From Antrihabitans auranticaus (GTDB lineage: Bacteria; Actinomycetota; Actinomycetes; Mycobacteriales; Mycobacteriaceae): a stretch of 58,744 nt of DNA. This document shows positions 1 through 58,744 of the stretch, piece after piece; the stretch's first letter is position 1, and every line of letters begins with the position of its first letter. The notes under the pieces are model-generated. The model made no database searches and was not told where the DNA came from. It worked only from the letters and a program-made list of their open reading frames with translations. The position numbers and the translations under genes are program-made. The stretch is taken from NCBI RefSeq assembly GCF_016481275.1, contig NZ_JAEMNW010000013.1, positions 1-58,744 of the forward strand, given 5' to 3'.

Positions 1-738
1 GACGCCCACCTCGCCGGCTACCCCGTCACCGTCATCGGCATCGAATCCCGCACCATCAACCGCAAAGGCTGGTTCCCCGCCGACGGCCCCGACCTCTGGA
101 CCTCGGGCACCCTGTTCCCCAACAGCTCGAAGAAAACCGCCCGCGCCATCAACGCCGCCTCCGGCAACCGCCCCGTCGTCGTCTTGGCGAACCTGTCCGG
201 ATTCGACGGCTCCCCGGAATCACTGCGCAACATCCAACTCGAATACGGCGCCGAAATCGGCCGCGCCATCGTCAACTTCGACGGCCCGATCGTGTTCTGC
301 GTGATCTCCCGCTACCACGGCGGCGCCTTCGTCGTCTTCTCCGGAGCACTCAACGACAACATGGAAGTCCTCGCCATCGAAGGCTCCTTCGCCTCCGTCA
401 TCGGCGGCGCCCCCGCCGCCGCAGTCGTGTTCTCCCGCGACGTCAACAACCGCACCGCCGCCCACCCCACCGTCCGCGGACTGGAAGAAAAACTCGCCGC
501 ATCCAAAGACGACGCCGAACGCGCCCACCTACGCGTAGAACTCTCCGCCGCCCGCGCCGCAGTCCGCTCGGAAAAACTCGGCGAAGTCGCCCAAGAATTC
601 GAAGCCGTCCACAACATCGACCGCGCCCTCGAAGTCGGCTCCGTCCACCGCATCGTCCCCGCCGCAGAACTACGCCCCGGCATCGTCGCCGCCATCGAAC
701 GCGGCATGAAACGGACCCTGGATCGCCTCGGCAACTGA
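1..738 (+). CDS. Acyl-CoA carboxylase carboxyltransferase, C-terminal part (5' end outside window)
   Basis: The frame is open from base 1 to a TGA at 738, giving 245 residues of a longer protein. The sequence is a biotin-dependent carboxyltransferase C-terminal domain: LSGFDGSPES, then GPIVFCVISRYHGGAFVVFSG and NDNMEVLAIEG, then a charged helical tail. This arrangement matches the end of the single-chain long-chain acyl-CoA carboxylases of actinobacteria, in which biotin carboxylase, biotin carrier and carboxyltransferase lie on one polypeptide; only the tail is visible, so the N-terminal domains are inferred. The internal ATG at 364 and TTG at 184 are not starts. All 17 glutamates use GAA, unlike the genes to the right. 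A strong hairpin follows the stop. Confidence 0.8.
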   Translation, partial: DAHLAGYPVTVIGIESRTINRKGWFPADGPDLWTSGTLFPNSSKKTARAINAASGNRPVVVLANLSGFDGSPESLRNIQLEYGAEIGRAIVNFDGPIVFCVISRYHGGAFVVFSGALNDNMEVLAIEGSFASVIGGAPAAAVVFSRDVNNRTAAHPTVRGLEEKLAASKDDAERAHLRVELSAARAAVRSEKLGEVAQEFEAVHNIDRALEVGSVHRIVPAAELRPGIVAAIERGMKRTLDRLGN

Positions 739-755
739 CCGACCAAGCACGCCGA

Positions 756-790
756 AAAGGCTCGGCCCTGCACCGCAGGGCCGAGCCTTT
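756..790. terminator. Bidirectional hairpin terminator
   Basis: A perfect 16-bp stem (756-771 pairing with 775-790) with a 3-nt loop, flanked by A-rich and T-rich ends. It sits between the stops of two convergent genes (738 and 793), so it can serve both strands. Confidence 0.85.
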
Positions 791-792
791 CG

Positions 793-3333
793 CTATACGT
801 CGACGATCGCTTCCAGCGGCCTGGTGCGCGCCGCACGGACGGCGGGCCACAGTGCCGCTAGAACACCTACCACCGCCGAGCCGATCAACATCGCAACCAC
901 CTGGCCCCAGGGAACCGATATCTCACCGAGGCCCTCGTCGCGCAGTGTCCTGATGAACCCGGTGCCGAGTCCGAGTCCGAGGATTACACCCACAATCGCG
1001 CCGAACACGGCGATCAGCACCGACTCCAGGTAGATGATCCGCCGCACCTGTGAGCGCGCCATCCCGACCGCTCGCAGCATGCCGATCTCGCGGCGCCGCT
1101 CGACGACCGACAGTGCGAGCGTATTGACGATGCCGAGGACGGCGATGACGATCGCGAGCGCGAGGAGCCCGTAGAGCACGGCCAGGAGCGTGTCGATCTG
1201 CTTGCCCTGTTCACCCTTGAACTGCTCACGATCCATGACTTCGACGATCTTGGCCGGATCGGTGGCCTTCTCGAGGTTCGTACGCAGAGTCTCGAGATCG
1301 GTGCCCGCAGTGGCTTTGACCAGGACCAGGAAGTCGGGCGGTGGCGGTTGCGACGACAACGCCTGGTACGACCGCTCGGAGACCAACCAGTTTCCGAGCA
1401 ACGGCGAATCTTCGTAGATGCCGGTGACTTCGACCGGCACTTCCTTGCCGTCGAAACTGGTCAGGCGGATGGTCTCGCCGACTGTCCAGCCTTTCTTGTC
1501 GGACTCGGTCTTCGACACGAGCATGCCGTTGTCGGGTACCTGCTCGCTTCCTTCGACCATGTCGATCCGCAGCACTGGATCGATCGGCCCGCTGAAGGCA
1601 ACTCCGTTGCCTGCGAGGTCGTCGTCCACTTTCGCGAGCACGAAATGCAAGCTCACCGCGAGGTCGACGCCCGGAACCGTTTGCACGGCGGCCGCAGCGC
1701 CGGCCGGCACGCCGATCATCTGCGGACCGGTCAACACGAAGTCGGCTTTGACTCCCTTGTCGACCAAGGTGTCGACGCTGGCCTTCGCCGAAGCACCGAA
1801 CATCGCGATTGCGGACACGAGCATCAAGCCGATCGTCAGCGCGAAAGCCGTTGCGGCGGTACGGCGCGGATTGCGTACCGCATTGTTTCGGGCCAGTCGC
1901 CCAATTGGGCCGAACGGTGCAGCCACGACCGCACCGAGTCCGCCCACGATCGGGCGAGACAACGACGGCGCTGCCAGCATTACTGCGAGAACCAGCGCAA
2001 CCGCGCCGGCACCGACCGTGGACGCGGCGGGACCACCGGTCGATTGCGCGCCGAGCACGACCGCCACGATGCCGACCACGCCGAGGACGCTGCCGATGAT
2101 CGTGCGGACCCGCAATGAGTCGCCGGTCGACGCAAACTCTTCGCGCATCGCCTCGACCGGTGGAATCTTCGCGGCACGACGCGCCGGCGCGTACGCACTC
2201 AACACGGTGACGACCACGCCGACGACGAAGGCCACCACGACAGTTCGCGGCTCGAGCTGCAACTTGCCGGTCGGCAATCCGACATCGAAGTTGTTCAGCA
2301 GGTTTCGGAGCCCGTAGGCGAGCGCAATCCCTGCCCCGAGTCCGAGAACGCTTCCGATCAGACCGACAATCAGTGCCTCGAGCACAACCGATCGGCCGAC
2401 CTGCTGGCGACTTGCGCCGACCGCGCGAAGCAGAGCGAGCTCACGCAACCGCTGCGCCACGATCATCGAGAAGGTGTTGTAGATGATGAATGTGCCGACC
2501 AGCAAAGCGATCCCGCCGAAGGCGAGCAAGAAGTAGTTGATGAAGCTCAGTGCCTGCTCGATCTGAGATTTCGCGTCCTCGCGGACCTCGTCGCCGTTCT
2601 GCACCTTCAGGTCGGGAAAAGCTTCCTGAATCCGGTCCCGCAGCACGTTGTCCCCGACGCCGTTGCCTGCCACGTCGATCCACGCCACGTGGGATCCGTC
2701 GGTGAACAACTCGCGGGCCTGGTCCTGACTGAACAGTGCGCCGATGTATCCGCCCGTATCCGTCGGCGTCGAGTAGATCCCGGTCAGCGTCACGTCGATC
2801 GGGTTGATGCCCATGCGTGGCACGACGATCTTGACCCGGTCCCCGACCTTCATCCCCGCTTTCTCTGCCGCGCCCTCGTTCAGCCCGATCTCGCCCTCCT
2901 TCGCGGGCGGGGTGCCCTCGATGAAGGTTTGCGGCTTCTCCAGTGCCTCATCGGGCGGCAGGTACGACTGCCCGATGCTCGGCGCACCCCCGGTTTTGAC
3001 GACGTCGAGGTTCTTGTCCAGCAGGACCAGAACACCGCTGACGCTCGGCGCAACCGCACGGACGCCGTCGATCTCGCGAATCTTGTCGACGTCTCCGAGC
3101 GGGACACCGCTGGACTGCAGCTCCTCCGGGCTCACCCGGACGTCGACGCCCTGCGCGACCTCGGAGAAGATTCCGTCGAAGGTCTTCTGCAACGTGTCGG
3201 TGAAAACGAACGACCCGGTGACGAACGCAGTGCCGAGGACAACAGAGAGCAACGTCAGGACAAGGCGAACCTTGTGCGCCGCAAGATTGCGCAATGACAC
3301 TTTGCGCATCGGCGACGAAAAGACATTCGCCAC
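793..3333 (-). CDS. ABC transporter permease, FtsX/MacB type (duplicated permease)
   Basis: An 846-residue membrane protein with two FtsX units. Residues about 20-45 form a first membrane helix (LVLTLLSVVLGTAFVTGSFVF) followed by an extracytoplasmic MacB-like domain to about 265. A three-helix FtsX block follows, containing the RELALLRAVGASRQQV loop at about 295. A second unit starts near 480 (RTAATAFALTIGLMLVSAIAMFG), has its own external domain, and ends in a last FtsX block with the matching loop RREIGMLRAVGMARSQV. The ATPase gene lies just upstream on the same strand with a 2-bp gap, so the two make an exporter or lipid/peptide-releasing ABC system of the MacB/LolCDE class. The substrate cannot be read from sequence. 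Confidence 0.9.
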   Translation of the reverse strand: MANVFSSPMRKVSLRNLAAHKVRLVLTLLSVVLGTAFVTGSFVFTDTLQKTFDGIFSEVAQGVDVRVSPEELQSSGVPLGDVDKIREIDGVRAVAPSVSGVLVLLDKNLDVVKTGGAPSIGQSYLPPDEALEKPQTFIEGTPPAKEGEIGLNEGAAEKAGMKVGDRVKIVVPRMGINPIDVTLTGIYSTPTDTGGYIGALFSQDQARELFTDGSHVAWIDVAGNGVGDNVLRDRIQEAFPDLKVQNGDEVREDAKSQIEQALSFINYFLLAFGGIALLVGTFIIYNTFSMIVAQRLRELALLRAVGASRQQVGRSVVLEALIVGLIGSVLGLGAGIALAYGLRNLLNNFDVGLPTGKLQLEPRTVVVAFVVGVVVTVLSAYAPARRAAKIPPVEAMREEFASTGDSLRVRTIIGSVLGVVGIVAVVLGAQSTGGPAASTVGAGAVALVLAVMLAAPSLSRPIVGGLGAVVAAPFGPIGRLARNNAVRNPRRTAATAFALTIGLMLVSAIAMFGASAKASVDTLVDKGVKADFVLTGPQMIGVPAGAAAAVQTVPGVDLAVSLHFVLAKVDDDLAGNGVAFSGPIDPVLRIDMVEGSEQVPDNGMLVSKTESDKKGWTVGETIRLTSFDGKEVPVEVTGIYEDSPLLGNWLVSERSYQALSSQPPPPDFLVLVKATAGTDLETLRTNLEKATDPAKIVEVMDREQFKGEQGKQIDTLLAVLYGLLALAIVIAVLGIVNTLALSVVERRREIGMLRAVGMARSQVRRIIYLESVLIAVFGAIVGVILGLGLGTGFIRTLRDEGLGEISVPWGQVVAMLIGSAVVGVLAALWPAVRAARTRPLEAIVDV

Positions 3334-3335
3334 CG

Positions 3336-4100
3336 TCAGACCGTTTCCAGCGACTTCATGCGGTCGAGCACCGATTCGGCTGTGGGCCCGCGCAATTCGT
3401 CGACGATCTTGCCGTCTGCGAGGAACACGACTCGATCGGCGTACGCCGCCGCCCGCGGGTCGTGGGTCACGATCACCACTGTCTGATGAAACTCGTCGAC
3501 GGACGCCCGCAGAATCGACAACACCTCGCCGGACGAATGCGAGTCGAGGTTACCGGTCGGCTCGTCCCCGAAAATGATCTCGGGCTGACCCGCGAGTGCA
3601 CGCGCGCAGGCCACGCGTTGCTGCTGACCACCGGACAGCTCCCCCGGCCGGTGCGTCAGCCGATCCTTGATACCGAGTCGGGTCAGTACGGTGTCGAGCC
3701 ATTCCGCATCGGCCTTACGACCCGCGATATCGAGTGGCAGCGTGATGTTTTCGAGCGCCGTCAAGGTCGGCACCAGGTTGAACGCCTGAAATACGAAACC
3801 GACGCGGTCGCGTCGCAACTTCGTCATCTGCTTGTCGGACAGCGTCGTCAACTCTGTATCGCCGATCAGTACCGAACCCGATGTCGCGGTGTCCAGCCCC
3901 GCCAGGCAGTGCATCAACGTCGACTTTCCGGACCCGGACGGCCCCATGATCGCAGTGAACTCGCCCTTCACGAAGTCCGCCGATACTCCGTCGAGAGCCC
4001 GGACCTGCGTGTCGCCCGAACCGTACGTCTTGACGACGTCGATCGCGCGGGCAGCCAACGTGTGCGCATGTACATCCGTGGTGACAGTCACGCGCTCCAT
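3336..4100 (-). CDS. ABC transporter ATP-binding protein (MacB/LolD-like)
   Basis: A 254-residue ABC ATPase that energises the adjacent FtsX-type permease. Walker A GPSGSGKST is at about 53-61, the signature LSGGQQQRV at 155-163 and Walker B IIFGDEP at 175-181, followed by the THDPRAAAYADRV H-loop. The FQAFNLVPTLTALENI stretch is typical of the MacB/LolD/FtsE group. The frame is open upstream to 4217, but the homologous part starts shortly before residue 15 of the ATG at 4100, so I take that ATG; the extra 39 codons look non-coding. No clear ribosome site is visible before it. The start lies 180 bp from the divergent DUF445 gene, leaving room for a promoter. Confidence 0.88.
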   Translation of the reverse strand: MERVTVTTDVHAHTLAARAIDVVKTYGSGDTQVRALDGVSADFVKGEFTAIMGPSGSGKSTLMHCLAGLDTATSGSVLIGDTELTTLSDKQMTKLRRDRVGFVFQAFNLVPTLTALENITLPLDIAGRKADAEWLDTVLTRLGIKDRLTHRPGELSGGQQQRVACARALAGQPEIIFGDEPTGNLDSHSSGEVLSILRASVDEFHQTVVIVTHDPRAAAYADRVVFLADGKIVDELRGPTAESVLDRMKSLETV

Positions 4101-4280
4101 AGTGTCCGGTTTCCGCGAGCAGTGCCATCGGGGATGACCCTGATTACCCACGTTTTCAGGACAGCACCCAGCCATCAACGGCATGATCTTCATCGTGTAG
4201 CCGATACCGACGGTCACGTGGACTACTCGATGCGTTCACAGCGGTGAAACGATCGGCTTCAACTGCACCAAGGAGCGTGG

Positions 4281-5648
4281 ATGGATACTTTGTCGGCGGG
4301 GTTCTTCGGTCTCCTGGACTGGGAGGAGATGACCGGTCAGTCGAAGTTCTGGGTAGACATGATCAGCATTCCGATCTTCAGCGCGGTCGCGGGTGTGATC
4401 ACCAACTGGACCGGCGTGATCATGCTTTTCGCCCCGGTTCGATTCACCGGTTTCTACGTACCGGGGCTGAAGACGGCGTACGCGTTCTTCCCCCGCAAGG
4501 TGCAGATTCTGCCGACGTTCGCACCCGGCGGAATCCTCGGATTCCAGGGCTTCATTCCAGCTCGAGCCGAGAAGATGGCCAGCCTGATCACCGACAACGC
4601 CGTGTCCAAAATCGGTACGGCACAAGACTTCTTCTACGAGATGGATCCAGAAAGTATCGCTGACCAGGTCGCGAGGGTGGCCCGTCCACAGCTGCCCGCG
4701 ATGGTTGCGGGGATCATGGAGCGCGAGCACCCCGAACTCTGGGAAGACATGCCGCAGCCTGCTCGCGATCTACTGATCAAGCGGGTGGATTCCGAACTGC
4801 CGTCGCTGACGCGCAGTGCTTTCGAATTCATCGGTGCCAACTTCAACGAACTGATCAGCATCAAGCTGATGGTCGTCGGGTTCCTGCGGCGACGTCCCGA
4901 ACTGCTCAAGGACATCGTCTACGGCCTCGGCGCGCCGGAGTTGCGCTTCATGGTGCGGGTCGGGCTCCTCGGCTTCCCGTTCGGAATCATTCTTGCGCTG
5001 TGGCTGTCGTGGCTGCATTACTCGCACCCACCGGTCGTGACGATTCTGCCGTCGTGGCTGTGGGTGCTGATCGGTGCCGCGCTCGTCGGCATCATCGTGA
5101 ACGTCATTGCGATCAAGGTGGTCTTCGAGCCGGCGTCGCCGCAACCGTGGTACAAGTTCCTCTGGAAGCACGCGAAGTTCGCGAAGCGCCAGCACGAGGC
5201 TGCTGCAGACTTCGGTCACGCCATCGCCTACCAGGTCGTCACCATCGACGTCATTGCCAACGAACTGCTCGACGGACCGCGCGGCGACAAGACCCGCAAG
5301 GTCATCGAGGTGTTCCTCAAGGCGGAAATCGATCGCAACCTCGGGCCGCTGAAGACCATCACGCGCCTCGCGCTCGGCGGCAAGGAGTTCGACACACTCC
5401 AGTCCGCCGCGGGCAAGAGCCTCGCCACAGAGTTCAAGCCGTGGCTCGTGAAGGACGAGGAGTTCGCGAAGTCGACGTCAGCGAAGATCGACAAGCTTGC
5501 GACACAGAAGTTGCGCGAGCTACCACCGGACGAGTTCGTCGAGATGCTCTACACCGCCATCGAGCAGGACGCCTGGCTGCTCTACCTACACGGCGGGTTG
5601 CTGGGCATCGTCGTGGGCGCGATACACATCCTCGTATTCGGGGCCTAG
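4281..5648 (+). CDS. DUF445 family membrane protein
   Basis: A 455-residue protein that carries the DUF445 hallmarks: an N-terminal membrane segment with ITNWTGVIMLFAPV, then GILGFQGFIPARAEKMASLI, i.e. the conserved NW...MLFRP and G.IP....LA.. blocks. Two further hydrophobic segments occur near 225-290 (LLGFPFGIILALWLSWL and WLWVLIGAALVGIIVNVIAI), and a last one at the C-terminus (LLYLHGGLLGIVVGAIHILVFGA). The middle and C-terminal soluble parts are helical. The function of the family is not established; it is membrane-anchored. An AAGGAG box lies 8-13 bases before the ATG at 4281, which fixes the start. A strong terminator follows. Confidence 0.85.
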   Translation: MDTLSAGFFGLLDWEEMTGQSKFWVDMISIPIFSAVAGVITNWTGVIMLFAPVRFTGFYVPGLKTAYAFFPRKVQILPTFAPGGILGFQGFIPARAEKMASLITDNAVSKIGTAQDFFYEMDPESIADQVARVARPQLPAMVAGIMEREHPELWEDMPQPARDLLIKRVDSELPSLTRSAFEFIGANFNELISIKLMVVGFLRRRPELLKDIVYGLGAPELRFMVRVGLLGFPFGIILALWLSWLHYSHPPVVTILPSWLWVLIGAALVGIIVNVIAIKVVFEPASPQPWYKFLWKHAKFAKRQHEAAADFGHAIAYQVVTIDVIANELLDGPRGDKTRKVIEVFLKAEIDRNLGPLKTITRLALGGKEFDTLQSAAGKSLATEFKPWLVKDEEFAKSTSAKIDKLATQKLRELPPDEFVEMLYTAIEQDAWLLYLHGGLLGIVVGAIHILVFGA

Positions 5649-5667
5649 CGAGTAGGTCTACTGACGG

Positions 5668-5710
5668 AAAGGCGTTCCAGCCCCGGAATCCGGGGCCGGA
5701 ACGCCTTTTT
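5668..5710. terminator. Nested hairpin terminator
   Basis: Outer 11-bp stem (5668-5678 with 5698-5708) enclosing an inner stem CCCCGG/CCGGGG, followed by five T residues. It ends the DUF445 transcript and stands between convergent genes. Confidence 0.88.
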
Positions 5711-5756
5711 GTTGCACGGTATGCAGGGGCCCGACCGAGCGGAGCGTGCCGATAAC

Positions 5757-6947
5757 TCAGCAGGCGCGCGGGGGTGGTTCTCCGCGGAATCGTGCTTCGA
5801 CGTAGTTCCATGCCTCTGGGAAGCCGAGGGCCGCGCAGGTCATGTGTTCGGAGATGTCCCAGGGCCGGAAGACCAGGGTGGCTCCGGCGTCGCAATAGCG
5901 GCGCGCCACGTCGTTGACGGCGCCGAACGGTGTGAGGCCGTCGTACATTCCGTGCCAGATCAGCATGGGCACGGTCGGGACGTCTCTGAAGTACTTCAGG
6001 CTGTTTTCGCGTAGTACCGACATCGCGGCGGAGCTGGTCATGAGGTCTCTGCGCGCTGCCAGTTGTTCGGCGCTGCGGAACAGGCCGTGGAAGATCAGGA
6101 AGCGGCGGCACTCGTTCGCCATGAACGAGCGCAGGAACAGGCCCTCGTCGTTCAGCTGGGACGTGATGGGCAGCTGGTCGGGATACTCCCGCTCCAAGCC
6201 CATCGCTGCCGCGAATGCGAGACCGAAGCCTGGGTGCGGCGCAAAGCCGAGCCCGCGTGCCATCTCTTCGAGGTCGGCCGGAATGCCGCCTGCCACAACA
6301 CCGTCGAGCTTCAACTCGGGCGCATAGGTTGGCTGCAACGCTGCCGCCCAGGCACTGGCCATGCCACCTCCGGAGTAGCCGGCGAGAACGACCGGGACGT
6401 TCTGGAGGCCGAGTTCGTTGACCTTCTTGACCGCGCGAACGCTGTCGAGTGTGACCATGCCGCCGAGCTTCGCCGCGCCGTAGGCGCCCGTCGGACCGAG
6501 GTGGTCGGGAATCGACAGCGCCCACCCACGGCCGATCGGCAGGTACATGCCGGGCGCGTCGTTGAGCTCTGCGTTGAACAGGGACCGCGACGGATTGCAT
6601 TTCACACCAAGCGAATTGATGATCGCCTGGTAGGAGACCAACGGTGGGTTGGCGATCCCGATCGGCATCAGCACCGTCGTCATACCCATGATGGGGTTGC
6701 CCTGGGAGTTGGTCGACCGGAAGGCGACGTGATAGCCCTCGGTGCCCGCGTACCAGAAGGTGTCGATCCGCCGAACGCGGACCACGTCCCCCGGGCTGTA
6801 GTTGCCGATGTCAGCCGGGGCGTGGAAGAACGGATCGGGATCCTCCATGGGATACAGAGGTTCCGATCCGGCCGGTCCCGGCGACAGGAATCCTGCAAAA
6901 AGTAAGGCGCACAGCAGCGTAATCAGCGCCTTCGAACCATGCCGCAT
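5757..6947 (-). CDS. Secreted lipase, secretory lipase (LIP) family
   Basis: A 396-residue exported alpha/beta hydrolase. Residues 1-27 form a signal peptide (basic start, LITLLCALLFAGFL core, AGS end). The nucleophile elbow GYSGG places Ser192; the likely acid is Asp336 in WHGMYDGLTP and the base His368 in ISEHMT, the usual order for PF03583 secretory lipases, first known from Candida and common in mycolata. The region between 200 and 300 is the helical lid. The expected role is hydrolysis of extracellular acylglycerols or esters, feeding the fatty-acid genes elsewhere in the window. The transcript converges on the DUF445 terminator. Substrate range is not deducible. Confidence 0.88.
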   Translation of the reverse strand: MRHGSKALITLLCALLFAGFLSPGPAGSEPLYPMEDPDPFFHAPADIGNYSPGDVVRVRRIDTFWYAGTEGYHVAFRSTNSQGNPIMGMTTVLMPIGIANPPLVSYQAIINSLGVKCNPSRSLFNAELNDAPGMYLPIGRGWALSIPDHLGPTGAYGAAKLGGMVTLDSVRAVKKVNELGLQNVPVVLAGYSGGGMASAWAAALQPTYAPELKLDGVVAGGIPADLEEMARGLGFAPHPGFGLAFAAAMGLEREYPDQLPITSQLNDEGLFLRSFMANECRRFLIFHGLFRSAEQLAARRDLMTSSAAMSVLRENSLKYFRDVPTVPMLIWHGMYDGLTPFGAVNDVARRYCDAGATLVFRPWDISEHMTCAALGFPEAWNYVEARFRGEPPPRAC

Positions 6948-7104
6948 GTAACCGACTCCCTAGATCCCCATCCCGAATGGGGTGACCTTGTACGAAGGTC
7001 GCGACAAAATCGTTATCTAGTTCACAAACTCGGCAAAACCAGCCGACCAGTTCGTTTTTGGTCCGCTCGCACACTCTGTCGGAGCCCCTCGATAGGCTGA
7101 AAAC

Positions 7105-7875
7105 ATGCGTATAGGAGCACACGTCCGCCTGGATAGCGACCCGATCGGATTCGGGGAACGGCTGGGCGCCGATCTGATTCAGATGTTCGTGATCGACCCG
7201 CAGGGCTGGGAGAAACCCAAGCCGCATGCACAGACCGAGCAGATTCTCGCGAGTCCGATCGATGTCGTCGTGCACTCGTCGTATCAGATCAACGTCGCCA
7301 GCCTGAACAACCGCCTACGGATGCCATCACGGCAAGCTGTCGCCGCGCAGGCAAAGGCAGCGGCCGATCTCGGCGCTATCGGTCTTGTCGTACACGGCGG
7401 CCACGTCGGCAAGGACAGCGAGATCGCGACGGGCATCGACAACTGGCGGAAGCTGTTCGAACGCCAGGAAGAAAAGGGCGGCTTCCCGGTACCGATTCTG
7501 ATCGAGAACACAGCGGGCGGCGATCATGCGATGGCTCGCTACTTCGACTCCATCGCGAAGTTGTGGGATGCGGTCGGCGACTTCGGCGCAGGCTTCTGCC
7601 TGGATACCTGCCATGCGTGGGCGGGCGGCGAGGACCTCGTCGGAATTGTCGAACGGGTGAAGGCAATCACGGGCCGCATCGACCTCGTGCACCTCAACAG
7701 TTCTCGCGACGAGTTCAATTCGGCGCGCGACCGACACGCGAACTTCTCCGACGGCACCATCGATCCGGAACTGCTCGCGGAGGTATGCCGCACCGCGGAC
7801 GCTCCGGTCATCCTGGAGACGCCCGCCGAAGGACTCGCCGACGACCTCGCGTACTTGCGCGAAACGGTCGGCTAG
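7105..7875 (+). CDS. nfo: Endonuclease IV (AP endonuclease, family 2)
   Basis: A 256-residue TIM-barrel enzyme that cuts DNA 5' to abasic sites in base-excision repair. All trinuclear zinc ligands expected for the family are present in order: His57 (VHSSY), His97 (VHGGH), Glu134 (IENTAGG), Asp167 and His170 (LDTCHAWAGG), His196 (VHLNSS), Asp209 and His211 (DRHANF), and Glu238 (ILETP). The length is slightly short of E. coli Nfo (285) but typical for actinobacteria. The ATG at 7105 begins directly at MRIGAHV, the conserved N-terminus. The gene is monocistronic; its stop overlaps that of the convergent small gene by 4 bp. Confidence 0.93.
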   Translation: MRIGAHVRLDSDPIGFGERLGADLIQMFVIDPQGWEKPKPHAQTEQILASPIDVVVHSSYQINVASLNNRLRMPSRQAVAAQAKAAADLGAIGLVVHGGHVGKDSEIATGIDNWRKLFERQEEKGGFPVPILIENTAGGDHAMARYFDSIAKLWDAVGDFGAGFCLDTCHAWAGGEDLVGIVERVKAITGRIDLVHLNSSRDEFNSARDRHANFSDGTIDPELLAEVCRTADAPVILETPAEGLADDLAYLRETVG

Positions 7876-8102
7876 CGCGGGACGCTGAGCGTGCCGGCCA
7901 TAACGCGGCGCGGCGCGTCCATCGGATCGAGCCGGCCGAGCGCCTCTGCACGGACTTTGAGAAGAACAAGTCCGGAAGTAGACGCGAAGATCAGCCCGAG
8001 AACAGCAAGTTCGGCACGCAGATCAGCAATGCCGAGGACAGCGACGACGATTCCGGCGAAAAAGACAGACCAGCACGTGGTCTTGGAACGGGTGGACCCC
8101 AT
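7872..8102 (-). CDS. Small membrane protein, unknown function
   Basis: A 76-residue protein with a short basic N-terminus (GSTRSKTTC), two hydrophobic segments (WSVFFAGIVVAVLGIADL and LAVLGLIFASTSGLVLL) and a charged tail. I do not recognise a family. The ATG at 8102 is preceded by GGAG at a spacing of 8, which favours it over the in-frame TTG at 8108. It converges with nfo and the stops overlap by 4 bp. The 274 bp upstream hold no gene I can support. Confidence 0.6.
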   Translation of the reverse strand: MGSTRSKTTCWSVFFAGIVVAVLGIADLRAELAVLGLIFASTSGLVLLKVRAEALGRLDPMDAPRRVMAGTLSVPR

Positions 8103-8376
8103 GACCAATGCTCCTTCACATCAGACGATCAGTTCGGCCGGCTTGGTTTTCCACGCTCGACCGTGTGGGTGAACATTCTCAGTGGTTAACTTTCGTCACA
8201 CACGTTACGTCCGCGCTGGGACTTTGCCGCGCCGACACGACACGCCGCATTTTTGTCGATACCGTTCCGATACCTCGCTGGCCCCCTCGTCGTGATATTT
8301 GAGCCTCACCAGCCCCGACCGGCGTCGAGGACACGTTTAAAGTGGGTCAACTCGAGATCAGGAACGGAACTCTGCA

Positions 8377-8781
8377 ATGTTCGGAAACTGGCGCGCCGTG
8401 GCGGGTCTGGTCGCCGCGGTGCTCGCAGTCGCGGCAGGCATGATCCTCATCAACGCATGCGGACTCGGCGACGCCGACGAAAAAGTCGTGCCTCCCCAGA
8501 TCAGGCCCGCAACGTCGATCTCCGGAACCGGGGTGTCCTCGGGATCCCTCACGCCGGCCTTCACAGTGCCGCCGTCACCGACCTGGCAGATCGCGCCGGA
8601 AACGACGCCTCGGACAATCCCGGAAACGACGACGCGCACGTCCACCACGAGGACGACGACCACGCGAACAACACGCGGGACGACGACGTCCAGCGAGGAC
8701 GGTTTCTCGGAGCCCGAATCCGAGCGCGACGACTTGACGACGTCGCGCCCGGCGCGGCCTACCGAATCCGAGACGCCCTAA
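8377..8781 (+). CDS. Thr-rich membrane-anchored or secreted protein
   Basis: A 134-residue protein: one N-terminal hydrophobic segment (residues 7-25, VAGLVAAVLAVAAGMILIN) followed by Ala-Cys that could be a poor lipobox, then a low-complexity tail rich in Thr, Ser, Pro and Arg (residues about 70-110 are mostly TTRT repeats) and an acidic end. Such tails are usual for wall-associated or glycosylated actinobacterial proteins. No catalytic motif is seen. AGGAACGGAA stands 8-17 bases before the ATG. It converges with the acyl-CoA dehydrogenase operon; the stops are 3 bp apart. Confidence 0.65.
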   Translation: MFGNWRAVAGLVAAVLAVAAGMILINACGLGDADEKVVPPQIRPATSISGTGVSSGSLTPAFTVPPSPTWQIAPETTPRTIPETTTRTSTTRTTTTRTTRGTTTSSEDGFSEPESERDDLTTSRPARPTESETP

Positions 8782-8784
8782 TTA

Positions 8785-9912
8785 CTACAGCTCGACCATC
8801 TTGTAGTCGCCGATTTGTGCGCTCAGCACGCGAACGTGGTCGTCGGACCCGCCCCACGTGTGCTCGATCGCCGTCAGACGGCTGACGTAGTGCCCGACCG
8901 GATACTCGGCCGTCATGCCGATTCCGCCGTGCAACTGGATCGCTTCCTGACCGATGTGCCTGGCCGACCGGCCGATCTGCAGCTTTGCGCGCGAGGCGAT
9001 GATCGGATCGACGGTTCCGTCGGCGAGTGACATGTTCGCGTAAAGGCTCATGCTGCGCGCCAGTTCGAGCGACACGTACATGTCCGCCGCGCGTTGCGTC
9101 AGCGTCTGGAACTTCGACAGCGGCACCCCGAACTGCTTGCGCGCCTTGAGGTACTCGGTCGTCAACCGCAGGGCCTCTTCCATAGCGCCGACCGCCTCGG
9201 CCCCGAGAGCGGCTTGCGCACCGATGATTGCTGCCTGAATATGCGCGCTGGCGTCCACTGCATCGCCGAGGGGTTCGGCTGCGGCGTTGTCGAACTCGAG
9301 TTGCGCGCCCCTGAGTCCGTCGTGGGTTGCGTAGGTCCGCCGCGTCACTCCTGCTGCGCTGGGATCGACGAGGAACAGTCCGACACCACCGTCCGGCAGG
9401 GTCGCGCTGACGACGAGCGTGTCGGCACAGTCGCCGCGCAGGACCGGGTTCTTGCGACCGCTCAGCGACCACGAGTCACCTTGCTGTGCCGCAGTAGTCG
9501 CAACCTCGGTCGACGGCCACCGCGTTCCCGGCTCGGCATGGGCGAACGCGAGCAGCGTGCGTCCCTCCGCAACCTCACCGAGCAGCTTGGCGCGCTGATC
9601 GGCGGATCCCGCTGCGGCGACCAGCCCACCGGGCAGAAGCACTGCATCGAGCAGCGGCTCCGGTGCCAACCGCCGGCCGACCTCCTGAAGGACGGTCATC
9701 GTCTCGATCGGCCCGGCACCCATCCCGCCGTCCTCTTCGCTGAAGCTCAGCCCCAGCAGACCGATCTCGGCAAGCTTGCCCCAGACGTCGCGCGACCAGC
9801 CGAGCTCTGTCGCCGTGACCTTGTTGCGCTTCTCCGCGTCGTAGTTACGCGAAAGCACTTCCCGCGTCGTGTCGCGTAGCAGTTCTTGCTCTTCGGTGAG
9901 TTCGAAATCCAT
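8785..9912 (-). CDS. Acyl-CoA dehydrogenase, probable non-catalytic partner subunit
   Basis: A 375-residue acyl-CoA dehydrogenase fold: N-terminal helical domain (LTEEQELLRDTTREVL), central beta domain, and C-terminal domain with RKQFGVPLSKFQTLTQRAADMYV and LHGGIGMTAEYPVGHYVSRL. At the usual catalytic Glu position of the MCAD group (YEGT) it has WGGS, and at the alternative isovaleryl/ChsE position it has AAIIGAQAAL with no Glu. It lies 9 bp after the next gene on the same strand, which does keep a candidate Glu. In mycobacteria, paired FadE genes of this design (ChsE1-ChsE2, IpdE1-IpdE2) form alpha2beta2 enzymes for sterol side-chain or ring acyl-CoAs; the same is inferred here. Confidence 0.85.
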   Translation of the reverse strand: MDFELTEEQELLRDTTREVLSRNYDAEKRNKVTATELGWSRDVWGKLAEIGLLGLSFSEEDGGMGAGPIETMTVLQEVGRRLAPEPLLDAVLLPGGLVAAAGSADQRAKLLGEVAEGRTLLAFAHAEPGTRWPSTEVATTAAQQGDSWSLSGRKNPVLRGDCADTLVVSATLPDGGVGLFLVDPSAAGVTRRTYATHDGLRGAQLEFDNAAAEPLGDAVDASAHIQAAIIGAQAALGAEAVGAMEEALRLTTEYLKARKQFGVPLSKFQTLTQRAADMYVSLELARSMSLYANMSLADGTVDPIIASRAKLQIGRSARHIGQEAIQLHGGIGMTAEYPVGHYVSRLTAIEHTWGGSDDHVRVLSAQIGDYKMVEL

Positions 9913-9921
9913 TGCTGCGCC

Positions 9922-11097
9922 TCACAGTCCGAGAATCGTGGAGGAAATGATGGTCCGCTGAACCTCGTTGGATCCGCCGTAGATCGAGGTCTTCCGGTAG
10001 TTCAGGTAGTGCGGTGCCGACAGCTGCGCCCACTCGGGCGAGGCGATCTGGTCGCCCGCGTCGACCGGCAACGAGTCCGGACCTGCCAGGTCGATCAGCA
10101 GCTCGGTCGCCGCCTGCTGCAACTCTGAGCCCCGCATTTTCAGGACCGACGACGCCGGGTTCGGCTTCCCGTCCGCAGAGCCCGCGACGACGCGCAACTG
10201 CGTCAATTCCAGTGCGAGCAGCTCGTTTTCGACCTCGGTGAGGCGAGCTGCGAAGAGCGGATCGTCGAGTACCGTCCCGCTTCCGGCCTTGATCTGGCCC
10301 GCGAACTCCTTCGCCTGCGCAAGGCGCACCTTGGTACGACCGACGCCGGTGATGCCCGTTCTTTCGTTGCCCAGCAAGAACTTTGCGTAGGACCAACCCT
10401 GATTCTCTTCGCCGACAAGGTTTTCCGCAGGCACCCGGACGTCCTCGAAGAACACCTCGTTGACCTCGTAGCTACCGTCGACGAGTTTGATCGGCCGCAC
10501 CGTCAGTCCGGGGGTCGTCATGTCGATGAGCAGGAACGAGATGCCGGCCTGCTTCTTGGCGGCAGTTGGATCCGTCCGCACCAGGCAGAAGATCCAGTCG
10601 CCGTACTGGCCGAGCGTCGTCCACGTCTTCTGACCGTTGACCACGTAGGTGTCGCCGTCGCGGACCGCAGTGGTCCGCAGCGATGCGAGATCAGAACCGG
10701 CCTCCGGCTCCGAAAAGCCTTGCGACCACCAGATATCGAGATTCGCGGTGGCAGGAAGGAAACGCTCTTTGATTTCCTGCGAGCCGAAGTGCGCGATGAC
10801 CGGACCCACCATGCTGGCGTTGAACGTCAACGGCTCGGGTACCGATGCGAGTTGCATCTCGTCGAGCCAGATGTGGTGCTGCGTCGGAGTCCAGTCCTTG
10901 CCACCCCATTCGACCGGCCAGTTCGGCACCGCGAGCCCGTTCGCATGGAGAATGCGGTGACTCGTTACCCAGTCTTCCTTGTCGAGTTCGACTCCGCGCC
11001 GGACCTTGTCACGTACCTCCGCGGGGATCTCTGTCGCATAGAACTGACGCAGATCGTCGCGGAACGCGATCTCGTCATCTGTGAGTGCAAGCTTCAT
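9922..11097 (-). CDS. Acyl-CoA dehydrogenase, probable catalytic subunit of a heteromeric pair
   Basis: A 391-residue FAD enzyme that would introduce the alpha-beta double bond into an acyl-CoA. The FAD/substrate motifs WWSQGFSEPEAGSDLASL and NGQKTWTTLGQYGDWIFCLVRTD are intact. The MCAD-type Glu is replaced (SIYGGSNEVQR), but Glu245 in LLGNERTGI sits where isovaleryl-CoA dehydrogenase and ChsE-type enzymes place their base. First gene of a two-gene operon; the second subunit follows after 9 bp. The physiological substrate is unknown; a sterol- or branched-chain acyl-CoA is plausible by family only. A GGAAGAG box precedes the ATG at 11097. Confidence 0.88.
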   Translation of the reverse strand: MKLALTDDEIAFRDDLRQFYATEIPAEVRDKVRRGVELDKEDWVTSHRILHANGLAVPNWPVEWGGKDWTPTQHHIWLDEMQLASVPEPLTFNASMVGPVIAHFGSQEIKERFLPATANLDIWWSQGFSEPEAGSDLASLRTTAVRDGDTYVVNGQKTWTTLGQYGDWIFCLVRTDPTAAKKQAGISFLLIDMTTPGLTVRPIKLVDGSYEVNEVFFEDVRVPAENLVGEENQGWSYAKFLLGNERTGITGVGRTKVRLAQAKEFAGQIKAGSGTVLDDPLFAARLTEVENELLALELTQLRVVAGSADGKPNPASSVLKMRGSELQQAATELLIDLAGPDSLPVDAGDQIASPEWAQLSAPHYLNYRKTSIYGGSNEVQRTIISSTILGL

Positions 11098-11193
11098 GCT
11101 CTTCCTTTGGACTGGTCTCCACTTGGAGAAACTGCCGCGGCTGTCACTGCTGCGCTAACGTCACATCACTATGACACGAGGCAGGTGCGGGCC

Positions 11194-11748
11194 ATGACGT
11201 ACATCGCACTTGTTCGCCACGGCGAAACCGATTGGAATATGCACGGCAGGCTGCAGGGCTCGTCGGACATCCCGCTGAACGGCACCGGGCGGGCGCAGGC
11301 GCGCGAAGCGGCGCACCGACTCGCGGGCCGCGAGTGGCACTCGATCATCAGTTCTCCGCTCTCGCGCGCCAACGAAACGGCCCAGATCATCGGCGCCGAA
11401 CTCGGCCTCGACGAGCCGAAGACCTTCCCCGACCTCGTCGAGCGCCACTACGGTGAGGCCGAGGGGCTGACCGACTGGGAGGCTTACAACGAGTGGCCCC
11501 ACGGGTGGTACCCCGGGCTGGAGCCGCGGGCGTCGGTTGCCGAGCGCGGCCTCCGCACGATCGTCGAGCTTGCGCACGACAACCCGGACGACGCGATCAT
11601 CGTGGTGTCGCACGGCGGTGTCATCCGGGCGATACTCGATGTAGTGCACACCCGGCGGTCCCCACGAATTCTCAACGCGGCGGTCAGCACGTTGACCGTC
11701 GACGCCAACGGCTGGCAGGTCCACACCATCAACAACGTCTCGGTCTGA
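11194..11748 (+). CDS. Histidine phosphatase family protein (phosphoglycerate mutase-like)
   Basis: A 184-residue branch-1 histidine phosphatase. The phospho-acceptor is His9 in VRHGET (residues 7-12); Arg58 (SPLSRA), Glu83 (LVERHYGEAEG) and His140 (VVSHGG) complete the active site. The size and absence of the mutase insert suggest a phosphatase rather than a glycolytic mutase; CobC/GpgP-like substrates are possible. The frame is open far upstream, but homology starts at MTYIALVRHGE, so the ATG at 11194 is used (GAGGCAGG lies upstream). The RidA-like gene follows after 15 bp and is probably co-transcribed. Confidence 0.87.
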   Translation: MTYIALVRHGETDWNMHGRLQGSSDIPLNGTGRAQAREAAHRLAGREWHSIISSPLSRANETAQIIGAELGLDEPKTFPDLVERHYGEAEGLTDWEAYNEWPHGWYPGLEPRASVAERGLRTIVELAHDNPDDAIIVVSHGGVIRAILDVVHTRRSPRILNAAVSTLTVDANGWQVHTINNVSV

Positions 11749-11763
11749 GAACGGGAGTCGGCG

Positions 11764-12252
11764 ATGCACATCGAAGAGAAGTTGCGCGAACTGGGCATCG
11801 CGCTGCCGCCTGCACCAGAGGCGCCCCCCGGCTTCCAGTTCGCGTTCGAGTGGGTGCGCGTGCGCGGGAACCGGGCATACGTGTCCGGGCATTCCGCACA
11901 GCAACCGGACGGATCGCTCGCCGGACCGTTCGGCAAAGTGCCATCCGAGGTGTCCGTGGATTCAGCATGCGACGCCGCCCGCGCCACGGCACTGTCGATG
12001 CTGGGCAGCCTGCAGCGCGAACTGGGCGATCTGGACCGGATCGAGGCCTGGCTGTCGGTGAGCGGAATGGTGAACGCCGACAGCGGTTTCCCTCAAACGA
12101 CCGTGGTCATCAACGGGTTCAGCGACCTGATCCTCTGCATTTTCGGGCCGGTCGTGGGCGCGCACGCGCGGAGCGCGGTCGGTCTGGCTGCGTTGCCGAT
12201 GAACAACGCGGTCGTCATATCGGCAGAGGTCGAGATCTCTCCCGCATCGTGA
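11764..12252 (+). CDS. RidA/YjgF family protein
   Basis: A 162-residue protein of the YjgF/YER057c/UK114 superfamily, longer than classical RidA (about 130) because of an N-terminal extension (HIEEKLRELGIALPP) typical of the Rid2-type subgroup. The core contains NRAYVSGHSAQ, a central helix (SACDAARATALSMLGSLQRELGDL) and the C-terminal GAHARSAVGLAALPMNNAVVISAEVEI, which keeps the Arg that in RidA holds the 2-aminoacrylate carboxylate. Expected role: deamination of reactive enamine/imine intermediates, although subgroup members can have other substrates. Follows the phosphatase gene closely. Confidence 0.85.
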   Translation: MHIEEKLRELGIALPPAPEAPPGFQFAFEWVRVRGNRAYVSGHSAQQPDGSLAGPFGKVPSEVSVDSACDAARATALSMLGSLQRELGDLDRIEAWLSVSGMVNADSGFPQTTVVINGFSDLILCIFGPVVGAHARSAVGLAALPMNNAVVISAEVEISPAS

Positions 12253-12293
12253 GGTCCACAGCCTCGTGACCTAACCGACGTACCATCGGCCAC

Positions 12294-12896
12294 ATGAGCC
12301 ACATTTCTCGCTACGTGACCGCCGGTGCCGCCGCCGCGATGCTGATGGTGCTGACCACCGCCTGTGGCGACGACCAACGAACTGGTTCGAGCCCGGTCTC
12401 CGTCTCAGCGGTGGCAACCAACGGGTCCAGCGCAACGACCCCCGAAAGCGAACCACCGCCCACCGACGCGATTGCGAAAACCGGCGAGCCGTCACGTGAC
12501 TCGGCGGTCACCGTCACGGACCTGCGAATCGGTCATCACGACGGCTACGACAGGGTGGTCTACGAGTTCGGCGGGAAAGGTACGCCCGGCTTTCACGTGA
12601 AGTATGTCGAGAAGGCCGTGCAGGACGCGAGCGGCAAGGACCTTCCCGTTCAGGGCCGATCGATTCTCGAAGTGCTGATCCCCGGCTCTGCATACCCGTT
12701 CGATAGCGGCGTCGAGGAATACAGCGGTCCGGACCCACTGACCGAGCCGACTGCTACTGCGGTCGCAGAGGTCCAACTTGCGACTCTGTTCGAGGGCGTC
12801 ACCCAGTCGTTCATCGGCGTCGAGTCCGACAAACCGCCGTTTCGGGTCGAAGTCCTGTCCAACCCGACCCGCCTGGTCGTCGACGTCGCCAACTGA
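12294..12896 (+). CDS. AMIN-like domain lipoprotein
   Basis: A 200-residue exported protein. The signal peptide ends in LTTAC, so Cys24 is the likely lipidated residue. Residues 25-65 are a Ser/Thr/Pro-rich linker. From about 70 to the end is a beta-rich domain with VTDLRIGHHDGYDRVVYEFGG at its start and RVEVLSNPTRLVVDVAN at its end, the pattern of AMIN-like domains in actinobacterial wall lipoproteins. It probably sits on the outer face of the membrane; binding partner unknown. No convincing ribosome site precedes the ATG at 12294. Confidence 0.78.
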   Translation: MSHISRYVTAGAAAAMLMVLTTACGDDQRTGSSPVSVSAVATNGSSATTPESEPPPTDAIAKTGEPSRDSAVTVTDLRIGHHDGYDRVVYEFGGKGTPGFHVKYVEKAVQDASGKDLPVQGRSILEVLIPGSAYPFDSGVEEYSGPDPLTEPTATAVAEVQLATLFEGVTQSFIGVESDKPPFRVEVLSNPTRLVVDVAN

Positions 12897-12961
12897 GTCG
12901 TTCCCAACGCGGCTCGCAGTGCCTACCGTTGGGCTATGACAACGAAGTCACAGGCGTCCTC

Positions 12962-14425
12962 ATGACCCGCGAACCTGCAGTCGCCGTCGTCGGGGCAGGG
13001 ATGTCGGGCATGTGCATGGCGATCAAACTTCTCGAAGCCGGTATCACCGACGTGACGATCTACGAGAAGTCGCACGACGTCGGCGGGACCTGGCGCGACA
13101 ACACCTACCCCGGGTTGAGTTGCGATGTGCCGTCGCGCTTCTACCAGTACACGTTCGCGGCGAATCCGAATTGGACGCACCTCTTTTCACCCGGTCCAGA
13201 GATCCAGAAGTACTTCTCCGGCATTGCCGACCGCTTCGACTTGCGCAGCCGAATCCGGTTCCGCACCGAGATCGTCGAGGCGCGATTCGACGCCGACCGC
13301 TGGCACTTGCGAACCAGTCGCGGCACCGAGCACGTCGTCGATTTCCTCGTCTCGGCGACAGGGATTCTGCGCGAACTCCGCTATCCGAAGATCACGGGCC
13401 TCGCCGACTTCGGCGGTCCGACGATGCACTCGGCACGCTGGGACCACAGCGTGGAAACGACTGGCAAACGCGTCGCTGTGATCGGCACCGGGTCCACCGG
13501 AGTGCAGATCGTTTGCGGCCTCGCGGAGGAGGTCGGGCGGCTGGAACTGTTTCAGCGCAGCGCTCAGTGGATCCTGCCGACGCCGAACCCGGCCTACACC
13601 CCGCTCGCCGGGCCACTGCATCGCCGAATTCCCCTGATGAACCGGATCGGTTACCGAACTCATCGCGAGGTGATCGAGTTCTTCTCGAAGGCGCTGGTGA
13701 AGCCGGGCTGGCACCGGACCGTGCTCACCAAGATCTGCGAAGCGAATCTGCGGTCCGTCCGCGATCCCGAACTGCGTCGCAAGCTCACACCGGATCACCT
13801 GCCGATGTGTCGGCGCCTGATCGTTTCCGGCGGCTTCTACCGCGCAATCCAGCGCGAGAACGTCGACCTCGTCACCGAGGCCATCGACCACATCGAACAG
13901 CGTGGGATCGTCACCGAAGACGGCCGCCTGCACGAGGTCGACGTCATCGTGCTCGCAACGGGTTTCGACGCCCACGCGTACATGCGCCCGATGAATCTGA
14001 TCGGACGAGACGGCATCACCATCGACGACGCCTGGGAAGGCGGGCCCAGAGCGCGCCTCACGGTTGCGATCCCGGGCTTCCCGAACTTCTTCATGATCAT
14101 GGGGCCGCACAGCCCGGTCGGCAATTACTCCCTCGTCGCCATCGCCGAAACCCAGTGCAAGCACATCGTCCGGTGGATCGAGAAATGGCGTGCGGGCACA
14201 TTCGATTCCGTCGCACCCACGCCCGAGGCGACGGCCGGCTTCAACGCCGAGATGCGCGCGGCGCTACCGAACACCGTATGGGCGACCGGATGCACAAGCT
14301 GGTACCTCGGCAAAGACGGACTACCCGAACTCTGGCCGTGGGCACCCGACGTGCATCGCGATCGCCTGCTGGCGCCGCCGGACCTCGACGACTACGAGCT
14401 GAGGACAACGCAACCCGCGAAATAG
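12962..14425 (+). CDS. Flavin-containing monooxygenase / Baeyer-Villiger type
   Basis: A 487-residue FAD/NADPH monooxygenase. The FAD Rossmann motif GAGMSG is at 11-16, the NADPH motif GTGSTG at 175-180, and between them the BVMO-type fingerprint FxGxxxHxxxWD at 150-161 (F150, H156, W160, D161). Expected reaction: oxygen insertion into a ketone or oxidation of a soft nucleophile; the D variant of the fingerprint is common in actinobacterial FMO/BVMO-like proteins such as the EthA group. The frame extends upstream to a TTG at 12929, but MTREPAVAVVGAGMSG at the ATG of 12962 fits the family. It converges with the helicase gene, only 4 bp separating the stops. Confidence 0.88.
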   Translation: MTREPAVAVVGAGMSGMCMAIKLLEAGITDVTIYEKSHDVGGTWRDNTYPGLSCDVPSRFYQYTFAANPNWTHLFSPGPEIQKYFSGIADRFDLRSRIRFRTEIVEARFDADRWHLRTSRGTEHVVDFLVSATGILRELRYPKITGLADFGGPTMHSARWDHSVETTGKRVAVIGTGSTGVQIVCGLAEEVGRLELFQRSAQWILPTPNPAYTPLAGPLHRRIPLMNRIGYRTHREVIEFFSKALVKPGWHRTVLTKICEANLRSVRDPELRRKLTPDHLPMCRRLIVSGGFYRAIQRENVDLVTEAIDHIEQRGIVTEDGRLHEVDVIVLATGFDAHAYMRPMNLIGRDGITIDDAWEGGPRARLTVAIPGFPNFFMIMGPHSPVGNYSLVAIAETQCKHIVRWIEKWRAGTFDSVAPTPEATAGFNAEMRAALPNTVWATGCTSWYLGKDGLPELWPWAPDVHRDRLLAPPDLDDYELRTTQPAK

Positions 14426-14429
14426 ACCG

Positions 14430-16298
14430 CTAGTAGCGGTCGTCCTTGCGGTCGCGGTCCTTGCGCTTCGGGAACTTGCCGCCCGCCCGGTCTTCGCGAC
14501 CCGCACGCGGACGCGCACCCATCGGCGGTCCGTGATCCTTCTGCAGCTGGATCAGAACTCCGCTGATGCGAGTGCTGCGCAACGCCTCGAGCGTCTCGCT
14601 CGACAGTTGCGCAGGAAGCTCGACAAGGCTGTGGTCAGGTCGGATGCTGATGTGCCCGAAGTCGCTGCGGCGCAGGCCGCCTTCGTTGGCGATGGCGCCG
14701 ACAATCGCACCCGGAACCACGTGGTGCCGTTTGCCGACACTGATTCGGTAGGTCGCGAGTTCCGCTCCGGTCTTCCGATGCGTCGACGGACCACCCTCGA
14801 ACTTCCGGTCGTCGAATTTCCGGTCGTCGAACTTGTCGTCGAACTTACGAGGCGGGCGCTCACGCTTCGGTCCGTCGTCGCGGGACCGTTTCTCGTATGC
14901 CGGGGCGGGCGCCTCAGGCGGCATCAAGAAGTTCTCGCCGTCGCGCGACTGCACAGCCAGCGCCGCGGCGATATCTGCGAGCGGAATGTCGTGTTCGCGT
15001 TCGTAGTCTTCGACCAGTTTGCGGAACAGCGAGAGGTTTGCCGAACCGAGGCTCTCGGTGATCGAATCGCCGAACTTCGCGACGCGCTGTGCGTTGACGT
15101 CCTCGACGCTGGGCAGCTGCATCTCGGTCAGCGGCTGGCGGGTGGCGCGCTCGATCGCTTTCAGAAGGTGGCGTTCACGTGGTGCGACGAACAGCAGCGC
15201 CTCACCGGTGCGGCCCGCTCGACCGGTGCGGCCGATGCGGTGCACATACGACTCGGTGTCGTGCGGGATGTCGTAGTTGACGACGTGCGAGATGCGGTCG
15301 ACGTCGAGGCCACGTGCGGCCACGTCCGTTGCGACCAAGATGTCGAGCGCCCCCGACTTGAGTTGACCGATCGTGCGCTCGCGCTGCGCCTGCACGATGT
15401 CGCCGTTGATCGCTGCGGCCGAGAATCCGCGCGAACGCAGCTTCTCCGCGAGTTCTTCGGTCGCCTGCTTGGTGCGGACGAAGATGATCATGCCCTCGAA
15501 CGACTCGACCTCGAGGATCCGCGTCAACGCGTCGAGTTTGCGCTGATGGGAAACCTGCACCCACCGCTGCGAAATGTTGGACGCGGTCGTCGTTTTCGAC
15601 TTGACGCTGATCTCGACGGGCTGATTCAGATATTGCTTGCTGATCTTGCGGATAGCAGGCGGCATGGTTGCTGAGAAGAGCGCAACCTGCTTCGACTTGG
15701 GAGTGTCGGCGAGAATGCGCTCGACGTCCTCCTGGAAGCCCATCTTGAGCATTTCGTCGGCCTCGTCGAGGACCAGGTACTTGAGCTCGGAGATGTCGAG
15801 GGTGTTCTTCTCGAGGTGATCGATGACACGTCCAGGTGTGCCGACGACCACGTGCGCACCGCGGCGCAGACCCGACAATTGGACGCCGTAGGCCTGACCG
15901 CCGTAGATCGGAAGAACGTGCAGCCCGGGAATATGCGACGCATATTTTCCGAAGGCCTCTGCAACCTGAATCGCGAGTTCACGCGTCGGCGCGAGGACGA
16001 GAGCCTGCGGTTTGCGGGCCGTGACGTCGACACCCATGAGGATCGGGATTGCAAATGCAGCCGTCTTGCCGGTACCCGTCTGGGCAAGTCCCACAACGTC
16101 TTTGCCCGCAAGTAGCGGTGGAATGGTTGCAGCCTGGATCGGCGAAGGAGTTTCGTATCCGACGTCGGAAATAGCTGCCAGTACGCGATCGTCCACACCG
16201 AGATCGGTGAACGACTGTGTTTCGGTTTCTCTAGCCTGTTCGGCTGGCGCTTCTTGCAACGGTTCCGTACCGCTGTTCTCGCCCTGGTTCTCACTCAT
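14430..16298 (-). CDS. deaD: DEAD-box RNA helicase (DeaD/CsdA type)
   Basis: A 622-residue ATP-dependent RNA helicase acting in ribosome assembly, cold adaptation or RNA decay. Visible in order: Q motif GYETPSPIQ (47-55), motif I AQTGTGKT (72-79), PTRELA (104-109), TPGR (154-157), DEAD (178-181), SAT (209-211), and motif VI HRIGRTGRAGRTG. The C-terminus has an acidic/basic linker with FDDRKFDDRKF repeats, a DbpA-like RNA-binding domain (RHHVVPGAIVGAIANEGGLRRSDFGHI) and a Lys/Arg-rich tail. The frame is open up to 16685, but the ATG at 16298 (MSENQGE) is chosen because the longer start would run through the divergent gene. Confidence 0.93.
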   Translation of the reverse strand: MSENQGENSGTEPLQEAPAEQARETETQSFTDLGVDDRVLAAISDVGYETPSPIQAATIPPLLAGKDVVGLAQTGTGKTAAFAIPILMGVDVTARKPQALVLAPTRELAIQVAEAFGKYASHIPGLHVLPIYGGQAYGVQLSGLRRGAHVVVGTPGRVIDHLEKNTLDISELKYLVLDEADEMLKMGFQEDVERILADTPKSKQVALFSATMPPAIRKISKQYLNQPVEISVKSKTTTASNISQRWVQVSHQRKLDALTRILEVESFEGMIIFVRTKQATEELAEKLRSRGFSAAAINGDIVQAQRERTIGQLKSGALDILVATDVAARGLDVDRISHVVNYDIPHDTESYVHRIGRTGRAGRTGEALLFVAPRERHLLKAIERATRQPLTEMQLPSVEDVNAQRVAKFGDSITESLGSANLSLFRKLVEDYEREHDIPLADIAAALAVQSRDGENFLMPPEAPAPAYEKRSRDDGPKRERPPRKFDDKFDDRKFDDRKFEGGPSTHRKTGAELATYRISVGKRHHVVPGAIVGAIANEGGLRRSDFGHISIRPDHSLVELPAQLSSETLEALRSTRISGVLIQLQKDHGPPMGARPRAGREDRAGGKFPKRKDRDRKDDRY

Positions 16299-16374
16299 TG
16301 TGACCTGGAGTTTACTGCCTGAATGCGGGGTTTTTCTCCAGCAGTCGCAATCCCGCGCAAGATAGCGTGTTTGT

Positions 16375-17160
16375 GTGGACATCGAAGTAGCGGTTGCGCA
16401 ATTCGCGCCGGGTACCGACAAAGACGCCAATCTCGAACAGATTCGTGAACACGCGGGATCGGCCGCGCGACGCGGTGCCCGCGTCCTGGTGGTTCCCGAG
16501 TACTCCATGTTCACCGCGCCGAAGCTGGACCACCGCGTCGTCGAAGCCGCGGAACCGCTGACCGGTTCGTTCGTCGGGACACTCGGCGAGATTGCCGCCG
16601 GAAACGATCTGATCGTCGTTGCAGGCATTGCGGAAGCGGTGCCCGGAGAGGATCGCGTTTCCAACACTCTCGTCGCGGTCGGCACCGACGGCGTCCTCGC
16701 GACCTATCGAAAGCTGCATCTCTACGACGCCTTCGGGTTCAAGGAATCCGACGTCGTGCGGCCGGGCGAGATCGTCGAACCCGAGACGTTCACCATCGCC
16801 GACGTCACCTTCGGTATGCAGACCTGTTACGACGTCCGGTTCCCCGAAGTGACGCGCAGGGTCGTCGACGCCGGCGCCCACGTGTTGGTGCTGCCTGCCC
16901 AGTGGGTACCCGGACCGCTCAAGGAAGACCACTGGACCACCCTCGTCCGAGCGCGCGCGATCGAGAACACGATCTACGTCGCCGCCGCCGATCAGGCCGC
17001 ACCGTCCGGCGCCGGGAACAGCATGATCGTGGATCCGATGGGTGTGCTGCTCTGTGCGCTCGGCGAACGAACAGGCGTCGGAACGGCGACGGTGTCGACC
17101 AGCCGCATCGACGAGGTCCGCCGGAAGAACCCCGCCCTGGAACTGCGCCGCTTCCGCTGA
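16375..17160 (+). CDS. Carbon-nitrogen hydrolase (nitrilase superfamily amidase)
   Basis: A 261-residue nitrilase-fold amidohydrolase with the complete triad Glu42 (VPEYSMF), Lys113 (YRKLHLYDAFGF) and Cys151 (MQTCYDVRFPE). The CYDVRFPE signature and length place it in the omega-amidase/Nit or deaminated-glutathione amidase-like branch; the exact amide is unknown. The start is GTG at 16375 just before VDIEVAVAQF. The helicase gene is divergent, with 76 bp between starts; the phosphoribosyltransferase gene follows after 54 bp. Confidence 0.87.
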   Translation: MDIEVAVAQFAPGTDKDANLEQIREHAGSAARRGARVLVVPEYSMFTAPKLDHRVVEAAEPLTGSFVGTLGEIAAGNDLIVVAGIAEAVPGEDRVSNTLVAVGTDGVLATYRKLHLYDAFGFKESDVVRPGEIVEPETFTIADVTFGMQTCYDVRFPEVTRRVVDAGAHVLVLPAQWVPGPLKEDHWTTLVRARAIENTIYVAAADQAAPSGAGNSMIVDPMGVLLCALGERTGVGTATVSTSRIDEVRRKNPALELRRFR

Positions 17161-17214
17161 GCGCCTGAGTTTGCGCTGTTCAGCGCACAGCTGGCGGGAG
17201 TAGCGTCGACAGTG

Positions 17215-17886
17215 ATGAAGTACGTCGATCGCGCCCAAGCCGGTCGCGCGCTTGCGAAGTCACTCGACTACCTGCGCGGGACGCATCCATTGGTGCTCGG
17301 GCTCCCCCGCGGCGGCGTTCCGGTCGCCCGCGCGATCGCCGACCTACTGGACGGCGACGTCGACATTCTCCTCGTCCGCAAGCTCGGTGTTCCGTGGCAA
17401 CCCGAACTCGCGATGGGCGCAATCACCGAGGGCGGAATTCGAGTGGTCAACGAGGACGTCGTCGAGCAGACGCGCGTCACGCGAGAGCAGTTCGACGAGA
17501 TAGAGGCCGCAGAAAAGGTCGAGCTTGAACGTCGAACCGCAACATGGCGAGGCGTACGGCCGCCGATTCCACTGCGCAACCGCGTTGTCGTGATCACCGA
17601 CGACGGCGTAGCCACCGGCGCCACGGCGGCGGCCGCCTGCATGATGGCGCGCACGCAAGGTCCGCGCCGACTCGTCCTCGCCGTTCCGGTCGGTCCACCA
17701 GGGGCGCTACATCGCCTCGGATCGGTCGCCGACGAGGTAGTTTGTCCGTATTCACCCGACGACCTCGGCGGGGTCGGCGGCGTGTATCTCGATTTCCATC
17801 AACTCGAGGACGACGAGGTGACAACCCTGCTCGAGACCTCGACTGCGCCCGTCAGCGATACACCTATTCATCCAGCTCGAACGTAA
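17215..17886 (+). CDS. Phosphoribosyltransferase family protein
   Basis: A 223-residue type-I phosphoribosyltransferase-fold protein of the stand-alone ComF/erythromycin-esterase-neighbour type. The PRPP loop VVVITDDGVATGATAAAA is at about 122-139 and the N-terminal LGLPRGGVPVARAIAD and VRKLGVPWQPELAMGAI are conserved in this group. The base substrate is unknown; such proteins are often annotated only by fold. ATG at 17215 directly follows an in-frame GTG at 17212; either could be used. Confidence 0.82.
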   Translation: MKYVDRAQAGRALAKSLDYLRGTHPLVLGLPRGGVPVARAIADLLDGDVDILLVRKLGVPWQPELAMGAITEGGIRVVNEDVVEQTRVTREQFDEIEAAEKVELERRTATWRGVRPPIPLRNRVVVITDDGVATGATAAAACMMARTQGPRRLVLAVPVGPPGALHRLGSVADEVVCPYSPDDLGGVGGVYLDFHQLEDDEVTTLLETSTAPVSDTPIHPART

Positions 17887-17905
17887 ATGTGATCCAATGC
17901 ATGTC

Positions 17906-17917
17906 TACTGACTAGTA
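17906..17917. promoter_or_regulatory. TACT-N4-AGTA palindrome upstream of fadD
   Basis: TACTGACTAGTA, 21 bp before the start of the acyl-CoA synthetase gene. The same TACT-N4-AGTA core occurs at 20614-20627 before the acyl-CoA dehydrogenase pair, which suggests one regulator of lipid genes; no protein can be assigned. Confidence 0.35.
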
Positions 17918-17938
17918 ACCCCCGGAGGGACCATCTCA

Positions 17939-19729
17939 ATGCGTGAGTTCGAGGTACCGGCGACCTATACGATCCCCGATGACGCGTCCATGGCGAACAC
18001 CGTGTTCCAGCATGCCAAGGAATCGCCCAACTTCGTGCCGTTCAAGATTCCGGTCGCCGGGGGCGGCTGGACGGACGTGACATCCGCACAGTTCGCGGAG
18101 AAGGTCACCGCGGTGGCCAAGGGCCTGATCGCCTCGGGCGTCGAAGCCGGCGACCGGGTCGCGATCATGGCGACCACCCGTTTCGAGTGGGTCCTGCTGG
18201 ACTACGCAATTTGGACCGCGGGCGGTTGCACGGTCGCCATCTACGAGTCCTCGGCTGCCGAGCAGGCGAAGTGGATTCTCGAAGACTCGGGCACGGTACT
18301 CATCGTCGTCGAGGCCCCTCGCCACTTCGACACCGTCGCCGAAGTCGCCGACTCGCTGCCCGACCTCCGGGAGACCCTGCAGATCGATTCGGGCGCTATC
18401 GACGAGCTGATCTCGCGCGGCAAGGAGGTCAGCGACGAAACCGTCGAGTCGCGCCGTGCGAAGGTCACCGCTTCCTCACCCGCCACGCTCATCTACACCT
18501 CCGGCACCACGGGCCGCCCCAAGGGTGTGCAGCTCACGCACAGCAACCTCTACGCCGAGTCGGCGGCGGTGCGAATCGCGTTGAAGAACCTCTTCACCGA
18601 GGGCAACAAGACGCTGATGTTCCTCCCCCTGGCTCACGTCTTCGCGCGTGCGATTTCGGTCGGCGCGCTCGACGCGAAGGTCACGATCGCTCACACCTCC
18701 GACTGGTCGACGCTCGTCGAACAGTTCGGCGCGTTCCAGCCGGACTTCATCCTCTCGGTGCCCCGCGTGTTCGAGAAGGTGTTCAACTCCGCCAAGCAGA
18801 AGGCGCACGACGGCGGCAAGGGCAAGATCTTCGACGCTGCAGCAGCGACCGCGATCGCATGGAGCGAAGCTCAGGACACGGGCGGCGCCGGCATCGGCCT
18901 CAAGGTCAAGCACGCCGTCTTCGACAAGCTGGTCTACTCGAAGCTGAAGGCCGCTCTCGGTGGTCAGTGCAAGGGCGCAGTTTCCGGCGGCGGACCGCTC
19001 GGCGCGCGCCTCGGCCACTTCTTCCGCGGTGTCGGCGTGACCATCTACGAGGGCTACGGCCTCACCGAGACGAGCGCGGCCGTCACTGTGAACACTCCCG
19101 ACAACATCAAGGTCGGCAGCGTCGGACAACCCATCGGCGGACACGGCGCAAAGGTTGCCGACGACGGCGAGCTGCTCGTGCGCGGTCCCGTGGTGTTCAG
19201 CGGCTACTGGAAGAACGACGAAGCTACGGCCGAATCGTTCGTCGACGGGTGGTTCAGGACCGGCGACCTCGGCGCGATCGACGAGAACGGCTTCATCGCC
19301 ATCACCGGCCGCAAGAAGGAACTCATCGTCACCGCGGCGGGCAAGAACGTCTCCCCGGCCCAGCTCGAGGACTCCCTGCGCGCGCACCCGCTGATCAGCC
19401 AGACGATGGTCGTCGGAGACGGTCAGCCGTTCATCGGTGCATTGATCACGCTCGACCCCGAGTCCCTGCCCGGCTGGAAGGAACGCAATGGCCTGCCCGC
19501 CGACACGTCGGTCGCGGACCTCGCCAAGAACCCCGACCTCATCGCCGAGATCGAGGCCGCGGTAGCCGAGACCAACAAGAAGGTCTCGAAAGCCGAGCAG
19601 ATCAAGAAGATCCGCATTCTCGACGTCGACTGGACCCAAGAAGGCGGCGAGCTGACCCCGAAGATGTCCCTCAAGCGCAACATCGTCCTCAAGCAGTACG
19701 CGGGCGAGGTCGAGGCGATCTACTCGTAG
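17939..19729 (+). CDS. Long-chain fatty-acid-CoA ligase (FadD15-like)
   Basis: A 596-residue adenylate-forming enzyme that activates fatty acids to acyl-CoA. ATP loop YTSGTTGRPKG at 186-196, the A5 motif YEGYGLTETSAAV, the A7/A8 region WFRTGDLGAIDENGFIAITGRKKELIVTAAGKNVSP, and the catalytic C-terminal lysine in LTPKMSLKRN. The length near 600 and the AGGK/NVSP form match the long-chain synthetases (FadD15 type) of mycobacteria. The GGAGGG box 9-14 bases before the ATG at 17939 fixes the start. A strong terminator follows, so it is probably a single-gene unit. Confidence 0.92.
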   Translation: MREFEVPATYTIPDDASMANTVFQHAKESPNFVPFKIPVAGGGWTDVTSAQFAEKVTAVAKGLIASGVEAGDRVAIMATTRFEWVLLDYAIWTAGGCTVAIYESSAAEQAKWILEDSGTVLIVVEAPRHFDTVAEVADSLPDLRETLQIDSGAIDELISRGKEVSDETVESRRAKVTASSPATLIYTSGTTGRPKGVQLTHSNLYAESAAVRIALKNLFTEGNKTLMFLPLAHVFARAISVGALDAKVTIAHTSDWSTLVEQFGAFQPDFILSVPRVFEKVFNSAKQKAHDGGKGKIFDAAAATAIAWSEAQDTGGAGIGLKVKHAVFDKLVYSKLKAALGGQCKGAVSGGGPLGARLGHFFRGVGVTIYEGYGLTETSAAVTVNTPDNIKVGSVGQPIGGHGAKVADDGELLVRGPVVFSGYWKNDEATAESFVDGWFRTGDLGAIDENGFIAITGRKKELIVTAAGKNVSPAQLEDSLRAHPLISQTMVVGDGQPFIGALITLDPESLPGWKERNGLPADTSVADLAKNPDLIAEIEAAVAETNKKVSKAEQIKKIRILDVDWTQEGGELTPKMSLKRNIVLKQYAGEVEAIYS

Positions 19730-19746
19730 GTCTCTGTGGTCGACCG

Positions 19747-19777
19747 AACGCACCCCGGGTTTTCCCGGGGTGCGTTT
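19747..19777 (+). terminator. Hairpin terminator after fadD
   Basis: Perfect 13-bp stem (19747-19759 with 19764-19776), TTTT loop, ends in TTT. Lies 18 bp after the acyl-CoA synthetase stop. Confidence 0.9.
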
Positions 19778-19816
19778 GTCGTTTGTGGCTGACGGGGATC
19801 GTCGGGTGTCGGATGG

Positions 19817-20160
19817 CGAACAGGCGCTCGGCCAACCACCTGCTGGGCGAGGACGACCAGAAGGCTCGCCACACCGGCGCGTCCCTCACCCGATGCTCGT
19901 GATCACCACACCCGGGATCCGCACCCGGCGCGTCGCACGACGACACGCCGGACCCCTGTCAGCCGCACCCTCTTTCGGGATCCGCACCCCGACTCGCCGA
20001 CCGACACGCCGGGACCTCCCCTAAAAGGGGTGCGGCTGGCGTGGATCGCCCGTTCGCGTGTCGAACAGGCGCTCGGCCAACCACCTGCTCGGCGAGACCG
20101 ACCAGAAGGCTCGCCACACCGGCGCGTCCCTCACCCGATGCTCGTGATCACCACACCCGG
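19817..20160. repeat. Intergenic repeat block: two 99-bp direct copies around a hairpin segment
   Basis: The 403-bp gap 19778-20180 has no gene I can support. It holds two direct copies of a 99-bp sequence, 19817-19915 and 20062-20160, identical at 96 of 99 positions. Between them, 19960-20038 begins CAGCCGCACCC and ends GGGTGCGGCTG (an 11-bp inverted repeat) and includes the small hairpin CCCCTAAAAGGGG. The segment CGGGATCCGCACCCCGACT plus the following GCCGACCGACACGCCG recurs in the block at the right end of the window (58379-58744), as does CGGCCAACCACCTGCT. No transposase or target duplication is seen. Confidence 0.85.
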
Positions 20161-20180
20161 CACCACCCGCCTCTACAAAG

Positions 20181-20549
20181 TCACAACACCCCCGCCAGAA
20201 CCAGAGCAATGGCCGGCGTAATCCCCTGCATCACGGCGGCACGGTAGTACTGCTTCCCACCCACGGCGAGGACCAACGCGGCGCCGACGATGCTCGCGCA
20301 GGCGAAGATGACGATCGCGTACCCGGCGTCGTTGTGCATGATCAGGCCGACGGCGATGCCGATGGCGAGGAACAGGTTGTAGAAGCCTTGGTTGAACGCC
20401 ATCGGGCGCAAAACGTCTGCGTTGGCCTGGCTTTCGACCGCGAAGCGCTTCCACACTTTCGGTTGGCTCCAGAGCACGCTCTCCATCGCGAAGATGAATA
20501 CGTGCAGAGCAGCCGCGATCGCGGCGAACACCTGAGCAATGACCGGCAT
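20181..20549 (-). CDS. DUF1304 family membrane protein
   Basis: A 122-residue protein with four hydrophobic segments and no signal peptide. The pattern is that of DUF1304: an N-terminal helix ending HVFIFAMESVLW, then the loop PKVWKRFAV, then NQGFYNLFLAIGIAVG, AIVIFACASIVGAALVLAV and a last helix. Function unknown; an integral membrane protein. Its start faces the acyl-CoA dehydrogenase operon across 110 bp that contain a palindrome. Confidence 0.85.
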   Translation of the reverse strand: MPVIAQVFAAIAAALHVFIFAMESVLWSQPKVWKRFAVESQANADVLRPMAFNQGFYNLFLAIGIAVGLIMHNDAGYAIVIFACASIVGAALVLAVGGKQYYRAAVMQGITPAIALVLAGVL

Positions 20550-20612
20550 GTGATCAGGGTCTCACACACATAACTTCGTACCCGGCTTTTCGCTCGGCTC
20601 TCGACGGCGTAC

Positions 20613-20628
20613 CTTACTCTGGAGTAAG
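20613..20628. promoter_or_regulatory. Perfect 7-2-7 palindrome, candidate operator
   Basis: CTTACTC-TG-GAGTAAG lies in the divergent region, 32 bp before the dehydrogenase start and 64 bp from the DUF1304 start. Size and symmetry suit a TetR- or GntR-family dimer. It contains TACT-N4-AGTA, as does the site at 17906. Confidence 0.55.
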
Positions 20629-20659
20629 ATAGACACCGACCACTGATCGACACCCAGAA

Positions 20660-22060
20660 ATGGTGATCATGAGCAAGCAAAGCGCAACGCAGCGTAGGCC
20701 CCGCGACACGTCGTCGGTGAGCCTGAAGAACAACCCGAAACGCGACTGGATGGGCGCCGCGATGCGGGCCCTCACGACGGTCACCGGATCCGAGCTTGCC
20801 GAGAAGTACAAGCTTCGTAAGCCGATCGAGCGCGTGACCTACGAAGGCACCAAGACCGGCTTCCGCACCCTCGGTGCCGCGACTCGCGCCTTCGAGCGGG
20901 TCTCCGGTAACGGCAAGCCCAAGCGCCTCGACGAGAACTCGTCGAAGGGCAAGGACTTCTTCGACATCACGCCCGACGACGAGCAGAAGATGATCGTCGA
21001 CACGGTGAAGGAATTCGCCGAGGAGATCCTGCGTCCCGCAGCACACGACGCCGACCACGCCGCAAAGGCGCCGGCGGACCTCCTCAGCCGGGTCGCCGAG
21101 CTCGGCATCACCCTGATCAACGTTCCCGAGGAGCTGGAAGGCGCTGCCACCGAACGTGGCGCGGTCACCAACTCGCTCGTCGCCGAGGCGCTCGCGCATG
21201 GCGACATGGGCCTCGCACTGCCGATTCTCGCGCCGAGCGGTGTCACCGTCGCGCTGACGCAGTGGGGCACCGACACGCAGCAGAAGACCTACCTCCCCGC
21301 GTTCACCGGTGAGAGCGTTCCCGCCGCGGCGGTTGTCGTATCCGAGCCGCGCGCGCTGTTCGATCCGTTCGCGTTGCAGACCAAGGCAGTTCGTTCGCCG
21401 AGCGGCTACAAGCTGACCGGCGTGAAGAGCCTCGTTCCGGCTGCTGCCGATGCTGAGCTGTTCATCATCGCCGCAGCTCTCGATGGCCGGCCGACCTTCT
21501 TCATCGTCGAAGCCGCCAGCAAGGGCCTCGTCGTCGAAGCGGACCCGAGCATGGGTCTGCGCGCCGCAGGCCTCGGCCGCCTGATCCTGAACGACGTCGC
21601 GGCTCCCGAGTCGGCAATTCTCGGCGACGGTGACGCAGACCAGCGGGAGAACGAGTACGCGGACGCAGTCCGGCTCGCGCGCCTCGGCTGGGCATCGCTC
21701 GCGGTCGGCACCGGCCAGGCCGTGCTCGACTACGTCATTCCGTACGTCAACGAGCGCGAAGCATTCGGCGAGCCGATCAGCAACCGCCAGGCCGTGGCCT
21801 TCATGGTTGCCAACATGGCCATCGAACTCGACGGCTTGCGGCTGATCACGCTGCGCGGCGCTTCCCGCGCAGAGCAGGGACTTTCCTTCGCCCGCGAAGC
21901 AGCGCTCGCGCGCCGTTTCGCAGCGGAAAAGGGCATGCAGATCGGGCTGGACGGTGTTCAGCTGCTCGGCGGCCACGGCTACACGCAGGAACATCCGGTG
22001 GAGCGCTGGTACCGCGATCTTCGAGCCATCGGCGTTGCCGAGGGTGTCGTCCTCATCTAA
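20660..22060 (+). CDS. Acyl-CoA dehydrogenase (FadE24-like), long form
   Basis: A 466-residue acyl-CoA dehydrogenase with a basic N-terminal extension of about 90 residues (SKQSATQRRPRDTSS...) before the normal helical domain (ITPDDEQKMIVDTVKEFAEEIL). Motifs NEREAFGEPISNRQAVAFMVANMA and LLGGHGYTQEHPVERWYRDLRAI are present. The chain stops only six residues after the likely Glu (AIGVAEGVVLI), so the usual last helix is missing. Length and order with the next gene resemble M. tuberculosis FadE24 (468) and FadE23 (401), a conserved pair. Start uncertain: ATG 20660 or ATG 20669. Gap to the next gene is 44 bp. Confidence 0.87.
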   Translation: MVIMSKQSATQRRPRDTSSVSLKNNPKRDWMGAAMRALTTVTGSELAEKYKLRKPIERVTYEGTKTGFRTLGAATRAFERVSGNGKPKRLDENSSKGKDFFDITPDDEQKMIVDTVKEFAEEILRPAAHDADHAAKAPADLLSRVAELGITLINVPEELEGAATERGAVTNSLVAEALAHGDMGLALPILAPSGVTVALTQWGTDTQQKTYLPAFTGESVPAAAVVVSEPRALFDPFALQTKAVRSPSGYKLTGVKSLVPAAADAELFIIAAALDGRPTFFIVEAASKGLVVEADPSMGLRAAGLGRLILNDVAAPESAILGDGDADQRENEYADAVRLARLGWASLAVGTGQAVLDYVIPYVNEREAFGEPISNRQAVAFMVANMAIELDGLRLITLRGASRAEQGLSFAREAALARRFAAEKGMQIGLDGVQLLGGHGYTQEHPVERWYRDLRAIGVAEGVVLI

Positions 22061-22104
22061 TTCTGCCCACCTGAAGACGCTTTCGGCGCAAAGGAATCCC
22101 GAAC

Positions 22105-23337
22105 ATGATCAACCTCGAAATCCCGAAGAAACTCAAATTCTCATCGAATCAGGCACATCAGGTCGGCTCGCAGCTCTTCCGGCCGATCTCGCGCAAGTAC
22201 GACAAGGCTGAGCATGAGTACCCGGTCGAACTCGACACGATGGCCGCCATGATCGAAGGTCTCGCCGACTCCGGCACCCAGAAGATCGGTGGCGCGGCCG
22301 GCGGTCGCGAAGAAGACTCCGAGGACGACAAGAAGCACGCCACCGAGCTGCTCGGCAACTCCAACGGTGGCAACATGTCCGCGCTGTTGAACGCGCTCGA
22401 GACCTCGTGGGGCGACGTCGGCCTCATGCTGTCGATCCCGTACCAGGGCCTCGGCAACGCGGCGATCGCGGCCGTCGCCACCGATGAGCAGCTGCAGCGC
22501 TTCGGCAAGGTGTGGGCCGCAATGGCCATCACCGAGCCCAGCTTCGGCTCCGACTCGGCGGCCGTCACCACCACTGCCGTCCTCGACGGTGACGAGTGGG
22601 TGCTCAACGGCGAGAAGATCTTCGTGACCGCCGGTGATCGCTGCACGCACATCGTCGTCTGGGCATCGGTCGACAAGAGCCTCGGTCGCGCCGCGATCAA
22701 GTCCTTCGTCGTGCCGCGTGACGCACCGGGCCTGAGTGTGCCGCGCCTCGAACACAAGCTCGGAATCAAGGCTTCGGATACGGCCGTCGTCGTGCTGCAG
22801 GACTGCCGCATCCCAGCCGACAACATCCTCGGCAGCCCGGAAGTGAACGTGCAGAAGGGCTTTGCCGGCGTCATGCAGACGTTCGACAACACGCGTCCGC
22901 TCGTTGCCGGCATGGCCGTCGGTGTCGGTCGCGCCGCACTCGAAGAGCTGCGCCGCATTCTCGAAGAGTCCGGCATCGAGATCGACTATGACACGCCTGC
23001 CTACAACCAGCACGCCGCGGCCGCGGAATTCCTGCGGCTCGAGGCGGATTGGGAAGCGGCATACCTGCTTTCGCTGCGCGCAGCGTGGATGGCCGACAAC
23101 AAGAAGCCGAACTCCACCGAGGCCTCGATGTCGAAGGCCAAGGCCGGCCGCATGGGCACCGACGTGACCCTGAAGGCGGTCGAGCTCGCCGGCGCCATCG
23201 GATACTCGGAGCACACGCTGCTCGAGAAGTGGGCCCGGGATTCGAAGATTCTCGACATCTTCGAGGGCACCCAGCAGATCCAGCAACTCATCGTCGCCCG
23301 CCGGATTCTCGGCAAGACAAGTGCCGAACTGAAGTAG
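22105..23337 (+). CDS. Acyl-CoA dehydrogenase (FadE23-like)
   Basis: A 410-residue FAD enzyme for beta-oxidation. It has the FAD motif AMAITEPSFGSDSAAVTTTA, the NGEKIFVTAGDRCTHIVVWA block, and the C-terminal IFEGTQQIQQLIVARRILG, in which the Glu of FEGT is the MCAD-type catalytic base. Unlike its partner it has a complete C-terminus. Second gene of the unit that starts at 20660; it ends at a good terminator. The pair may be two homologous subunits of one enzyme or two separate enzymes. Confidence 0.88.
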   Translation: MINLEIPKKLKFSSNQAHQVGSQLFRPISRKYDKAEHEYPVELDTMAAMIEGLADSGTQKIGGAAGGREEDSEDDKKHATELLGNSNGGNMSALLNALETSWGDVGLMLSIPYQGLGNAAIAAVATDEQLQRFGKVWAAMAITEPSFGSDSAAVTTTAVLDGDEWVLNGEKIFVTAGDRCTHIVVWASVDKSLGRAAIKSFVVPRDAPGLSVPRLEHKLGIKASDTAVVVLQDCRIPADNILGSPEVNVQKGFAGVMQTFDNTRPLVAGMAVGVGRAALEELRRILEESGIEIDYDTPAYNQHAAAAEFLRLEADWEAAYLLSLRAAWMADNKKPNSTEASMSKAKAGRMGTDVTLKAVELAGAIGYSEHTLLEKWARDSKILDIFEGTQQIQQLIVARRILGKTSAELK

Positions 23338-23353
23338 GTCCGTTCCACCTTCG

Positions 23354-23386
23354 AAGCCCCCTGCATGAGCACGCGCAGGGGGCTTT
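23354..23386 (+). terminator. Hairpin terminator after the acyl-CoA dehydrogenase pair
   Basis: 11-bp stem (23354-23364 with 23375-23385), 10-nt loop, followed by T. Begins 16 bp after the stop. Confidence 0.85.
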
Positions 23387-23480
23387 GTTGCGCTGCAATG
23401 CAATTCACAATTCTGCGCTCGGCCTCGACCGGATCGGACTAGCGTGGTTGCACTTCCTCTCACGACCGAAAGCACCGACG

Positions 23481-25103
23481 ATGCTGCTTCGCGACACAGT
23501 CACAGCCCTCACCGATGGTGTGGGTGCGCTGCATGCGATGGCGCGCGCTGGACTGATTCCGCTGTTGCGCCCGGACCAGGTCGTCCGGACGGCGATGGCC
23601 GTCGACGAACTCGGACCCATCGCAGGGGCGATCCACGGTCACAGAGTCAACGGCGTCGACCGAATCGCCGTGATCGACGACCACGGCGCCCTCACCTTCC
23701 AGCAACTCGACCTGATGTCGAACGCGCTCGCCCGCGCCTGGGTCGACGAAGGGCACAGCGCGTCGTCCGTGTTCGGCCTGATCTGCCGTAACCACCGCGG
23801 ACTCTTCCTAACCGTCTGCGCAACAGCCAAATTGGGCGCCCGCGTCGTCCTGCTCAACACCGGATCGGCCCCACCGCAACTCGCAGCCATAGCCGCACGC
23901 GAGGAGATCACGGCGTACGTCTACGACGCCGAGTTCGGCGCGACGACGAGCGCATTCGCCGACGTTGCCCGGTACGTCAGTTGGTCGGATCACGGCGACG
24001 AGCCCGAGGATCGGACCCTGACCAAGCTGATCGATGGCCGCTCGACCGACCCCGTCGACAGACCTGCCGAACCCGGCATCGCGATTCAATTGACGAGCGG
24101 AACGACCGGAACACCCAAAGGTGTACCGCGCAGCCATGTTTCGCCGCTCGCTGCCGCGCAGATCCTCGACCGCATTCCGTTGCGTGCAGAGCAGACGATC
24201 GTGGTCGCCGCCCCTGCCTTTCATGCGACAGGGCTCGGCTTCAGCGGCCTCGGACTTGCGCTGCGCAGCACGCTGGTCATGACTCGCAAGTTCGACGCCG
24301 AGCACACGCTTGCACTGGTCGCCGAGCACCGCGCAGACACGTTGATCCTCGTGCCGACCATGCTGCAACGCATCCTGGATCTCGGCCAGGACACAATCGC
24401 GAGCTACGACACGTCGAATTTGAAGGTGGTTCTCACTGCAGGGTCGGCGTTGTCGCCCGACCTCTGTCGGCGGACTGCGGAGTACCTGGGCGACGTCCTC
24501 TACAACCTCTACGGGTCGACGGAAGTCGCGGTCGTAACCGTCGCAACCCCGAAGGACCTGGAACGGTCGCCGGGCACGGCCGGCTCCACTCCCATAACGT
24601 GCCGAGTCGCGCTCTACGACGACAACGGCAAGAAGATCCACCGCGCCGGAGTCACCGGTCGGATATTTGCCGCGAACGGCGCGAGCTTCACCGGATACAC
24701 CGACGGCCTGGACAAGGAGCGCATCGACGGTCTGCTCTCGACCGGCGACAGCGGCCACTTCGACAAGCGCGGCATGCTGTTCGTCGAAGGTCGCGACGAC
24801 GACATGATCGTGTCCGGCGGGGAGAACGTGCACCCGGTCGAGGTCGAGAATCTGCTGGCCGATCGCGCAGACGTACTCGAGGTCGGCGTCATCGGTGTTC
24901 CCGACGACCACTTCGGTCAACGACTGCGGGCGTTCGTCGTACCGACGCCTGATTCGACGCCGGACGCGCAAGAGATTCGCAACTACGTGAAGGCTCGGCT
25001 TGCGCGCCACATGGTCCCGCGCGACGTGGTGTTTCTCGAAGACCTTCCCCGCAATGCGACCGGTAAATTACTGCGGTCAGCTTTGGCCGAAATCCGCAAC
25101 TAG
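23481..25103 (+). CDS. Acyl-CoA synthetase, FadD2-like (copy 1)
   Basis: A 540-residue AMP-forming acid-CoA ligase. ATP loop LTSGTTGTPKG at 204-214, LYNLYGSTEVAVVTVATPKDL (A5), GLLSTGDSGHFDKRGMLFVEGRDDDMIVSGGENVHP (A7/A8) and catalytic Lys in LPRNATGKLLRSAL. Nearly the same architecture as the next gene, including the N-terminal PLLRPDQVVR helix, so the two arose by duplication. The frame is open from 23049, inside the previous gene, but homology with copy 2 begins about the ATG at 23481. The group resembles M. tuberculosis FadD2; the acid substrate is unknown. Confidence 0.88.
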   Translation: MLLRDTVTALTDGVGALHAMARAGLIPLLRPDQVVRTAMAVDELGPIAGAIHGHRVNGVDRIAVIDDHGALTFQQLDLMSNALARAWVDEGHSASSVFGLICRNHRGLFLTVCATAKLGARVVLLNTGSAPPQLAAIAAREEITAYVYDAEFGATTSAFADVARYVSWSDHGDEPEDRTLTKLIDGRSTDPVDRPAEPGIAIQLTSGTTGTPKGVPRSHVSPLAAAQILDRIPLRAEQTIVVAAPAFHATGLGFSGLGLALRSTLVMTRKFDAEHTLALVAEHRADTLILVPTMLQRILDLGQDTIASYDTSNLKVVLTAGSALSPDLCRRTAEYLGDVLYNLYGSTEVAVVTVATPKDLERSPGTAGSTPITCRVALYDDNGKKIHRAGVTGRIFAANGASFTGYTDGLDKERIDGLLSTGDSGHFDKRGMLFVEGRDDDMIVSGGENVHPVEVENLLADRADVLEVGVIGVPDDHFGQRLRAFVVPTPDSTPDAQEIRNYVKARLARHMVPRDVVFLEDLPRNATGKLLRSALAEIRN

Positions 25104-25200
25104 CGGGTATTCCCGCACTGCTAGTCTGCGATTGCAGATTTATTTCCTATGACGACGCGGTCATCGTCTGCGTGACGTTGGGCCGCGGGAGGCTGGTCTC

Positions 25201-26856
25201 GTGGATCTTTCGTCGCCCAAACCCATGGATACTGCCCGCAAGGTCGGCGATCTCGCGAAGGGCGTCGACGTTCTGCGCCGCCGGAAGTTGTTCAATCCGC
25301 TGCGCCCCGACGAGGCGGTCCGATCGAGCCTCGATGTTATGAAGTTCGGCCCCTTCGCGGGCGTCGTCATGCACGGTGCGCACCGTCATCCGAACCAGAC
25401 CGCGATCGTCGACGAACTCGGCTCGCTGACGTTCAAAGACCTCGACGAGCAGTCGAACGCGCTCGCTCGCGGCCTGGCCGCCGAAGGTATCGAAGCCGGC
25501 ACCGTGATCGCTGCACTGTGTCGCGATCACCGCGGTCTGGTGCTCGCAATGTTGGCTGCCGGCAAGGTCGGTGCGCGGCTGGTCATGATGAACACCGGCT
25601 TTGCCAAGCCACAGTTCGCCGACGTCAGCAAGCGCGAAAACGTCAAGGCAGTGCTGCACGACGCCGAATTCGTCGACCTCCTGAGCGCGATCCCGCGTTC
25701 GACCCCGCGCTACCTCACCTGGATCGACGATTCCGACAGCGCCGATCCGACCGCGAAGACAATCTACGAACTGCTCTCGGGCCAGTCGCGTGCCAAGATC
25801 TCGGCGCCCAAGAAGCCCGGCGGCATGATCATCCTGACCAGTGGCACCACTGGAACTCCGAAAGGCGCTCCCCGCGATCGGGTTTCGCCGTTGCAGTCCG
25901 CACAGTTCCTCGATCGGGTACCCCTGCCGAACAACGAGACCATGTACATGGCGGCGCCAATCTTCCACGGCACCGGACTGTCGCAGTTCACGATCGGTCT
26001 TGCTCTCGGAAACCGCGTGTGCTTCCAGCGAAAGTTCAATCCCGAAAAGACCCTTGCCGGCATCGCCAACACGAAGGCCACGTCCCTCGTCGTCGTGCCG
26101 ACGATGCTGCAGCGCATGATCGACCTCGGACCCGACGTACTCGCGAAGTACGACACGTCCTCCCTGAAGGTGATCTTCGCGGCAGGTTCGTCGCTCTCGC
26201 CGGACCTCTGCAAGCGGACCACTGACATCTTCGGCGACGTGCTGTACAACCTCTACGGCTCGACCGAGGTCGCCGTCGCTACCGTCGCGACACCCGAAGA
26301 CCTGCGCACGGCGCCTGGCACGGTCGGCAAGCCGCCGGTCGGCTGCCGCGTGCAGTTGTACGACGCCGACCGCAACAAGGTGAACACGCCGCACACGATC
26401 GGCACGATCTTCGTATCCAGCGGTCTGAGCTTCGCGGGATACACCGACGGCCGGAACAAGGAAGTCGTCGACGGGATGATGTCGAGCGGCGATGTCGGGC
26501 ACTTCGACGAGAACGGTCTGTGGTTCGTCGACGGCCGTGACGACGACATGATCGTGTCGGGCGGCGAAAATGTCTACCCGCTCGAGGTCGAAAACCTACT
26601 GGCCGACCGGTCCGACGTGCACGAAGCAGCGGTGGTCGGCGTCGACGATCCCGACTTCGGAAAGCGCTTGCGCGCCTTCATCGTTCCTAGCCCGGACGCG
26701 GCGCGCGACGAGAAGGAGATCAAGGACTACGTCAAGAACAACCTGGCGCGGTACAAGGTCCCCCGCGAGGTTATCTTCCTCGACGAGCTCCCCCGCAACG
26801 CAACCGGAAAGTTGCTGCGCAAGCAGCTCGTCGATATGGACATCGAAGGCGCGTAG
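25201..26856 (+). CDS. Acyl-CoA synthetase, FadD2-like (copy 2)
   Basis: A 551-residue paralogue of the preceding gene with the same motif order: LTSGTTGTPKG, NLYGSTEVAVATVATPEDL, MMSSGDVGHFDENGLWFVDGRDDDMIVSGGENVYP and LPRNATGKLLRKQL. It activates a carboxylic acid to its CoA ester through an acyl-AMP. The GTG at 25201 and ATG at 25225 are both possible starts; neither has a strong ribosome site. It is 97 bp from copy 1 and converges with the next synthetase gene across a large palindrome. Confidence 0.9.
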   Translation: MDLSSPKPMDTARKVGDLAKGVDVLRRRKLFNPLRPDEAVRSSLDVMKFGPFAGVVMHGAHRHPNQTAIVDELGSLTFKDLDEQSNALARGLAAEGIEAGTVIAALCRDHRGLVLAMLAAGKVGARLVMMNTGFAKPQFADVSKRENVKAVLHDAEFVDLLSAIPRSTPRYLTWIDDSDSADPTAKTIYELLSGQSRAKISAPKKPGGMIILTSGTTGTPKGAPRDRVSPLQSAQFLDRVPLPNNETMYMAAPIFHGTGLSQFTIGLALGNRVCFQRKFNPEKTLAGIANTKATSLVVVPTMLQRMIDLGPDVLAKYDTSSLKVIFAAGSSLSPDLCKRTTDIFGDVLYNLYGSTEVAVATVATPEDLRTAPGTVGKPPVGCRVQLYDADRNKVNTPHTIGTIFVSSGLSFAGYTDGRNKEVVDGMMSSGDVGHFDENGLWFVDGRDDDMIVSGGENVYPLEVENLLADRSDVHEAAVVGVDDPDFGKRLRAFIVPSPDAARDEKEIKDYVKNNLARYKVPREVIFLDELPRNATGKLLRKQLVDMDIEGA

Positions 26857-26862
26857 GCGCCA

Positions 26863-26929
26863 CCCGCCGAGTGTGCAGATATCGTCGCATTCTCCGTGAA
26901 TCGCGGCCGATAAGTGCACACTCGGCGGG
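26863..26929. repeat. Large intergenic palindrome between convergent fadD genes
   Basis: A perfect 15-bp inverted repeat, CCCGCCGAGTGTGCA (26863-26877) and its complement (26915-26929), with a 37-bp centre that carries GATATCGTCG and CGGCCGATAAG. It starts 6 bp after one stop and ends 20 bp before the other. No T-tract, so it may act as a terminator without U-run, or be one copy of a dispersed repeat. Confidence 0.8.
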
Positions 26930-26949
26930 GCTGGGGCGAGCCGAACCGC

Positions 26950-28590
26950 CTAGCCCAGGGTTTTCACGTCGAGGCTGCCCTCGCCGTACTTAGCTCGCAG
27001 TACCTTCTTGTCGAACTTGCCGACGCTGGTCTTCGGAACCTCGTCGATGAACGTCCACCGTTCGGGTAGCTGCCACTTCGCGATCTTGTCCGTGAGGAAG
27101 TCGCGCAGTTCTTCGGCATCGGCGGTCGCGTCCGGCCGCAGGACCACGCTGACCAGCGGCCGCTCGTCCCACTTCTCGTCGGGCACACCGATCACCGCGG
27201 CCTCCGCGACGGCGGGATGCGACATGACGATGTTCTCCAGATCGACCGACGAAATCCATTCGCCGCCGGACTTGATGACGTCCTTACTGCGGTCGACCAG
27301 CGTCAGGTAGCCCTTCGGGGTGATCTTGCCGACGTCACCGGTACGCAGCCAGCCGTCGTCGAACTTGTCGGGATCGACCTCGCCGCCGTCGGGCGAGTAG
27401 TAGCTGCCCGTGATCCACGGACCACGTACCTGCAGTTCACCGAGGGCTTCGCCGTCGTTGGCCACCACGCTGCCGCCGTCGTCGACCAACCGCGCCTGCA
27501 CGCCGACCGGGAATCTGCCCTGGCTGTAGCGGTAGGACCACTCCTCCTCGCCGGTGGTGCCTGCGGGCGCCCACGCGACGCTGCCGAGCGGCGACGTTTC
27601 CGTCATGCCCCACGCATGCAGGATGTCGACGTTGTAGCGGTCCTTGAAGGCGTGCATCAACGACGGCGGAACCGCGGACCCGCCGACGACCACGTTGCGC
27701 AGGTGGCTGATGTCCTGCGGGTTCGCGTCGAGGTGTGCGAGCAGCCCGATCCAGACGGTCGGGACGGCCGCCGCGAACGTCGGCTTCTCCGTCGCGAGGA
27801 TCTTCGCGATCGGCTCGGGCTGCAGGAAGCGGTCCGGCATGATCAGCGACGCACCGCACATCAGTGCGGCATGCGGCAGGCCCCACGACATGGCGTGGAA
27901 CATCGGCACGATAGCCAGGGTGTGGTCAGCGTCGGAGAGCGCCATTCCGTTGGTCGCCGTGACCTGCGCCGAGTGCAGCCACATCGAACGGTGGGAGTAC
28001 ATGACGCCCTTGGGGTCACCTGTCGTGCCCGAGGTGTAGCACGCCGCCGCAGCAGCCCGCTCGTCGATATCGGGCCAGGTGAAGGTGTCTTCCTGCTCGT
28101 CGAGAAGCTGGGTGTAATCGTGCACCTCGACACCCGCCGGAGCCTCGAGCGCGGACGCATCGCCGTTTGCCACGATCACGTGGCGGACCGTCTTCAGCGA
28201 CGGCAGGTACTTTCCGAGCAGTGGGATCAGAGTGCCGTCGACGATGACAACCTTGTCCTCGGCGTGGTTCGCAACGAAGATCAACTGCTCTGGAAACAGC
28301 CGAATGTTCAGCGTGTGCAGTACTGCGCCCATTGCGGGCACCGCCGCGTACGCGACCAGGTGCTCGTTGTTGTTCCACATGAAAGTCGCAACTCGGTCGC
28401 CTTCGCCGACGCCCAGCGCCTCGAGCGCGTTCGCCAACCGGGCAGCCTGCCGGCCGACCTCGCCGTAACTCATCCGGCGCAGTTCCGATCCGGTCCAGGT
28501 GGAAACCTCGGCCTCCGAATGGAATGTCGATCCGTATCTCAGAACCGTCGCCAGTGACAGTGGCTCGTCCTGCATGGTGCTCAACAACAT
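26950..28590 (-). CDS. Long-chain fatty-acid-CoA ligase (medium/long-chain FadD)
   Basis: A 546-residue adenylate-forming ligase of a different subgroup from the FadD2-like pair. Motifs: YTSGTTGDPKGVMYSHRS, HAWGMTETSPLGSV, GWLRTGDVGKITPKGYLTLVDRSKDVIKSGGEWISSVDLEN and the catalytic lysine in PKTSVGKFDKKVLRAKYG. The KSGGEWISS form is typical of medium/long-chain acyl-CoA synthetases such as FadD35/AlkK-like enzymes. GAAGGAG lies 11 bases before the ATG at 28590; a second ATG follows five codons later. It is 49 bp downstream of galK on the same strand, perhaps by read-through. Confidence 0.9.
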   Translation of the reverse strand: MLLSTMQDEPLSLATVLRYGSTFHSEAEVSTWTGSELRRMSYGEVGRQAARLANALEALGVGEGDRVATFMWNNNEHLVAYAAVPAMGAVLHTLNIRLFPEQLIFVANHAEDKVVIVDGTLIPLLGKYLPSLKTVRHVIVANGDASALEAPAGVEVHDYTQLLDEQEDTFTWPDIDERAAAAACYTSGTTGDPKGVMYSHRSMWLHSAQVTATNGMALSDADHTLAIVPMFHAMSWGLPHAALMCGASLIMPDRFLQPEPIAKILATEKPTFAAAVPTVWIGLLAHLDANPQDISHLRNVVVGGSAVPPSLMHAFKDRYNVDILHAWGMTETSPLGSVAWAPAGTTGEEEWSYRYSQGRFPVGVQARLVDDGGSVVANDGEALGELQVRGPWITGSYYSPDGGEVDPDKFDDGWLRTGDVGKITPKGYLTLVDRSKDVIKSGGEWISSVDLENIVMSHPAVAEAAVIGVPDEKWDERPLVSVVLRPDATADAEELRDFLTDKIAKWQLPERWTFIDEVPKTSVGKFDKKVLRAKYGEGSLDVKTLG

Positions 28591-28639
28591 TTAGGTATCC
28601 GCTCCTTCAATCGTGACGATGACCACAAATATGCCCCAT

Positions 28640-29728
28640 TTATCCGAGTCGCCGCGCACCGGTCACCGCTGTGACGGCGAAGACGGCCGGCGCCGGATAA
28701 TCGGCGCGCGCGAAGGCCTCCGCGATTTCCGCCTCGACCGCCGACCGGACAGCCGAGTCGACGAGCGCAATCGCGCTGCCGCCGAAGCCACCGCCCATCA
28801 TTCGAGCGCCGAATGCGCCGACCTCGAGCGCTGCGTCCACGGCGGCGTCCAACTCGGGCGTCGACACTTCGAAATCGTCGCGCAGCGAACAGTGGCTTTC
28901 GGTCAGCACCGGACCGATCGCGCGGATATCGCTCCCCGACCGCAGGATCTCGGCAGCGGCGACCACACGCGCATTGTCGGTGATCACATGGCGTGCCCGT
29001 CTGCGGAGCACGTCGTCGTCGATCGCGTCGGCGCTGGTCGCCGCACGAAGAGTGCGCACCCCGAGCAGACGCGCCGCCGCCTCGCACTGACCACGCCGCT
29101 CGGCATAACCGCCGTCGGCCAATTCGTGCCGCGTGCGGGTATCGATCACCAGCAGCTCGACGCCGGAACCCGCGAGCGCGAACGGCACGTACTCGTGCTC
29201 GCCCGTTGCGAAATCGAGGAACAGCGCGTGGTCGGCCTTGCTGAGGATCGCCGCCGACTGATCGAGTTTGCCGGTTGGTGCACCGACGTAGTCGTTCTCG
29301 GCAGCGCTGGCCAGATCGATGAGGTCGGCGTCGGAAATGTCGAGATCGGCAAGGTCACGAACCGCCGTCGCGACTGCGCACTCCACCGCCGCCGACGACG
29401 AAAGTCCTGCGCCGGGCGGAATGTCGCTCTCGATGTGCAGCGTCAGCCCGGGCACATCGTGACCGCGTTCCACAAACTCGTGCACCACACCGAGTGCGTA
29501 GCGCGACCACTGAGGAACTGTCGCCGTCTTCAGTTCTGCGATCGATGCACGAACCGTCTCTCCCGGATACAGCCCCGACTCGACAACGACGAACCTGTCG
29601 TCGCGAATGCTCGCCGTGCACCGGACGACATAGGAGATGGCGATCGGAAGTGCATATCCGGCGTTGTAGTCGGTGTGTTCGCCGACGATGTTCGCGCGGC
29701 CGGGCGCGACCCACACGCCGTCGTTCAT
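28640..29728 (-). CDS. galK: Galactokinase
   Basis: A 362-residue GHMP kinase that makes galactose 1-phosphate in the Leloir pathway. The galactokinase signature GRANIVGEHTDYNAGYALP is at 10-28, the ATP motif PPGAGLSSSAA at 104-114, and the third motif GARMMGGGFGGSAIAL near the C-terminus. The frame is open to 29902, but the ATG at 29728 begins the conserved part and overlaps the galT stop by 4 bp (ATGA), a sign of translational coupling. The normal galactokinase is about 380-390, so this is slightly short at the N-terminus, as in other actinobacteria. Confidence 0.93.
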   Translation of the reverse strand: MNDGVWVAPGRANIVGEHTDYNAGYALPIAISYVVRCTASIRDDRFVVVESGLYPGETVRASIAELKTATVPQWSRYALGVVHEFVERGHDVPGLTLHIESDIPPGAGLSSSAAVECAVATAVRDLADLDISDADLIDLASAAENDYVGAPTGKLDQSAAILSKADHALFLDFATGEHEYVPFALAGSGVELLVIDTRTRHELADGGYAERRGQCEAAARLLGVRTLRAATSADAIDDDVLRRRARHVITDNARVVAAAEILRSGSDIRAIGPVLTESHCSLRDDFEVSTPELDAAVDAALEVGAFGARMMGGGFGGSAIALVDSAVRSAVEAEIAEAFARADYPAPAVFAVTAVTGARRLG

Positions 29729-30738
29729 CCGAGTGCCCGCAGTCGCGTCGCGACGTCTTCGGGTGTTGTGTCGCTGATGAAAACTCCCATTCCCGATTCT
29801 GAACCCGCTAGGTACTTGAGCTTGCCTTCGGCTCGCCGAACCGAGAAGAGCTGCAGGTGCAGCCACCAGTCGTTGCGGCGATCGCGCGGTGCCTGATTCC
29901 ACGCGGCGACGTACGGGACGGAGTCGTCGACGATCCGGACGAACCTGCGGAGGACGTCGAGATACAGGTGCGCGAAATCCGCCCGCTGCTCGTCGTCGAG
30001 GTCGGGGATATCCGCGACGCGGCGCAGCGGAAAGAACTGTACTTCGAAAGGCCAGCGCGCCGCGGCCGGCACGAACGCAACCCAGTGGGCGCTTTCGGAA
30101 ACGACCCGCGAACCCGCCTGCCGCTCGTCGTCGATGAGGTCGGCAACGAGGCTTCGCCCCCGCTCGGACGCGTATCGCGCGGTGTTCGCCGAAATCTTCT
30201 CCGCCCGCGGTGTCACGAACGGATAGCCATAGATCTGACCGTGCGGATGCGTGAGCGTGACGCCGATTTCAGCACCGTGGTTCTCGAAACAGAACACCTG
30301 CGCGACGCCGTCGCGCGCGCTCAGCGCTGCCGTCCGGTCCGCCCACACATCGACGACCAGCTTGACGCGATCCAGTTCCAGGTCGACGAAGGCCGCGTCG
30401 TGGTCACTGGTGAAACACACGACCTCACAACTTCCGGCAAACGCGGGGAACCGATTCTCGAACGTCACGACCTCGTAGTCCGATTCCGGAATCTCCGTCG
30501 CTCGGTCCGGTGCCGACGGGCAGAGCGGGCACAGGTCCGCAGTCGGGAGATGGGTCCGCGTCTGCCTGTGTGCCGCGAGGACGACCCACTCTCCAAGCAA
30601 CGGATCGAACCGCACGTCCGATCGGGTAGCGGCGATCGACAGCGAACGTGTGTCGAAGGCATGCCGTTCGGGTATGAGCGATGTGTCGAAGTAGATGATC
30701 TGCCGGCCGTCGGCAAGCGTTCGGACTGTCCGCCTCAC
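29725..30738 (-). CDS. galT: Galactose-1-phosphate uridylyltransferase
   Basis: A 337-residue HIT-superfamily enzyme that exchanges UMP between UDP-glucose and galactose 1-phosphate. The active-site motif THPHGQIYGYP has the nucleophilic His166 (HPH 164-166). A CPLC pair at 70-73 fits the zinc site. The C-terminal WWLHLQLF contains the distal metal-binding region. GTG at 30738 is used because MRRTVRTLADGRQIIYFD gives a normal length; no strong ribosome site is visible. First gene of galTK; no DeoR-type regulator or galE lies nearby. Confidence 0.92.
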   Translation of the reverse strand: MRRTVRTLADGRQIIYFDTSLIPERHAFDTRSLSIAATRSDVRFDPLLGEWVVLAAHRQTRTHLPTADLCPLCPSAPDRATEIPESDYEVVTFENRFPAFAGSCEVVCFTSDHDAAFVDLELDRVKLVVDVWADRTAALSARDGVAQVFCFENHGAEIGVTLTHPHGQIYGYPFVTPRAEKISANTARYASERGRSLVADLIDDERQAGSRVVSESAHWVAFVPAAARWPFEVQFFPLRRVADIPDLDDEQRADFAHLYLDVLRRFVRIVDDSVPYVAAWNQAPRDRRNDWWLHLQLFSVRRAEGKLKYLAGSESGMGVFISDTTPEDVATRLRALG

Positions 30739-30835
30739 GATCGAACCAGGCAGGAATGCGCGTTCGGTGGCTTCGCCGGCGTCAGGTGATGTAACAAGTA
30801 GTAAGGATGGCCTGATTTAGCTGCTGAACTGCTGC

Positions 30836-30877
30836 ATTCTTCAATAAGCGTCGTTAATTCTTCAGTAAGAGTCGTGA
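30836..30877. repeat. Tandem 21-bp repeat in the galT / PAS intergenic region
   Basis: Two adjacent 21-bp units, starting ATTCTTCAATAAG at 30836 and ATTCTTCAGTAAG at 30857, identical at 18 of 21 positions and AT-rich against a GC-rich background. They lie about 100-140 bp before the galT start and 45 bp before the PAS gene. The two-turn spacing suits cooperative binding by a regulator, but no regulator is known. Confidence 0.55.
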
Positions 30878-30921
30878 GTACTGCCCACACGGCACCACAG
30901 TAGCCAAGAGACGAGTAGACG

Positions 30922-31329
30922 GTGACTGAACGGCGAGGACCACAGCCCGATACACCCGACGGATACCTAGCGAAGTTGCCCGCCTTGGTTCTGCTCGATC
31001 GAATGCCCGTCGCAACCATCGCCGTGGCGTACGACGGGACCATCGTCTACGCAAATCCCGCGTGCGAGAAACTGCTGGGCTACGCGGCGAGCGAACTGGT
31101 CGGCGAACCGGTCGACATCGTGCTCCACGACAAGCCGCCGGACCGCACCCCCGGCGGTGGACTCATCTGCGGGCACCCGGGGCGGTTGCTGACCCTCATC
31201 CACGCCGACGGATCACCGATCCGGACAGTTGCAAGCGAATCCGTTCTGCTGCGCAGAGACGATCCGATGGCGCTCGTCTTCTTTCATGACGTCACCGACC
31301 AACTCTGGATGTTCGGGGACAAGACCTAG
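30922..31329 (+). CDS. Single PAS-domain protein
   Basis: A 135-residue protein that is essentially one PAS domain: LDRMPVATIAVAYDGTIVYANPACEKLLGYAASELVGEPVDIVLH at 25-69, the linker with DRTPGG, then IHADGSPIRTVASESVLLRRDDPMALVFFHDVTD. There is no kinase, cyclase or HTH output domain, so it probably senses a ligand or redox state and works through a partner. The GTG at 30922 starts it; it is divergent from galT and upstream of the flavohaemoprotein-like gene on the same strand, 197 bp away. Confidence 0.83.
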   Translation: MTERRGPQPDTPDGYLAKLPALVLLDRMPVATIAVAYDGTIVYANPACEKLLGYAASELVGEPVDIVLHDKPPDRTPGGGLICGHPGRLLTLIHADGSPIRTVASESVLLRRDDPMALVFFHDVTDQLWMFGDKT

Positions 31330-31405
31330 CATCGGGTACCGCAAATAGCCAACGGACTTGCGGGTTTGTTACTCCGATAACGTATCGTTAAGGTCACAAA
31401 TGTGT

Positions 31406-31443
31406 CACACTCGTACGTGAGTGTGGCGCTTGCCACACTCACG
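31406..31443 (+). promoter_or_regulatory. Three-arm alternative hairpin upstream of the flavohaemoprotein-like gene
   Basis: CACACTC (31406-31412), GAGTGTG (31419-31425) and CACACTC (31435-31441). The middle and right arms form a perfect 12-bp stem with a GCTT loop (31416-31427 with 31432-31443); the left arm can pair with the same middle arm instead. It lies 84 bp before the start at 31527. It may be an attenuator-like switch or an array of operator half-sites. A separate 13-bp palindrome ATGGCGTCGCCAT is at 31471. Confidence 0.55.
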
Positions 31444-31526
31444 GGTCTTGCGCCGGTGAACGTCCTGGGGATGGCGTCGCCATAGCAATCCAGGCGGGTG
31501 TTCGATGCGGAACGGGGTTTCGACAA

Positions 31527-32690
31527 ATGGATTCACAGACGATCTCGCTGGTCCGGACTACCTTCAAGGCAGTCGCGGCCGTCGACGACGGTCCTGAGCG
31601 ACTGACGAGTTCGTTTTATTCGATCTTGTTCACCGACTACCCGGAAGCGCGCGACTTCTTCCCCGCCGCAATGGAGACCCAGCGCGACCGGCTCGTACGC
31701 GCGCTGGCCTACGTCGTCGACCGGCTGGAGGACCCCGACAATCTCCTCCCATTCCTCGCACAGCTGGGCCGTGACCATCGCAAATACGGCACGACGGCAG
31801 AGCATTACACAGCCGTCGGGGTGTCGCTGCTGAAGGCGTTGCAGAACTTCGCCGGTCACGAGATCTGGACCGACGACGTCGATCGCGCGTGGAACGAAGC
31901 ACTCGGCGTAGTTGCCTCGACCATGATCGGTGCCGCCGACGCGGACGAAAATCCCGCGGTCTGGGGCGGAACCGTTATCGAGCACCGCAACGTGCTGCGC
32001 AATCTGGCGGTCGTCCGCCTTCAGCTCAACGAACCGATGGACTACCGGGCGGGTCAGTACGTCAGCGTTCAGGTCCCGTCCCGGCCACGGATGTGGCGTT
32101 ATATGTCACCGGCGAATCCGCCCAACAAGGACGGCATCATCGAGTTCCACATTCGTGGCGTGACCGGCGGTTGGGTCAGCCCGTCCATGGTCAGCCATAC
32201 GCGGATCGGCGAGCAGTGGTTGCTCGGCGCGCCGCTCGGAGCGCTCGGCATTCCCGCGAATCCCGCTCGTGACCTTGTGATGATCGGCTGCGGCACCGGC
32301 ATCGCTCCGCTGCGCGCACAGGTGCTCGAACTCGCCGAGTGGACGACGAGCCGCCGGGTCCACCTGTTCGTCGGCGGCCACCACCCGTGCGATCTCTACG
32401 ACCTCGAGTTGCTTTGGGAACTGTCCCTGGACAACCCATGGCTGACGGTCACACCTGTCACCGAGAACGAAGATAACCCGTGGTGGCATGTCGACGACTA
32501 CAGCAACGCCCCGGCGGGAATGTCGACTCGTCTCACCGGCCAGATCGGCAAGGTCGTTGCAAGCCTCGGCTCGTGGGAGGACCGCGACATTCAGATCGCA
32601 GGTGCGCCCTCGATGATTCAGACGACGAAGTTCCGCCTGATGGCAGGCGGAACACCGGTGCAGAACATTCGGCACGACCCGCTGTACTGA
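31527..32690 (+). CDS. Flavohaemoprotein-like globin/FAD/NAD(P) oxidoreductase
   Basis: A 387-residue two-part protein. Residues 1-135 are a globin: the proximal haem His is His84 (LGRDHRKYG, followed by EHY). From about 150 comes a ferredoxin-reductase module: FAD motif RYMSPANPP near 187, the NAD(P) region VMIGCGTGIAPLRAQV near 250 and the C-terminal DIQIAGAPSMI. This is the layout of flavohaemoglobins (nitric oxide dioxygenase) and of the short actinobacterial variants. The sequence differs from classical Hmp in the FAD motif, so NO detoxification is likely by family but unproven. The ATG at 31527 has only a weak ribosome site. Confidence 0.86.
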   Translation: MDSQTISLVRTTFKAVAAVDDGPERLTSSFYSILFTDYPEARDFFPAAMETQRDRLVRALAYVVDRLEDPDNLLPFLAQLGRDHRKYGTTAEHYTAVGVSLLKALQNFAGHEIWTDDVDRAWNEALGVVASTMIGAADADENPAVWGGTVIEHRNVLRNLAVVRLQLNEPMDYRAGQYVSVQVPSRPRMWRYMSPANPPNKDGIIEFHIRGVTGGWVSPSMVSHTRIGEQWLLGAPLGALGIPANPARDLVMIGCGTGIAPLRAQVLELAEWTTSRRVHLFVGGHHPCDLYDLELLWELSLDNPWLTVTPVTENEDNPWWHVDDYSNAPAGMSTRLTGQIGKVVASLGSWEDRDIQIAGAPSMIQTTKFRLMAGGTPVQNIRHDPLY

Positions 32691-32696
32691 TCCTGC

Positions 32697-32894
32697 TCAG
32701 AATTCGCGCTGCGGGATGACGACCCACAGCGCCAGGTAGACGAGGAACTGCGGTCCCGGGAGCAGGCACGAGGCGATGAACCCGATACGGACGGCCTGCG
32801 GGCTCCAGCCCATGTAATCGGCGATACCTGCGCAGACGCCACCGATCATCTTGTCCTGGCGGGACCGGGTGAGTTGTTTGACGGGGGCGGTCAT
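32697..32894 (-). CDS. PspC domain protein
   Basis: A 65-residue PspC-domain protein: basic start (KQLTRSRQDKMIGGVCAGIADYMGWSPQAVRIGFI) followed by one membrane helix ending VYLALWVVIPQ. PspC proteins act in envelope stress responses. AAGGAG stands 8 bases before the ATG at 32894, so the longer open frame to 33119 is rejected. It converges with the flavohaemoprotein-like gene; the stops are 6 bp apart. Confidence 0.88.
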   Translation of the reverse strand: MTAPVKQLTRSRQDKMIGGVCAGIADYMGWSPQAVRIGFIASCLLPGPQFLVYLALWVVIPQREF

Positions 32895-33075
32895 CGAGAT
32901 CTCCTTGGGTGTGCGCATCGACCGTGTGCCGATCGCGTGACTCCACGATCCCGCGCAGCGGTGCCTTCGCACATCGGGTGGAATGATGACTTCGACCCTG
33001 AACTTTCCGGTGCCGGTCTCAGGGTCTACCCCGATTGCAGGAACAAGCGCGCCCCTCTCGGTGGTTGTCAGCAAG

Positions 33076-34080
33076 GTGAAGGTTCCGTTCTCCGTCCTGG
33101 ATTTGTCCCCCGTCGGCACCGATTCGAGCGTCGGCGAAGCGTTGAATGCAACGCTTTCCCTGGCGAAGGAAGTCGAGGCGCTGGGCTACCACCGCTTCTG
33201 GTTGGCTGAACACCATTCGATGCCCGGAATCGCCAGCGCGGCACCGGCGATCATGATCGGACAGGTTGCTGCGGCAACAGAACGAATGCGGGTCGGCTCC
33301 GGCGGCGTCATGTTGCCCAACCACGCACCACTCGTCGTCGCCGAACAATTCGGCACCCTCGACGCGCTGTTTCCCGGGCGTATCGATCTCGGTATCGGTC
33401 GCGCACCCGGCACCGACCAGGTGACTGCGCATGCCTTGCGCCGGCAGGCGGATCCCCTCAGCGAGGACGACTTCCCGCAACAACTGTTGCAACTCCGCGC
33501 ATTCGTCGACGGCGGATTCCCCGACAATCACCCCTACCGCGCAATAACTGCGGTACCAGGGCGAGGTGCGGAGTTCGCAGTCTGGCTGCTGGGGTCGAGC
33601 ACGTACAGCGCTCAGGTCGCGGGTCTGCTCGGCCTGCCGTTCGCGTTCGCCCGCCACTTCTCACCTGCGCAGACGATGCCCGCGCTACGCACCTACCGCG
33701 ATGCCTTCCGGCCATCGGAGGTCCTCGACGAGCCGTACGCGATGGTCACCGTGTCGGTCGTCGCCGCCGAATCCGACGAGCGCGCAGAGTACCTGGCGGC
33801 ACCGCTCAAGCTCACGATGGCGCGACTGCGTGCAGGCAAACCGGGCCGCTTCCCGAGCCCCGAGGAAGCCGCGGCGAACCCGCTGACGCCCGAGCAGGAA
33901 GCGATTGTCCGGCCCTCGGCCGCGGGCTACATCGTCGGCGGGCCGGCCACCGTCCGTCGCGAGTTGGCCGAGTTGCTCGAGCTCACCGACGCGAGCGAAA
34001 TCATGGTGTCCACGCTGATGAGCTCGGTCGACGACCGGATTCGGTCCTACAAGATCGTCCGCGACGCCGCGCCGGCCTGA
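33076..34080 (+). CDS. LLM class flavin-dependent oxidoreductase (luciferase-like)
   Basis: A 334-residue TIM-barrel protein of the bacterial luciferase superfamily. Recognised by [21 protein letters not shown] at the N-terminus, then [78 protein letters not shown] in short conserved blocks. This is the MsnO8-like subgroup, using FMN or F420; substrate unknown. The frame is open from 32983; GTG at 33076 is chosen because the family begins with the VPxSVLDL strand. It converges with the lipocalin-like gene. Confidence 0.87.
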
Positions 34081-34089
34081 CCGCGCGAG

Positions 34090-35046
34090 TCAGTCCTCGT
34101 AGGGTTGTAACTCGACGTCGATCGCGGCCTCGGCGCCGCCGATTTCGTAAGCGCCGCAGTGCGTGTGCAACAACGATGGCGATGCACCGCGCACAGTCAT
34201 CGTCGCGATCGAACAGTTGGCTACCTCGTGCCCGTGCCCGCCGGGGTCCGAATAACGCCAGCCGACGAAATGCGCGGGCGGCGCGACAACGTCGACCTCG
34301 ATCTTGCCGAGCGTGATCAGTGCGCCGTCAGTCCGCTCGACGATCTTCGTCGACCGCAGCGCTCCGAGTCCGCCGACACGTTCGCGCATGCCGTCGACCG
34401 ACAACATGCCGTTGGCAATCCACGGCGTCACGATCGGACCCACCCGGACCTTGCCGATCACGACATCGAGCCACGCCTCGGGATTCTCACCGAACCCGCT
34501 CGCGCGCAACCAGATCCAGCGCTCCGCATGCTGGGTGCCCCAGTTGTGCCCGATCGTGCCGCGCCAGCCCTCGACATCGACCACGTGTCCGGCGGCCGTG
34601 AACGAACCCGACAGGCGCAGCGACGGCGCCGCGCTGGTCGACTTGGTGCGCGGGAGCGGCGCCGAATACATCCAATCGAACGGGTAGTGCCGCATCGGCT
34701 CGGCACGGTCGTGGAACCGCACGTCCCAGGTCGCGGCAATGGTGTCCGCGTTCATGCTCCCCGTTGCACCGGAAAGACCCATGCTGCAGGCGCTTCCGAT
34801 CACCACTGCGCCGGCCGTACCGACTCTCACGTCCTCGGTCGTGAGCTTTCCCGCGCGCACGGCGTCGGGGGTGAAGTACGTGAACCACACAGACGCCCGG
34901 GGCGGCTTGCCCGGTGCCTTGTGGATCGTGTGCCGAATCCACAGGGCCGCTTGCTCGGTCGGGTGATACGCCGTGAGATAGACGCTCTCGTAGTGCGGTC
35001 GTGCGAGCGCAACGTCGGGGAACCGCGGCGCGAGAACGTCGTTCAT
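34090..35046 (-). CDS. Lipocalin-like (CrtC/AttH/tocopherol-cyclase-type) protein
   Basis: A 318-residue beta-rich protein with two similar halves. The block WRGTIGHNWGTQHAERWIWLRASGF (positions about 185-210, given here because GHNWG and WxWxxA are the diagnostic residues) is shared by CrtC hydroxyneurosporene synthase, AttH and DUF2804-like lipocalin folds that bind hydrophobic ligands. No enzymatic residue can be assigned. The ATG at 35046 is 8 bp after the nitroreductase stop, so the two are co-transcribed; the longer frame to 35292 would overlap that gene and is rejected. Confidence 0.6.
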   Translation of the reverse strand: MNDVLAPRFPDVALARPHYESVYLTAYHPTEQAALWIRHTIHKAPGKPPRASVWFTYFTPDAVRAGKLTTEDVRVGTAGAVVIGSACSMGLSGATGSMNADTIAATWDVRFHDRAEPMRHYPFDWMYSAPLPRTKSTSAAPSLRLSGSFTAAGHVVDVEGWRGTIGHNWGTQHAERWIWLRASGFGENPEAWLDVVIGKVRVGPIVTPWIANGMLSVDGMRERVGGLGALRSTKIVERTDGALITLGKIEVDVVAPPAHFVGWRYSDPGGHGHEVANCSIATMTVRGASPSLLHTHCGAYEIGGAEAAIDVELQPYED

Positions 35047-35054
35047 GAGATCGC

Positions 35055-35711
35055 CTACCAGCGATCCACGTGCAGCACGGATTCGATCGATTGGCGCGGT
35101 GCGGGTTTGAAGGTCTCGCCGGTGAAGTACGCGGTCGGGATCAGCGCGGCCTGGTGGTAACCGGCGGGAATGCCGAGCAGTTCGGCGACTTCGGCCTCTC
35201 GTTCGAGATGCAGGGTGGTCCAGGCCGTGCCGAGGCCGCGCGCTCGCGCCGCGAGCGCGTAGCTCCAGGCCGCAGGAAGCAGCGAACCCCACAAGCCCGC
35301 CTGGTTACCCGCCCACAGAGTCTTGCCGGCCTTGATGCACGGAATCACCAGCGCAGGCACATCGCCCATGTGCTTGCCGAGCCAGGCGACGCTGTCACCG
35401 ACGCGTTGCTGCACGGGCGCACGATCCGGATCGTCGGCGAACAACTTCGCCGCCGAGGCATTCGACTTCAGATAGCCGTCGACCTGTTCTCCGTACAGCG
35501 TGCCGACTTGCGCCCGCACGGCAGGATCGGTCACCACGATCCATTGCCACGCTTGCCGATTCGACCCGGACGGCGCCTGGAGAGCGATCTGCAGGCACTC
35601 CTTGATCAGGTCGAGCGGAACGTCGCGCGTGAGGTCGAGCCGCTTGCGGACCGTGCGAGTCGTGGTCAGCAATTCGTCGGGACTCAGGTCGAAGACCGGA
35701 TACGAAGACAT
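35055..35711 (-). CDS. Nitroreductase family protein
   Basis: A 218-residue FMN-dependent nitroreductase-fold oxidoreductase. Conserved features: TVRKRLDLTRDVPLDLI, the FMN-binding QAPSGSNRQAWQWIVVTD, GLWGSLLPAAWSYALAARARGLGTAWTTLH and LGIPAGYHQAALIPTAY. Such enzymes reduce nitro groups, quinones or flavins with NAD(P)H. The ATG at 35711 overlaps the upstream oxidase stop by one base (TGATG), a coupling arrangement. Middle gene of a three-gene redox operon. Confidence 0.88.
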   Translation of the reverse strand: MSSYPVFDLSPDELLTTTRTVRKRLDLTRDVPLDLIKECLQIALQAPSGSNRQAWQWIVVTDPAVRAQVGTLYGEQVDGYLKSNASAAKLFADDPDRAPVQQRVGDSVAWLGKHMGDVPALVIPCIKAGKTLWAGNQAGLWGSLLPAAWSYALAARARGLGTAWTTLHLEREAEVAELLGIPAGYHQAALIPTAYFTGETFKPAPRQSIESVLHVDRW

Positions 35712-37087
35712 CAGAGAATCACTCCTGGGTTCAAGATGTTTTCCGGGTCGAGCGCGTGCTTGATCTTGCGGGTGAGTTCCATGACCTCCGGTCCGACATA
35801 GTCCGGCAGCCACGCTTTCTTGAGTCGGCCGACGCCGTGTTCGCCGGTGATCGTTCCACCCAATTCGATTGCGAGGTCCATGATCTCGCCGAACGCGAGG
35901 TGCGCCCGCTCGGTCATGTCTGCGTCGTCGGCGTTGTAGACGATCAAAGGATGTGTGTTGCCGTCACCGGCGTGAGCGATCACGGACACCGTCACCTCAC
36001 GCTTGATCGCAATGTCGGCGATGCCGTTGACCAGGGCAGCGAGTTGCGGCACCGGTACGCCGACGTCTTCGAGCAGCAGACTGCCCTTCAATTCGACGGC
36101 CGGAATCGCGAACCGCCTTGCTGCCGTGAACATCTCACCCTCGGCCGCGTCGTCGGTGCTGAAGACCTCGGTCGCGTTGTTGGTACGGCAGGCCTCCGCC
36201 ATCACCTCGGCCTCGTGCGCCGCGTACGGTCCCGGCGCGTCCGAACGAGCCACCAGAAGCGCCGCCGCGTTTCGGTCGAGACCCATCTTCATCTCGTCCT
36301 CGACCGCGTTGATGGCGACCGAATCCATGAACTCCAGCATCGACGGCCGCAGCAACCGGGTGATGGCGAGGATCGCGTCGGCCGCGTCCTGCAACGATCC
36401 GAACGAGGCGACGACGGTACTTTGCGGCGGTTGCGCGGGGATGAGCCGCAGGGTGATCTCCGTGATCACGCCGAGGGTTCCCTCACTGCCCACGAACAGC
36501 TTCGTAAGCGAGAGGCCCGCAACATCTTTCAGTCGCGGACCGCCGAGCCGAACGGCGGTGCCGTCCGCCAGCACGACCAGCAGGCCCAGGATGTAATCCG
36601 TCGTGACGCCGTACTTCACGCAACAGAGCCCGCCGGCGTTGGTCGCAGCGTTGCCGCCGATCGTGCAGATCTCGAACGAGGACGGGTCGGGCGGGTACCA
36701 GAGCCCGTGCGCGGCAACCGCCTTCTTCACCTCCGCGTTGAAGAGGCCAGGCTGCACCACGGCGGTCCGGGTGACCGCGTCGATGGTGATCTGCTTCATC
36801 CGCTCGGTCGTCAACACGATGCCGCCGTTCACAGCGGTGGCACCACCGGAGAGGCCGGAACCGGCACCGCGAGGCGTGACGGGGACACCGTGCGCCGTGG
36901 CCCAGCGCATGACCGCCTGGACGTCTGCCGTCGACGTCGCTCGCACCACAGCAAGCGGAACGCCGGCATCGGGATCGCGGGCGTAGTCCTGGCGGTAGCT
37001 TTCGGTCAGGTCCCGGTCGGTGATGACGGAGCCTTCGGGCAATTGCGAGACGAGCGCGGCTAGCCGTTCGTCCTCGATCGTCGACAT
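35711..37087 (-). CDS. FAD-linked oxidase (GlcD / D-lactate dehydrogenase type)
   Basis: A 458-residue VAO-type flavoprotein that oxidises a 2-hydroxy acid. FAD-binding PCMH domain with TPRGAGSGLSGGATAVNGGIVL in the N-terminal half and the C-terminal signature blocks VSVIAHAGDGNTHPLIVYN and GGTITGEHGVGRLKKAWLPDYVGPEVMEL, including the metal/substrate histidines. It resembles GlcD and D-lactate dehydrogenases. ATG at 37087 preferred; an in-frame GTG lies at 37096. First gene of the oxidase-nitroreductase-lipocalin unit, 48 bp after efeB with a hairpin between. Confidence 0.9.
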   Translation of the reverse strand: MSTIEDERLAALVSQLPEGSVITDRDLTESYRQDYARDPDAGVPLAVVRATSTADVQAVMRWATAHGVPVTPRGAGSGLSGGATAVNGGIVLTTERMKQITIDAVTRTAVVQPGLFNAEVKKAVAAHGLWYPPDPSSFEICTIGGNAATNAGGLCCVKYGVTTDYILGLLVVLADGTAVRLGGPRLKDVAGLSLTKLFVGSEGTLGVITEITLRLIPAQPPQSTVVASFGSLQDAADAILAITRLLRPSMLEFMDSVAINAVEDEMKMGLDRNAAALLVARSDAPGPYAAHEAEVMAEACRTNNATEVFSTDDAAEGEMFTAARRFAIPAVELKGSLLLEDVGVPVPQLAALVNGIADIAIKREVTVSVIAHAGDGNTHPLIVYNADDADMTERAHLAFGEIMDLAIELGGTITGEHGVGRLKKAWLPDYVGPEVMELTRKIKHALDPENILNPGVIL

Positions 37088-37100
37088 AAGTGTCACGATA

Positions 37101-37130
37101 GGTCCTCGCCGCTGGATCGCGACGAGGACC
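37101..37130 (-). terminator. Hairpin between efeB and the FAD oxidase gene
   Basis: 8-bp stem GGTCCTCG/CGAGGACC (37101-37108 with 37123-37130), extended inside by a CGC/GCG pair after a mismatch. No T-tract. Probably ends the efeUOB transcript. Confidence 0.5.
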
Positions 37131-37135
37131 GTCTC

Positions 37136-38458
37136 CTAGCGGTCGGTGGGCGACACCGGCGGCGGCGCGGCACCGAACAGTGTCGATCCCCAATATGCGC
37201 CATCGTGTAGACCGGGTGGCACCACGAACACGGCCGACGCGACGTGCTGGATGTACTCGTTCAACGAGTCCGACCGCGCCAACTGCAACTGCATGGGCAC
37301 GAACTGCTCCAGCGGATTCCGGCAGAACGCAATGAAGAACAACCCCGCATCGAGGTGCCCGAAACCGTCGGATCCATCGGTGAAGTTGTAGCCCCGGCGC
37401 AACAGCTTTATCCCGTTCAACGACTCGTGCGACGCCAACCGAATATGGGCATCCTTCGCCACGATCGGACCGCCCGGCCCCTGCGACTGCAGGTCCACGA
37501 CATCGAACTCGTCCGCGCCGCCGAACGGTGCACCGTTGCCCTTGAAGCGCCCGATGACCCGTTCCTGCTCGTTGAGGGTCGTCCGGTCCCACGATTCGAT
37601 CAGCATCCGGATCCGCCGCGTCACCATATAGGTCCCACCGGCAAGCCACTCCTGGTCGTCGGCAGGATCGACCCACACGAACTGGTCGACCGCGACGTCG
37701 TCCTCGGCCTTGATGTTGTTGGTGCCGTCCTTGAAACCCATCAGGTTGCGCGGCGTCACCTGCGCTTGCGACGTCGACGACGTCCGGCCGAAACCCAGCT
37801 GCGACCACTTCACCGCGACCGTTCCGACACCCAGCCGGGCCAGGTTGCGGACCGCGTGCACCGCAACCTGCGGATCGTTCGAGCACGCCTGAATCGCGAT
37901 GTCGCCACCGCTGCGCGCCGGATCGAGGTTGTCGCCCGGGAAGTGCTGCAGATTGGCCAGCGCCACAGGCTTCTTCGAGTAGATGCCGAACCGGTCGTTC
38001 TCCGCGGTGCCGAACAGTGATGGACCGAACCCGATCGTCAACGTCAACTGACTGGGCGTCAGATCGAGCGCTTCGCCGGTATCGCTCGGCGGCGCGTACT
38101 GCGCACCGCCGAAAGCACCGTCGGGAAACGTCTCGGCACCGGCCGTCATCCGGGCCGCTACATCGGTCCAGGTTTGCAGCAACCGGACCAGGTCGTCGCG
38201 GGAATCGGTCGTCACGTCGAACGCGACGAAATGCATGCGATCCTGCGCCGGGGTGACGATGCCGGACTGGTGTTCGCCGTAGAACCCGACGACGTCGTCG
38301 AGGGTCGACTCATGCTCAGGCGCGGTTACCCGACCTGCGACCGCCCCGGCGCCGACCAATGCGGCGCCGGCTCCCAACGCGCCGAACAGCCCGCGGCGGC
38401 TGAGGCCGCCGCGGGTCGGCTCGGTCGTTTCTTCGGTACTACTTTCCTGCGATGGCAC
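37136..38458 (-). CDS. efeB: Dyp-type peroxidase / deferrochelatase EfeB
   Basis: A 440-residue haem peroxidase exported by the Tat pathway: twin-arginine motif LSRRGLFG followed by a hydrophobic stretch (ALGAGAALVGAGAVAG). The DyP signature GFKDGT (GxxDG) is present, and the proximal haem His lies in the HIRLASHE region. In the Efe system this protein oxidises Fe(II) or extracts iron from haem outside the membrane. GTG at 38458 starts it, inside the last codons of efeO (20-bp overlap). Last gene of efeUOB. Confidence 0.92.
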   Translation of the reverse strand: MPSQESSTEETTEPTRGGLSRRGLFGALGAGAALVGAGAVAGRVTAPEHESTLDDVVGFYGEHQSGIVTPAQDRMHFVAFDVTTDSRDDLVRLLQTWTDVAARMTAGAETFPDGAFGGAQYAPPSDTGEALDLTPSQLTLTIGFGPSLFGTAENDRFGIYSKKPVALANLQHFPGDNLDPARSGGDIAIQACSNDPQVAVHAVRNLARLGVGTVAVKWSQLGFGRTSSTSQAQVTPRNLMGFKDGTNNIKAEDDVAVDQFVWVDPADDQEWLAGGTYMVTRRIRMLIESWDRTTLNEQERVIGRFKGNGAPFGGADEFDVVDLQSQGPGGPIVAKDAHIRLASHESLNGIKLLRRGYNFTDGSDGFGHLDAGLFFIAFCRNPLEQFVPMQLQLARSDSLNEYIQHVASAVFVVPPGLHDGAYWGSTLFGAAPPPVSPTDR

Positions 38459-39578
38459 CTTGCACCTGACTTACCTCGGCGAGGAGAGCGTCGATCTTCT
38501 TCGACAGCTCCTGCCGCTGGGGTTCGGTGACAGTGTCGTAGGACACGAACACGTCGCCGTTACGGTACTTTTCGAGCTCCACTTCGAGATCGGCAAAGCG
38601 CTCGTCGATCTTGGTGCCGAGCTCCGGATTCTTCTCGTCGAGAATCGGGCGGACCGCGGACACCGCCGCCTGAGACCCTTCGACGTTCGCCTTGAAGTCC
38701 CACAGGTCGGTATGCGAGAAGAAGTCTTCCTCACCGGTGATCTTGGTCCGCGCAACCTCCTCGAGCAGTTCGCTCGCGCCACCCGCGGTCTGGATCGGAT
38801 CGAACTCGAAGTCGGGCGCGTTCACTTCATCGGCGAGGTCCTGGACGTCGCGCGTCAACAGGTCCGCAATCTCGTTCGTGTCCGGCTGCAAGCCCTGTGC
38901 CCACAGGTCCTTCTCGAGCCTGTGGAAGCCGGTCCAGCGCTGCCCCGGCTCGACGTCGGGCTCACGCAGGTCGAGCAGTGGATCGAGGTCGCCGAAGCTC
39001 TCCGCGACCGGCTCGATCCGCTCGTAGTAGGTGCGCGCAATCGGGAACTGCGCCTTCGCTGCCTCGATATCGCCCGCCTTCACTGCGGCGACGAACACCC
39101 CGGTGGTGTCCTGCAATGCGACGATCTGGCTGAGCACGTACCGCTTGTAACCGGCCGACGCCTCGGCGAGCTGGCTGCCTTCCTCCGGCGCGGACTGAGC
39201 CTCACCGGTGACCTTGAAATCCTTCCGGATGCCGTCGCCGACCATGCCCGGCTTGCACGCGGTCTGGTAGGTGCCCGGATCGGGCAGCGACACGATCAGC
39301 TGACGGGTCAGCCCGGGACCGATGTTCTCGACCTCACCCATCACCCGGTCGCCCTCGGCGTAGACGTAGAACTCGGTCACCTTCGTGCCGTTGTTCGTCA
39401 CCTGGAAGGTGGAATTACCGGTCTCCGCCGAGTCGGTGGCGACGTCGCACGCGGAGTCGGTAGCGGTCACCTTGATGTCGCTCGCGCTCGACTCCGACTT
39501 CTCGGTACAGCCGGAAAGCGCAAGCGGGACGGCAGCAACGACGGCGAGCACGCAAGTCGATCTAGCGATAGAAGGCAA
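38439..39578 (-). CDS. efeO: Iron uptake lipoprotein EfeO (cupredoxin + M75 domain)
   Basis: A 379-residue exported protein. Signal peptide with lipobox LSGC, then a cupredoxin-like domain (VTATDSACDVA to about 125) and an M75 imelysin-like helical domain with the metal motif HxxE (GFHRLEKDLW). It captures ferrous or ferric iron for the EfeU permease. No ATG is available: the start is TTG at 39578, backed by GAAAGG seven bases upstream and by the immediate signal peptide (PSIARSTCVLAVV). The gap to efeU is 26 bp. Confidence 0.92.
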   Translation of the reverse strand: MPSIARSTCVLAVVAAVPLALSGCTEKSESSASDIKVTATDSACDVATDSAETGNSTFQVTNNGTKVTEFYVYAEGDRVMGEVENIGPGLTRQLIVSLPDPGTYQTACKPGMVGDGIRKDFKVTGEAQSAPEEGSQLAEASAGYKRYVLSQIVALQDTTGVFVAAVKAGDIEAAKAQFPIARTYYERIEPVAESFGDLDPLLDLREPDVEPGQRWTGFHRLEKDLWAQGLQPDTNEIADLLTRDVQDLADEVNAPDFEFDPIQTAGGASELLEEVARTKITGEEDFFSHTDLWDFKANVEGSQAAVSAVRPILDEKNPELGTKIDERFADLEVELEKYRNGDVFVSYDTVTEPQRQELSKKIDALLAEVSQVQGAIAGK

Positions 39579-39604
39579 TGTCGGGCCTTTCGAGTGACGG
39601 ATGG

Positions 39605-40498
39605 CTATGAGGATTCGAGCGCTGGTTGCGAAACCGGCGCAGCGACGGGCTTCGGCTTGGTGGGACGAAAGAACAGTGCGAGAACGACGACGACGTAGAG
39701 CACCCAGGCGACCACTTGTGCGACCGTCGGATCGGGCCGGAAGTTGAAGATTCCCGCCGCGACCGTTCCGTACCAACTCGACGCGTCGAACGATGCGGTG
39801 ATATCGAACGCCTTGTCGGACAGGCCCGGAAACACGCCACCGGTTTGCAGCGCGCGTATGCCGTAGGACAGGATCCCGGCCGCGACGACGATCAAGAACA
39901 CACCCGTGTACTTGAAGAACTTCGCGAAGTCGATCCGAATTGCCCCGAGGTACAACAACACCGAGAGCACGGCGGCCAGTGCGACACCGAGGAGCAGGCC
40001 GATCAACGGCCAACTGCTCCCGCCTGTGTTTTCGGCGTAGCCGACCATCAGCAGCGCCGTCTCGACACCTTCGCGCCCGACCGCGAAGAATGCGAGAGAC
40101 AGCACGGCGAGGGGGCCGACCGAGAGCGCCTTCTGCATGCCGGCACGCAGCTCACCGGAGATGGAACGGGCCGCAACCCGCATCCACAGCACCATCGCGC
40201 TCACGATCACAACCGCGACGAGCGACGCGATACCGGCGATTATTTCCGCCGTGAGACCGGTGACCGTGGACGTCCCGTAGTGGATCGCGAAGAAGATCGC
40301 CCCAACCATCGCGATCGCGCTGAACACGCCGAGCCACACCCATTTCAGGGCGTCACGACGATCCGATTTGATCAGGAACGCAACAAGGATCATTACGACG
40401 ATGCCGCATTCGAGCCCTTCGCGGACGCCGATGAGCCCACTCCCGAACAGTTGAGTGCCGATCGACGGCACGCCGGCATCGGCAGCGTGGTAGAGCAC
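39605..40498 (-). CDS. efeU: Iron permease EfeU (FTR1 family)
   Basis: A 297-residue multi-pass membrane protein of the Ftr1/EfeU family. Both REGxE iron-binding motifs are present: REGLE in the first helix (LIGVREGLECGIVV) and REGVE in the fourth (VGREGVETALL). Seven hydrophobic segments are visible. The start is GTG at 40498 with GGGAGAA seven bases before it; the open frame to 40534 is rejected on that basis. First gene of efeUOB, a ferrous-iron importer that works under acidic or low-iron conditions. Confidence 0.93.
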   Translation of the reverse strand: MLYHAADAGVPSIGTQLFGSGLIGVREGLECGIVVMILVAFLIKSDRRDALKWVWLGVFSAIAMVGAIFFAIHYGTSTVTGLTAEIIAGIASLVAVVIVSAMVLWMRVAARSISGELRAGMQKALSVGPLAVLSLAFFAVGREGVETALLMVGYAENTGGSSWPLIGLLLGVALAAVLSVLLYLGAIRIDFAKFFKYTGVFLIVVAAGILSYGIRALQTGGVFPGLSDKAFDITASFDASSWYGTVAAGIFNFRPDPTVAQVVAWVLYVVVVLALFFRPTKPKPVAAPVSQPALESS

Positions 40499-40525
40499 TC
40501 GTAAATTCTCCCTCAGTGAGGAACG

Positions 40526-40546
40526 CCTTACCATAGCTAGGCAAGG
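40526..40546. promoter_or_regulatory. Possible iron-box upstream of efeU
   Basis: CCTTACCATAGCTAGGCAAGG, an imperfect 21-bp inverted repeat with a TAGCTA centre, 28 bp before the efeU start. It partly matches the DtxR/IdeR pattern (TTA...TAG centre), as expected for an iron-regulated operon, but the match is weak. Confidence 0.35.
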
Positions 40547-40614
40547 CGATCCTTGGTCGGCTTCGAGGAATCTACACCCGCCGACGCGTCAAGTGCAGAT
40601 CCTTTACCTGCGGA

Positions 40615-41688
40615 TTACCTACCGACCATCCCGCGGCCCGTGACGAGCGGCAGATCGACGAGGGTCAGAATCCCCGACCGCGCTTCGACAACCGCGGGAA
40701 CAGCGTTGACGATCCGCATCGCTGTTCCGACCAGTGTCGCGTGATTGTGGTCGCCGTTGGGACTCGACGGCGAAATGTCCACGTGGTAACTGGGTTCGCC
40801 GGTGATTTCGAGGCGGTACGAGCCGGACCCCTCGGCGGGCTCGGGCCAATCCGGCGCCTGATCTGCGCGCGTCCTGGTCACGTGTTCCAGGACGACGAGC
40901 ACCCGATCACCGACGATCCCACTGACCTGGAATCGGAGCGCGGCAGCCGTGCCCGCGGCGATCGTGCCGGACGCTATGTCGAATTCCTCGGCAGCAGCGA
41001 TTCTTTCGTAGTTTTCGGTGACACGGTCGAGCTCCACACCCAGGCCCGCTGCGATCTGCCTGACCACGCTCCCCCATGCGAGCGACAGCACGCCGGGCTG
41101 CAGCAGTAGCGGCGTTTCGTCCATGGGCTTGCCGAATCCCATGATGTCGAACATGACGGCACGGTTGTCATAGGTCGCGTAGTCGATGATCTCCATACAG
41201 CGGACTTGTTCGATGCTCCGGCAGGTACCTGTCAGTGCCAGCGGCAGCAGGTCGTTCGCGAAGCCAGGGTCGATCCCGTTGACCCACAACGACGAACCGC
41301 CTTGGACCGCGGCGTCCTCCAGGGTTTTGATCATGTCGTCGGGCAGCACGCCGTACGGATACTGGAGGAAGACCGGCGCGCTTGCGACGACGTTGATCCC
41401 GGCGGCGAGAATTCGGCGCAAATCCTCCAGAGCTTCGACTATCCGGTTGTCGGTCATCGCCGTGTACACGATGCAGTCGGGCCGCAATGCGAACAAGGCA
41501 TCGGCGTCGGACGTGGCGATCACGCCCGTCAACTCGTCCAGACCGGCGAGAACTCCCGCATCGGCGCCGGCCTTCCCCGGACCGGACACCCAGAGCCCGA
41601 CCAACTCGAGAGCAGGATTCGCGAGAATCCCGGCGAGGGCATGTTTTCCGACGTTGCCCGTGCTCCATTGCACGACGCGATAAGCCAT
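40615..41688 (-). CDS. DapB-like NAD(P)-dependent oxidoreductase (2,4-diaminopentanoate dehydrogenase-like)
   Basis: A 357-residue protein with an N-terminal Rossmann fold (VVQWSTGNVGKHALAGIL) and a DapB-type C-terminal domain. The opening YRVVQWSTGNVG and the segments IVYTAMTD, NVVASAPVFLQYP and WVNGIDPGFANDLLPL are typical of the actinobacterial dihydrodipicolinate-reductase-like family, often found with catabolic genes. True substrate unknown. It is the last gene of a minus-strand operon, 9 bp after the SDR. Confidence 0.82.
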   Translation of the reverse strand: MAYRVVQWSTGNVGKHALAGILANPALELVGLWVSGPGKAGADAGVLAGLDELTGVIATSDADALFALRPDCIVYTAMTDNRIVEALEDLRRILAAGINVVASAPVFLQYPYGVLPDDMIKTLEDAAVQGGSSLWVNGIDPGFANDLLPLALTGTCRSIEQVRCMEIIDYATYDNRAVMFDIMGFGKPMDETPLLLQPGVLSLAWGSVVRQIAAGLGVELDRVTENYERIAAAEEFDIASGTIAAGTAAALRFQVSGIVGDRVLVVLEHVTRTRADQAPDWPEPAEGSGSYRLEITGEPSYHVDISPSSPNGDHNHATLVGTAMRIVNAVPAVVEARSGILTLVDLPLVTGRGMVGR

Positions 41689-41697
41689 GAATTGCTC

Positions 41698-42489
41698 CTA
41701 CATATCGGGAATAGGGATATCCAGATTGGGCGAGATCAACCCGCCGTCGACCTCGATCACCTTGCCGGTCAGGTAACTTCCCGCCGGCGACGCGAGGAAC
41801 AACGCCGTCGCGGCGATGTCGTCGGTCGTGCCGAGTCGCCGCAGCGGCGTTGCCCGTTCGAGCTGACCGCGAATCTCGGGATTGGCGGCAACCGCTTCCA
41901 GCGCCGAGGTCACGATGGAACCCGGCGCAATCGCATTGACGCGGATCTTCGGGCACAGGTCCATCGCCGCCAGTCGCGTGTAGTGCGCGAGCGCGGCCTT
42001 TGCCGTCCCGTACGCAGCGAACGCGCGGCCGGGCAGTCGGCCCATGGTCGACGTGACGTTGATGATGGAACCGCCGCCCGCCGTCTCGAGCAGCAAAGGA
42101 ACGGCTGCAACGACGAGCGCGTGCGCATTCGACACGTTGAACGCGAAGGCACGCGACAGCGCGTTCGGAGAGGTATCCAGCAGCGGTCGTGGCAACGCAC
42201 CGCCGACGTTGTTGACGACGATGTCGAGCCTGCCGAACTGGTCGACGGCTGCTCGAGCCAGTGCCGCCGTTGCCTCGGCGTCACTGAGATCAGCCGCGAC
42301 AACATCGGCACGGCGCCCGGTCGCACGAACCTGATCGGCGACCTCATCGAGCTGGCTCTGCGTCCGCGCCGCGATGACGACGTCCGCGCCCGCCTCCGCG
42401 AATGCGATCGCTATCGCCGCACCGAGGCCGCGCCCCGCGCCCGTCACCACAGCGACTTGATCGTCGAGACGGAACCGATCGAGAATCAT
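41698..42489 (-). CDS. SDR family oxidoreductase
   Basis: A 263-residue classical short-chain dehydrogenase: cofactor motif [12 protein letters not shown] near residue 16, NNVGGA, catalytic Ser in INVTSTMG, and [19 protein letters not shown] as the YxxxK motif. The C-terminal [21 protein letters not shown] closes the fold. Reversible oxidation of a hydroxyl or keto group with NAD(P). It lies 30 bp after the YjbR-like gene and 9 bp before the DapB-like gene. Confidence 0.9.
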
Positions 42490-42519
42490 CGTTGACTCCT
42501 TGGGGGTTCGGGCCTGAAT

Positions 42520-42936
42520 TCAGAACGTCGGCCGCTTGACACGTTCGACGAGCATCTTCGGAGCAAGGACGCAGTAGCTCTCCGTCAGCAGTTCGCCGAC
42601 TTCGTCCCAGTCGACGTCCTCGTCCAGCACCATTCCGACGACGTTCGGCCCCCATTGTGGCCGGAAGTAGGGATGGCCGGCAGCACTCAGCGCTTCCAGT
42701 TCTGGACCGCTCGCACGGAAGGTCAGCACGAGAATCGGTTCTTCGGCCGACGCGGCACGCGCGTATGCGGGCGGCCAGTCACCGTCGACCATCAAGACGT
42801 GAGCGAACGTGTGCTTGCGCACGCGCCATCGGGTGCCGACCCAGGCGTTCTCTTCGTAGGCCTCCGGCAATCCGAGGCACAGGCGGCGAAGGCGGGAAAC
42901 GACCTCGACCGGAACCTCTTCCGCGTCAGCCGCCAC
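42520..42936 (-). CDS. MmcQ/YjbR family protein
   Basis: A 138-residue protein with the MmcQ/YjbR (CyaY-like fold) pattern: LRRLCLGLPEAYEENAWVGTRWRVRKHTFAHVL, then ILVLTFRASGPELEAL, the pairing YFRPQWGPNVVGMVLD and the final VLAPKMLVERV. Function of the family is unknown (possible DNA binding). GTG at 42936 follows a GGAG box and overlaps the end of the SRPBCC gene by 11 bp; the open frame to 43080 is rejected. Confidence 0.8.
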   Translation of the reverse strand: MAADAEEVPVEVVSRLRRLCLGLPEAYEENAWVGTRWRVRKHTFAHVLMVDGDWPPAYARAASAEEPILVLTFRASGPELEALSAAGHPYFRPQWGPNVVGMVLDEDVDWDEVGELLTESYCVLAPKMLVERVKRPTF

Positions 42937-43429
42937 TTTCCAGCTCCGATTTGAGTTTGCGAAGCGTCCGGCGAATATTGCCCTTCTGAAACTTCGCGAA
43001 GCTCGAGGTGCCCGTTGCCGCGCGGTCGAACGCCGCCGCGACCAGATCCGGCATCTGCCGTTCGTCGACCCACGTTTCATGCACGCGCGTACCGTTCTCG
43101 ATCGGCTCGAACCGGTACTCCCAGCGTGCGATATTCACCCGCGCCAGCCGTTTTCCGTAACCCCATTCGCGCGCACTGAAGACGAATTCCTTGCCCGGTT
43201 CGGCCGCCAGTACCACACAGCGAGTGTTCCAGCGCATGAGTCCGCGCTTGTTCGAACCGATGAACTTCATACCGACGAACGGCTCGTGACCGCCGGGCTC
43301 GGGAACCTCGGCACCGATGTTCTCCGGACTCCACCGCGGCATCTGCGTCACATCGCTGACCGCCTTGTATACGACGTCAGGCGAAACGGCGATGTCGATG
43401 CTGTCGGAGACTCTCATTGTCCGGGACAT
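42926..43429 (-). CDS. SRPBCC family protein
   Basis: A 167-residue START/Bet v1-like protein with a hydrophobic ligand pocket: MRVSDSIDIAVSPDVVYKAVSDVTQMPRWSPENIGAEV at the N-terminus, GMKFIGSNKRGLMRWNTRCVVLAAEPGKEFVFSA, and a C-terminal amphipathic helix with many Lys/Arg. It probably binds or presents a lipid-like substrate. ATG at 43429 starts just before the domain; upstream codons to 43498 look non-coding. First gene of a four-gene operon (SRPBCC, YjbR, SDR, DapB-like). Confidence 0.83.
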   Translation of the reverse strand: MSRTMRVSDSIDIAVSPDVVYKAVSDVTQMPRWSPENIGAEVPEPGGHEPFVGMKFIGSNKRGLMRWNTRCVVLAAEPGKEFVFSAREWGYGKRLARVNIARWEYRFEPIENGTRVHETWVDERQMPDLVAAAFDRAATGTSSFAKFQKGNIRRTLRKLKSELESGG

Positions 43430-43523
43430 ATCGGTCACGTTACCCACTTCGCTGGTTGAAACGGCCACGACCTCCGGGGGCGCGGTGCGATCGCGCAATC
43501 CTAGGCCCGCATAACATTGCGCG

Positions 43524-44498
43524 ATGAGTGAACGAACACGAGTAGCGCTCGCGCTGGGTAGTGGCGGCGCGCGTGGCTACGCCCACATCGGTGCGATCGA
43601 CGAGCTGCAAAGCAGGGGCTACGAGATTGCGGGTGTCGCCGGCTCTTCGATGGGTGCGCTGGTGGGCGGGTTGTTCGCAGCCGGCAAGCTCGACGAATTC
43701 GCGGATTGGGCACGGACGCTCAGCCAGCTCGACGTCATTCGCCTCCTGGACCCCTCGATAGCAGAACTGGGGACGATCCGGGCCGAGAAGATCCTCGACC
43801 GCATCCGCGACATGTTGGGCGATATCGAGATCGAGGATCTGCCGATCCCGTTCATCGCGGTCGCGACCGATCTCGCCGCAGGCAGGTCCGTCTGGTACCT
43901 CCGGGGTCCCGTCGACGCCGCCATTCGCGCGTCGATCGCGATTCCGGGCGTGATCGCGCCCACGGTGACGACGGGCCGCGTCATTGCCGATGGCGGCATT
44001 CTCGACCCGCTGCCGATCGTTGCGACGACCGGCTTCGACGCCGACCTCACCATCGGCGTGAGCCTCAGCAGCGACGTCGTCGATCTCGACGATTGGGCGC
44101 CGATGAAGGAGACCGTGTCCGAACCCGGAGCGATCGAAGACTTCGTCGAGCGGTTGCGCCGCGGCGCCGACCAGTGGACCGGACCTATGAGCTCCGTCAT
44201 TACGCGATTCGGTACGCGCGCCGACGAACCCGCCGATACCGAAGAGGTGCTACCCAAACTCGGTAGGTTCGAGGTGATGAACCGGTCGCTGGAAGTGATG
44301 CAGTCCGCGCTGGCGCGCTTCCAACGCGCCGGCCACCCACCCGATGTGCTCATCGAAGTTCCTCGCACCGCCTGCCGAGTGCTGGATTTCCACCGTGCCG
44401 AAGAGATGATCGAGGTCGGCCGGGAGTCTGCCGCAAAAGCCCTCGATAGAGCCGGGCTCACCGGCGTGGAAAAGGTGGATGCCGACGATGCCGTATGA
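43524..44498 (+). CDS. Patatin-like phospholipase
   Basis: A 324-residue serine hydrolase of the patatin/RssA group. Oxyanion loop GSGGARG (12-18), nucleophile Ser42 in GSSMG, and the catalytic Asp156 in ADGG, so the Ser-Asp dyad is complete. No signal peptide, so it acts in the cytoplasm or at the inner membrane face on phospholipids or acyl esters. The C-terminal third (230-324) is helical. The ATG at 43524 is divergent from the SRPBCC operon (94 bp between starts). The next gene overlaps its end. Confidence 0.9.
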   Translation: MSERTRVALALGSGGARGYAHIGAIDELQSRGYEIAGVAGSSMGALVGGLFAAGKLDEFADWARTLSQLDVIRLLDPSIAELGTIRAEKILDRIRDMLGDIEIEDLPIPFIAVATDLAAGRSVWYLRGPVDAAIRASIAIPGVIAPTVTTGRVIADGGILDPLPIVATTGFDADLTIGVSLSSDVVDLDDWAPMKETVSEPGAIEDFVERLRRGADQWTGPMSSVITRFGTRADEPADTEEVLPKLGRFEVMNRSLEVMQSALARFQRAGHPPDVLIEVPRTACRVLDFHRAEEMIEVGRESAAKALDRAGLTGVEKVDADDAV

Positions 44499-44883
44499 GA
44501 TCGACCCACGAGTCGACACCTACATCGACGCACTTCCCGACTGGCAGCGAGACATCTGCCGTGAGGTTCGCGAACTCGTCCACGCAGCGGACCCCGAGGT
44601 CGTGGAGACGATCAAGCGAACTGTCCAGCCCTATTTCGTTCTACAGGGCAATATCTGCGCACTGCTGGCCGCGAAGGACCACGTGAACGTCTTTCTGTAC
44701 GACGGCGGCATCGTGCCCGATCCCGAACACATCATCACGGCGGGCCACGACAACAAGACAGCTCGCACGGTCGCCTTCCGTAGGGACGAGCCGATAAACG
44801 CGCCGGCGCTGACCGCGATGTTGCGGCAGATCATCGCGAACAACCGAGCGGGCGGCTGGCGAAAGTTAAAGCGCGACCTGTGA
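44488..44883 (+). CDS. DUF1801 domain protein
   Basis: A 131-residue protein of the YdhG/DUF1801 type: YIDALPDWQRDICREVRELVHAADPEVVETIKRTVQPYF, then HVNVFLYDGGIV, and a Lys/Arg-rich end. Function unknown. ATG 44488 is preferred over 44479 because AAGGTGG is properly spaced only from it; it overlaps the patatin stop by 11 bp. The 3' end overlaps the convergent SDR gene by 18 bp. Confidence 0.8.
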   Translation: MPYEIDPRVDTYIDALPDWQRDICREVRELVHAADPEVVETIKRTVQPYFVLQGNICALLAAKDHVNVFLYDGGIVPDPEHIITAGHDNKTARTVAFRRDEPINAPALTAMLRQIIANNRAGGWRKLKRDL

Positions 44884-45774
44884 TCTGCGCGCTTCCACCC
44901 GGTGGACGAGCGTCCTGACCTTCTCGTCGTCCGCCAGCTGCCGGTCCAGGACGATGTTGATCGCGCCGCGCAGCAACGAGTATGGTTCCCAGACGCTCGG
45001 TGCAATCGTGCGCGCCGACCGGTTCGCGATACCGTCGGCGATAGTCGACGCAGCCTCGTTCGCGGTGATGCGCTTGCTCAGCGGCCAGGGCAGCATCTCG
45101 CCGACTTCTCTACCCATGTCGTCCTCGTCGAGCATGTCGTGCGTCATCTTCGTTTCGACGATGCCGAAGTAGGCAACGCCGGCACTCGCACCGTGGGCGG
45201 CGAGTTCCACGCGCAGGGCGCGACCGAGCTGTTCCACGCCGGCTTTGCTCACCATGTACGGCGACCCACCCATTCCGGGAGCGAAAGCGGCACACGACGA
45301 CACGACGACGACGTGCCCCTTCGCCGCGACGACGTCGTCGAGCGCTGGGTGGACGGTGTTGAAGACACCGGTCAGATTGACTCCGATCACCCGGTCGAAG
45401 TCTGCAGGGTCCATGGTCCGTACGGTCGCCGGTTCCGGAGTGACGCCGGCGTTGGCGACAACGACGTCGAGGTGCCCGAACTTGTTGCGCACGTATGCAA
45501 CTGCGTCGCGCATCGCCTCCCGATCGGTAACGTTCGCCTGCACGGCGTACACCCGCTCACCAAGTGCGTCGGCAGCGGCGGTCACCGTGTCTTCGTCGAT
45601 GTCGACCAGCACCACGATGGCACCGCGAGACTGCAGAATCTCGCCGAGTGCAAGACCTATCCCCTGCCCACCACCGGTGATGAGCACGACCTTGCCGTCG
45701 ACATCCAAGCTCGCGTTGGACCTCAGGGCTTTGGGTACCGCCGCGAAAACGCGGGCGAGCGATGTCAGGTTCAT
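44866..45774 (-). CDS. SDR family oxidoreductase of the monooxygenase operon
   Basis: A 302-residue short-chain dehydrogenase with an N-terminal helix (residues 1-25) before the fold. Cofactor motif TGGGQGIG at 33-40, NAGVT, catalytic Ser in VVVSSCAAF and YMVSKAG as YxxxK. The C-terminal part (PWPLSKRITANEAAS...) is longer than in classical SDRs and resembles those found beside FMO genes (for example SadH next to MymA in M. tuberculosis). Expected role: oxidise an alcohol to the ketone or aldehyde used by the neighbouring monooxygenase, or the reverse. Last gene of the operon; ATGA overlap with the FMO gene. Confidence 0.87.
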   Translation of the reverse strand: MNLTSLARVFAAVPKALRSNASLDVDGKVVLITGGGQGIGLALGEILQSRGAIVVLVDIDEDTVTAAADALGERVYAVQANVTDREAMRDAVAYVRNKFGHLDVVVANAGVTPEPATVRTMDPADFDRVIGVNLTGVFNTVHPALDDVVAAKGHVVVVSSCAAFAPGMGGSPYMVSKAGVEQLGRALRVELAAHGASAGVAYFGIVETKMTHDMLDEDDMGREVGEMLPWPLSKRITANEAASTIADGIANRSARTIAPSVWEPYSLLRGAINIVLDRQLADDEKVRTLVHRVEARRSQVAL

Positions 45775-47231
45775 CGCGTGCTCATTTCATAGGATTCGGA
45801 GTCGAACTCTGCGGTCCGTCGTTTGTACTCGAAACTCCAGTTCGGGTACAGCCCGGCGTTGTGTTTGCCGTCCGGTGTTTGGTAGTAGCTGCGGCAGCCG
45901 CCGGTGACCCACGTCGAATCCCTGCTGCGCTCGGCGACATCGGCAAGAAACGCCTCCTGGACGTCGGCGCGTACGTCGACTCGCCGTATGTTCCTGTCCC
46001 GCATGGTTTTCAGCGCACCCACGATATAGCCGACCTGCGCTTCGATCATGAAGATGGCGGACTGATTACCCGCTGCACCGAACGGACCGAGCGTGCTGAA
46101 GAAGTTCGGGAATCCGGCGTTCGCCGCGCCGAGATAGCTCTGCGGTCGGACGCGGTACTTCTCGCCGATCGATTCGCCGTCGGCCCCGAAGACGCGGTCG
46201 AATATCTGCGGCGGCATGCCGAAACCGGTGCCCCAGATGATCGTGTCGACCGGATGCTCCGTGCCGTCGTTCGTGACGATCGATCGCTCGCGAATCTCTG
46301 CGATTCCAGCGGTCACGACCTCGACGTTCGGTTGCGCCAACGCCGGGAAGTAGGCGTCGGAGAAGATTGCGCGCTTGCACCCGATCACGTAGCCGGGTGT
46401 CAGCTTTCGGCGGAGTTCGGGGTCGCGAACCTGACGCAGCAGTTGCAAGCGGCCCATCAGTTCGAACGGGTGGCGGAAACGCTTGTCGACGAATCCCACT
46501 AGGCCGAAGCCTTCGATCCCGGTGTAGTAGGCCCCTCTGATTGCCTTGCCCACCAGCGGAATCCGTTTGAGCAACGCCCGTTCGACGGCGAGCGTCCCGC
46601 GGTCCATACGCGGCACGATCCAGGGCGCCGAGCGCTGAAACACCGTGAGCTGCCCGACCTTCGGCTGGATCTCCGGAATGAACTGCACCGCCGATGCGCC
46701 GGTTCCGATCACCGCGACGCGTTCCCCCGTCAGGTCGTGCTCGTGATCCCAATGCAGCGAATGGAACTGAGCTCCAGCGAAGTTCTCGATCCCGGCAAGC
46801 TTGGGAATCTGGCCCTCGGAGAACGGACCGATTGCAGAGACGAGTACGTCGGCGGTGTACGCGCCTTGCGATGTCGAGATTCGCCACACGCTCTCGGTCT
46901 CGTCCCAGCTAGCTTCACGCAAGTCGGTGTTGTATCGAAAGCGTTGCACAACATCGAATTTCGCGGCGACTGATTGGAGGTAGGCCAAGATCTCGGGCTG
47001 GGTGCCATAGGTGCGGGTCCAGTCGGGGTTCGGCGCAAACGAGTAGCAGTACAGGGGTGACGGTACGTCGCATGCGCAGCCCGGATAGGTGTTCGCGCGC
47101 CACGTTCCGCCGAGGTCATCGGCACGTTCGAGGACAACGAAATCGTCGAAGCCTGCGTCTTGCAACTTGACTGCCATCGCAATGCCGGCAAAACCTGCAC
47201 CGACGACGACAACACGGAAATGTTCGGTCAT
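45771..47231 (-). CDS. Flavin-containing monooxygenase / Baeyer-Villiger type
   Basis: A 486-residue NADPH-dependent flavoprotein monooxygenase. FAD motif GAGFAG near residue 11, then GGTWRANTYPGCACDVPS, the BVMO-like fingerprint FAGAQFHSLHWDHE (F, H, W, D positions kept), and NADPH motif GTGASA. The C-terminal SYYQTPDGKHNAGLYPNWSFEY is typical of 4-hydroxyacetophenone/cyclohexanone-type enzymes. It oxidises a ketone to an ester or a soft nucleophile. Third gene of a minus-strand operon: 12 bp after the reductase gene and 4-bp overlap with the SDR. Confidence 0.9.
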   Translation of the reverse strand: MTEHFRVVVVGAGFAGIAMAVKLQDAGFDDFVVLERADDLGGTWRANTYPGCACDVPSPLYCYSFAPNPDWTRTYGTQPEILAYLQSVAAKFDVVQRFRYNTDLREASWDETESVWRISTSQGAYTADVLVSAIGPFSEGQIPKLAGIENFAGAQFHSLHWDHEHDLTGERVAVIGTGASAVQFIPEIQPKVGQLTVFQRSAPWIVPRMDRGTLAVERALLKRIPLVGKAIRGAYYTGIEGFGLVGFVDKRFRHPFELMGRLQLLRQVRDPELRRKLTPGYVIGCKRAIFSDAYFPALAQPNVEVVTAGIAEIRERSIVTNDGTEHPVDTIIWGTGFGMPPQIFDRVFGADGESIGEKYRVRPQSYLGAANAGFPNFFSTLGPFGAAGNQSAIFMIEAQVGYIVGALKTMRDRNIRRVDVRADVQEAFLADVAERSRDSTWVTGGCRSYYQTPDGKHNAGLYPNWSFEYKRRTAEFDSESYEMSTR

Positions 47232-47243
47232 GGTGTTTCTCTC

Positions 47244-48317
47244 TCAGAGATCTAGGACAAGCGGTCCGACAGATCTGGACACACAGATCAGCATCGAAGT
47301 TTCCCGGTCGGCGGCGCGCAGCGACTGGTCGCGATGTTCGACCTCGCCCGACAGCACGCGGACTTTGCAGGTGCCGCAAAAGCCTTGCTGGCACGAATAC
47401 TTCACGCCCGGCAGTGCACGCCGGATGGCCGACAGCGCGGATTCGTCGGACGCCACCGGGATCGTGATCCCGGTGCGTTGCAGCGTCACATCGAACGGCT
47501 TTCCGTCCTTGACGGGCAATGCCGAGAATCGCTCGGTGTGCAGTGACGCGGTGGGGTTTTCAGCCGTCAACAACGCGCGCGCCGGTTCCATCAATGGTGG
47601 CGGCCCGCAGATGTATACCGCAGTGCCCGGCTTGGCCGCCGAGACGATCGACGCGATATTCGGCATTCCGAATCGGTCGTCGGGCCGTATGTCCAGCACA
47701 CCTCCCCCGCGCGTTGCGAGTTCGTCACGAAACGGCATGGTCGCCAAGCTACGTCCGAGATACACCAGACGCCAGGGCTTTCCACCGCGCTCCGCCGCGT
47801 GCACCATCGGGAAAATCGGCGTGATGCCGATCCCGCCCGCGACGAAAAGGTACGACGGTGCATCGATCAGCTGGAATGCGTTGCGGGGTCCGCGGACGTG
47901 AATCGTGTTGCCTGCGCGCAATTTCTCGTGCACCTCGCGTGAGCCGCCACCGCCGTCGCGTATGTGCCTGACAGCGATTCGGTACGAGCTGCGGTCGGCC
48001 GGGTCGCCGCAGAGTGAGTATTGGCGTTGCTTCCCCGATGGCAGAAAGACATCGAGGTGCGCCCCGGGCAGCCAACTCGGCAGCGGTGCGCCGTTCGGGT
48101 CTTTCAGCGTGAGGCTGACGACGTCGTCGGCCTCGACCTGCACGAGGTCGATGGTCAGCTTCATGTCGAAGCCACTGCGCCGCACAGGATTCGAACGTGA
48201 GAGCAAGGGCGCAGTTCTACCGGAAATGAACAGCCGCTTGTAGGCGTCGAATACGGATCCGATGACGTGCAGACCCGCGGACGGCGTGAACTCACGCTCT
48301 GTTGCGGCGGTCACCAT
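47244..48317 (-). CDS. PDR/VanB-type oxidoreductase with C-terminal [2Fe-2S] ferredoxin
   Basis: A 357-residue electron-transfer protein. After an N-terminal stretch of about 50 residues comes a flavin domain (RQYSLCGDP), an NAD domain (VAGGIGITPIFPMVHAAE, VYICGPPPLM) and a plant-type ferredoxin domain with SCQQGFCGTCKVRVLSGE and the last Cys in LICVS. This class passes electrons from NAD(P)H to an oxygenase. In this operon the only partner that would need it is the ferritin-like PF10118 protein, since FMO/BVMO enzymes use NADPH directly. Its ATG overlaps the preceding stop by one base (TGATG). Confidence 0.92.
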   Translation of the reverse strand: MVTAATEREFTPSAGLHVIGSVFDAYKRLFISGRTAPLLSRSNPVRRSGFDMKLTIDLVQVEADDVVSLTLKDPNGAPLPSWLPGAHLDVFLPSGKQRQYSLCGDPADRSSYRIAVRHIRDGGGGSREVHEKLRAGNTIHVRGPRNAFQLIDAPSYLFVAGGIGITPIFPMVHAAERGGKPWRLVYLGRSLATMPFRDELATRGGGVLDIRPDDRFGMPNIASIVSAAKPGTAVYICGPPPLMEPARALLTAENPTASLHTERFSALPVKDGKPFDVTLQRTGITIPVASDESALSAIRRALPGVKYSCQQGFCGTCKVRVLSGEVEHRDQSLRAADRETSMLICVSRSVGPLVLDL

Positions 48318-49198
48318 CAGCTCTCACCTGCGCGAGCCGCCGGCGACTGCGCAAGGTAGCGGATGGCGTTGTCCATGGGTCCGAGCTGCGACGGATGAAA
48401 CCCCGGGCGCAAGTAGCGCGGGATCTCGGTGAAGAACGTCGTGAAGCTGGGGATCGTGCCCTGCCAGGTGGCCCGCGCGAACTGCCAGGGCCAGAATCGG
48501 CCCTTGGCCGCCGTCGGATCCTTGCGGAACAGATAGTCGGCGGAAACGATGAACAGCGCCAACAGCGCGGGGCTGGTGATCAGCGCTCCGCGAGCTTTAC
48601 GCGCGTAACTGCCGTCGACGTGCATGTACGCGTCGAAGACAACACTGCGGTGCTCGACCTCCTCCGCACCGTGCCACCGAATCAGGTCCAGCATCGCTGG
48701 ATGCATGCCCTTCTTCTCGAGCTGGTCCTGCGTGAGTAGCCATTCGCCGATAACGGCGGTGTAGTGCTCCATCGCCGCGAAGAGGGCGAGCCGCTCGCAC
48801 AGCCATTCGTGCTTCGCGCGGCCGCTCAGGCCGTGATCGCCAAGGATGCGGTCGACCAGCCAGGCCATCGCGTCCACCATCGGACCGACGTCGAGACCGA
48901 GTTTCTCGAGGTGGTTTCGAGCCAACTCGTGCGAACTCGCGTGCATCGCTTCTTGGCCGACGAAACCGGCAACCTCTTCGCGAAGCCGCTCGTCGTCGAT
49001 GAGCGGCAGTGCTTCGGCGAGGCAGTCTGCCATCGCGCGCTCACCTTCGGGCAACACCAAATGCATCACGTTGATGATGTGCGTGGCGAAAGGTTCGCCC
49101 GGAATGTAATGCATGGGAACGGAATCGAAATCGAAAGTGACGTTGCGCGCGTTGATCGCGTGCGCCTGATCGTCGTATTTGGCCTTTACTTCAGCCAC
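48317..49198 (-). CDS. PF10118 'metal-dependent hydrolase', ferritin-like di-iron protein
   Basis: A 293-residue, mostly helical protein. Two carboxylate-His motifs typical of a di-iron four-helix bundle are visible: ExxH in FVGQEAMHASSHEL (about residue 88) and ExxH in HGAEEVEHRSVVFDAY (about 180), with further Glu/His in FAAMEHYTAVIGEWLL. The family is named a predicted metal-dependent hydrolase, but the motifs are those of oxygenases and ferritins. First gene of the operon, immediately before the [2Fe-2S] reductase (1-bp overlap). I infer an oxygenase or desaturase acting on a lipid-like compound. Start ATG 49198. Confidence 0.8.
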   Translation of the reverse strand: MAEVKAKYDDQAHAINARNVTFDFDSVPMHYIPGEPFATHIINVMHLVLPEGERAMADCLAEALPLIDDERLREEVAGFVGQEAMHASSHELARNHLEKLGLDVGPMVDAMAWLVDRILGDHGLSGRAKHEWLCERLALFAAMEHYTAVIGEWLLTQDQLEKKGMHPAMLDLIRWHGAEEVEHRSVVFDAYMHVDGSYARKARGALITSPALLALFIVSADYLFRKDPTAAKGRFWPWQFARATWQGTIPSFTTFFTEIPRYLRPGFHPSQLGPMDNAIRYLAQSPAARAGES

Positions 49199-49238
49199 GG
49201 TTGCCTCCTCGTTGAAACGTGCCGTGACCCGAGACTAC

Positions 49239-49280
49239 ATGTTGACATCGCGTGCGGTCAACATCATGCGATGTCAACAT
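49239..49280. promoter_or_regulatory. Three-half-site palindromic operator (TetR type)
   Basis: ATGTTGAC at 49239 and its complement GTCAACAT at both 49257 and 49273. The outer arms extend to a perfect 13-bp inverted repeat, ATGTTGACATCGC (49239-49251) and its complement (49268-49280). It sits between the divergent di-iron operon and the tetR gene, so the adjacent TetR protein is the likely ligand. Confidence 0.75.
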
Positions 49281-49302
49281 CTGTGCGGGTAAGGTCGTGC
49301 AC

Positions 49303-49950
49303 GTGACGGCATCATCGGAAACGACCAAGCGCAAATGGAAAGGCGTCGAGCCAGAAGATCGCGCCGCGGCACGCCGAGCCCAGTTGATCGAGGCATGCAC
49401 AGACCTCATGGGCACTGTCGGCGTCGCCGAAATTTCGATGCGCGGAGTATGCCGCGAGGCCGGACTCACCGAGCGATACTTCTACGAGAGCTTCTCGAAC
49501 CTCGACGAACTACTGCTCACAGCGCTGGAGACGGTGGTACTCGAGGCTCGTGACCATATTCTGGCGGCGGTCGCGACAGCGCCAGAAACACGACCGGAAC
49601 TGGTCCGGCACGTCGTCGCCGCGTTCAGCGACCACTTGATCGAGGACGGGCGCCGAGGCCGGATCATGTTCGTCGAATCGCTCGCGACGCCGACCCTCGC
49701 AGACCGCGGCATTGCCCTGATCACGGAGTTCACCGGTCCGATCGCGGCCACGATCGCCGCCGACGGCTTCGCTACCACGCACCCGGACGATGTCGATCTG
49801 GACCTGAACTCGCTGGCAATCTTCGGCGCCATGGCATTTCAGTACCGCCCGTTCCTCGACGGGACATTGACTCTCGAACGTGTGCGCTTCGACGAGCACC
49901 TGGCGCAGGTCATCGAGCAGATCGCGGTGGTGCGGTCGGCCGGGCAGTAA
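49303..49950 (+). CDS. TetR/AcrR family transcriptional regulator
   Basis: A 215-residue regulator. The N-terminal helix-turn-helix is clear (LIEACTDLMGTVGVAEISMRGVCREAGLTERYFYESFSNLDELLLTAL, of which GVCREAGLTERYFYESF is the recognition part). The C-terminal ligand domain is helical and unassigned. GTG at 49303 with AAGG eight bases before it is chosen; the open frame starting at 49252 would begin inside the operator. Divergent from the di-iron/FMO operon, which it probably represses together with itself. Confidence 0.88.
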   Translation: MTASSETTKRKWKGVEPEDRAAARRAQLIEACTDLMGTVGVAEISMRGVCREAGLTERYFYESFSNLDELLLTALETVVLEARDHILAAVATAPETRPELVRHVVAAFSDHLIEDGRRGRIMFVESLATPTLADRGIALITEFTGPIAATIAADGFATTHPDDVDLDLNSLAIFGAMAFQYRPFLDGTLTLERVRFDEHLAQVIEQIAVVRSAGQ

Positions 49951-50048
49951 CGCCCTGTTTTCCGTTGAGTCACACCCCGACTCGGGAGTCGCACCGACTT
50001 TATGGCCCCAAAATCGGTGCAGATACAGAAAAGTGGTGCGGCGCAACA

Positions 50049-50081
50049 GAAAACCGGCGTGCCGTCATACGACACGCCGGT
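50049..50081 (-). terminator. Hairpin terminator of the ssuA-like unit
   Basis: 9-bp stem (50053-50061 with 50073-50081), followed on the minus strand by TTTTC. It is 26 bp after the ssuA-like stop. A second, imperfect stem with GCACCGA/TCGGTGC arms (49991-50020) lies beside it and may serve the tetR side. Confidence 0.75.
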
Positions 50082-50106
50082 AGTCCTGGTCGGGCACTAC
50101 ATCACG

Positions 50107-51099
50107 TCAGTCCGCAAACTGCTTGTCGACGAACGCCGCGAAGTCCACCTTGCCCGGGATCGCGTTGGCTTCGGTGAAGGCGTCGGCGATCTCCTGCTCG
50201 GACTCGATGATCTGGTCGTTGAGGACGGTCGGCTGCTTGATCGACCGGGTCCAGGTGACGCGTGAGGCGTCGAGGCTGATCGCGGTCAGTTCCGCGTACT
50301 TCGCCGACCACAACTCGAGGTTGTCCGAAGACCACTTGGTTGCAGCCGCGTACCTGGTGAAGAAGTCCTTGATCGCGGCGGCCTTGCCCGGATCCTCGAC
50401 GGACCCCGCGGACGCAACCCAGAAGTTGTAGCCGTTCGCGGCCTGGTCCGCGGAGGCGATCGACTTGGCGCCGACCTCCTGTTCGGCGATCGCGGTGTAT
50501 GGATCCCACACGGCCCAAGCATCCACCGCGCCGTCGCGGAACGAGGCGTACCCGTCGGCCGGTGCGAGGTAAACCGGTTCGACGTCGCTCAGCGAGAGCC
50601 CCGCCTTGTCCAGTTGGAGAAGGAGATTCGCGTTTGCCGAGCTACCCTTCGTGACCGCGACCTTCTTGCCCTTCAGGTCCGCGACCGACCGGATGGGCGA
50701 ATCCTTGCCGACCAGCAGCGCATCGCCCTTGCCTGTCGCTTCCAGCGCTCCGATGATCTTGATATCTGCATTGGCTGCGGCACCGAAGATCACTGGCGTA
50801 TTGCCGGTTTGAGCCAAGTCGATCCCGCCCGCGCTGGCCGCCTCCACCAGCGGCGGACCCGCCGTGAAGGTGGAGAACTCGAGCTTGTACGGCAGGTTGT
50901 CGAGCTGACCCGACGCCCGCAACAGAACCTCGATCGAAATCGCCTTCTGGTCACCGACTTTCAGGGTGACGGTCGACAGATCCACGGGTCCGTCGGACTT
51001 GGCCGACGGCGAATCGTCCGTGCCGCACGCGGTGAGAACAAGCGTTGCGACGGCAAGGACTGCGAGGCTCAACCTCGATCGTGACGAGCGGATTCTCAC
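50107..51099 (-). CDS. ABC transporter substrate-binding lipoprotein (SsuA/TauA-like)
   Basis: A 330-residue periplasmic-type binding protein anchored as a lipoprotein: signal peptide ending LVLTAC with Cys25. The SsuA/NMT1-like fold is shown by VGDQKAISIEVLLRASGQL, STFTAGPPLVEAASAGGIDLAQTGNTPVIFGAAANADIKIIG and LKGKKVAVTKGSSANANLLLQLDKAGL. It delivers an aliphatic sulfonate, taurine or similar small anion to the permease. The ATPase gene lies upstream, 33 bp away, in the order permease, ATPase, binding protein. Confidence 0.9.
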   Translation of the reverse strand: MRIRSSRSRLSLAVLAVATLVLTACGTDDSPSAKSDGPVDLSTVTLKVGDQKAISIEVLLRASGQLDNLPYKLEFSTFTAGPPLVEAASAGGIDLAQTGNTPVIFGAAANADIKIIGALEATGKGDALLVGKDSPIRSVADLKGKKVAVTKGSSANANLLLQLDKAGLSLSDVEPVYLAPADGYASFRDGAVDAWAVWDPYTAIAEQEVGAKSIASADQAANGYNFWVASAGSVEDPGKAAAIKDFFTRYAAATKWSSDNLELWSAKYAELTAISLDASRVTWTRSIKQPTVLNDQIIESEQEIADAFTEANAIPGKVDFAAFVDKQFAD

Positions 51100-51132
51100 G
51101 TTTTAGCTTTCTCTCGGTTCATCTCTGGGGTT

Positions 51133-51876
51133 CTACTTCTGAGTGGCCGGCTCGGATACGCCGAGCAGGTGCAGCAGTCTCGCCGCATATACGGCGCCAT
51201 CTGGCGACGAATGCGCGCGGGGGCGAGGCAGATCGATGACGACGTCTTCGACGATGCGGCCCCCGTCGAGTACGACGACGCGATCGGCAAGAGTCACCGC
51301 CTCGGCAACGTCGTGCGTGACGAGCAGAACGCCGAATCCACGTTCCGCGAACAGCCCGAGAAGCAGGTCGTGCATTGCGAGCCGGGTCAGCGCGTCGAGC
51401 GCCCCGAACGGCTCGTCGAGCAGCAACAACGTCGGTTCGGCGACCAGCGCACGGGCAAGTGCGGCCCGCTGGGCTTCACCGCCGGACAGCGTCAGCGGCC
51501 AACCGTCGGCCCGGCCTTCGAGCCCGACCTCCGCGAGCACGGCCCGCGCTTTCGCCTCCGTTGCCGCGCGATTACGTCGACTCGGACTGCCGAGCGCGAC
51601 ATTGCGAACCACCGACAACCACGGCACCAGACGCGGTTCTTGGAAGGCGAGGGTCGGATGCCCGTCGACCGATACACGCCCGCTGTCCGCTTTCGACAGA
51701 CCGGCCAGAATCCGAAGCAGCGTCGACTTGCCCGAGCCGCTACGCCCCACAAGGGCGACCACCTCGCCCCGGTTGATATCGAGGTCGATCCCGTCGAGCA
51801 CGACTCTGTCGCCGAAACTCTTCCCCAGCGCGGATATTCGCGCCGCAGCGGCGGGCTTGTGCAGTGTGGATGTCAT
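51133..51876 (-). CDS. ABC transporter ATP-binding protein (SsuB-like)
   Basis: A 247-residue ABC ATPase: Walker A GRSGSGKST, Q-loop FQEPRLVPWLSV, signature LSGGEAQRAALARALVAEP, Walker B LLLLDEPFGALD and the H-loop THDVAEAVTLADRV. The PRLVPWLSVVRNV stretch is typical of nitrate/sulfonate/taurine importers. Middle gene of the importer operon, 9 bp after the permease stop. Confidence 0.92.
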   Translation of the reverse strand: MTSTLHKPAAAARISALGKSFGDRVVLDGIDLDINRGEVVALVGRSGSGKSTLLRILAGLSKADSGRVSVDGHPTLAFQEPRLVPWLSVVRNVALGSPSRRNRAATEAKARAVLAEVGLEGRADGWPLTLSGGEAQRAALARALVAEPTLLLLDEPFGALDALTRLAMHDLLLGLFAERGFGVLLVTHDVAEAVTLADRVVVLDGGRIVEDVVIDLPRPRAHSSPDGAVYAARLLHLLGVSEPATQK

Positions 51877-51885
51877 GGTTCTCCT

Positions 51886-52707
51886 TCAGCGCGACGGAGT
51901 CGGTTGCCAACGCAGTGCCCGCGCCTCGAAGAAGCGCACGATGGAATCGGTGATCAGCCCGAGCAGGCTGTACAGCAGTAGGCCGAAGATCACGATGTCT
52001 GTCCGCAAGAACTCGCGAGCGTTGTTGACGATGAACCCGAGGCCGGCGCTGGCGTTGATCTGCTCGGCGACAACGAGTGAAAGCCATGCGATACCGAGGC
52101 TTTGGCGCACCCCGACGAGAATCTGAGGTAGCGCGCCCGGAATGACAAGTGTGCGAAGCCGCTCGATCCGCCCCAGTCGCAGCGCATCCCCGAGTTCGAG
52201 CAGTTTGGGGTCGAGGTGCCGGACACCGGCGTAGGTGTTGAGATACAGCGGAAAGAGCACACCGAGCGCAATCAGGTAGACCTTCGGTTCCTCGCCGATG
52301 CCGAACCAGATGATGAACAGGGGAATCAGCCCGAACAGCGGAATCGTCCGCAGCATCTGCAGCGGCGGATCGACAGTGTATTCACCGAACCGGCTTGTGC
52401 CCGCGAGAATTCCGAGCCCGATGCCCAACGCCGCACCCAGCAGGAATCCGAAAAGCGCACGCTCCCCCGAAACCCACAGGGCGTCGCCCAGCGCGCCCGA
52501 TTGATAGACCTCGAGCCCCGCTTCGAAAACCACTGACGGCGCCGGCAGCTTGCGTTCGGACACCAGCCCGAGCTGACTCGCCGCCTGCCACGCCACCAAC
52601 AGGCCGACCGGCACAAGCGCGCGCAGGACACCGGGCCGGCGCAGCAGCGGTGTCGAACGTTCGCGCCCAGGCAACGGTTTCGAGACGCGAGTGCTCTCGA
52701 CGGACAT
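51886..52707 (-). CDS. ABC transporter permease (SsuC-like)
   Basis: A 273-residue BPD-type permease with about six hydrophobic segments, from LRALVPVGLLVAWQAAS to the C-terminal IVIFGLLLYSLLGLITDSIV. The EAA-like loop is GDALRLGRIERLRTLVIPGALPQILVGVRQSLGIAWLSLVVAEQ. First gene of the SsuCBA-type operon. No FMNH2-dependent sulfonate monooxygenase (SsuD) lies next to it, so the substrate class rests on transporter similarity alone. Confidence 0.9.
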   Translation of the reverse strand: MSVESTRVSKPLPGRERSTPLLRRPGVLRALVPVGLLVAWQAASQLGLVSERKLPAPSVVFEAGLEVYQSGALGDALWVSGERALFGFLLGAALGIGLGILAGTSRFGEYTVDPPLQMLRTIPLFGLIPLFIIWFGIGEEPKVYLIALGVLFPLYLNTYAGVRHLDPKLLELGDALRLGRIERLRTLVIPGALPQILVGVRQSLGIAWLSLVVAEQINASAGLGFIVNNAREFLRTDIVIFGLLLYSLLGLITDSIVRFFEARALRWQPTPSR

Positions 52708-52773
52708 CGGACTCCTATCTTGTCGATTGCTCCAAATCCTGCGCGAATCGGAGCAATCGGACGAGATTTAGAA

Positions 52774-54069
52774 TCAGCGCGACGTCATCTCGCGGTGCCT
52801 CGAGACTTGTTCGATCAGGACGACGCAGGTTCCGACGGTGTCGAGTTGCTCGACCTCTCGCTGAATCCGCTTCGCACGCATCCGGTATCGGTCGTCGGAA
52901 AGTACGGTGCGGACCGCATCGCGAATCTGGTCGGCCGACGGGCGGTGGGTGTGCAGGTCGACGCCGACCCCACTCCATTCGATGCGAGCGGCGATATCGG
53001 GCTTGTCCTCGGTCGCACCTGCGATCACCAGCGGAACACCGTTGGCCAGCGCGAACTGGACGCCGCCGTACCCGCCGTTGGTGACCATGACGTCACAACG
53101 CGGCAGCAGCGCACCGAAGGGAACGAACGCTTCCACCCGGGCATTCGCAGGAACGGGCATGGTCAACCCCGCCGTCCCGGCGCCGCCGGTCGCGATGACC
53201 GTGACGTTCTCTGTTGCCAGACCTTCGAGTGCCGGGCCGATGAGGTCCGTGAGGTCGGTCGCGATCGTCCCCTGATTCACCAGCACGACGGGGCGGGACT
53301 CATCGAGGTCGGCCCACCATTCCGGCAGGTCGCGATCAGCCGACAGTTCCGGCAGCAGCGGGCCGACGAAGTGCACCTGAGCTGGGAGGTCGGTGCGCGG
53401 GAATTCGAACGAGGCGGTGCTGCCCTGCAGGTACAGATCCGGTGACGCGCACAGATCGAACACGGAACTCCTGGTCGGCGGCAACCCGATTCGAGCACGG
53501 ACCTGCTGGTAATGCCGGTGCACGTCGCCGAACAGCACGCGCGGTACGAGTGGCAGCAGCAGCCGGTTCTGCCAGCGCGCCAATACCGACCCCGGCTTCT
53601 TGCCCGATCCGATCGGTGGTACGTCGCGGCTCGGTATGGGCAGGATCGAGATCCCGTAGGTGACGAATTTCGGACCCCCGAGTTCGTGCAGCAACGCTGC
53701 GGCCATGAGGCCTGGGTCTGCGAGAACAACGTCGACCGGCGACTCGGCTGCGATGCGCTGCAGGTCGCGCAGTTGCCCGGGCACTTCATCGAGGAACAGG
53801 TGTTTGAGGTCGAACTTCAGACCGGCGAGGCGGGTCAGTCCGACGCGCTCGGGGAAGAGCGAATCCGGCGTCGCCCCGAGCGGGTCGGTCGCTTCGACGA
53901 TCGGTTCGAAGGTGGCACCGGTGGCTTCGACCGCTTTTCGGTGCAGTTGCCCGGTGTACCAACGGACGGAGTGCCCCCGCTCGATCAGTGCGCGCGCGAT
54001 CGGGAGCGCGGGGTTCACATGGCCGGCGATGGGCGTGCTGGCGATCAGGACGCGCAGTGGAGTTGTCAT
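52774..54069 (-). CDS. Glycosyltransferase, UGT/MGT type (GT1)
   Basis: A 431-residue GT-B glycosyltransferase. The N-terminal domain begins VLIASTPIAGHVNPALPIARALIERGHSVRWYTG, the GHVNP form of macrolide- and lipid-type GT1 enzymes. The C-terminal nucleotide-sugar domain has NQGTIATDLTDLIGPAL, VEAFVPFGALLPRCDVMVTNGGYGGVQFALANGVPLV. The His of GHVNP is the probable base. It attaches a sugar to a small lipophilic acceptor, unknown. The ATG at 54069 follows the family start; the frame open to 54483 would cover the divergent kinase gene and is rejected. Confidence 0.9.
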   Translation of the reverse strand: MTTPLRVLIASTPIAGHVNPALPIARALIERGHSVRWYTGQLHRKAVEATGATFEPIVEATDPLGATPDSLFPERVGLTRLAGLKFDLKHLFLDEVPGQLRDLQRIAAESPVDVVLADPGLMAAALLHELGGPKFVTYGISILPIPSRDVPPIGSGKKPGSVLARWQNRLLLPLVPRVLFGDVHRHYQQVRARIGLPPTRSSVFDLCASPDLYLQGSTASFEFPRTDLPAQVHFVGPLLPELSADRDLPEWWADLDESRPVVLVNQGTIATDLTDLIGPALEGLATENVTVIATGGAGTAGLTMPVPANARVEAFVPFGALLPRCDVMVTNGGYGGVQFALANGVPLVIAGATEDKPDIAARIEWSGVGVDLHTHRPSADQIRDAVRTVLSDDRYRMRAKRIQREVEQLDTVGTCVVLIEQVSRHREMTSR

Positions 54070-54136
54070 GCACACCCGTACGCGTGTCGGTCGCCGTTGG
54101 TTCACACGAGCAGGCCCCGCTGCGCATACTGATTCG

Positions 54137-55075
54137 ATGACGGAGTTCGAAGCCGGCGTCTTCGGCGCCACTCGGACCCTTACGCTTCCCGCGTTGCTGG
54201 CGCCCGGTGATCGATTCGCAGACTTCGTCGTCCGCCGCCGACTCGGGCGCGGCGGTAGCAGCGAGGTGTATCTCGTCGACGACCCGGACGGTCGCGCGGT
54301 CGCGTTGAAGATCCTCGGCCTCGAATCGGTTCGCACGGAATTGGCGCAGGAGCGGTTCCGGCACGAGTTCGACATCGCGCGAAACCTGCGGCACCCCAAC
54401 ATCGTAGCGATGTTTTCCCACGGCTCCGAGGAAGGCCGCTTGTGGATGACGATGCAGTACGTGAACGGAAGCGCCGCTTCCACACTCGTTCCGGGACAAC
54501 ACGAGATACCCGATCTGGCCCGACTGCTGGACGTGCTGCGGCGAATAGCGGCAGGTCTGGACTATGCACACGGAGAGAACGTGCTGCATGGCGACGTCAA
54601 GCCGTCGAACATGTTGGTAGGCAGAGACGATCCCGCGCTCGTCGTTCTCACCGACTTCGGCATCGCGCGCGCGCTCGACGAACCTGCGCCCTCGCACGCC
54701 CGTCGAATACTCGGCTCGATCCCGTATGCGGCGCCGGAAGTCCTTACTGCACAACAGCTTTATCCGTCGACCGACCAGTACGGCCTGGCCTGTTCGATCG
54801 TCGAATTCCTCACCGGACGAACGCCTTTCCCGCGATCCAACAAGTTCGCGATCGCGTACGCGCATCGCTCCACTCCCCCGCCGCAACTTTCGCGGCGCAG
54901 GTCCTGGATCCCGCGCGCCGTCGATACGATCGTGGGTACAGCGCTCGCGAAGGATCCGCTTGCGCGCTACGCGAGTTGCGGCGAACTAGTGAAGGCGCTG
55001 ACGGACGCCCTGCCCGATGCGCAGCCGACCCCACCACCGCGCAGCATCAGGCGGCGCTTGCGCCGAATGCTCTGA
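54137..55075 (+). CDS. Soluble Ser/Thr protein kinase (Pkn type, non-RD)
   Basis: A 312-residue Hanks-type kinase without a membrane segment or sensor domain. Glycine loop RLGRGGSSEVYLVDD, catalytic Lys in VALKILGLESV, alpha-C Glu region, catalytic loop LHGDVKPSNML, DFGIA, and APE in YAAPEVL. The loop has HGD instead of HRD, so it is a non-RD kinase. After the fold comes a short Pro/Arg-rich tail ending RRRLRRML. The ATG at 54137 is used; the open frame to 53660 overlaps the glycosyltransferase. Divergent from the glycosyltransferase, 67 bp apart. Confidence 0.9.
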   Translation: MTEFEAGVFGATRTLTLPALLAPGDRFADFVVRRRLGRGGSSEVYLVDDPDGRAVALKILGLESVRTELAQERFRHEFDIARNLRHPNIVAMFSHGSEEGRLWMTMQYVNGSAASTLVPGQHEIPDLARLLDVLRRIAAGLDYAHGENVLHGDVKPSNMLVGRDDPALVVLTDFGIARALDEPAPSHARRILGSIPYAAPEVLTAQQLYPSTDQYGLACSIVEFLTGRTPFPRSNKFAIAYAHRSTPPPQLSRRRSWIPRAVDTIVGTALAKDPLARYASCGELVKALTDALPDAQPTPPPRSIRRRLRRML

Positions 55076-55125
55076 CGGTTGCTCAACGGCGACGGTTGCT
55101 AAACGACGACGGTTGCTAAACGACG
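55075..55125 (+). repeat. Three tandem 17-bp repeats
   Basis: ACGGTTGCTCAACGGCG followed by two identical copies of ACGGTTGCTAAACGACG, at 55075, 55092 and 55109. The array starts on the last base of the kinase stop codon and lies 54 bp before the small membrane protein gene. Iteron-like, but no origin or replication gene is near. Confidence 0.85.
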
Positions 55126-55178
55126 CTGTGCGGTATTCACTGGTGTGCATCCGGTGTACTTCGTTAAGAGGTGGGCAG

Positions 55179-55361
55179 ATGGCGCGCACAGAGTATCCAG
55201 CCAAGACACCCTTGATCGGCATGTTCATGGTGTTTGCCGCGATGGCGATCGTTGCGGTCACGGCGTATCAGCACCTCGGATGGCTCTCGATCATCGGCTA
55301 CGGGATCGCAGCCGTTGTCGCGATCTTCGGTTTCACGTTCACATTCCGAGATCTGTCGTAG
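55179..55361 (+). CDS. Small membrane protein (60 aa), unknown function
   Basis: A 60-residue protein with two hydrophobic segments (LIGMFMVFAAMAIVAVTAY and WLSIIGYGIAAVVAIFGFTFTF) and short polar ends. AAGAGGTGGG stands just before the ATG at 55179, so the start is well supported; the open frame to 55017 overlaps the kinase. I recognise no family. It follows the kinase gene and the 17-bp repeat array. Confidence 0.65.
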   Translation: MARTEYPAKTPLIGMFMVFAAMAIVAVTAYQHLGWLSIIGYGIAAVVAIFGFTFTFRDLS

Positions 55362-55371
55362 TCGGATCCGG

Positions 55372-55691
55372 CTAGCGGCGACGCGAACCCGTCGCCTCGG
55401 AGAACAGTGCCGCACGGGCGGCTGGCGACGCCGAAAGTGCCTTTTCCCGTGTGGGTTTCGGCGAGACCGCGCGGTGCTCGACCGTAGCGCCTCCCTGATC
55501 ACGGACCGACTGACGCCGTAGCGTGTCGCCAGCGCCGCTTCGGCCGGACGTTTTGTTCCGAGCGGACGCTTTACGGACTCGATGTTGCCGCGCAGGTCGG
55601 CGAGCACAGCCTCCGCGGCACCCTTGCGGACGGTTTCGGCAACCTGTCGGCTCAGCTGTCCGACAGGTTCATCTGGCCAACATTCGCGCAC
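55372..55691 (-). pseudogene. Frameshifted remnant of a GntR/FadR-family regulator
   Basis: The minus strand encodes a GntR winged-helix domain: LSRQVAETVRKGAAEAVLADLRGN, then GTKRPAEAALATRYGVSRSVIREALR, to about 55482. Directly after that the reading frame changes: ARGLAETHTGKGTFGVASRP, the wing of the same domain, is found in another frame from about 55474 to 55420. No effector (FCD or UTRA) domain follows, since the small membrane gene begins. So this is a regulator broken by a frameshift and 3' truncation. The unbroken frame to 55164 gives an Arg-rich nonsense tail. Start if intact: GTG 55691. Confidence 0.75.
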
Positions 55692-55754
55692 GGCTCGACC
55701 GTCGTCGAATATTGCCTATTGACTTGAGCTTATGCCGAGGGTGACTATTAACCC

Positions 55755-56213
55755 GTGAATTTGTCTGACAGGCGGACAGCCAGTCAGTCGGACGGCATCG
55801 GTCGAAGCACTAACCCGATCGATCTGTTCGACGAATGGGCGCAGATCGCAGTTGCCGCAGCAGCACACGCGGCGGCGCGAGCGACGACCGAACAGGTCAG
55901 GTCGCTGCAGGTACTCGGGCTCGAACTCAGCATCGAATGGGACGCGCCGGCCTGGGAAAGCGTCGCCGAAGCATGGCGCGCAGGCATATTCGAGGCGGGC
56001 GGCGACTATTCCAGCGATGCCAGGGCCACCGCTCTCTGGGACCGGGCAACCTCCGCCGCAGACCTCCCGACTGCCCTGTGGTCACGACGCGGGCCGATGG
56101 AACGCACGATCGGCGACGTAGTCTTCGCGGTCGAACGCCGGTCGCCCGCCGTCGCGGAGCACAGCATGCGCGACCACATCGAGACTCTCCGTGCAGCCCT
56201 GTTCAGCGCGTAG
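55755..56213 (+). CDS. Hypothetical protein (152 aa)
   Basis: A 152-residue soluble protein of unknown family. Residues 20-60 form an Ala-rich helix (WAQIAVAAAAHAAARATTEQV), followed by a mixed part with several Trp (EWDAPAWESVAEAWRAGIF, LWDRATSAADLPTALWSRRG) and a helical end. No signal peptide or catalytic motif. GTG start at 55755. The 3' end overlaps the convergent XRE-cupin regulator by 11 bp. Confidence 0.55.
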   Translation: MNLSDRRTASQSDGIGRSTNPIDLFDEWAQIAVAAAAHAAARATTEQVRSLQVLGLELSIEWDAPAWESVAEAWRAGIFEAGGDYSSDARATALWDRATSAADLPTALWSRRGPMERTIGDVVFAVERRSPAVAEHSMRDHIETLRAALFSA

Positions 56214-56784
56214 TGGCGACCGCGCAGTCACCCTGCCGCGCGGACACTACAACGCAGTCGGATTCGACTGCAGTCCATTCGAATTCCAGCCCAGCCGCGA
56301 CGACGACGCTGTCACCCTCGACCAGGCGATGGATTCGCGGCTCGCCGGTCGCCGTGATCGAAAGTTCGACGTTCCCCGCCGCGACGTACAAGACGCAGTC
56401 GTGCGCATGCACTTGCGCGCCGACGCCGGATCCGGCGCGCCTGCGAGTCTCGGTAACTTCGATCGGGCCACCTGGCGCGACGAGCGAGCGGTCGGCAGCC
56501 GCGAACGATTCCGGCGCAGGGCTGACATGCACAACTCGGCCGGCATCCGCTTCCGCCACAACGTCACTGGTCGCGCAGTCGAGCGCTGCTGCGATCTGGG
56601 ACAACGAGCGCAGCGACGGGTTCGCCCGGTTGTTTTCGACCTGACTCAGGAACGGGATGGACAGGCCACTGCGCTCGGCAAGCTGGGTCAGTGTCAACGA
56701 TCGCCGCCGCCTGATTGTCCGGATTGCCCGCCCCAGTTGTGGTTTGACTGGAGCTAGGGGGCTTTGGGACGCCGTGTCATTCAT
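56203..56784 (-). CDS. XRE family regulator with cupin domain
   Basis: A 193-residue transcription factor: helix-turn-helix at about 18-72 (IRTIRRRRSLTLTQLAERSGLSIPFLSQVENNRANPSLRSLSQIAAAL) and a C-terminal cupin (VHAHDCVLYVAAGNVELSI, HRLVEGDSVVVAAGLEFEWTAVE) that likely binds a small ligand or metal. This class often controls amino-acid or polyamine transport. It is divergent from the AnsP-type permease across 100 bp containing a palindrome, so that gene is the probable target. Confidence 0.88.
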   Translation of the reverse strand: MNDTASQSPLAPVKPQLGRAIRTIRRRRSLTLTQLAERSGLSIPFLSQVENNRANPSLRSLSQIAAALDCATSDVVAEADAGRVVHVSPAPESFAAADRSLVAPGGPIEVTETRRRAGSGVGAQVHAHDCVLYVAAGNVELSITATGEPRIHRLVEGDSVVVAAGLEFEWTAVESDCVVVSARQGDCAVATTR

Positions 56785-56847
56785 TCTTTACGCGCGCCCC
56801 CTTCCCTAGCCGGGCAACTCGGATTACCGTCGTCAAAAGTGTAACGC

Positions 56848-56863
56848 TGTCAAACATTTGACA
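56848..56863. promoter_or_regulatory. TGTCAAA-CA-TTTGACA palindrome, candidate operator
   Basis: Perfect 7-2-7 inverted repeat 21 bp before the permease start; a further half-site GTCAAA lies at 56832. The right arm TTGACA could double as a -35 box. Likely site for the divergent XRE-cupin regulator. Confidence 0.65.
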
Positions 56864-56884
56864 ATAGCCGCAAGGACGGACGTC

Positions 56885-58363
56885 ATGACTGCAACGCAGA
56901 GCGGGGCGAGTAAAGCAGCACTCACCGCCGAAGACGAGGGTTACCACAAGGGGTTGAAGCCCCGACAGCTACAAATGATCGCCATCGGCGGTGCAATCGG
57001 CACGGGCCTGTTCCTCGGCGCGGGCGGTCGACTCGCAGACGCCGGCCCGGGTTTGTTCCTGGTGTACGCGTTCTGCGGTGTGTTCGTGTTCCTGATTCTC
57101 CGGGCGCTCGGCGAACTGGTGCTGCACAGACCGTCGTCGGGTTCCTTCGTTTCCTACGCGCGAGAGTTCCTCGGCGAGAAAGCCGCCTACGTTGCGGGGT
57201 GGATGTACTTCCTGAACTGGGCGATGACCGCAATCGTCGACGTCACGGCGATCGCGACCTACTTCCACTTCTGGTCCGCATTCGAGGACATTCCACAGTG
57301 GCTGATCGCGTTGATTGCCCTCGGACTTGTATTCGGCGTGAACTTGATTTCGGTGACCCTCTTCGGTGAGCTGGAATTCTGGGCGGCGTTGGTGAAGGTC
57401 GTCGCGCTCATGACGTTCCTGGTCGTCGGCACGATCTTCCTGGCGGGCCGCTACGAGATAGACGGCGAACGCACAGGGTTCAGCGTGATCGGTGAATCGG
57501 GCGGGTTGTTCCCGAGCGGCGTATTCCCCTTGGTAATTGTCGTTTCCGGCGTCGTATTTGCTTACGCTGCAGTCGAATTGGTCGGTACCGCGGCAGGCGA
57601 GACGGCGAACCCGGAGAAGATCATGCCGCGCGCGATCAACTCGGTCATCGCGCGTATTGCGGTGTTCTACGTCGGCTCGTTGGTTCTACTGGCGCTTCTG
57701 CTGCCCTACACCGCATACAAGGCCGGTGAAAGCCCGTTCGTGACGTTCTTCGACAAGATCGGAATCAGCGGCGCTGGCACGATGATGAACGTTGTCGTGT
57801 TGACCGCGGCGTTCTCGAGCCTCAACGCGGGGCTGTATTCGACTGGCCGGATTCTGCGGTCGATGGCGATGAACGGCAGCGCACCCAAGTTCACCGCCCG
57901 CATGTCGCGAAACGGTGTGCCGTACGGCGGAATCTGTTTGACGGTGATCATCGGCCTGTTCGGTGTGGCGCTCAACGGCGTGGTCCCAGGTGAGGCGTTC
58001 GAGATCGTCTTGAACATGGCCGCGCTGGGCATCATCGCTTCGTGGGCAACAATCGTCATCTGCCAGATCCAGCTGTATCGCTGGTCGGAGAAGGGCATCC
58101 TCGAACGCCCCAAATTCCGGATGTACTTTGCCCCGTGGTCCGGCTACGCGACGCTGGTGTTCCTCGCGGGGGTCGTCGTCCTGATGGCGTTCGACCACCC
58201 GATCGGGTCGTGGACGGTCGCAACGCTCGTGATCATCATTCCCGCCCTGATCGTCGGCTGGTACATGGTGCGCGACCGAGTCCTCGAAGTTGCTCAGGAG
58301 CGCCTCGGCTACACCGGCGACTTCCCGGTCGTAGCGAACAGGCCCACCGACGACGAGGAGTAG
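56885..58363 (+). CDS. Amino-acid permease of the APC family, AnsP (L-asparagine)-type
   Basis: A 492-residue transporter with about 12 hydrophobic segments. The N-terminal part is close to E. coli and mycobacterial Ans[65 protein letters not shown] and [14 protein letters not shown]. It imports asparagine or related amino acids with protons. AAGGA lies before the ATG at 56885; the upstream in-frame TTG at 56858 falls inside the operator and is rejected. It is controlled, by position, by the divergent XRE-cupin regulator. Confidence 0.9.
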
Positions 58364-58378
58364 CCAGCGGCGGTCGGG

Positions 58379-58744
58379 CGAGCAGGTGGTTGTCGTGCTG
58401 ACCTCTCGGGCGATAGTCGGCCAACCACCTGCTCGGCCAACTGCGCCGGCGCGTCCCGCGCGGACACCCCGAGCCCACCGTCAGCCGCACCCCTTCTCGG
58501 GATCCGCACCCCGACTTGCCGACCGACACGCCGACACCGACCCTAAAAGCAGTGCGACTCGGGAAACCCCGTCGCGTCGCCCCCCGAACAGGTGGTTGTC
58601 GTGCTGACGTCTCGGGCGATGGTCGGCCAACCACCTGCTCGGCCAACTGCGCCGGCGCGTCCCGCGCGGACACCCCGAGCCCACCGTCAGCCGCACCCCT
58701 TCTCGGGATCCGCACCCCGACTTGCCGACCGACACGCCGACACC
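58379..58744. repeat. Two 156-bp hairpin-bearing direct repeats at the window edge
   Basis: The 381 bp after the permease contain no gene I can support. Copies lie at 58383-58538 and 58589-58744 (period 206), differing at only two positions. Each begins with CAGGTGGTTG, which pairs with CAACCACCTG about 30 nt later; in copy 1 the stem is a perfect 14 bp (58379-58392 with 58422-58435). Each then carries GCCGGCGCGTCCC and CAGCCGCACCCCTTCTCGGG with the GATCCGCACCCCGACT block found also at 19960-20010. The second copy ends exactly at the last base, so the array may continue. Confidence 0.88.

Follow-up and report, generated by a model that had tools for sequence, protein, structure and literature searches.

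A predicted two-component di-iron oxygenase operon headed by a PF10118 protein annotated as a metal-dependent hydrolase

The locus studied here raised a question: what does a protein annotated as a metal-dependent hydrolase do in an operon with a flavin- and [2Fe-2S]-containing reductase? The locus lies in the window, that is, the whole stretch of 58,744 nucleotides of Antrihabitans auranticaus DNA that was analyzed. The relevant features are as follows.

48317–49198, minus strand: PF10118 gene; 293 amino acids, GTG start, AGGAGG upstream
47244–48317, minus strand: PDR/VanB-type reductase gene; 357 amino acids; flavin, NAD(P) and C-terminal [2Fe-2S] domains
45771–47231, minus strand: type I BVMO-like flavoprotein gene; 486 amino acids; both BVMO fingerprints
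44866–45774, minus strand: SDR gene; 302 amino acids; PRK05872 subfamily, S-Y-K pattern
49252–49950, plus strand: TetR-family regulator gene, divergent from the operon; coordinates from the first start
49239–49280, between the TetR gene and the operon: probable palindromic operator, ATGTTGACATCGCGTG...CATGCGATGTCAACAT

The operon and its regulator

The genes are ordered PF10118, reductase, BVMO and SDR on the minus strand. As the initial annotation had described, they are closely packed: the coordinates give a 1-bp overlap between the PF10118 and reductase genes, a 12-bp gap between those for the reductase and the BVMO, and a 4-bp overlap between those for the BVMO and the SDR. The reductase carries the motifs RxYS and GGxGxT, and its C-terminal cysteines follow the [2Fe-2S] pattern; the match to phthalate dioxygenase reductase (2pia) has E = 1.5e-55. 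Its flavin and NAD(P) domains are followed by a plant-type [2Fe-2S] domain, which is the PDR/VanB architecture. The BVMO has two Rossmann motifs and both type I fingerprints, as these are defined in PMC9044951. The SDR scored 316 bits against a cut-off of 276 for the PRK05872 subfamily.

The match of the regulator to TetR_N (23.5 bits) fell just below the Pfam cut-off of 24. Its first start, 49252, is located inside a 16-nt inverted repeat (49239–49280) that is 94% complementary; in-frame GTG codons are thus likelier starts, and the true one is probably near 49297 or 49303. This repressor would bind the palindrome and control the operon. Upstream stretches of eight loci were compared in this regard. 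TGTTGACATC palindromes were present in L038, L040 and L041, where the homologue of the window TetR is 53–58% identical; they were absent upstream in L042, L044, L046 and L048, which had no match to the window TetR, and in L052 (30% identical).

Fold and putative metal ligands of the PF10118 protein

The sole Pfam match of the operon's first protein at E ≤ 0.01 was PF10118 (E = 1.8e-75), a family called metal-dependent hydrolase both in its Pfam name and in annotated plasmid records. We modeled the protein twice with AlphaFold, using alignments of the window sequence with those from 70 and from 36 of the 80 nearest loci (the best 80 of at least 593 relatives of the window protein). Both models (pLDDT 89.1 and 92.5) displayed a ferritin-like bundle, i.e. 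a predicted four-helix bundle of the ferritin/R2 class. With Foldseek, the best 50 of the 243 PDB matches of the first model were all R2lox, ribonucleotide reductase (RNR) R2 or AurF. For the second model, 49 of the best 50 of 363 were R2, R2lox, CmlI, soluble methane or toluene-4 monooxygenase (MMO, T4MO) hydroxylases, aldehyde-deformylating proteins or other ferritin-like proteins. The top matches had a probability of 1.00 and a TM score of about 0.5, with best E-values of 0.012 and 0.018; neither model had a match at E ≤ 0.001. Profile alignment with R2 was weak (p = 0.015, probability 3%), and alignments with AurF or R2lox did not reach significance. Taken singly, the fold and profile scores are weak. 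Having no Pfam match to PF11583 (AurF/CmlI) at E ≤ 0.01 and none to PF00268 (R2/R2lox), PF10118 was assigned to neither family.

The putative ligands are E53, E83xxH86, E144 and H176xxxE180xxH183, with the two ExxH motifs at E83–H86 and E180–H183. They follow the order E / ExxH / E / ExxH of ferritin-like di-iron carboxylate proteins, each helix supplying a single carboxylate or ExxH, and H176, which precedes the final Glu by four residues in HxxxExxH, occupies the position of the seventh ligand of AurF-type enzymes. Conservation was nearly complete: E53, E83, H86, H90, E144, H176, E179 and E180 were kept in 136 of 137 PF10118 sequences, the single exception being a fragment that misses part of the protein, and E182 and H183 were kept in all 137. 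H90, E179 and E182 are thus invariant residues beyond the putative ligands. In the model, these ligands are level with one another along the helix hairpins: E53 and E83 are each 13 residues from the turn of the first, and E144 and E180 are 12 and 13 residues, respectively, from that of the second. The initial annotation had proposed a ferritin-like di-iron site on the basis of the two ExxH motifs; the models and the near-invariance of the ligands support the prediction that this is a ferritin-like di-iron protein.

The motif HxxEExxH was found in 136 of 137 PF10118 sequences and in an ORF at all 25 AurF-family loci (21 of 25 when only the cut ligand segments were considered), but in none of 10 R2lox and 11 R2 segments; among 1470 control ORFs, two contained it. 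Segments labeled R2 or R2lox came from 18 + 4 chosen regions, with L263 dropped, and the labels are our own, from PF00268 scores and motif spacing. R2 and R2lox, the best structural matches of the models, have six canonical ligands in the order E / ExxH / E / ExxH, a pattern that PF10118 shares. With AurF/CmlI, it shares the fold class and the order in which its seven ligands, four carboxylates and three histidines, follow one another; in the published AurF-type proteins AzoC and DnfA, the ligand order is likewise the same and the spacing is similar. PF10118 differs from AurF in its extra invariant histidine, H90, and in the spacing of its first two glutamates, 30 residues rather than 35.

Linkage of PF10118 to the reductase

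We surveyed the neighbors of PF10118 genes at 65 loci: 52 outside the own genome, six more, and seven own-genome regions. The 52 remained from 56 places after four fragments had been dropped (two in G036, one each in G046 and G121); neither the window nor the genus places G001–G003 are among the 65. A reductase was found at 36 of the 65 loci, counted on the same strand, vs. none of 40 control regions, counted on either strand. Fisher values for this comparison overstate independence, as the loci are from related species and the SDR and abhydrolase seeds were drawn from PF10118 loci, favoring relatives there. A reductase was present at 79 of the 80 nearest loci. Across 121 genomes, window included, at least 34 of the 53 longer PF10118 matches had an adjoining reductase, a count that may miss weaker reductases because only the best-listed reductase places were used; conversely, of the 28 reductase homologues that scored highest among the matches listed, all but one adjoin PF10118. 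PF10118 and the PDR-type gene were the sole two of six sought gene types at 10 of the 65 loci.

The pairing is a property of part of the family. In one supported clade, it occurred in 38 of 41 rows, whereas the other clades lack the reductase. No reductase was nearby at 27 of the 65 loci, and none of the sought partner types was present at 18. One locus, L016, was counted for a PaaE-like reductase (labeled PDR in the clade rows) that belongs to the adjoining AurF operon L272; setting it aside gives 37 loci with and 28 without a reductase. In the window's genus, a single genome can have as many as eleven PF10118 matches; the family also occurs in Streptomyces, Acinetobacter and Burkholderia records. 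The proteobacterial members had been considered as added support, but all four that were examined (from Acinetobacter, Pseudoalteromonas and Burkholderia, among 74 plasmid records with a match) lacked a PDR, and they count as evidence against. The initial annotation had named the reductase as the partner of the PF10118 protein, and the controlled survey agrees for one large clade; its extension of an oxygenase function to PF10118 as a family is likely at least for that clade, but the reductase link fails family-wide. Of the two results that it had named as fatal, distant ExxH motifs and no tendency of PF10118 genes to adjoin reductases, neither emerged from the model or the survey.

The other two genes fared differently. 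The four genes do form an operon here, but BVMO and SDR are optional partners of PF10118: a BVMO was present at 26 of the 80 nearest loci, and at most Streptomyces loci among these the reductase was alone of the gene types sought. BVMOs are also common, with 13 matches in the window's own genome at E ≤ 1e-60, and one adjoins an SDR in a control region (L194).

Could the reductase serve a different oxygenase? No Rieske or P450 motif was found in window ORFs of at least 200 codons. Elsewhere, a Rieske-like pattern occurred near 5 of the 65 loci vs. 1 of 40 controls, and near three of the 80 nearest; those in L145, L146 and L157, 2–4 kb from PF10118, look real, and those at L144 and L184 look like chance. 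The P450 pattern occurred near 2 of 65 loci vs. 2 of 40 controls and near none of the 80. By this motif search, no other oxygenase explaining the reductase was found, and both types were rejected as its true partner. The reductase is predicted to be the electron donor of the PF10118 protein.

Proposed function

We consider it probable (roughly 0.7) that the products of the operon are a two-component di-iron oxygenase and follow-on enzymes. Most likely, PF10118 is, at least in one large clade, a family of reductase-fed di-iron oxygenases, judging from the predicted fold, ligand conservation, reductase link and parallels with AurF operons. In the window's genome, L271 and L272 combine AurF-family protein(s), a BVMO, an SDR and a PaaE-like [2Fe-2S] reductase; L010 has two PF10118 genes with a BVMO, an SDR, an abhydrolase and a PaaE-like reductase. 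Gene order, predicted fold, ligand conservation and reductase linkage were computed; metal identity, electron transfer, reaction and substrate were inferred. The PF10118 protein, with its ferritin-like bundle of four helices, would activate O2 at a pair of irons bound by four Glu and three His, an AurF-type ligand set. Electrons from NAD(P)H would pass through the flavin and [2Fe-2S] cluster of the reductase to this center. The enzyme would most likely hydroxylate an aliphatic or alicyclic compound; the resulting alcohol may then be converted by the SDR to a ketone, into which the BVMO may insert oxygen, and the ester or lactone so formed would be hydrolyzed elsewhere. This chain, which the initial annotation had proposed as far as the ester, is plausible.

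Flavin/[2Fe-2S] reductases also feed the ferritin-like di-iron hydroxylases of MMO, T4MO and PaaABCE, and the MMO and T4MO hydroxylases were among the structural matches noted above. PF10118, however, is a single hydroxylase-like protein of ~290 amino acids, and the four operon genes include neither another hydroxylase subunit nor an effector protein. A reductase gene adjoins many PF10118 genes, in which they differ from R2 and R2lox. The mymA operon of Mycobacterium tuberculosis has SDR-type genes and, to our knowledge, neither PF10118 nor a PDR reductase. Like the window operon, it includes a type I BVMO (MymA), and the published account links it to lipid metabolism.

The seven-ligand order and HxxEExxH would also suit an AurF/CmlI-like N-oxygenase acting on an amine or hydroxylamine, with the flavin monooxygenase and SDR acting on the same nitrogen compound or being unrelated. 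A published cluster, DnfA/DnfB, indeed couples an AurF-type protein acting on nitrogen with a FAD/NAD/[2Fe-2S] reductase, although DnfA did not need DnfB in vitro. We regard this reading as rather improbable. Unlike that of AurF/CmlI, the gene context of PF10118 points to carbon chemistry: the neighbors (SDR, alpha/beta hydrolase, BVMO) suit carbon oxidation, some loci have aldehyde dehydrogenase, acyl-CoA synthetase or acyl-CoA dehydrogenase genes nearby, and no gene of the operon belongs to an amine-related family. Moreover, AurF-family genes themselves adjoin BVMOs in four of nine regions of the window's genome, so an AurF-type ligand set need not mean N-oxygenation.

The nearby aldehyde dehydrogenase and acyl-CoA synthetase genes could instead fit a reductase-fed desaturase or carbon–carbon-cleaving oxidase, resembling acyl-ACP desaturases or aldehyde-deformylating enzymes, since the fold class includes such enzymes and an aldehyde-deformylating protein was among the second model's matches. 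This is unlikely in our estimation, as the SDR and BVMO appear to fit a route from alcohol to ketone to ester better. That the annotation is right, with PF10118 a di-metal hydrolase and the reductase serving another oxygenase in trans, we judge very improbable: the family name and the loci without a reductase favor it, but the predicted ferritin-like fold, the AurF-type ligands, the clade-wide linkage, the loci where PF10118 and PDR stand alone, and the result of the motif search in the window speak against it.

Returning to the hydroxylase reading, we tentatively extend it: PF10118 proteins may be unrecognized two-component di-iron hydroxylases that depend on NAD(P)H and have an AurF-type center. 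In this lineage, they and AurF-family proteins may be interchangeable as the first enzymes of a modular pathway for cutting carbon skeletons, in which hydroxylation by the di-iron enzyme is followed by oxidation by the SDR, Baeyer-Villiger insertion and hydrolysis of the ester. Many genes annotated “metal-dependent hydrolase” would then encode oxygenases. Searches of the open PMC library listed no title or abstract that treats the PF10118 family as oxygenases; PMC4428276 places a metal-dependent hydrolase gene, its family unnamed, beside propane monooxygenase genes. If the proposal is true, the family name “predicted metal-dependent hydrolase” would give way to one for di-iron enzymes that activate O2. 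AurF-type iron chemistry would then be combined with a neighboring reductase and a Baeyer-Villiger step, and pathways of degradation or lipid modification in relatives of Nocardia, Mycobacterium and Streptomyces would become directly testable.

The operon and its upstream region

A re-check of the open reading frames bore out the positions and overlaps of the four minus-strand genes proposed in the initial annotation. Their products have the following Pfam matches:

48317-49198, minus strand: first gene, PF10118 alone
47244-48317, minus strand: second gene, the PDR/VanB-type reductase (PDR); Fer2, NAD_binding_1 and FAD_binding_6
45771-47231, minus strand: third gene, FMO-like
44866-45774, minus strand: fourth gene, adh_short

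Among solved structures, the reductase is most closely related to P450-reductase fusions and to phthalate dioxygenase reductase. Cyclohexanone- and phenylacetone-type monooxygenases are close relatives of the FMO-like protein, in which a motif check located both type I BVMO fingerprints, as worded in the defining passage of PMC9044951. No esterase gene is present in the window operon.

The region upstream of the operon contains a palindrome and a TetR gene transcribed divergently. Among eight loci checked, the palindrome TGTTGACATC is common to the window and three Nocardia loci (L038, L040 and L041), whose TetR homologue is 53-58% identical to that of the window; it was not found in the other five (L042, L044, L046, L048 and L052). 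Roughly 4 kb from the operon (37136-40534, minus strand), three genes encode a Dyp-type peroxidase, an imelysin/cupredoxin protein and an FTR1 iron permease, which we take to be an EfeUOB-like iron uptake locus. At 50107-52707 is a sulfonate-type ABC transporter with an SsuA-family binding protein, its ATP-binding and permease genes being assigned from ORF translations only.

Predicted fold and metal site of PF10118

AlphaFold was used to model the window protein (model 1; mean pLDDT 89.1, with the window and 70 of the 80 nearest loci aligned) and a Streptomyces homologue (model 2; pLDDT 92.5, with 36 further sequences). When model 1 was compared with 350,542 PDB chains in Foldseek, 243 matches at E ≤ 10 were returned, the best 50 of which were R2lox, RNR R2 and AurF. 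For model 2, one of the best 50 of 363 matches was a respiratory-complex chain; the other 49 were R2, R2lox, CmlI, the hydroxylases of methane and toluene monooxygenases, or else an unnamed ferritin-like protein or one with aldehyde-deformylating activity. The top ten matches in a viral-model search were ribonucleotide reductases. Because no Foldseek match passed E < 0.001, the fold assignment rests on the consistency of the matches.

E182 and H183 are present in all 137 family members, H145 in 125, and E53, E83, H86, H90, E144, H176, E179 and E180 in 136, the exception being a fragment with a gap at these positions. Counted in helix register, both E53 and E83 stand 13 residues away from the turn joining helices 1 and 2; for E144 and E180, the distances to the connection of helices 3 and 4 are 12 and 13 residues. 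The two ExxH motifs, whose separation in a predicted structure had been in question, thus appear to place their ligands at matching hairpin heights, an arrangement that in the model corresponds to a ferritin-like site. The predicted ligand order (E53, E83, H86, E144, H176, E180, H183) is the same as that of AzoC (E102, E137, H140, E198, H225, E229, H232, according to a figure legend for a model in PMC6783550) and that predicted for DnfA (E88, E123, H126, E182, H209, E213, H216, which PMC9478400 predicts to be identical to those of AurF and CmlI). Together, the models, the kept ligands and their order support the original proposal that PF10118 is probably a ferritin-like di-iron protein.

The motif HxxEExxH is found in 136 of 137 PF10118 sequences and in an ORF of all 25 AurF-family loci, the background rate being 2 in 1470 control ORFs; it is absent from the 10 R2lox and 11 R2 segments. 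An R2 profile aligned with PF10118 over 127 columns (p 0.015, probability 3%) with E83, H86, E144, E180 and H183 in register, and the AurF and R2lox profiles gave no meaningful alignment. A shared ancestry of PF10118 with these families is thus not proven by sequence profiles. R2lox, the nearest structural relative, is reported as an alkane monooxygenase (PMC10867098); this is compatible with the role suggested for PF10118, but is not evidence for it.

Distribution of the reductase partner

A same-strand reductase match lies within 2 kb downstream of PF10118 in 79 of the 80 nearest loci (the best matches among at least 593 relatives), and the sole exception, L064, stops at a contig end. The spacing is ≤400 bp in 73 of the 80 and 1-1.9 kb in six Mycobacterium or Mycolicibacter loci; at L108, the interval is occupied by an alpha/beta-hydrolase-SDR fusion. 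A BVMO homologue occurs within 6 kb in 26 of the 80, and most Streptomyces loci among them have the reductase only, out of four gene types sought. All four operon genes were matched in order at L053, with a PF10118 protein 57% identical; the contig is deposited under a Bifidobacterium breve metagenome bin and may have been binned wrongly.

A second sample comprised 121 evenly drawn genomes of the order, 30 of which have PF10118. With the window included, 34 of 53 PF10118 matches of at least 700 nt were followed, in the same orientation, by one of the reductases listed, at up to 1.5 kb in 33 cases and at 1.95 kb in the other. Reductase homologues adjoined PF10118 in 27 of the 28 best-scoring cases, versus 35 of 150 among the matches listed. 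We also surveyed 65 fetched PF10118 loci, window left out, against 40 control regions from the same genomes, counting neighbours on the same strand for the former and on either for the latter: PDR was present at 36 versus 0, BVMO at 15 versus 1, SDR at 27 versus 3 and alpha/beta hydrolase at 22 versus 0. All four were absent at 18 of the 65. The count is biased in that the SDR and alpha/beta hydrolase seeds were themselves drawn from PF10118 loci, and the loci, coming from related species, are not fully independent.

In a 73-row tree, one 41-row clade (support 95/98) takes 38 of the 39 reductase-labelled rows; the odd one out, L016, owes its label to a cross-hit with a different reductase, and the clade's remaining rows are L123, L146 and L157. 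The PDR link was not found outside this clade in the tree, nor in the four proteobacterial plasmid members examined, of which the one from Burkholderia has an alpha/beta hydrolase and SDR. The partnership claimed in the initial annotation, with a tendency of PF10118 genes to neighbour PDR/VanB reductases (36 of 65 loci versus 0 of 40 controls), is strong within one clade (38 of 41 rows) and was not seen beyond it in the members examined. The related loci L145, L146 and L157 have PF10118, BVMO and alpha/beta hydrolase, with a Rieske-like-motif ORF 2-4 kb away; L146 and L157 have no PDR within the survey distance.

AurF-family operons and a candidate pathway

The window's genome has nine PF10118 matches and ten AurF-family matches. 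One of its PF10118 loci, L010, combines two PF10118 genes with BVMO, SDR, an alpha/beta hydrolase gene and a reductase of PaaE-like type (here and below, best NCBIfam match TIGR02160, 227-241 bits, below the cut-off of 420.8). A truncated PF10118 gene (G000:C1:1523063-1523329; L009, L014) covers the last 90 profile positions only, with two complete genes within 32 kb. Among nine regions fetched around AurF-family matches, AurF-family genes adjoin BVMO in four, and BVMO was not seen in the other five. In L271 (6278-11772) and L272 (6991-11411), a single strand encodes the AurF-family protein(s) together with BVMO, SDR and a PaaE-like [2Fe-2S] reductase; AurF and BVMO share a strand at L270 (5855-8091) and are divergent at L273 (6088-8607). 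In L271 and L272, where the operons are otherwise equivalent, predicted members of an experimentally known di-iron family thus stand in the place of PF10118. A BVMO-type gene directly adjoins a ribonucleotide reductase R2 gene at G010:C1:2098473-2100943, a neighbourhood that recurs in three further genomes (G055, G091, G098).

Other genes accompany some loci: an aldehyde dehydrogenase gene immediately precedes BVMO at L046, acyl-CoA synthetase-type genes occur at L044, L046 and L052, acyl-CoA dehydrogenase genes at L046 and L052, and genes for aldehyde dehydrogenase and fatty-acid CoA ligase lie near a Rhodococcus plasmid operon. In the open library, PF10118 is named in one paper, which gives it as one of two candidate-protease groups correlated with a lanthipeptide precursor (PMC8960859).

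The best reading is that PF10118 of the reductase-linked clade is a reductase-fed di-iron oxygenase. The recurrent SDR, BVMO and alpha/beta hydrolase partners fit a pathway in which hydroxylation would be followed by ketone formation, ester formation and hydrolysis; in full, this pathway is a good hypothesis.
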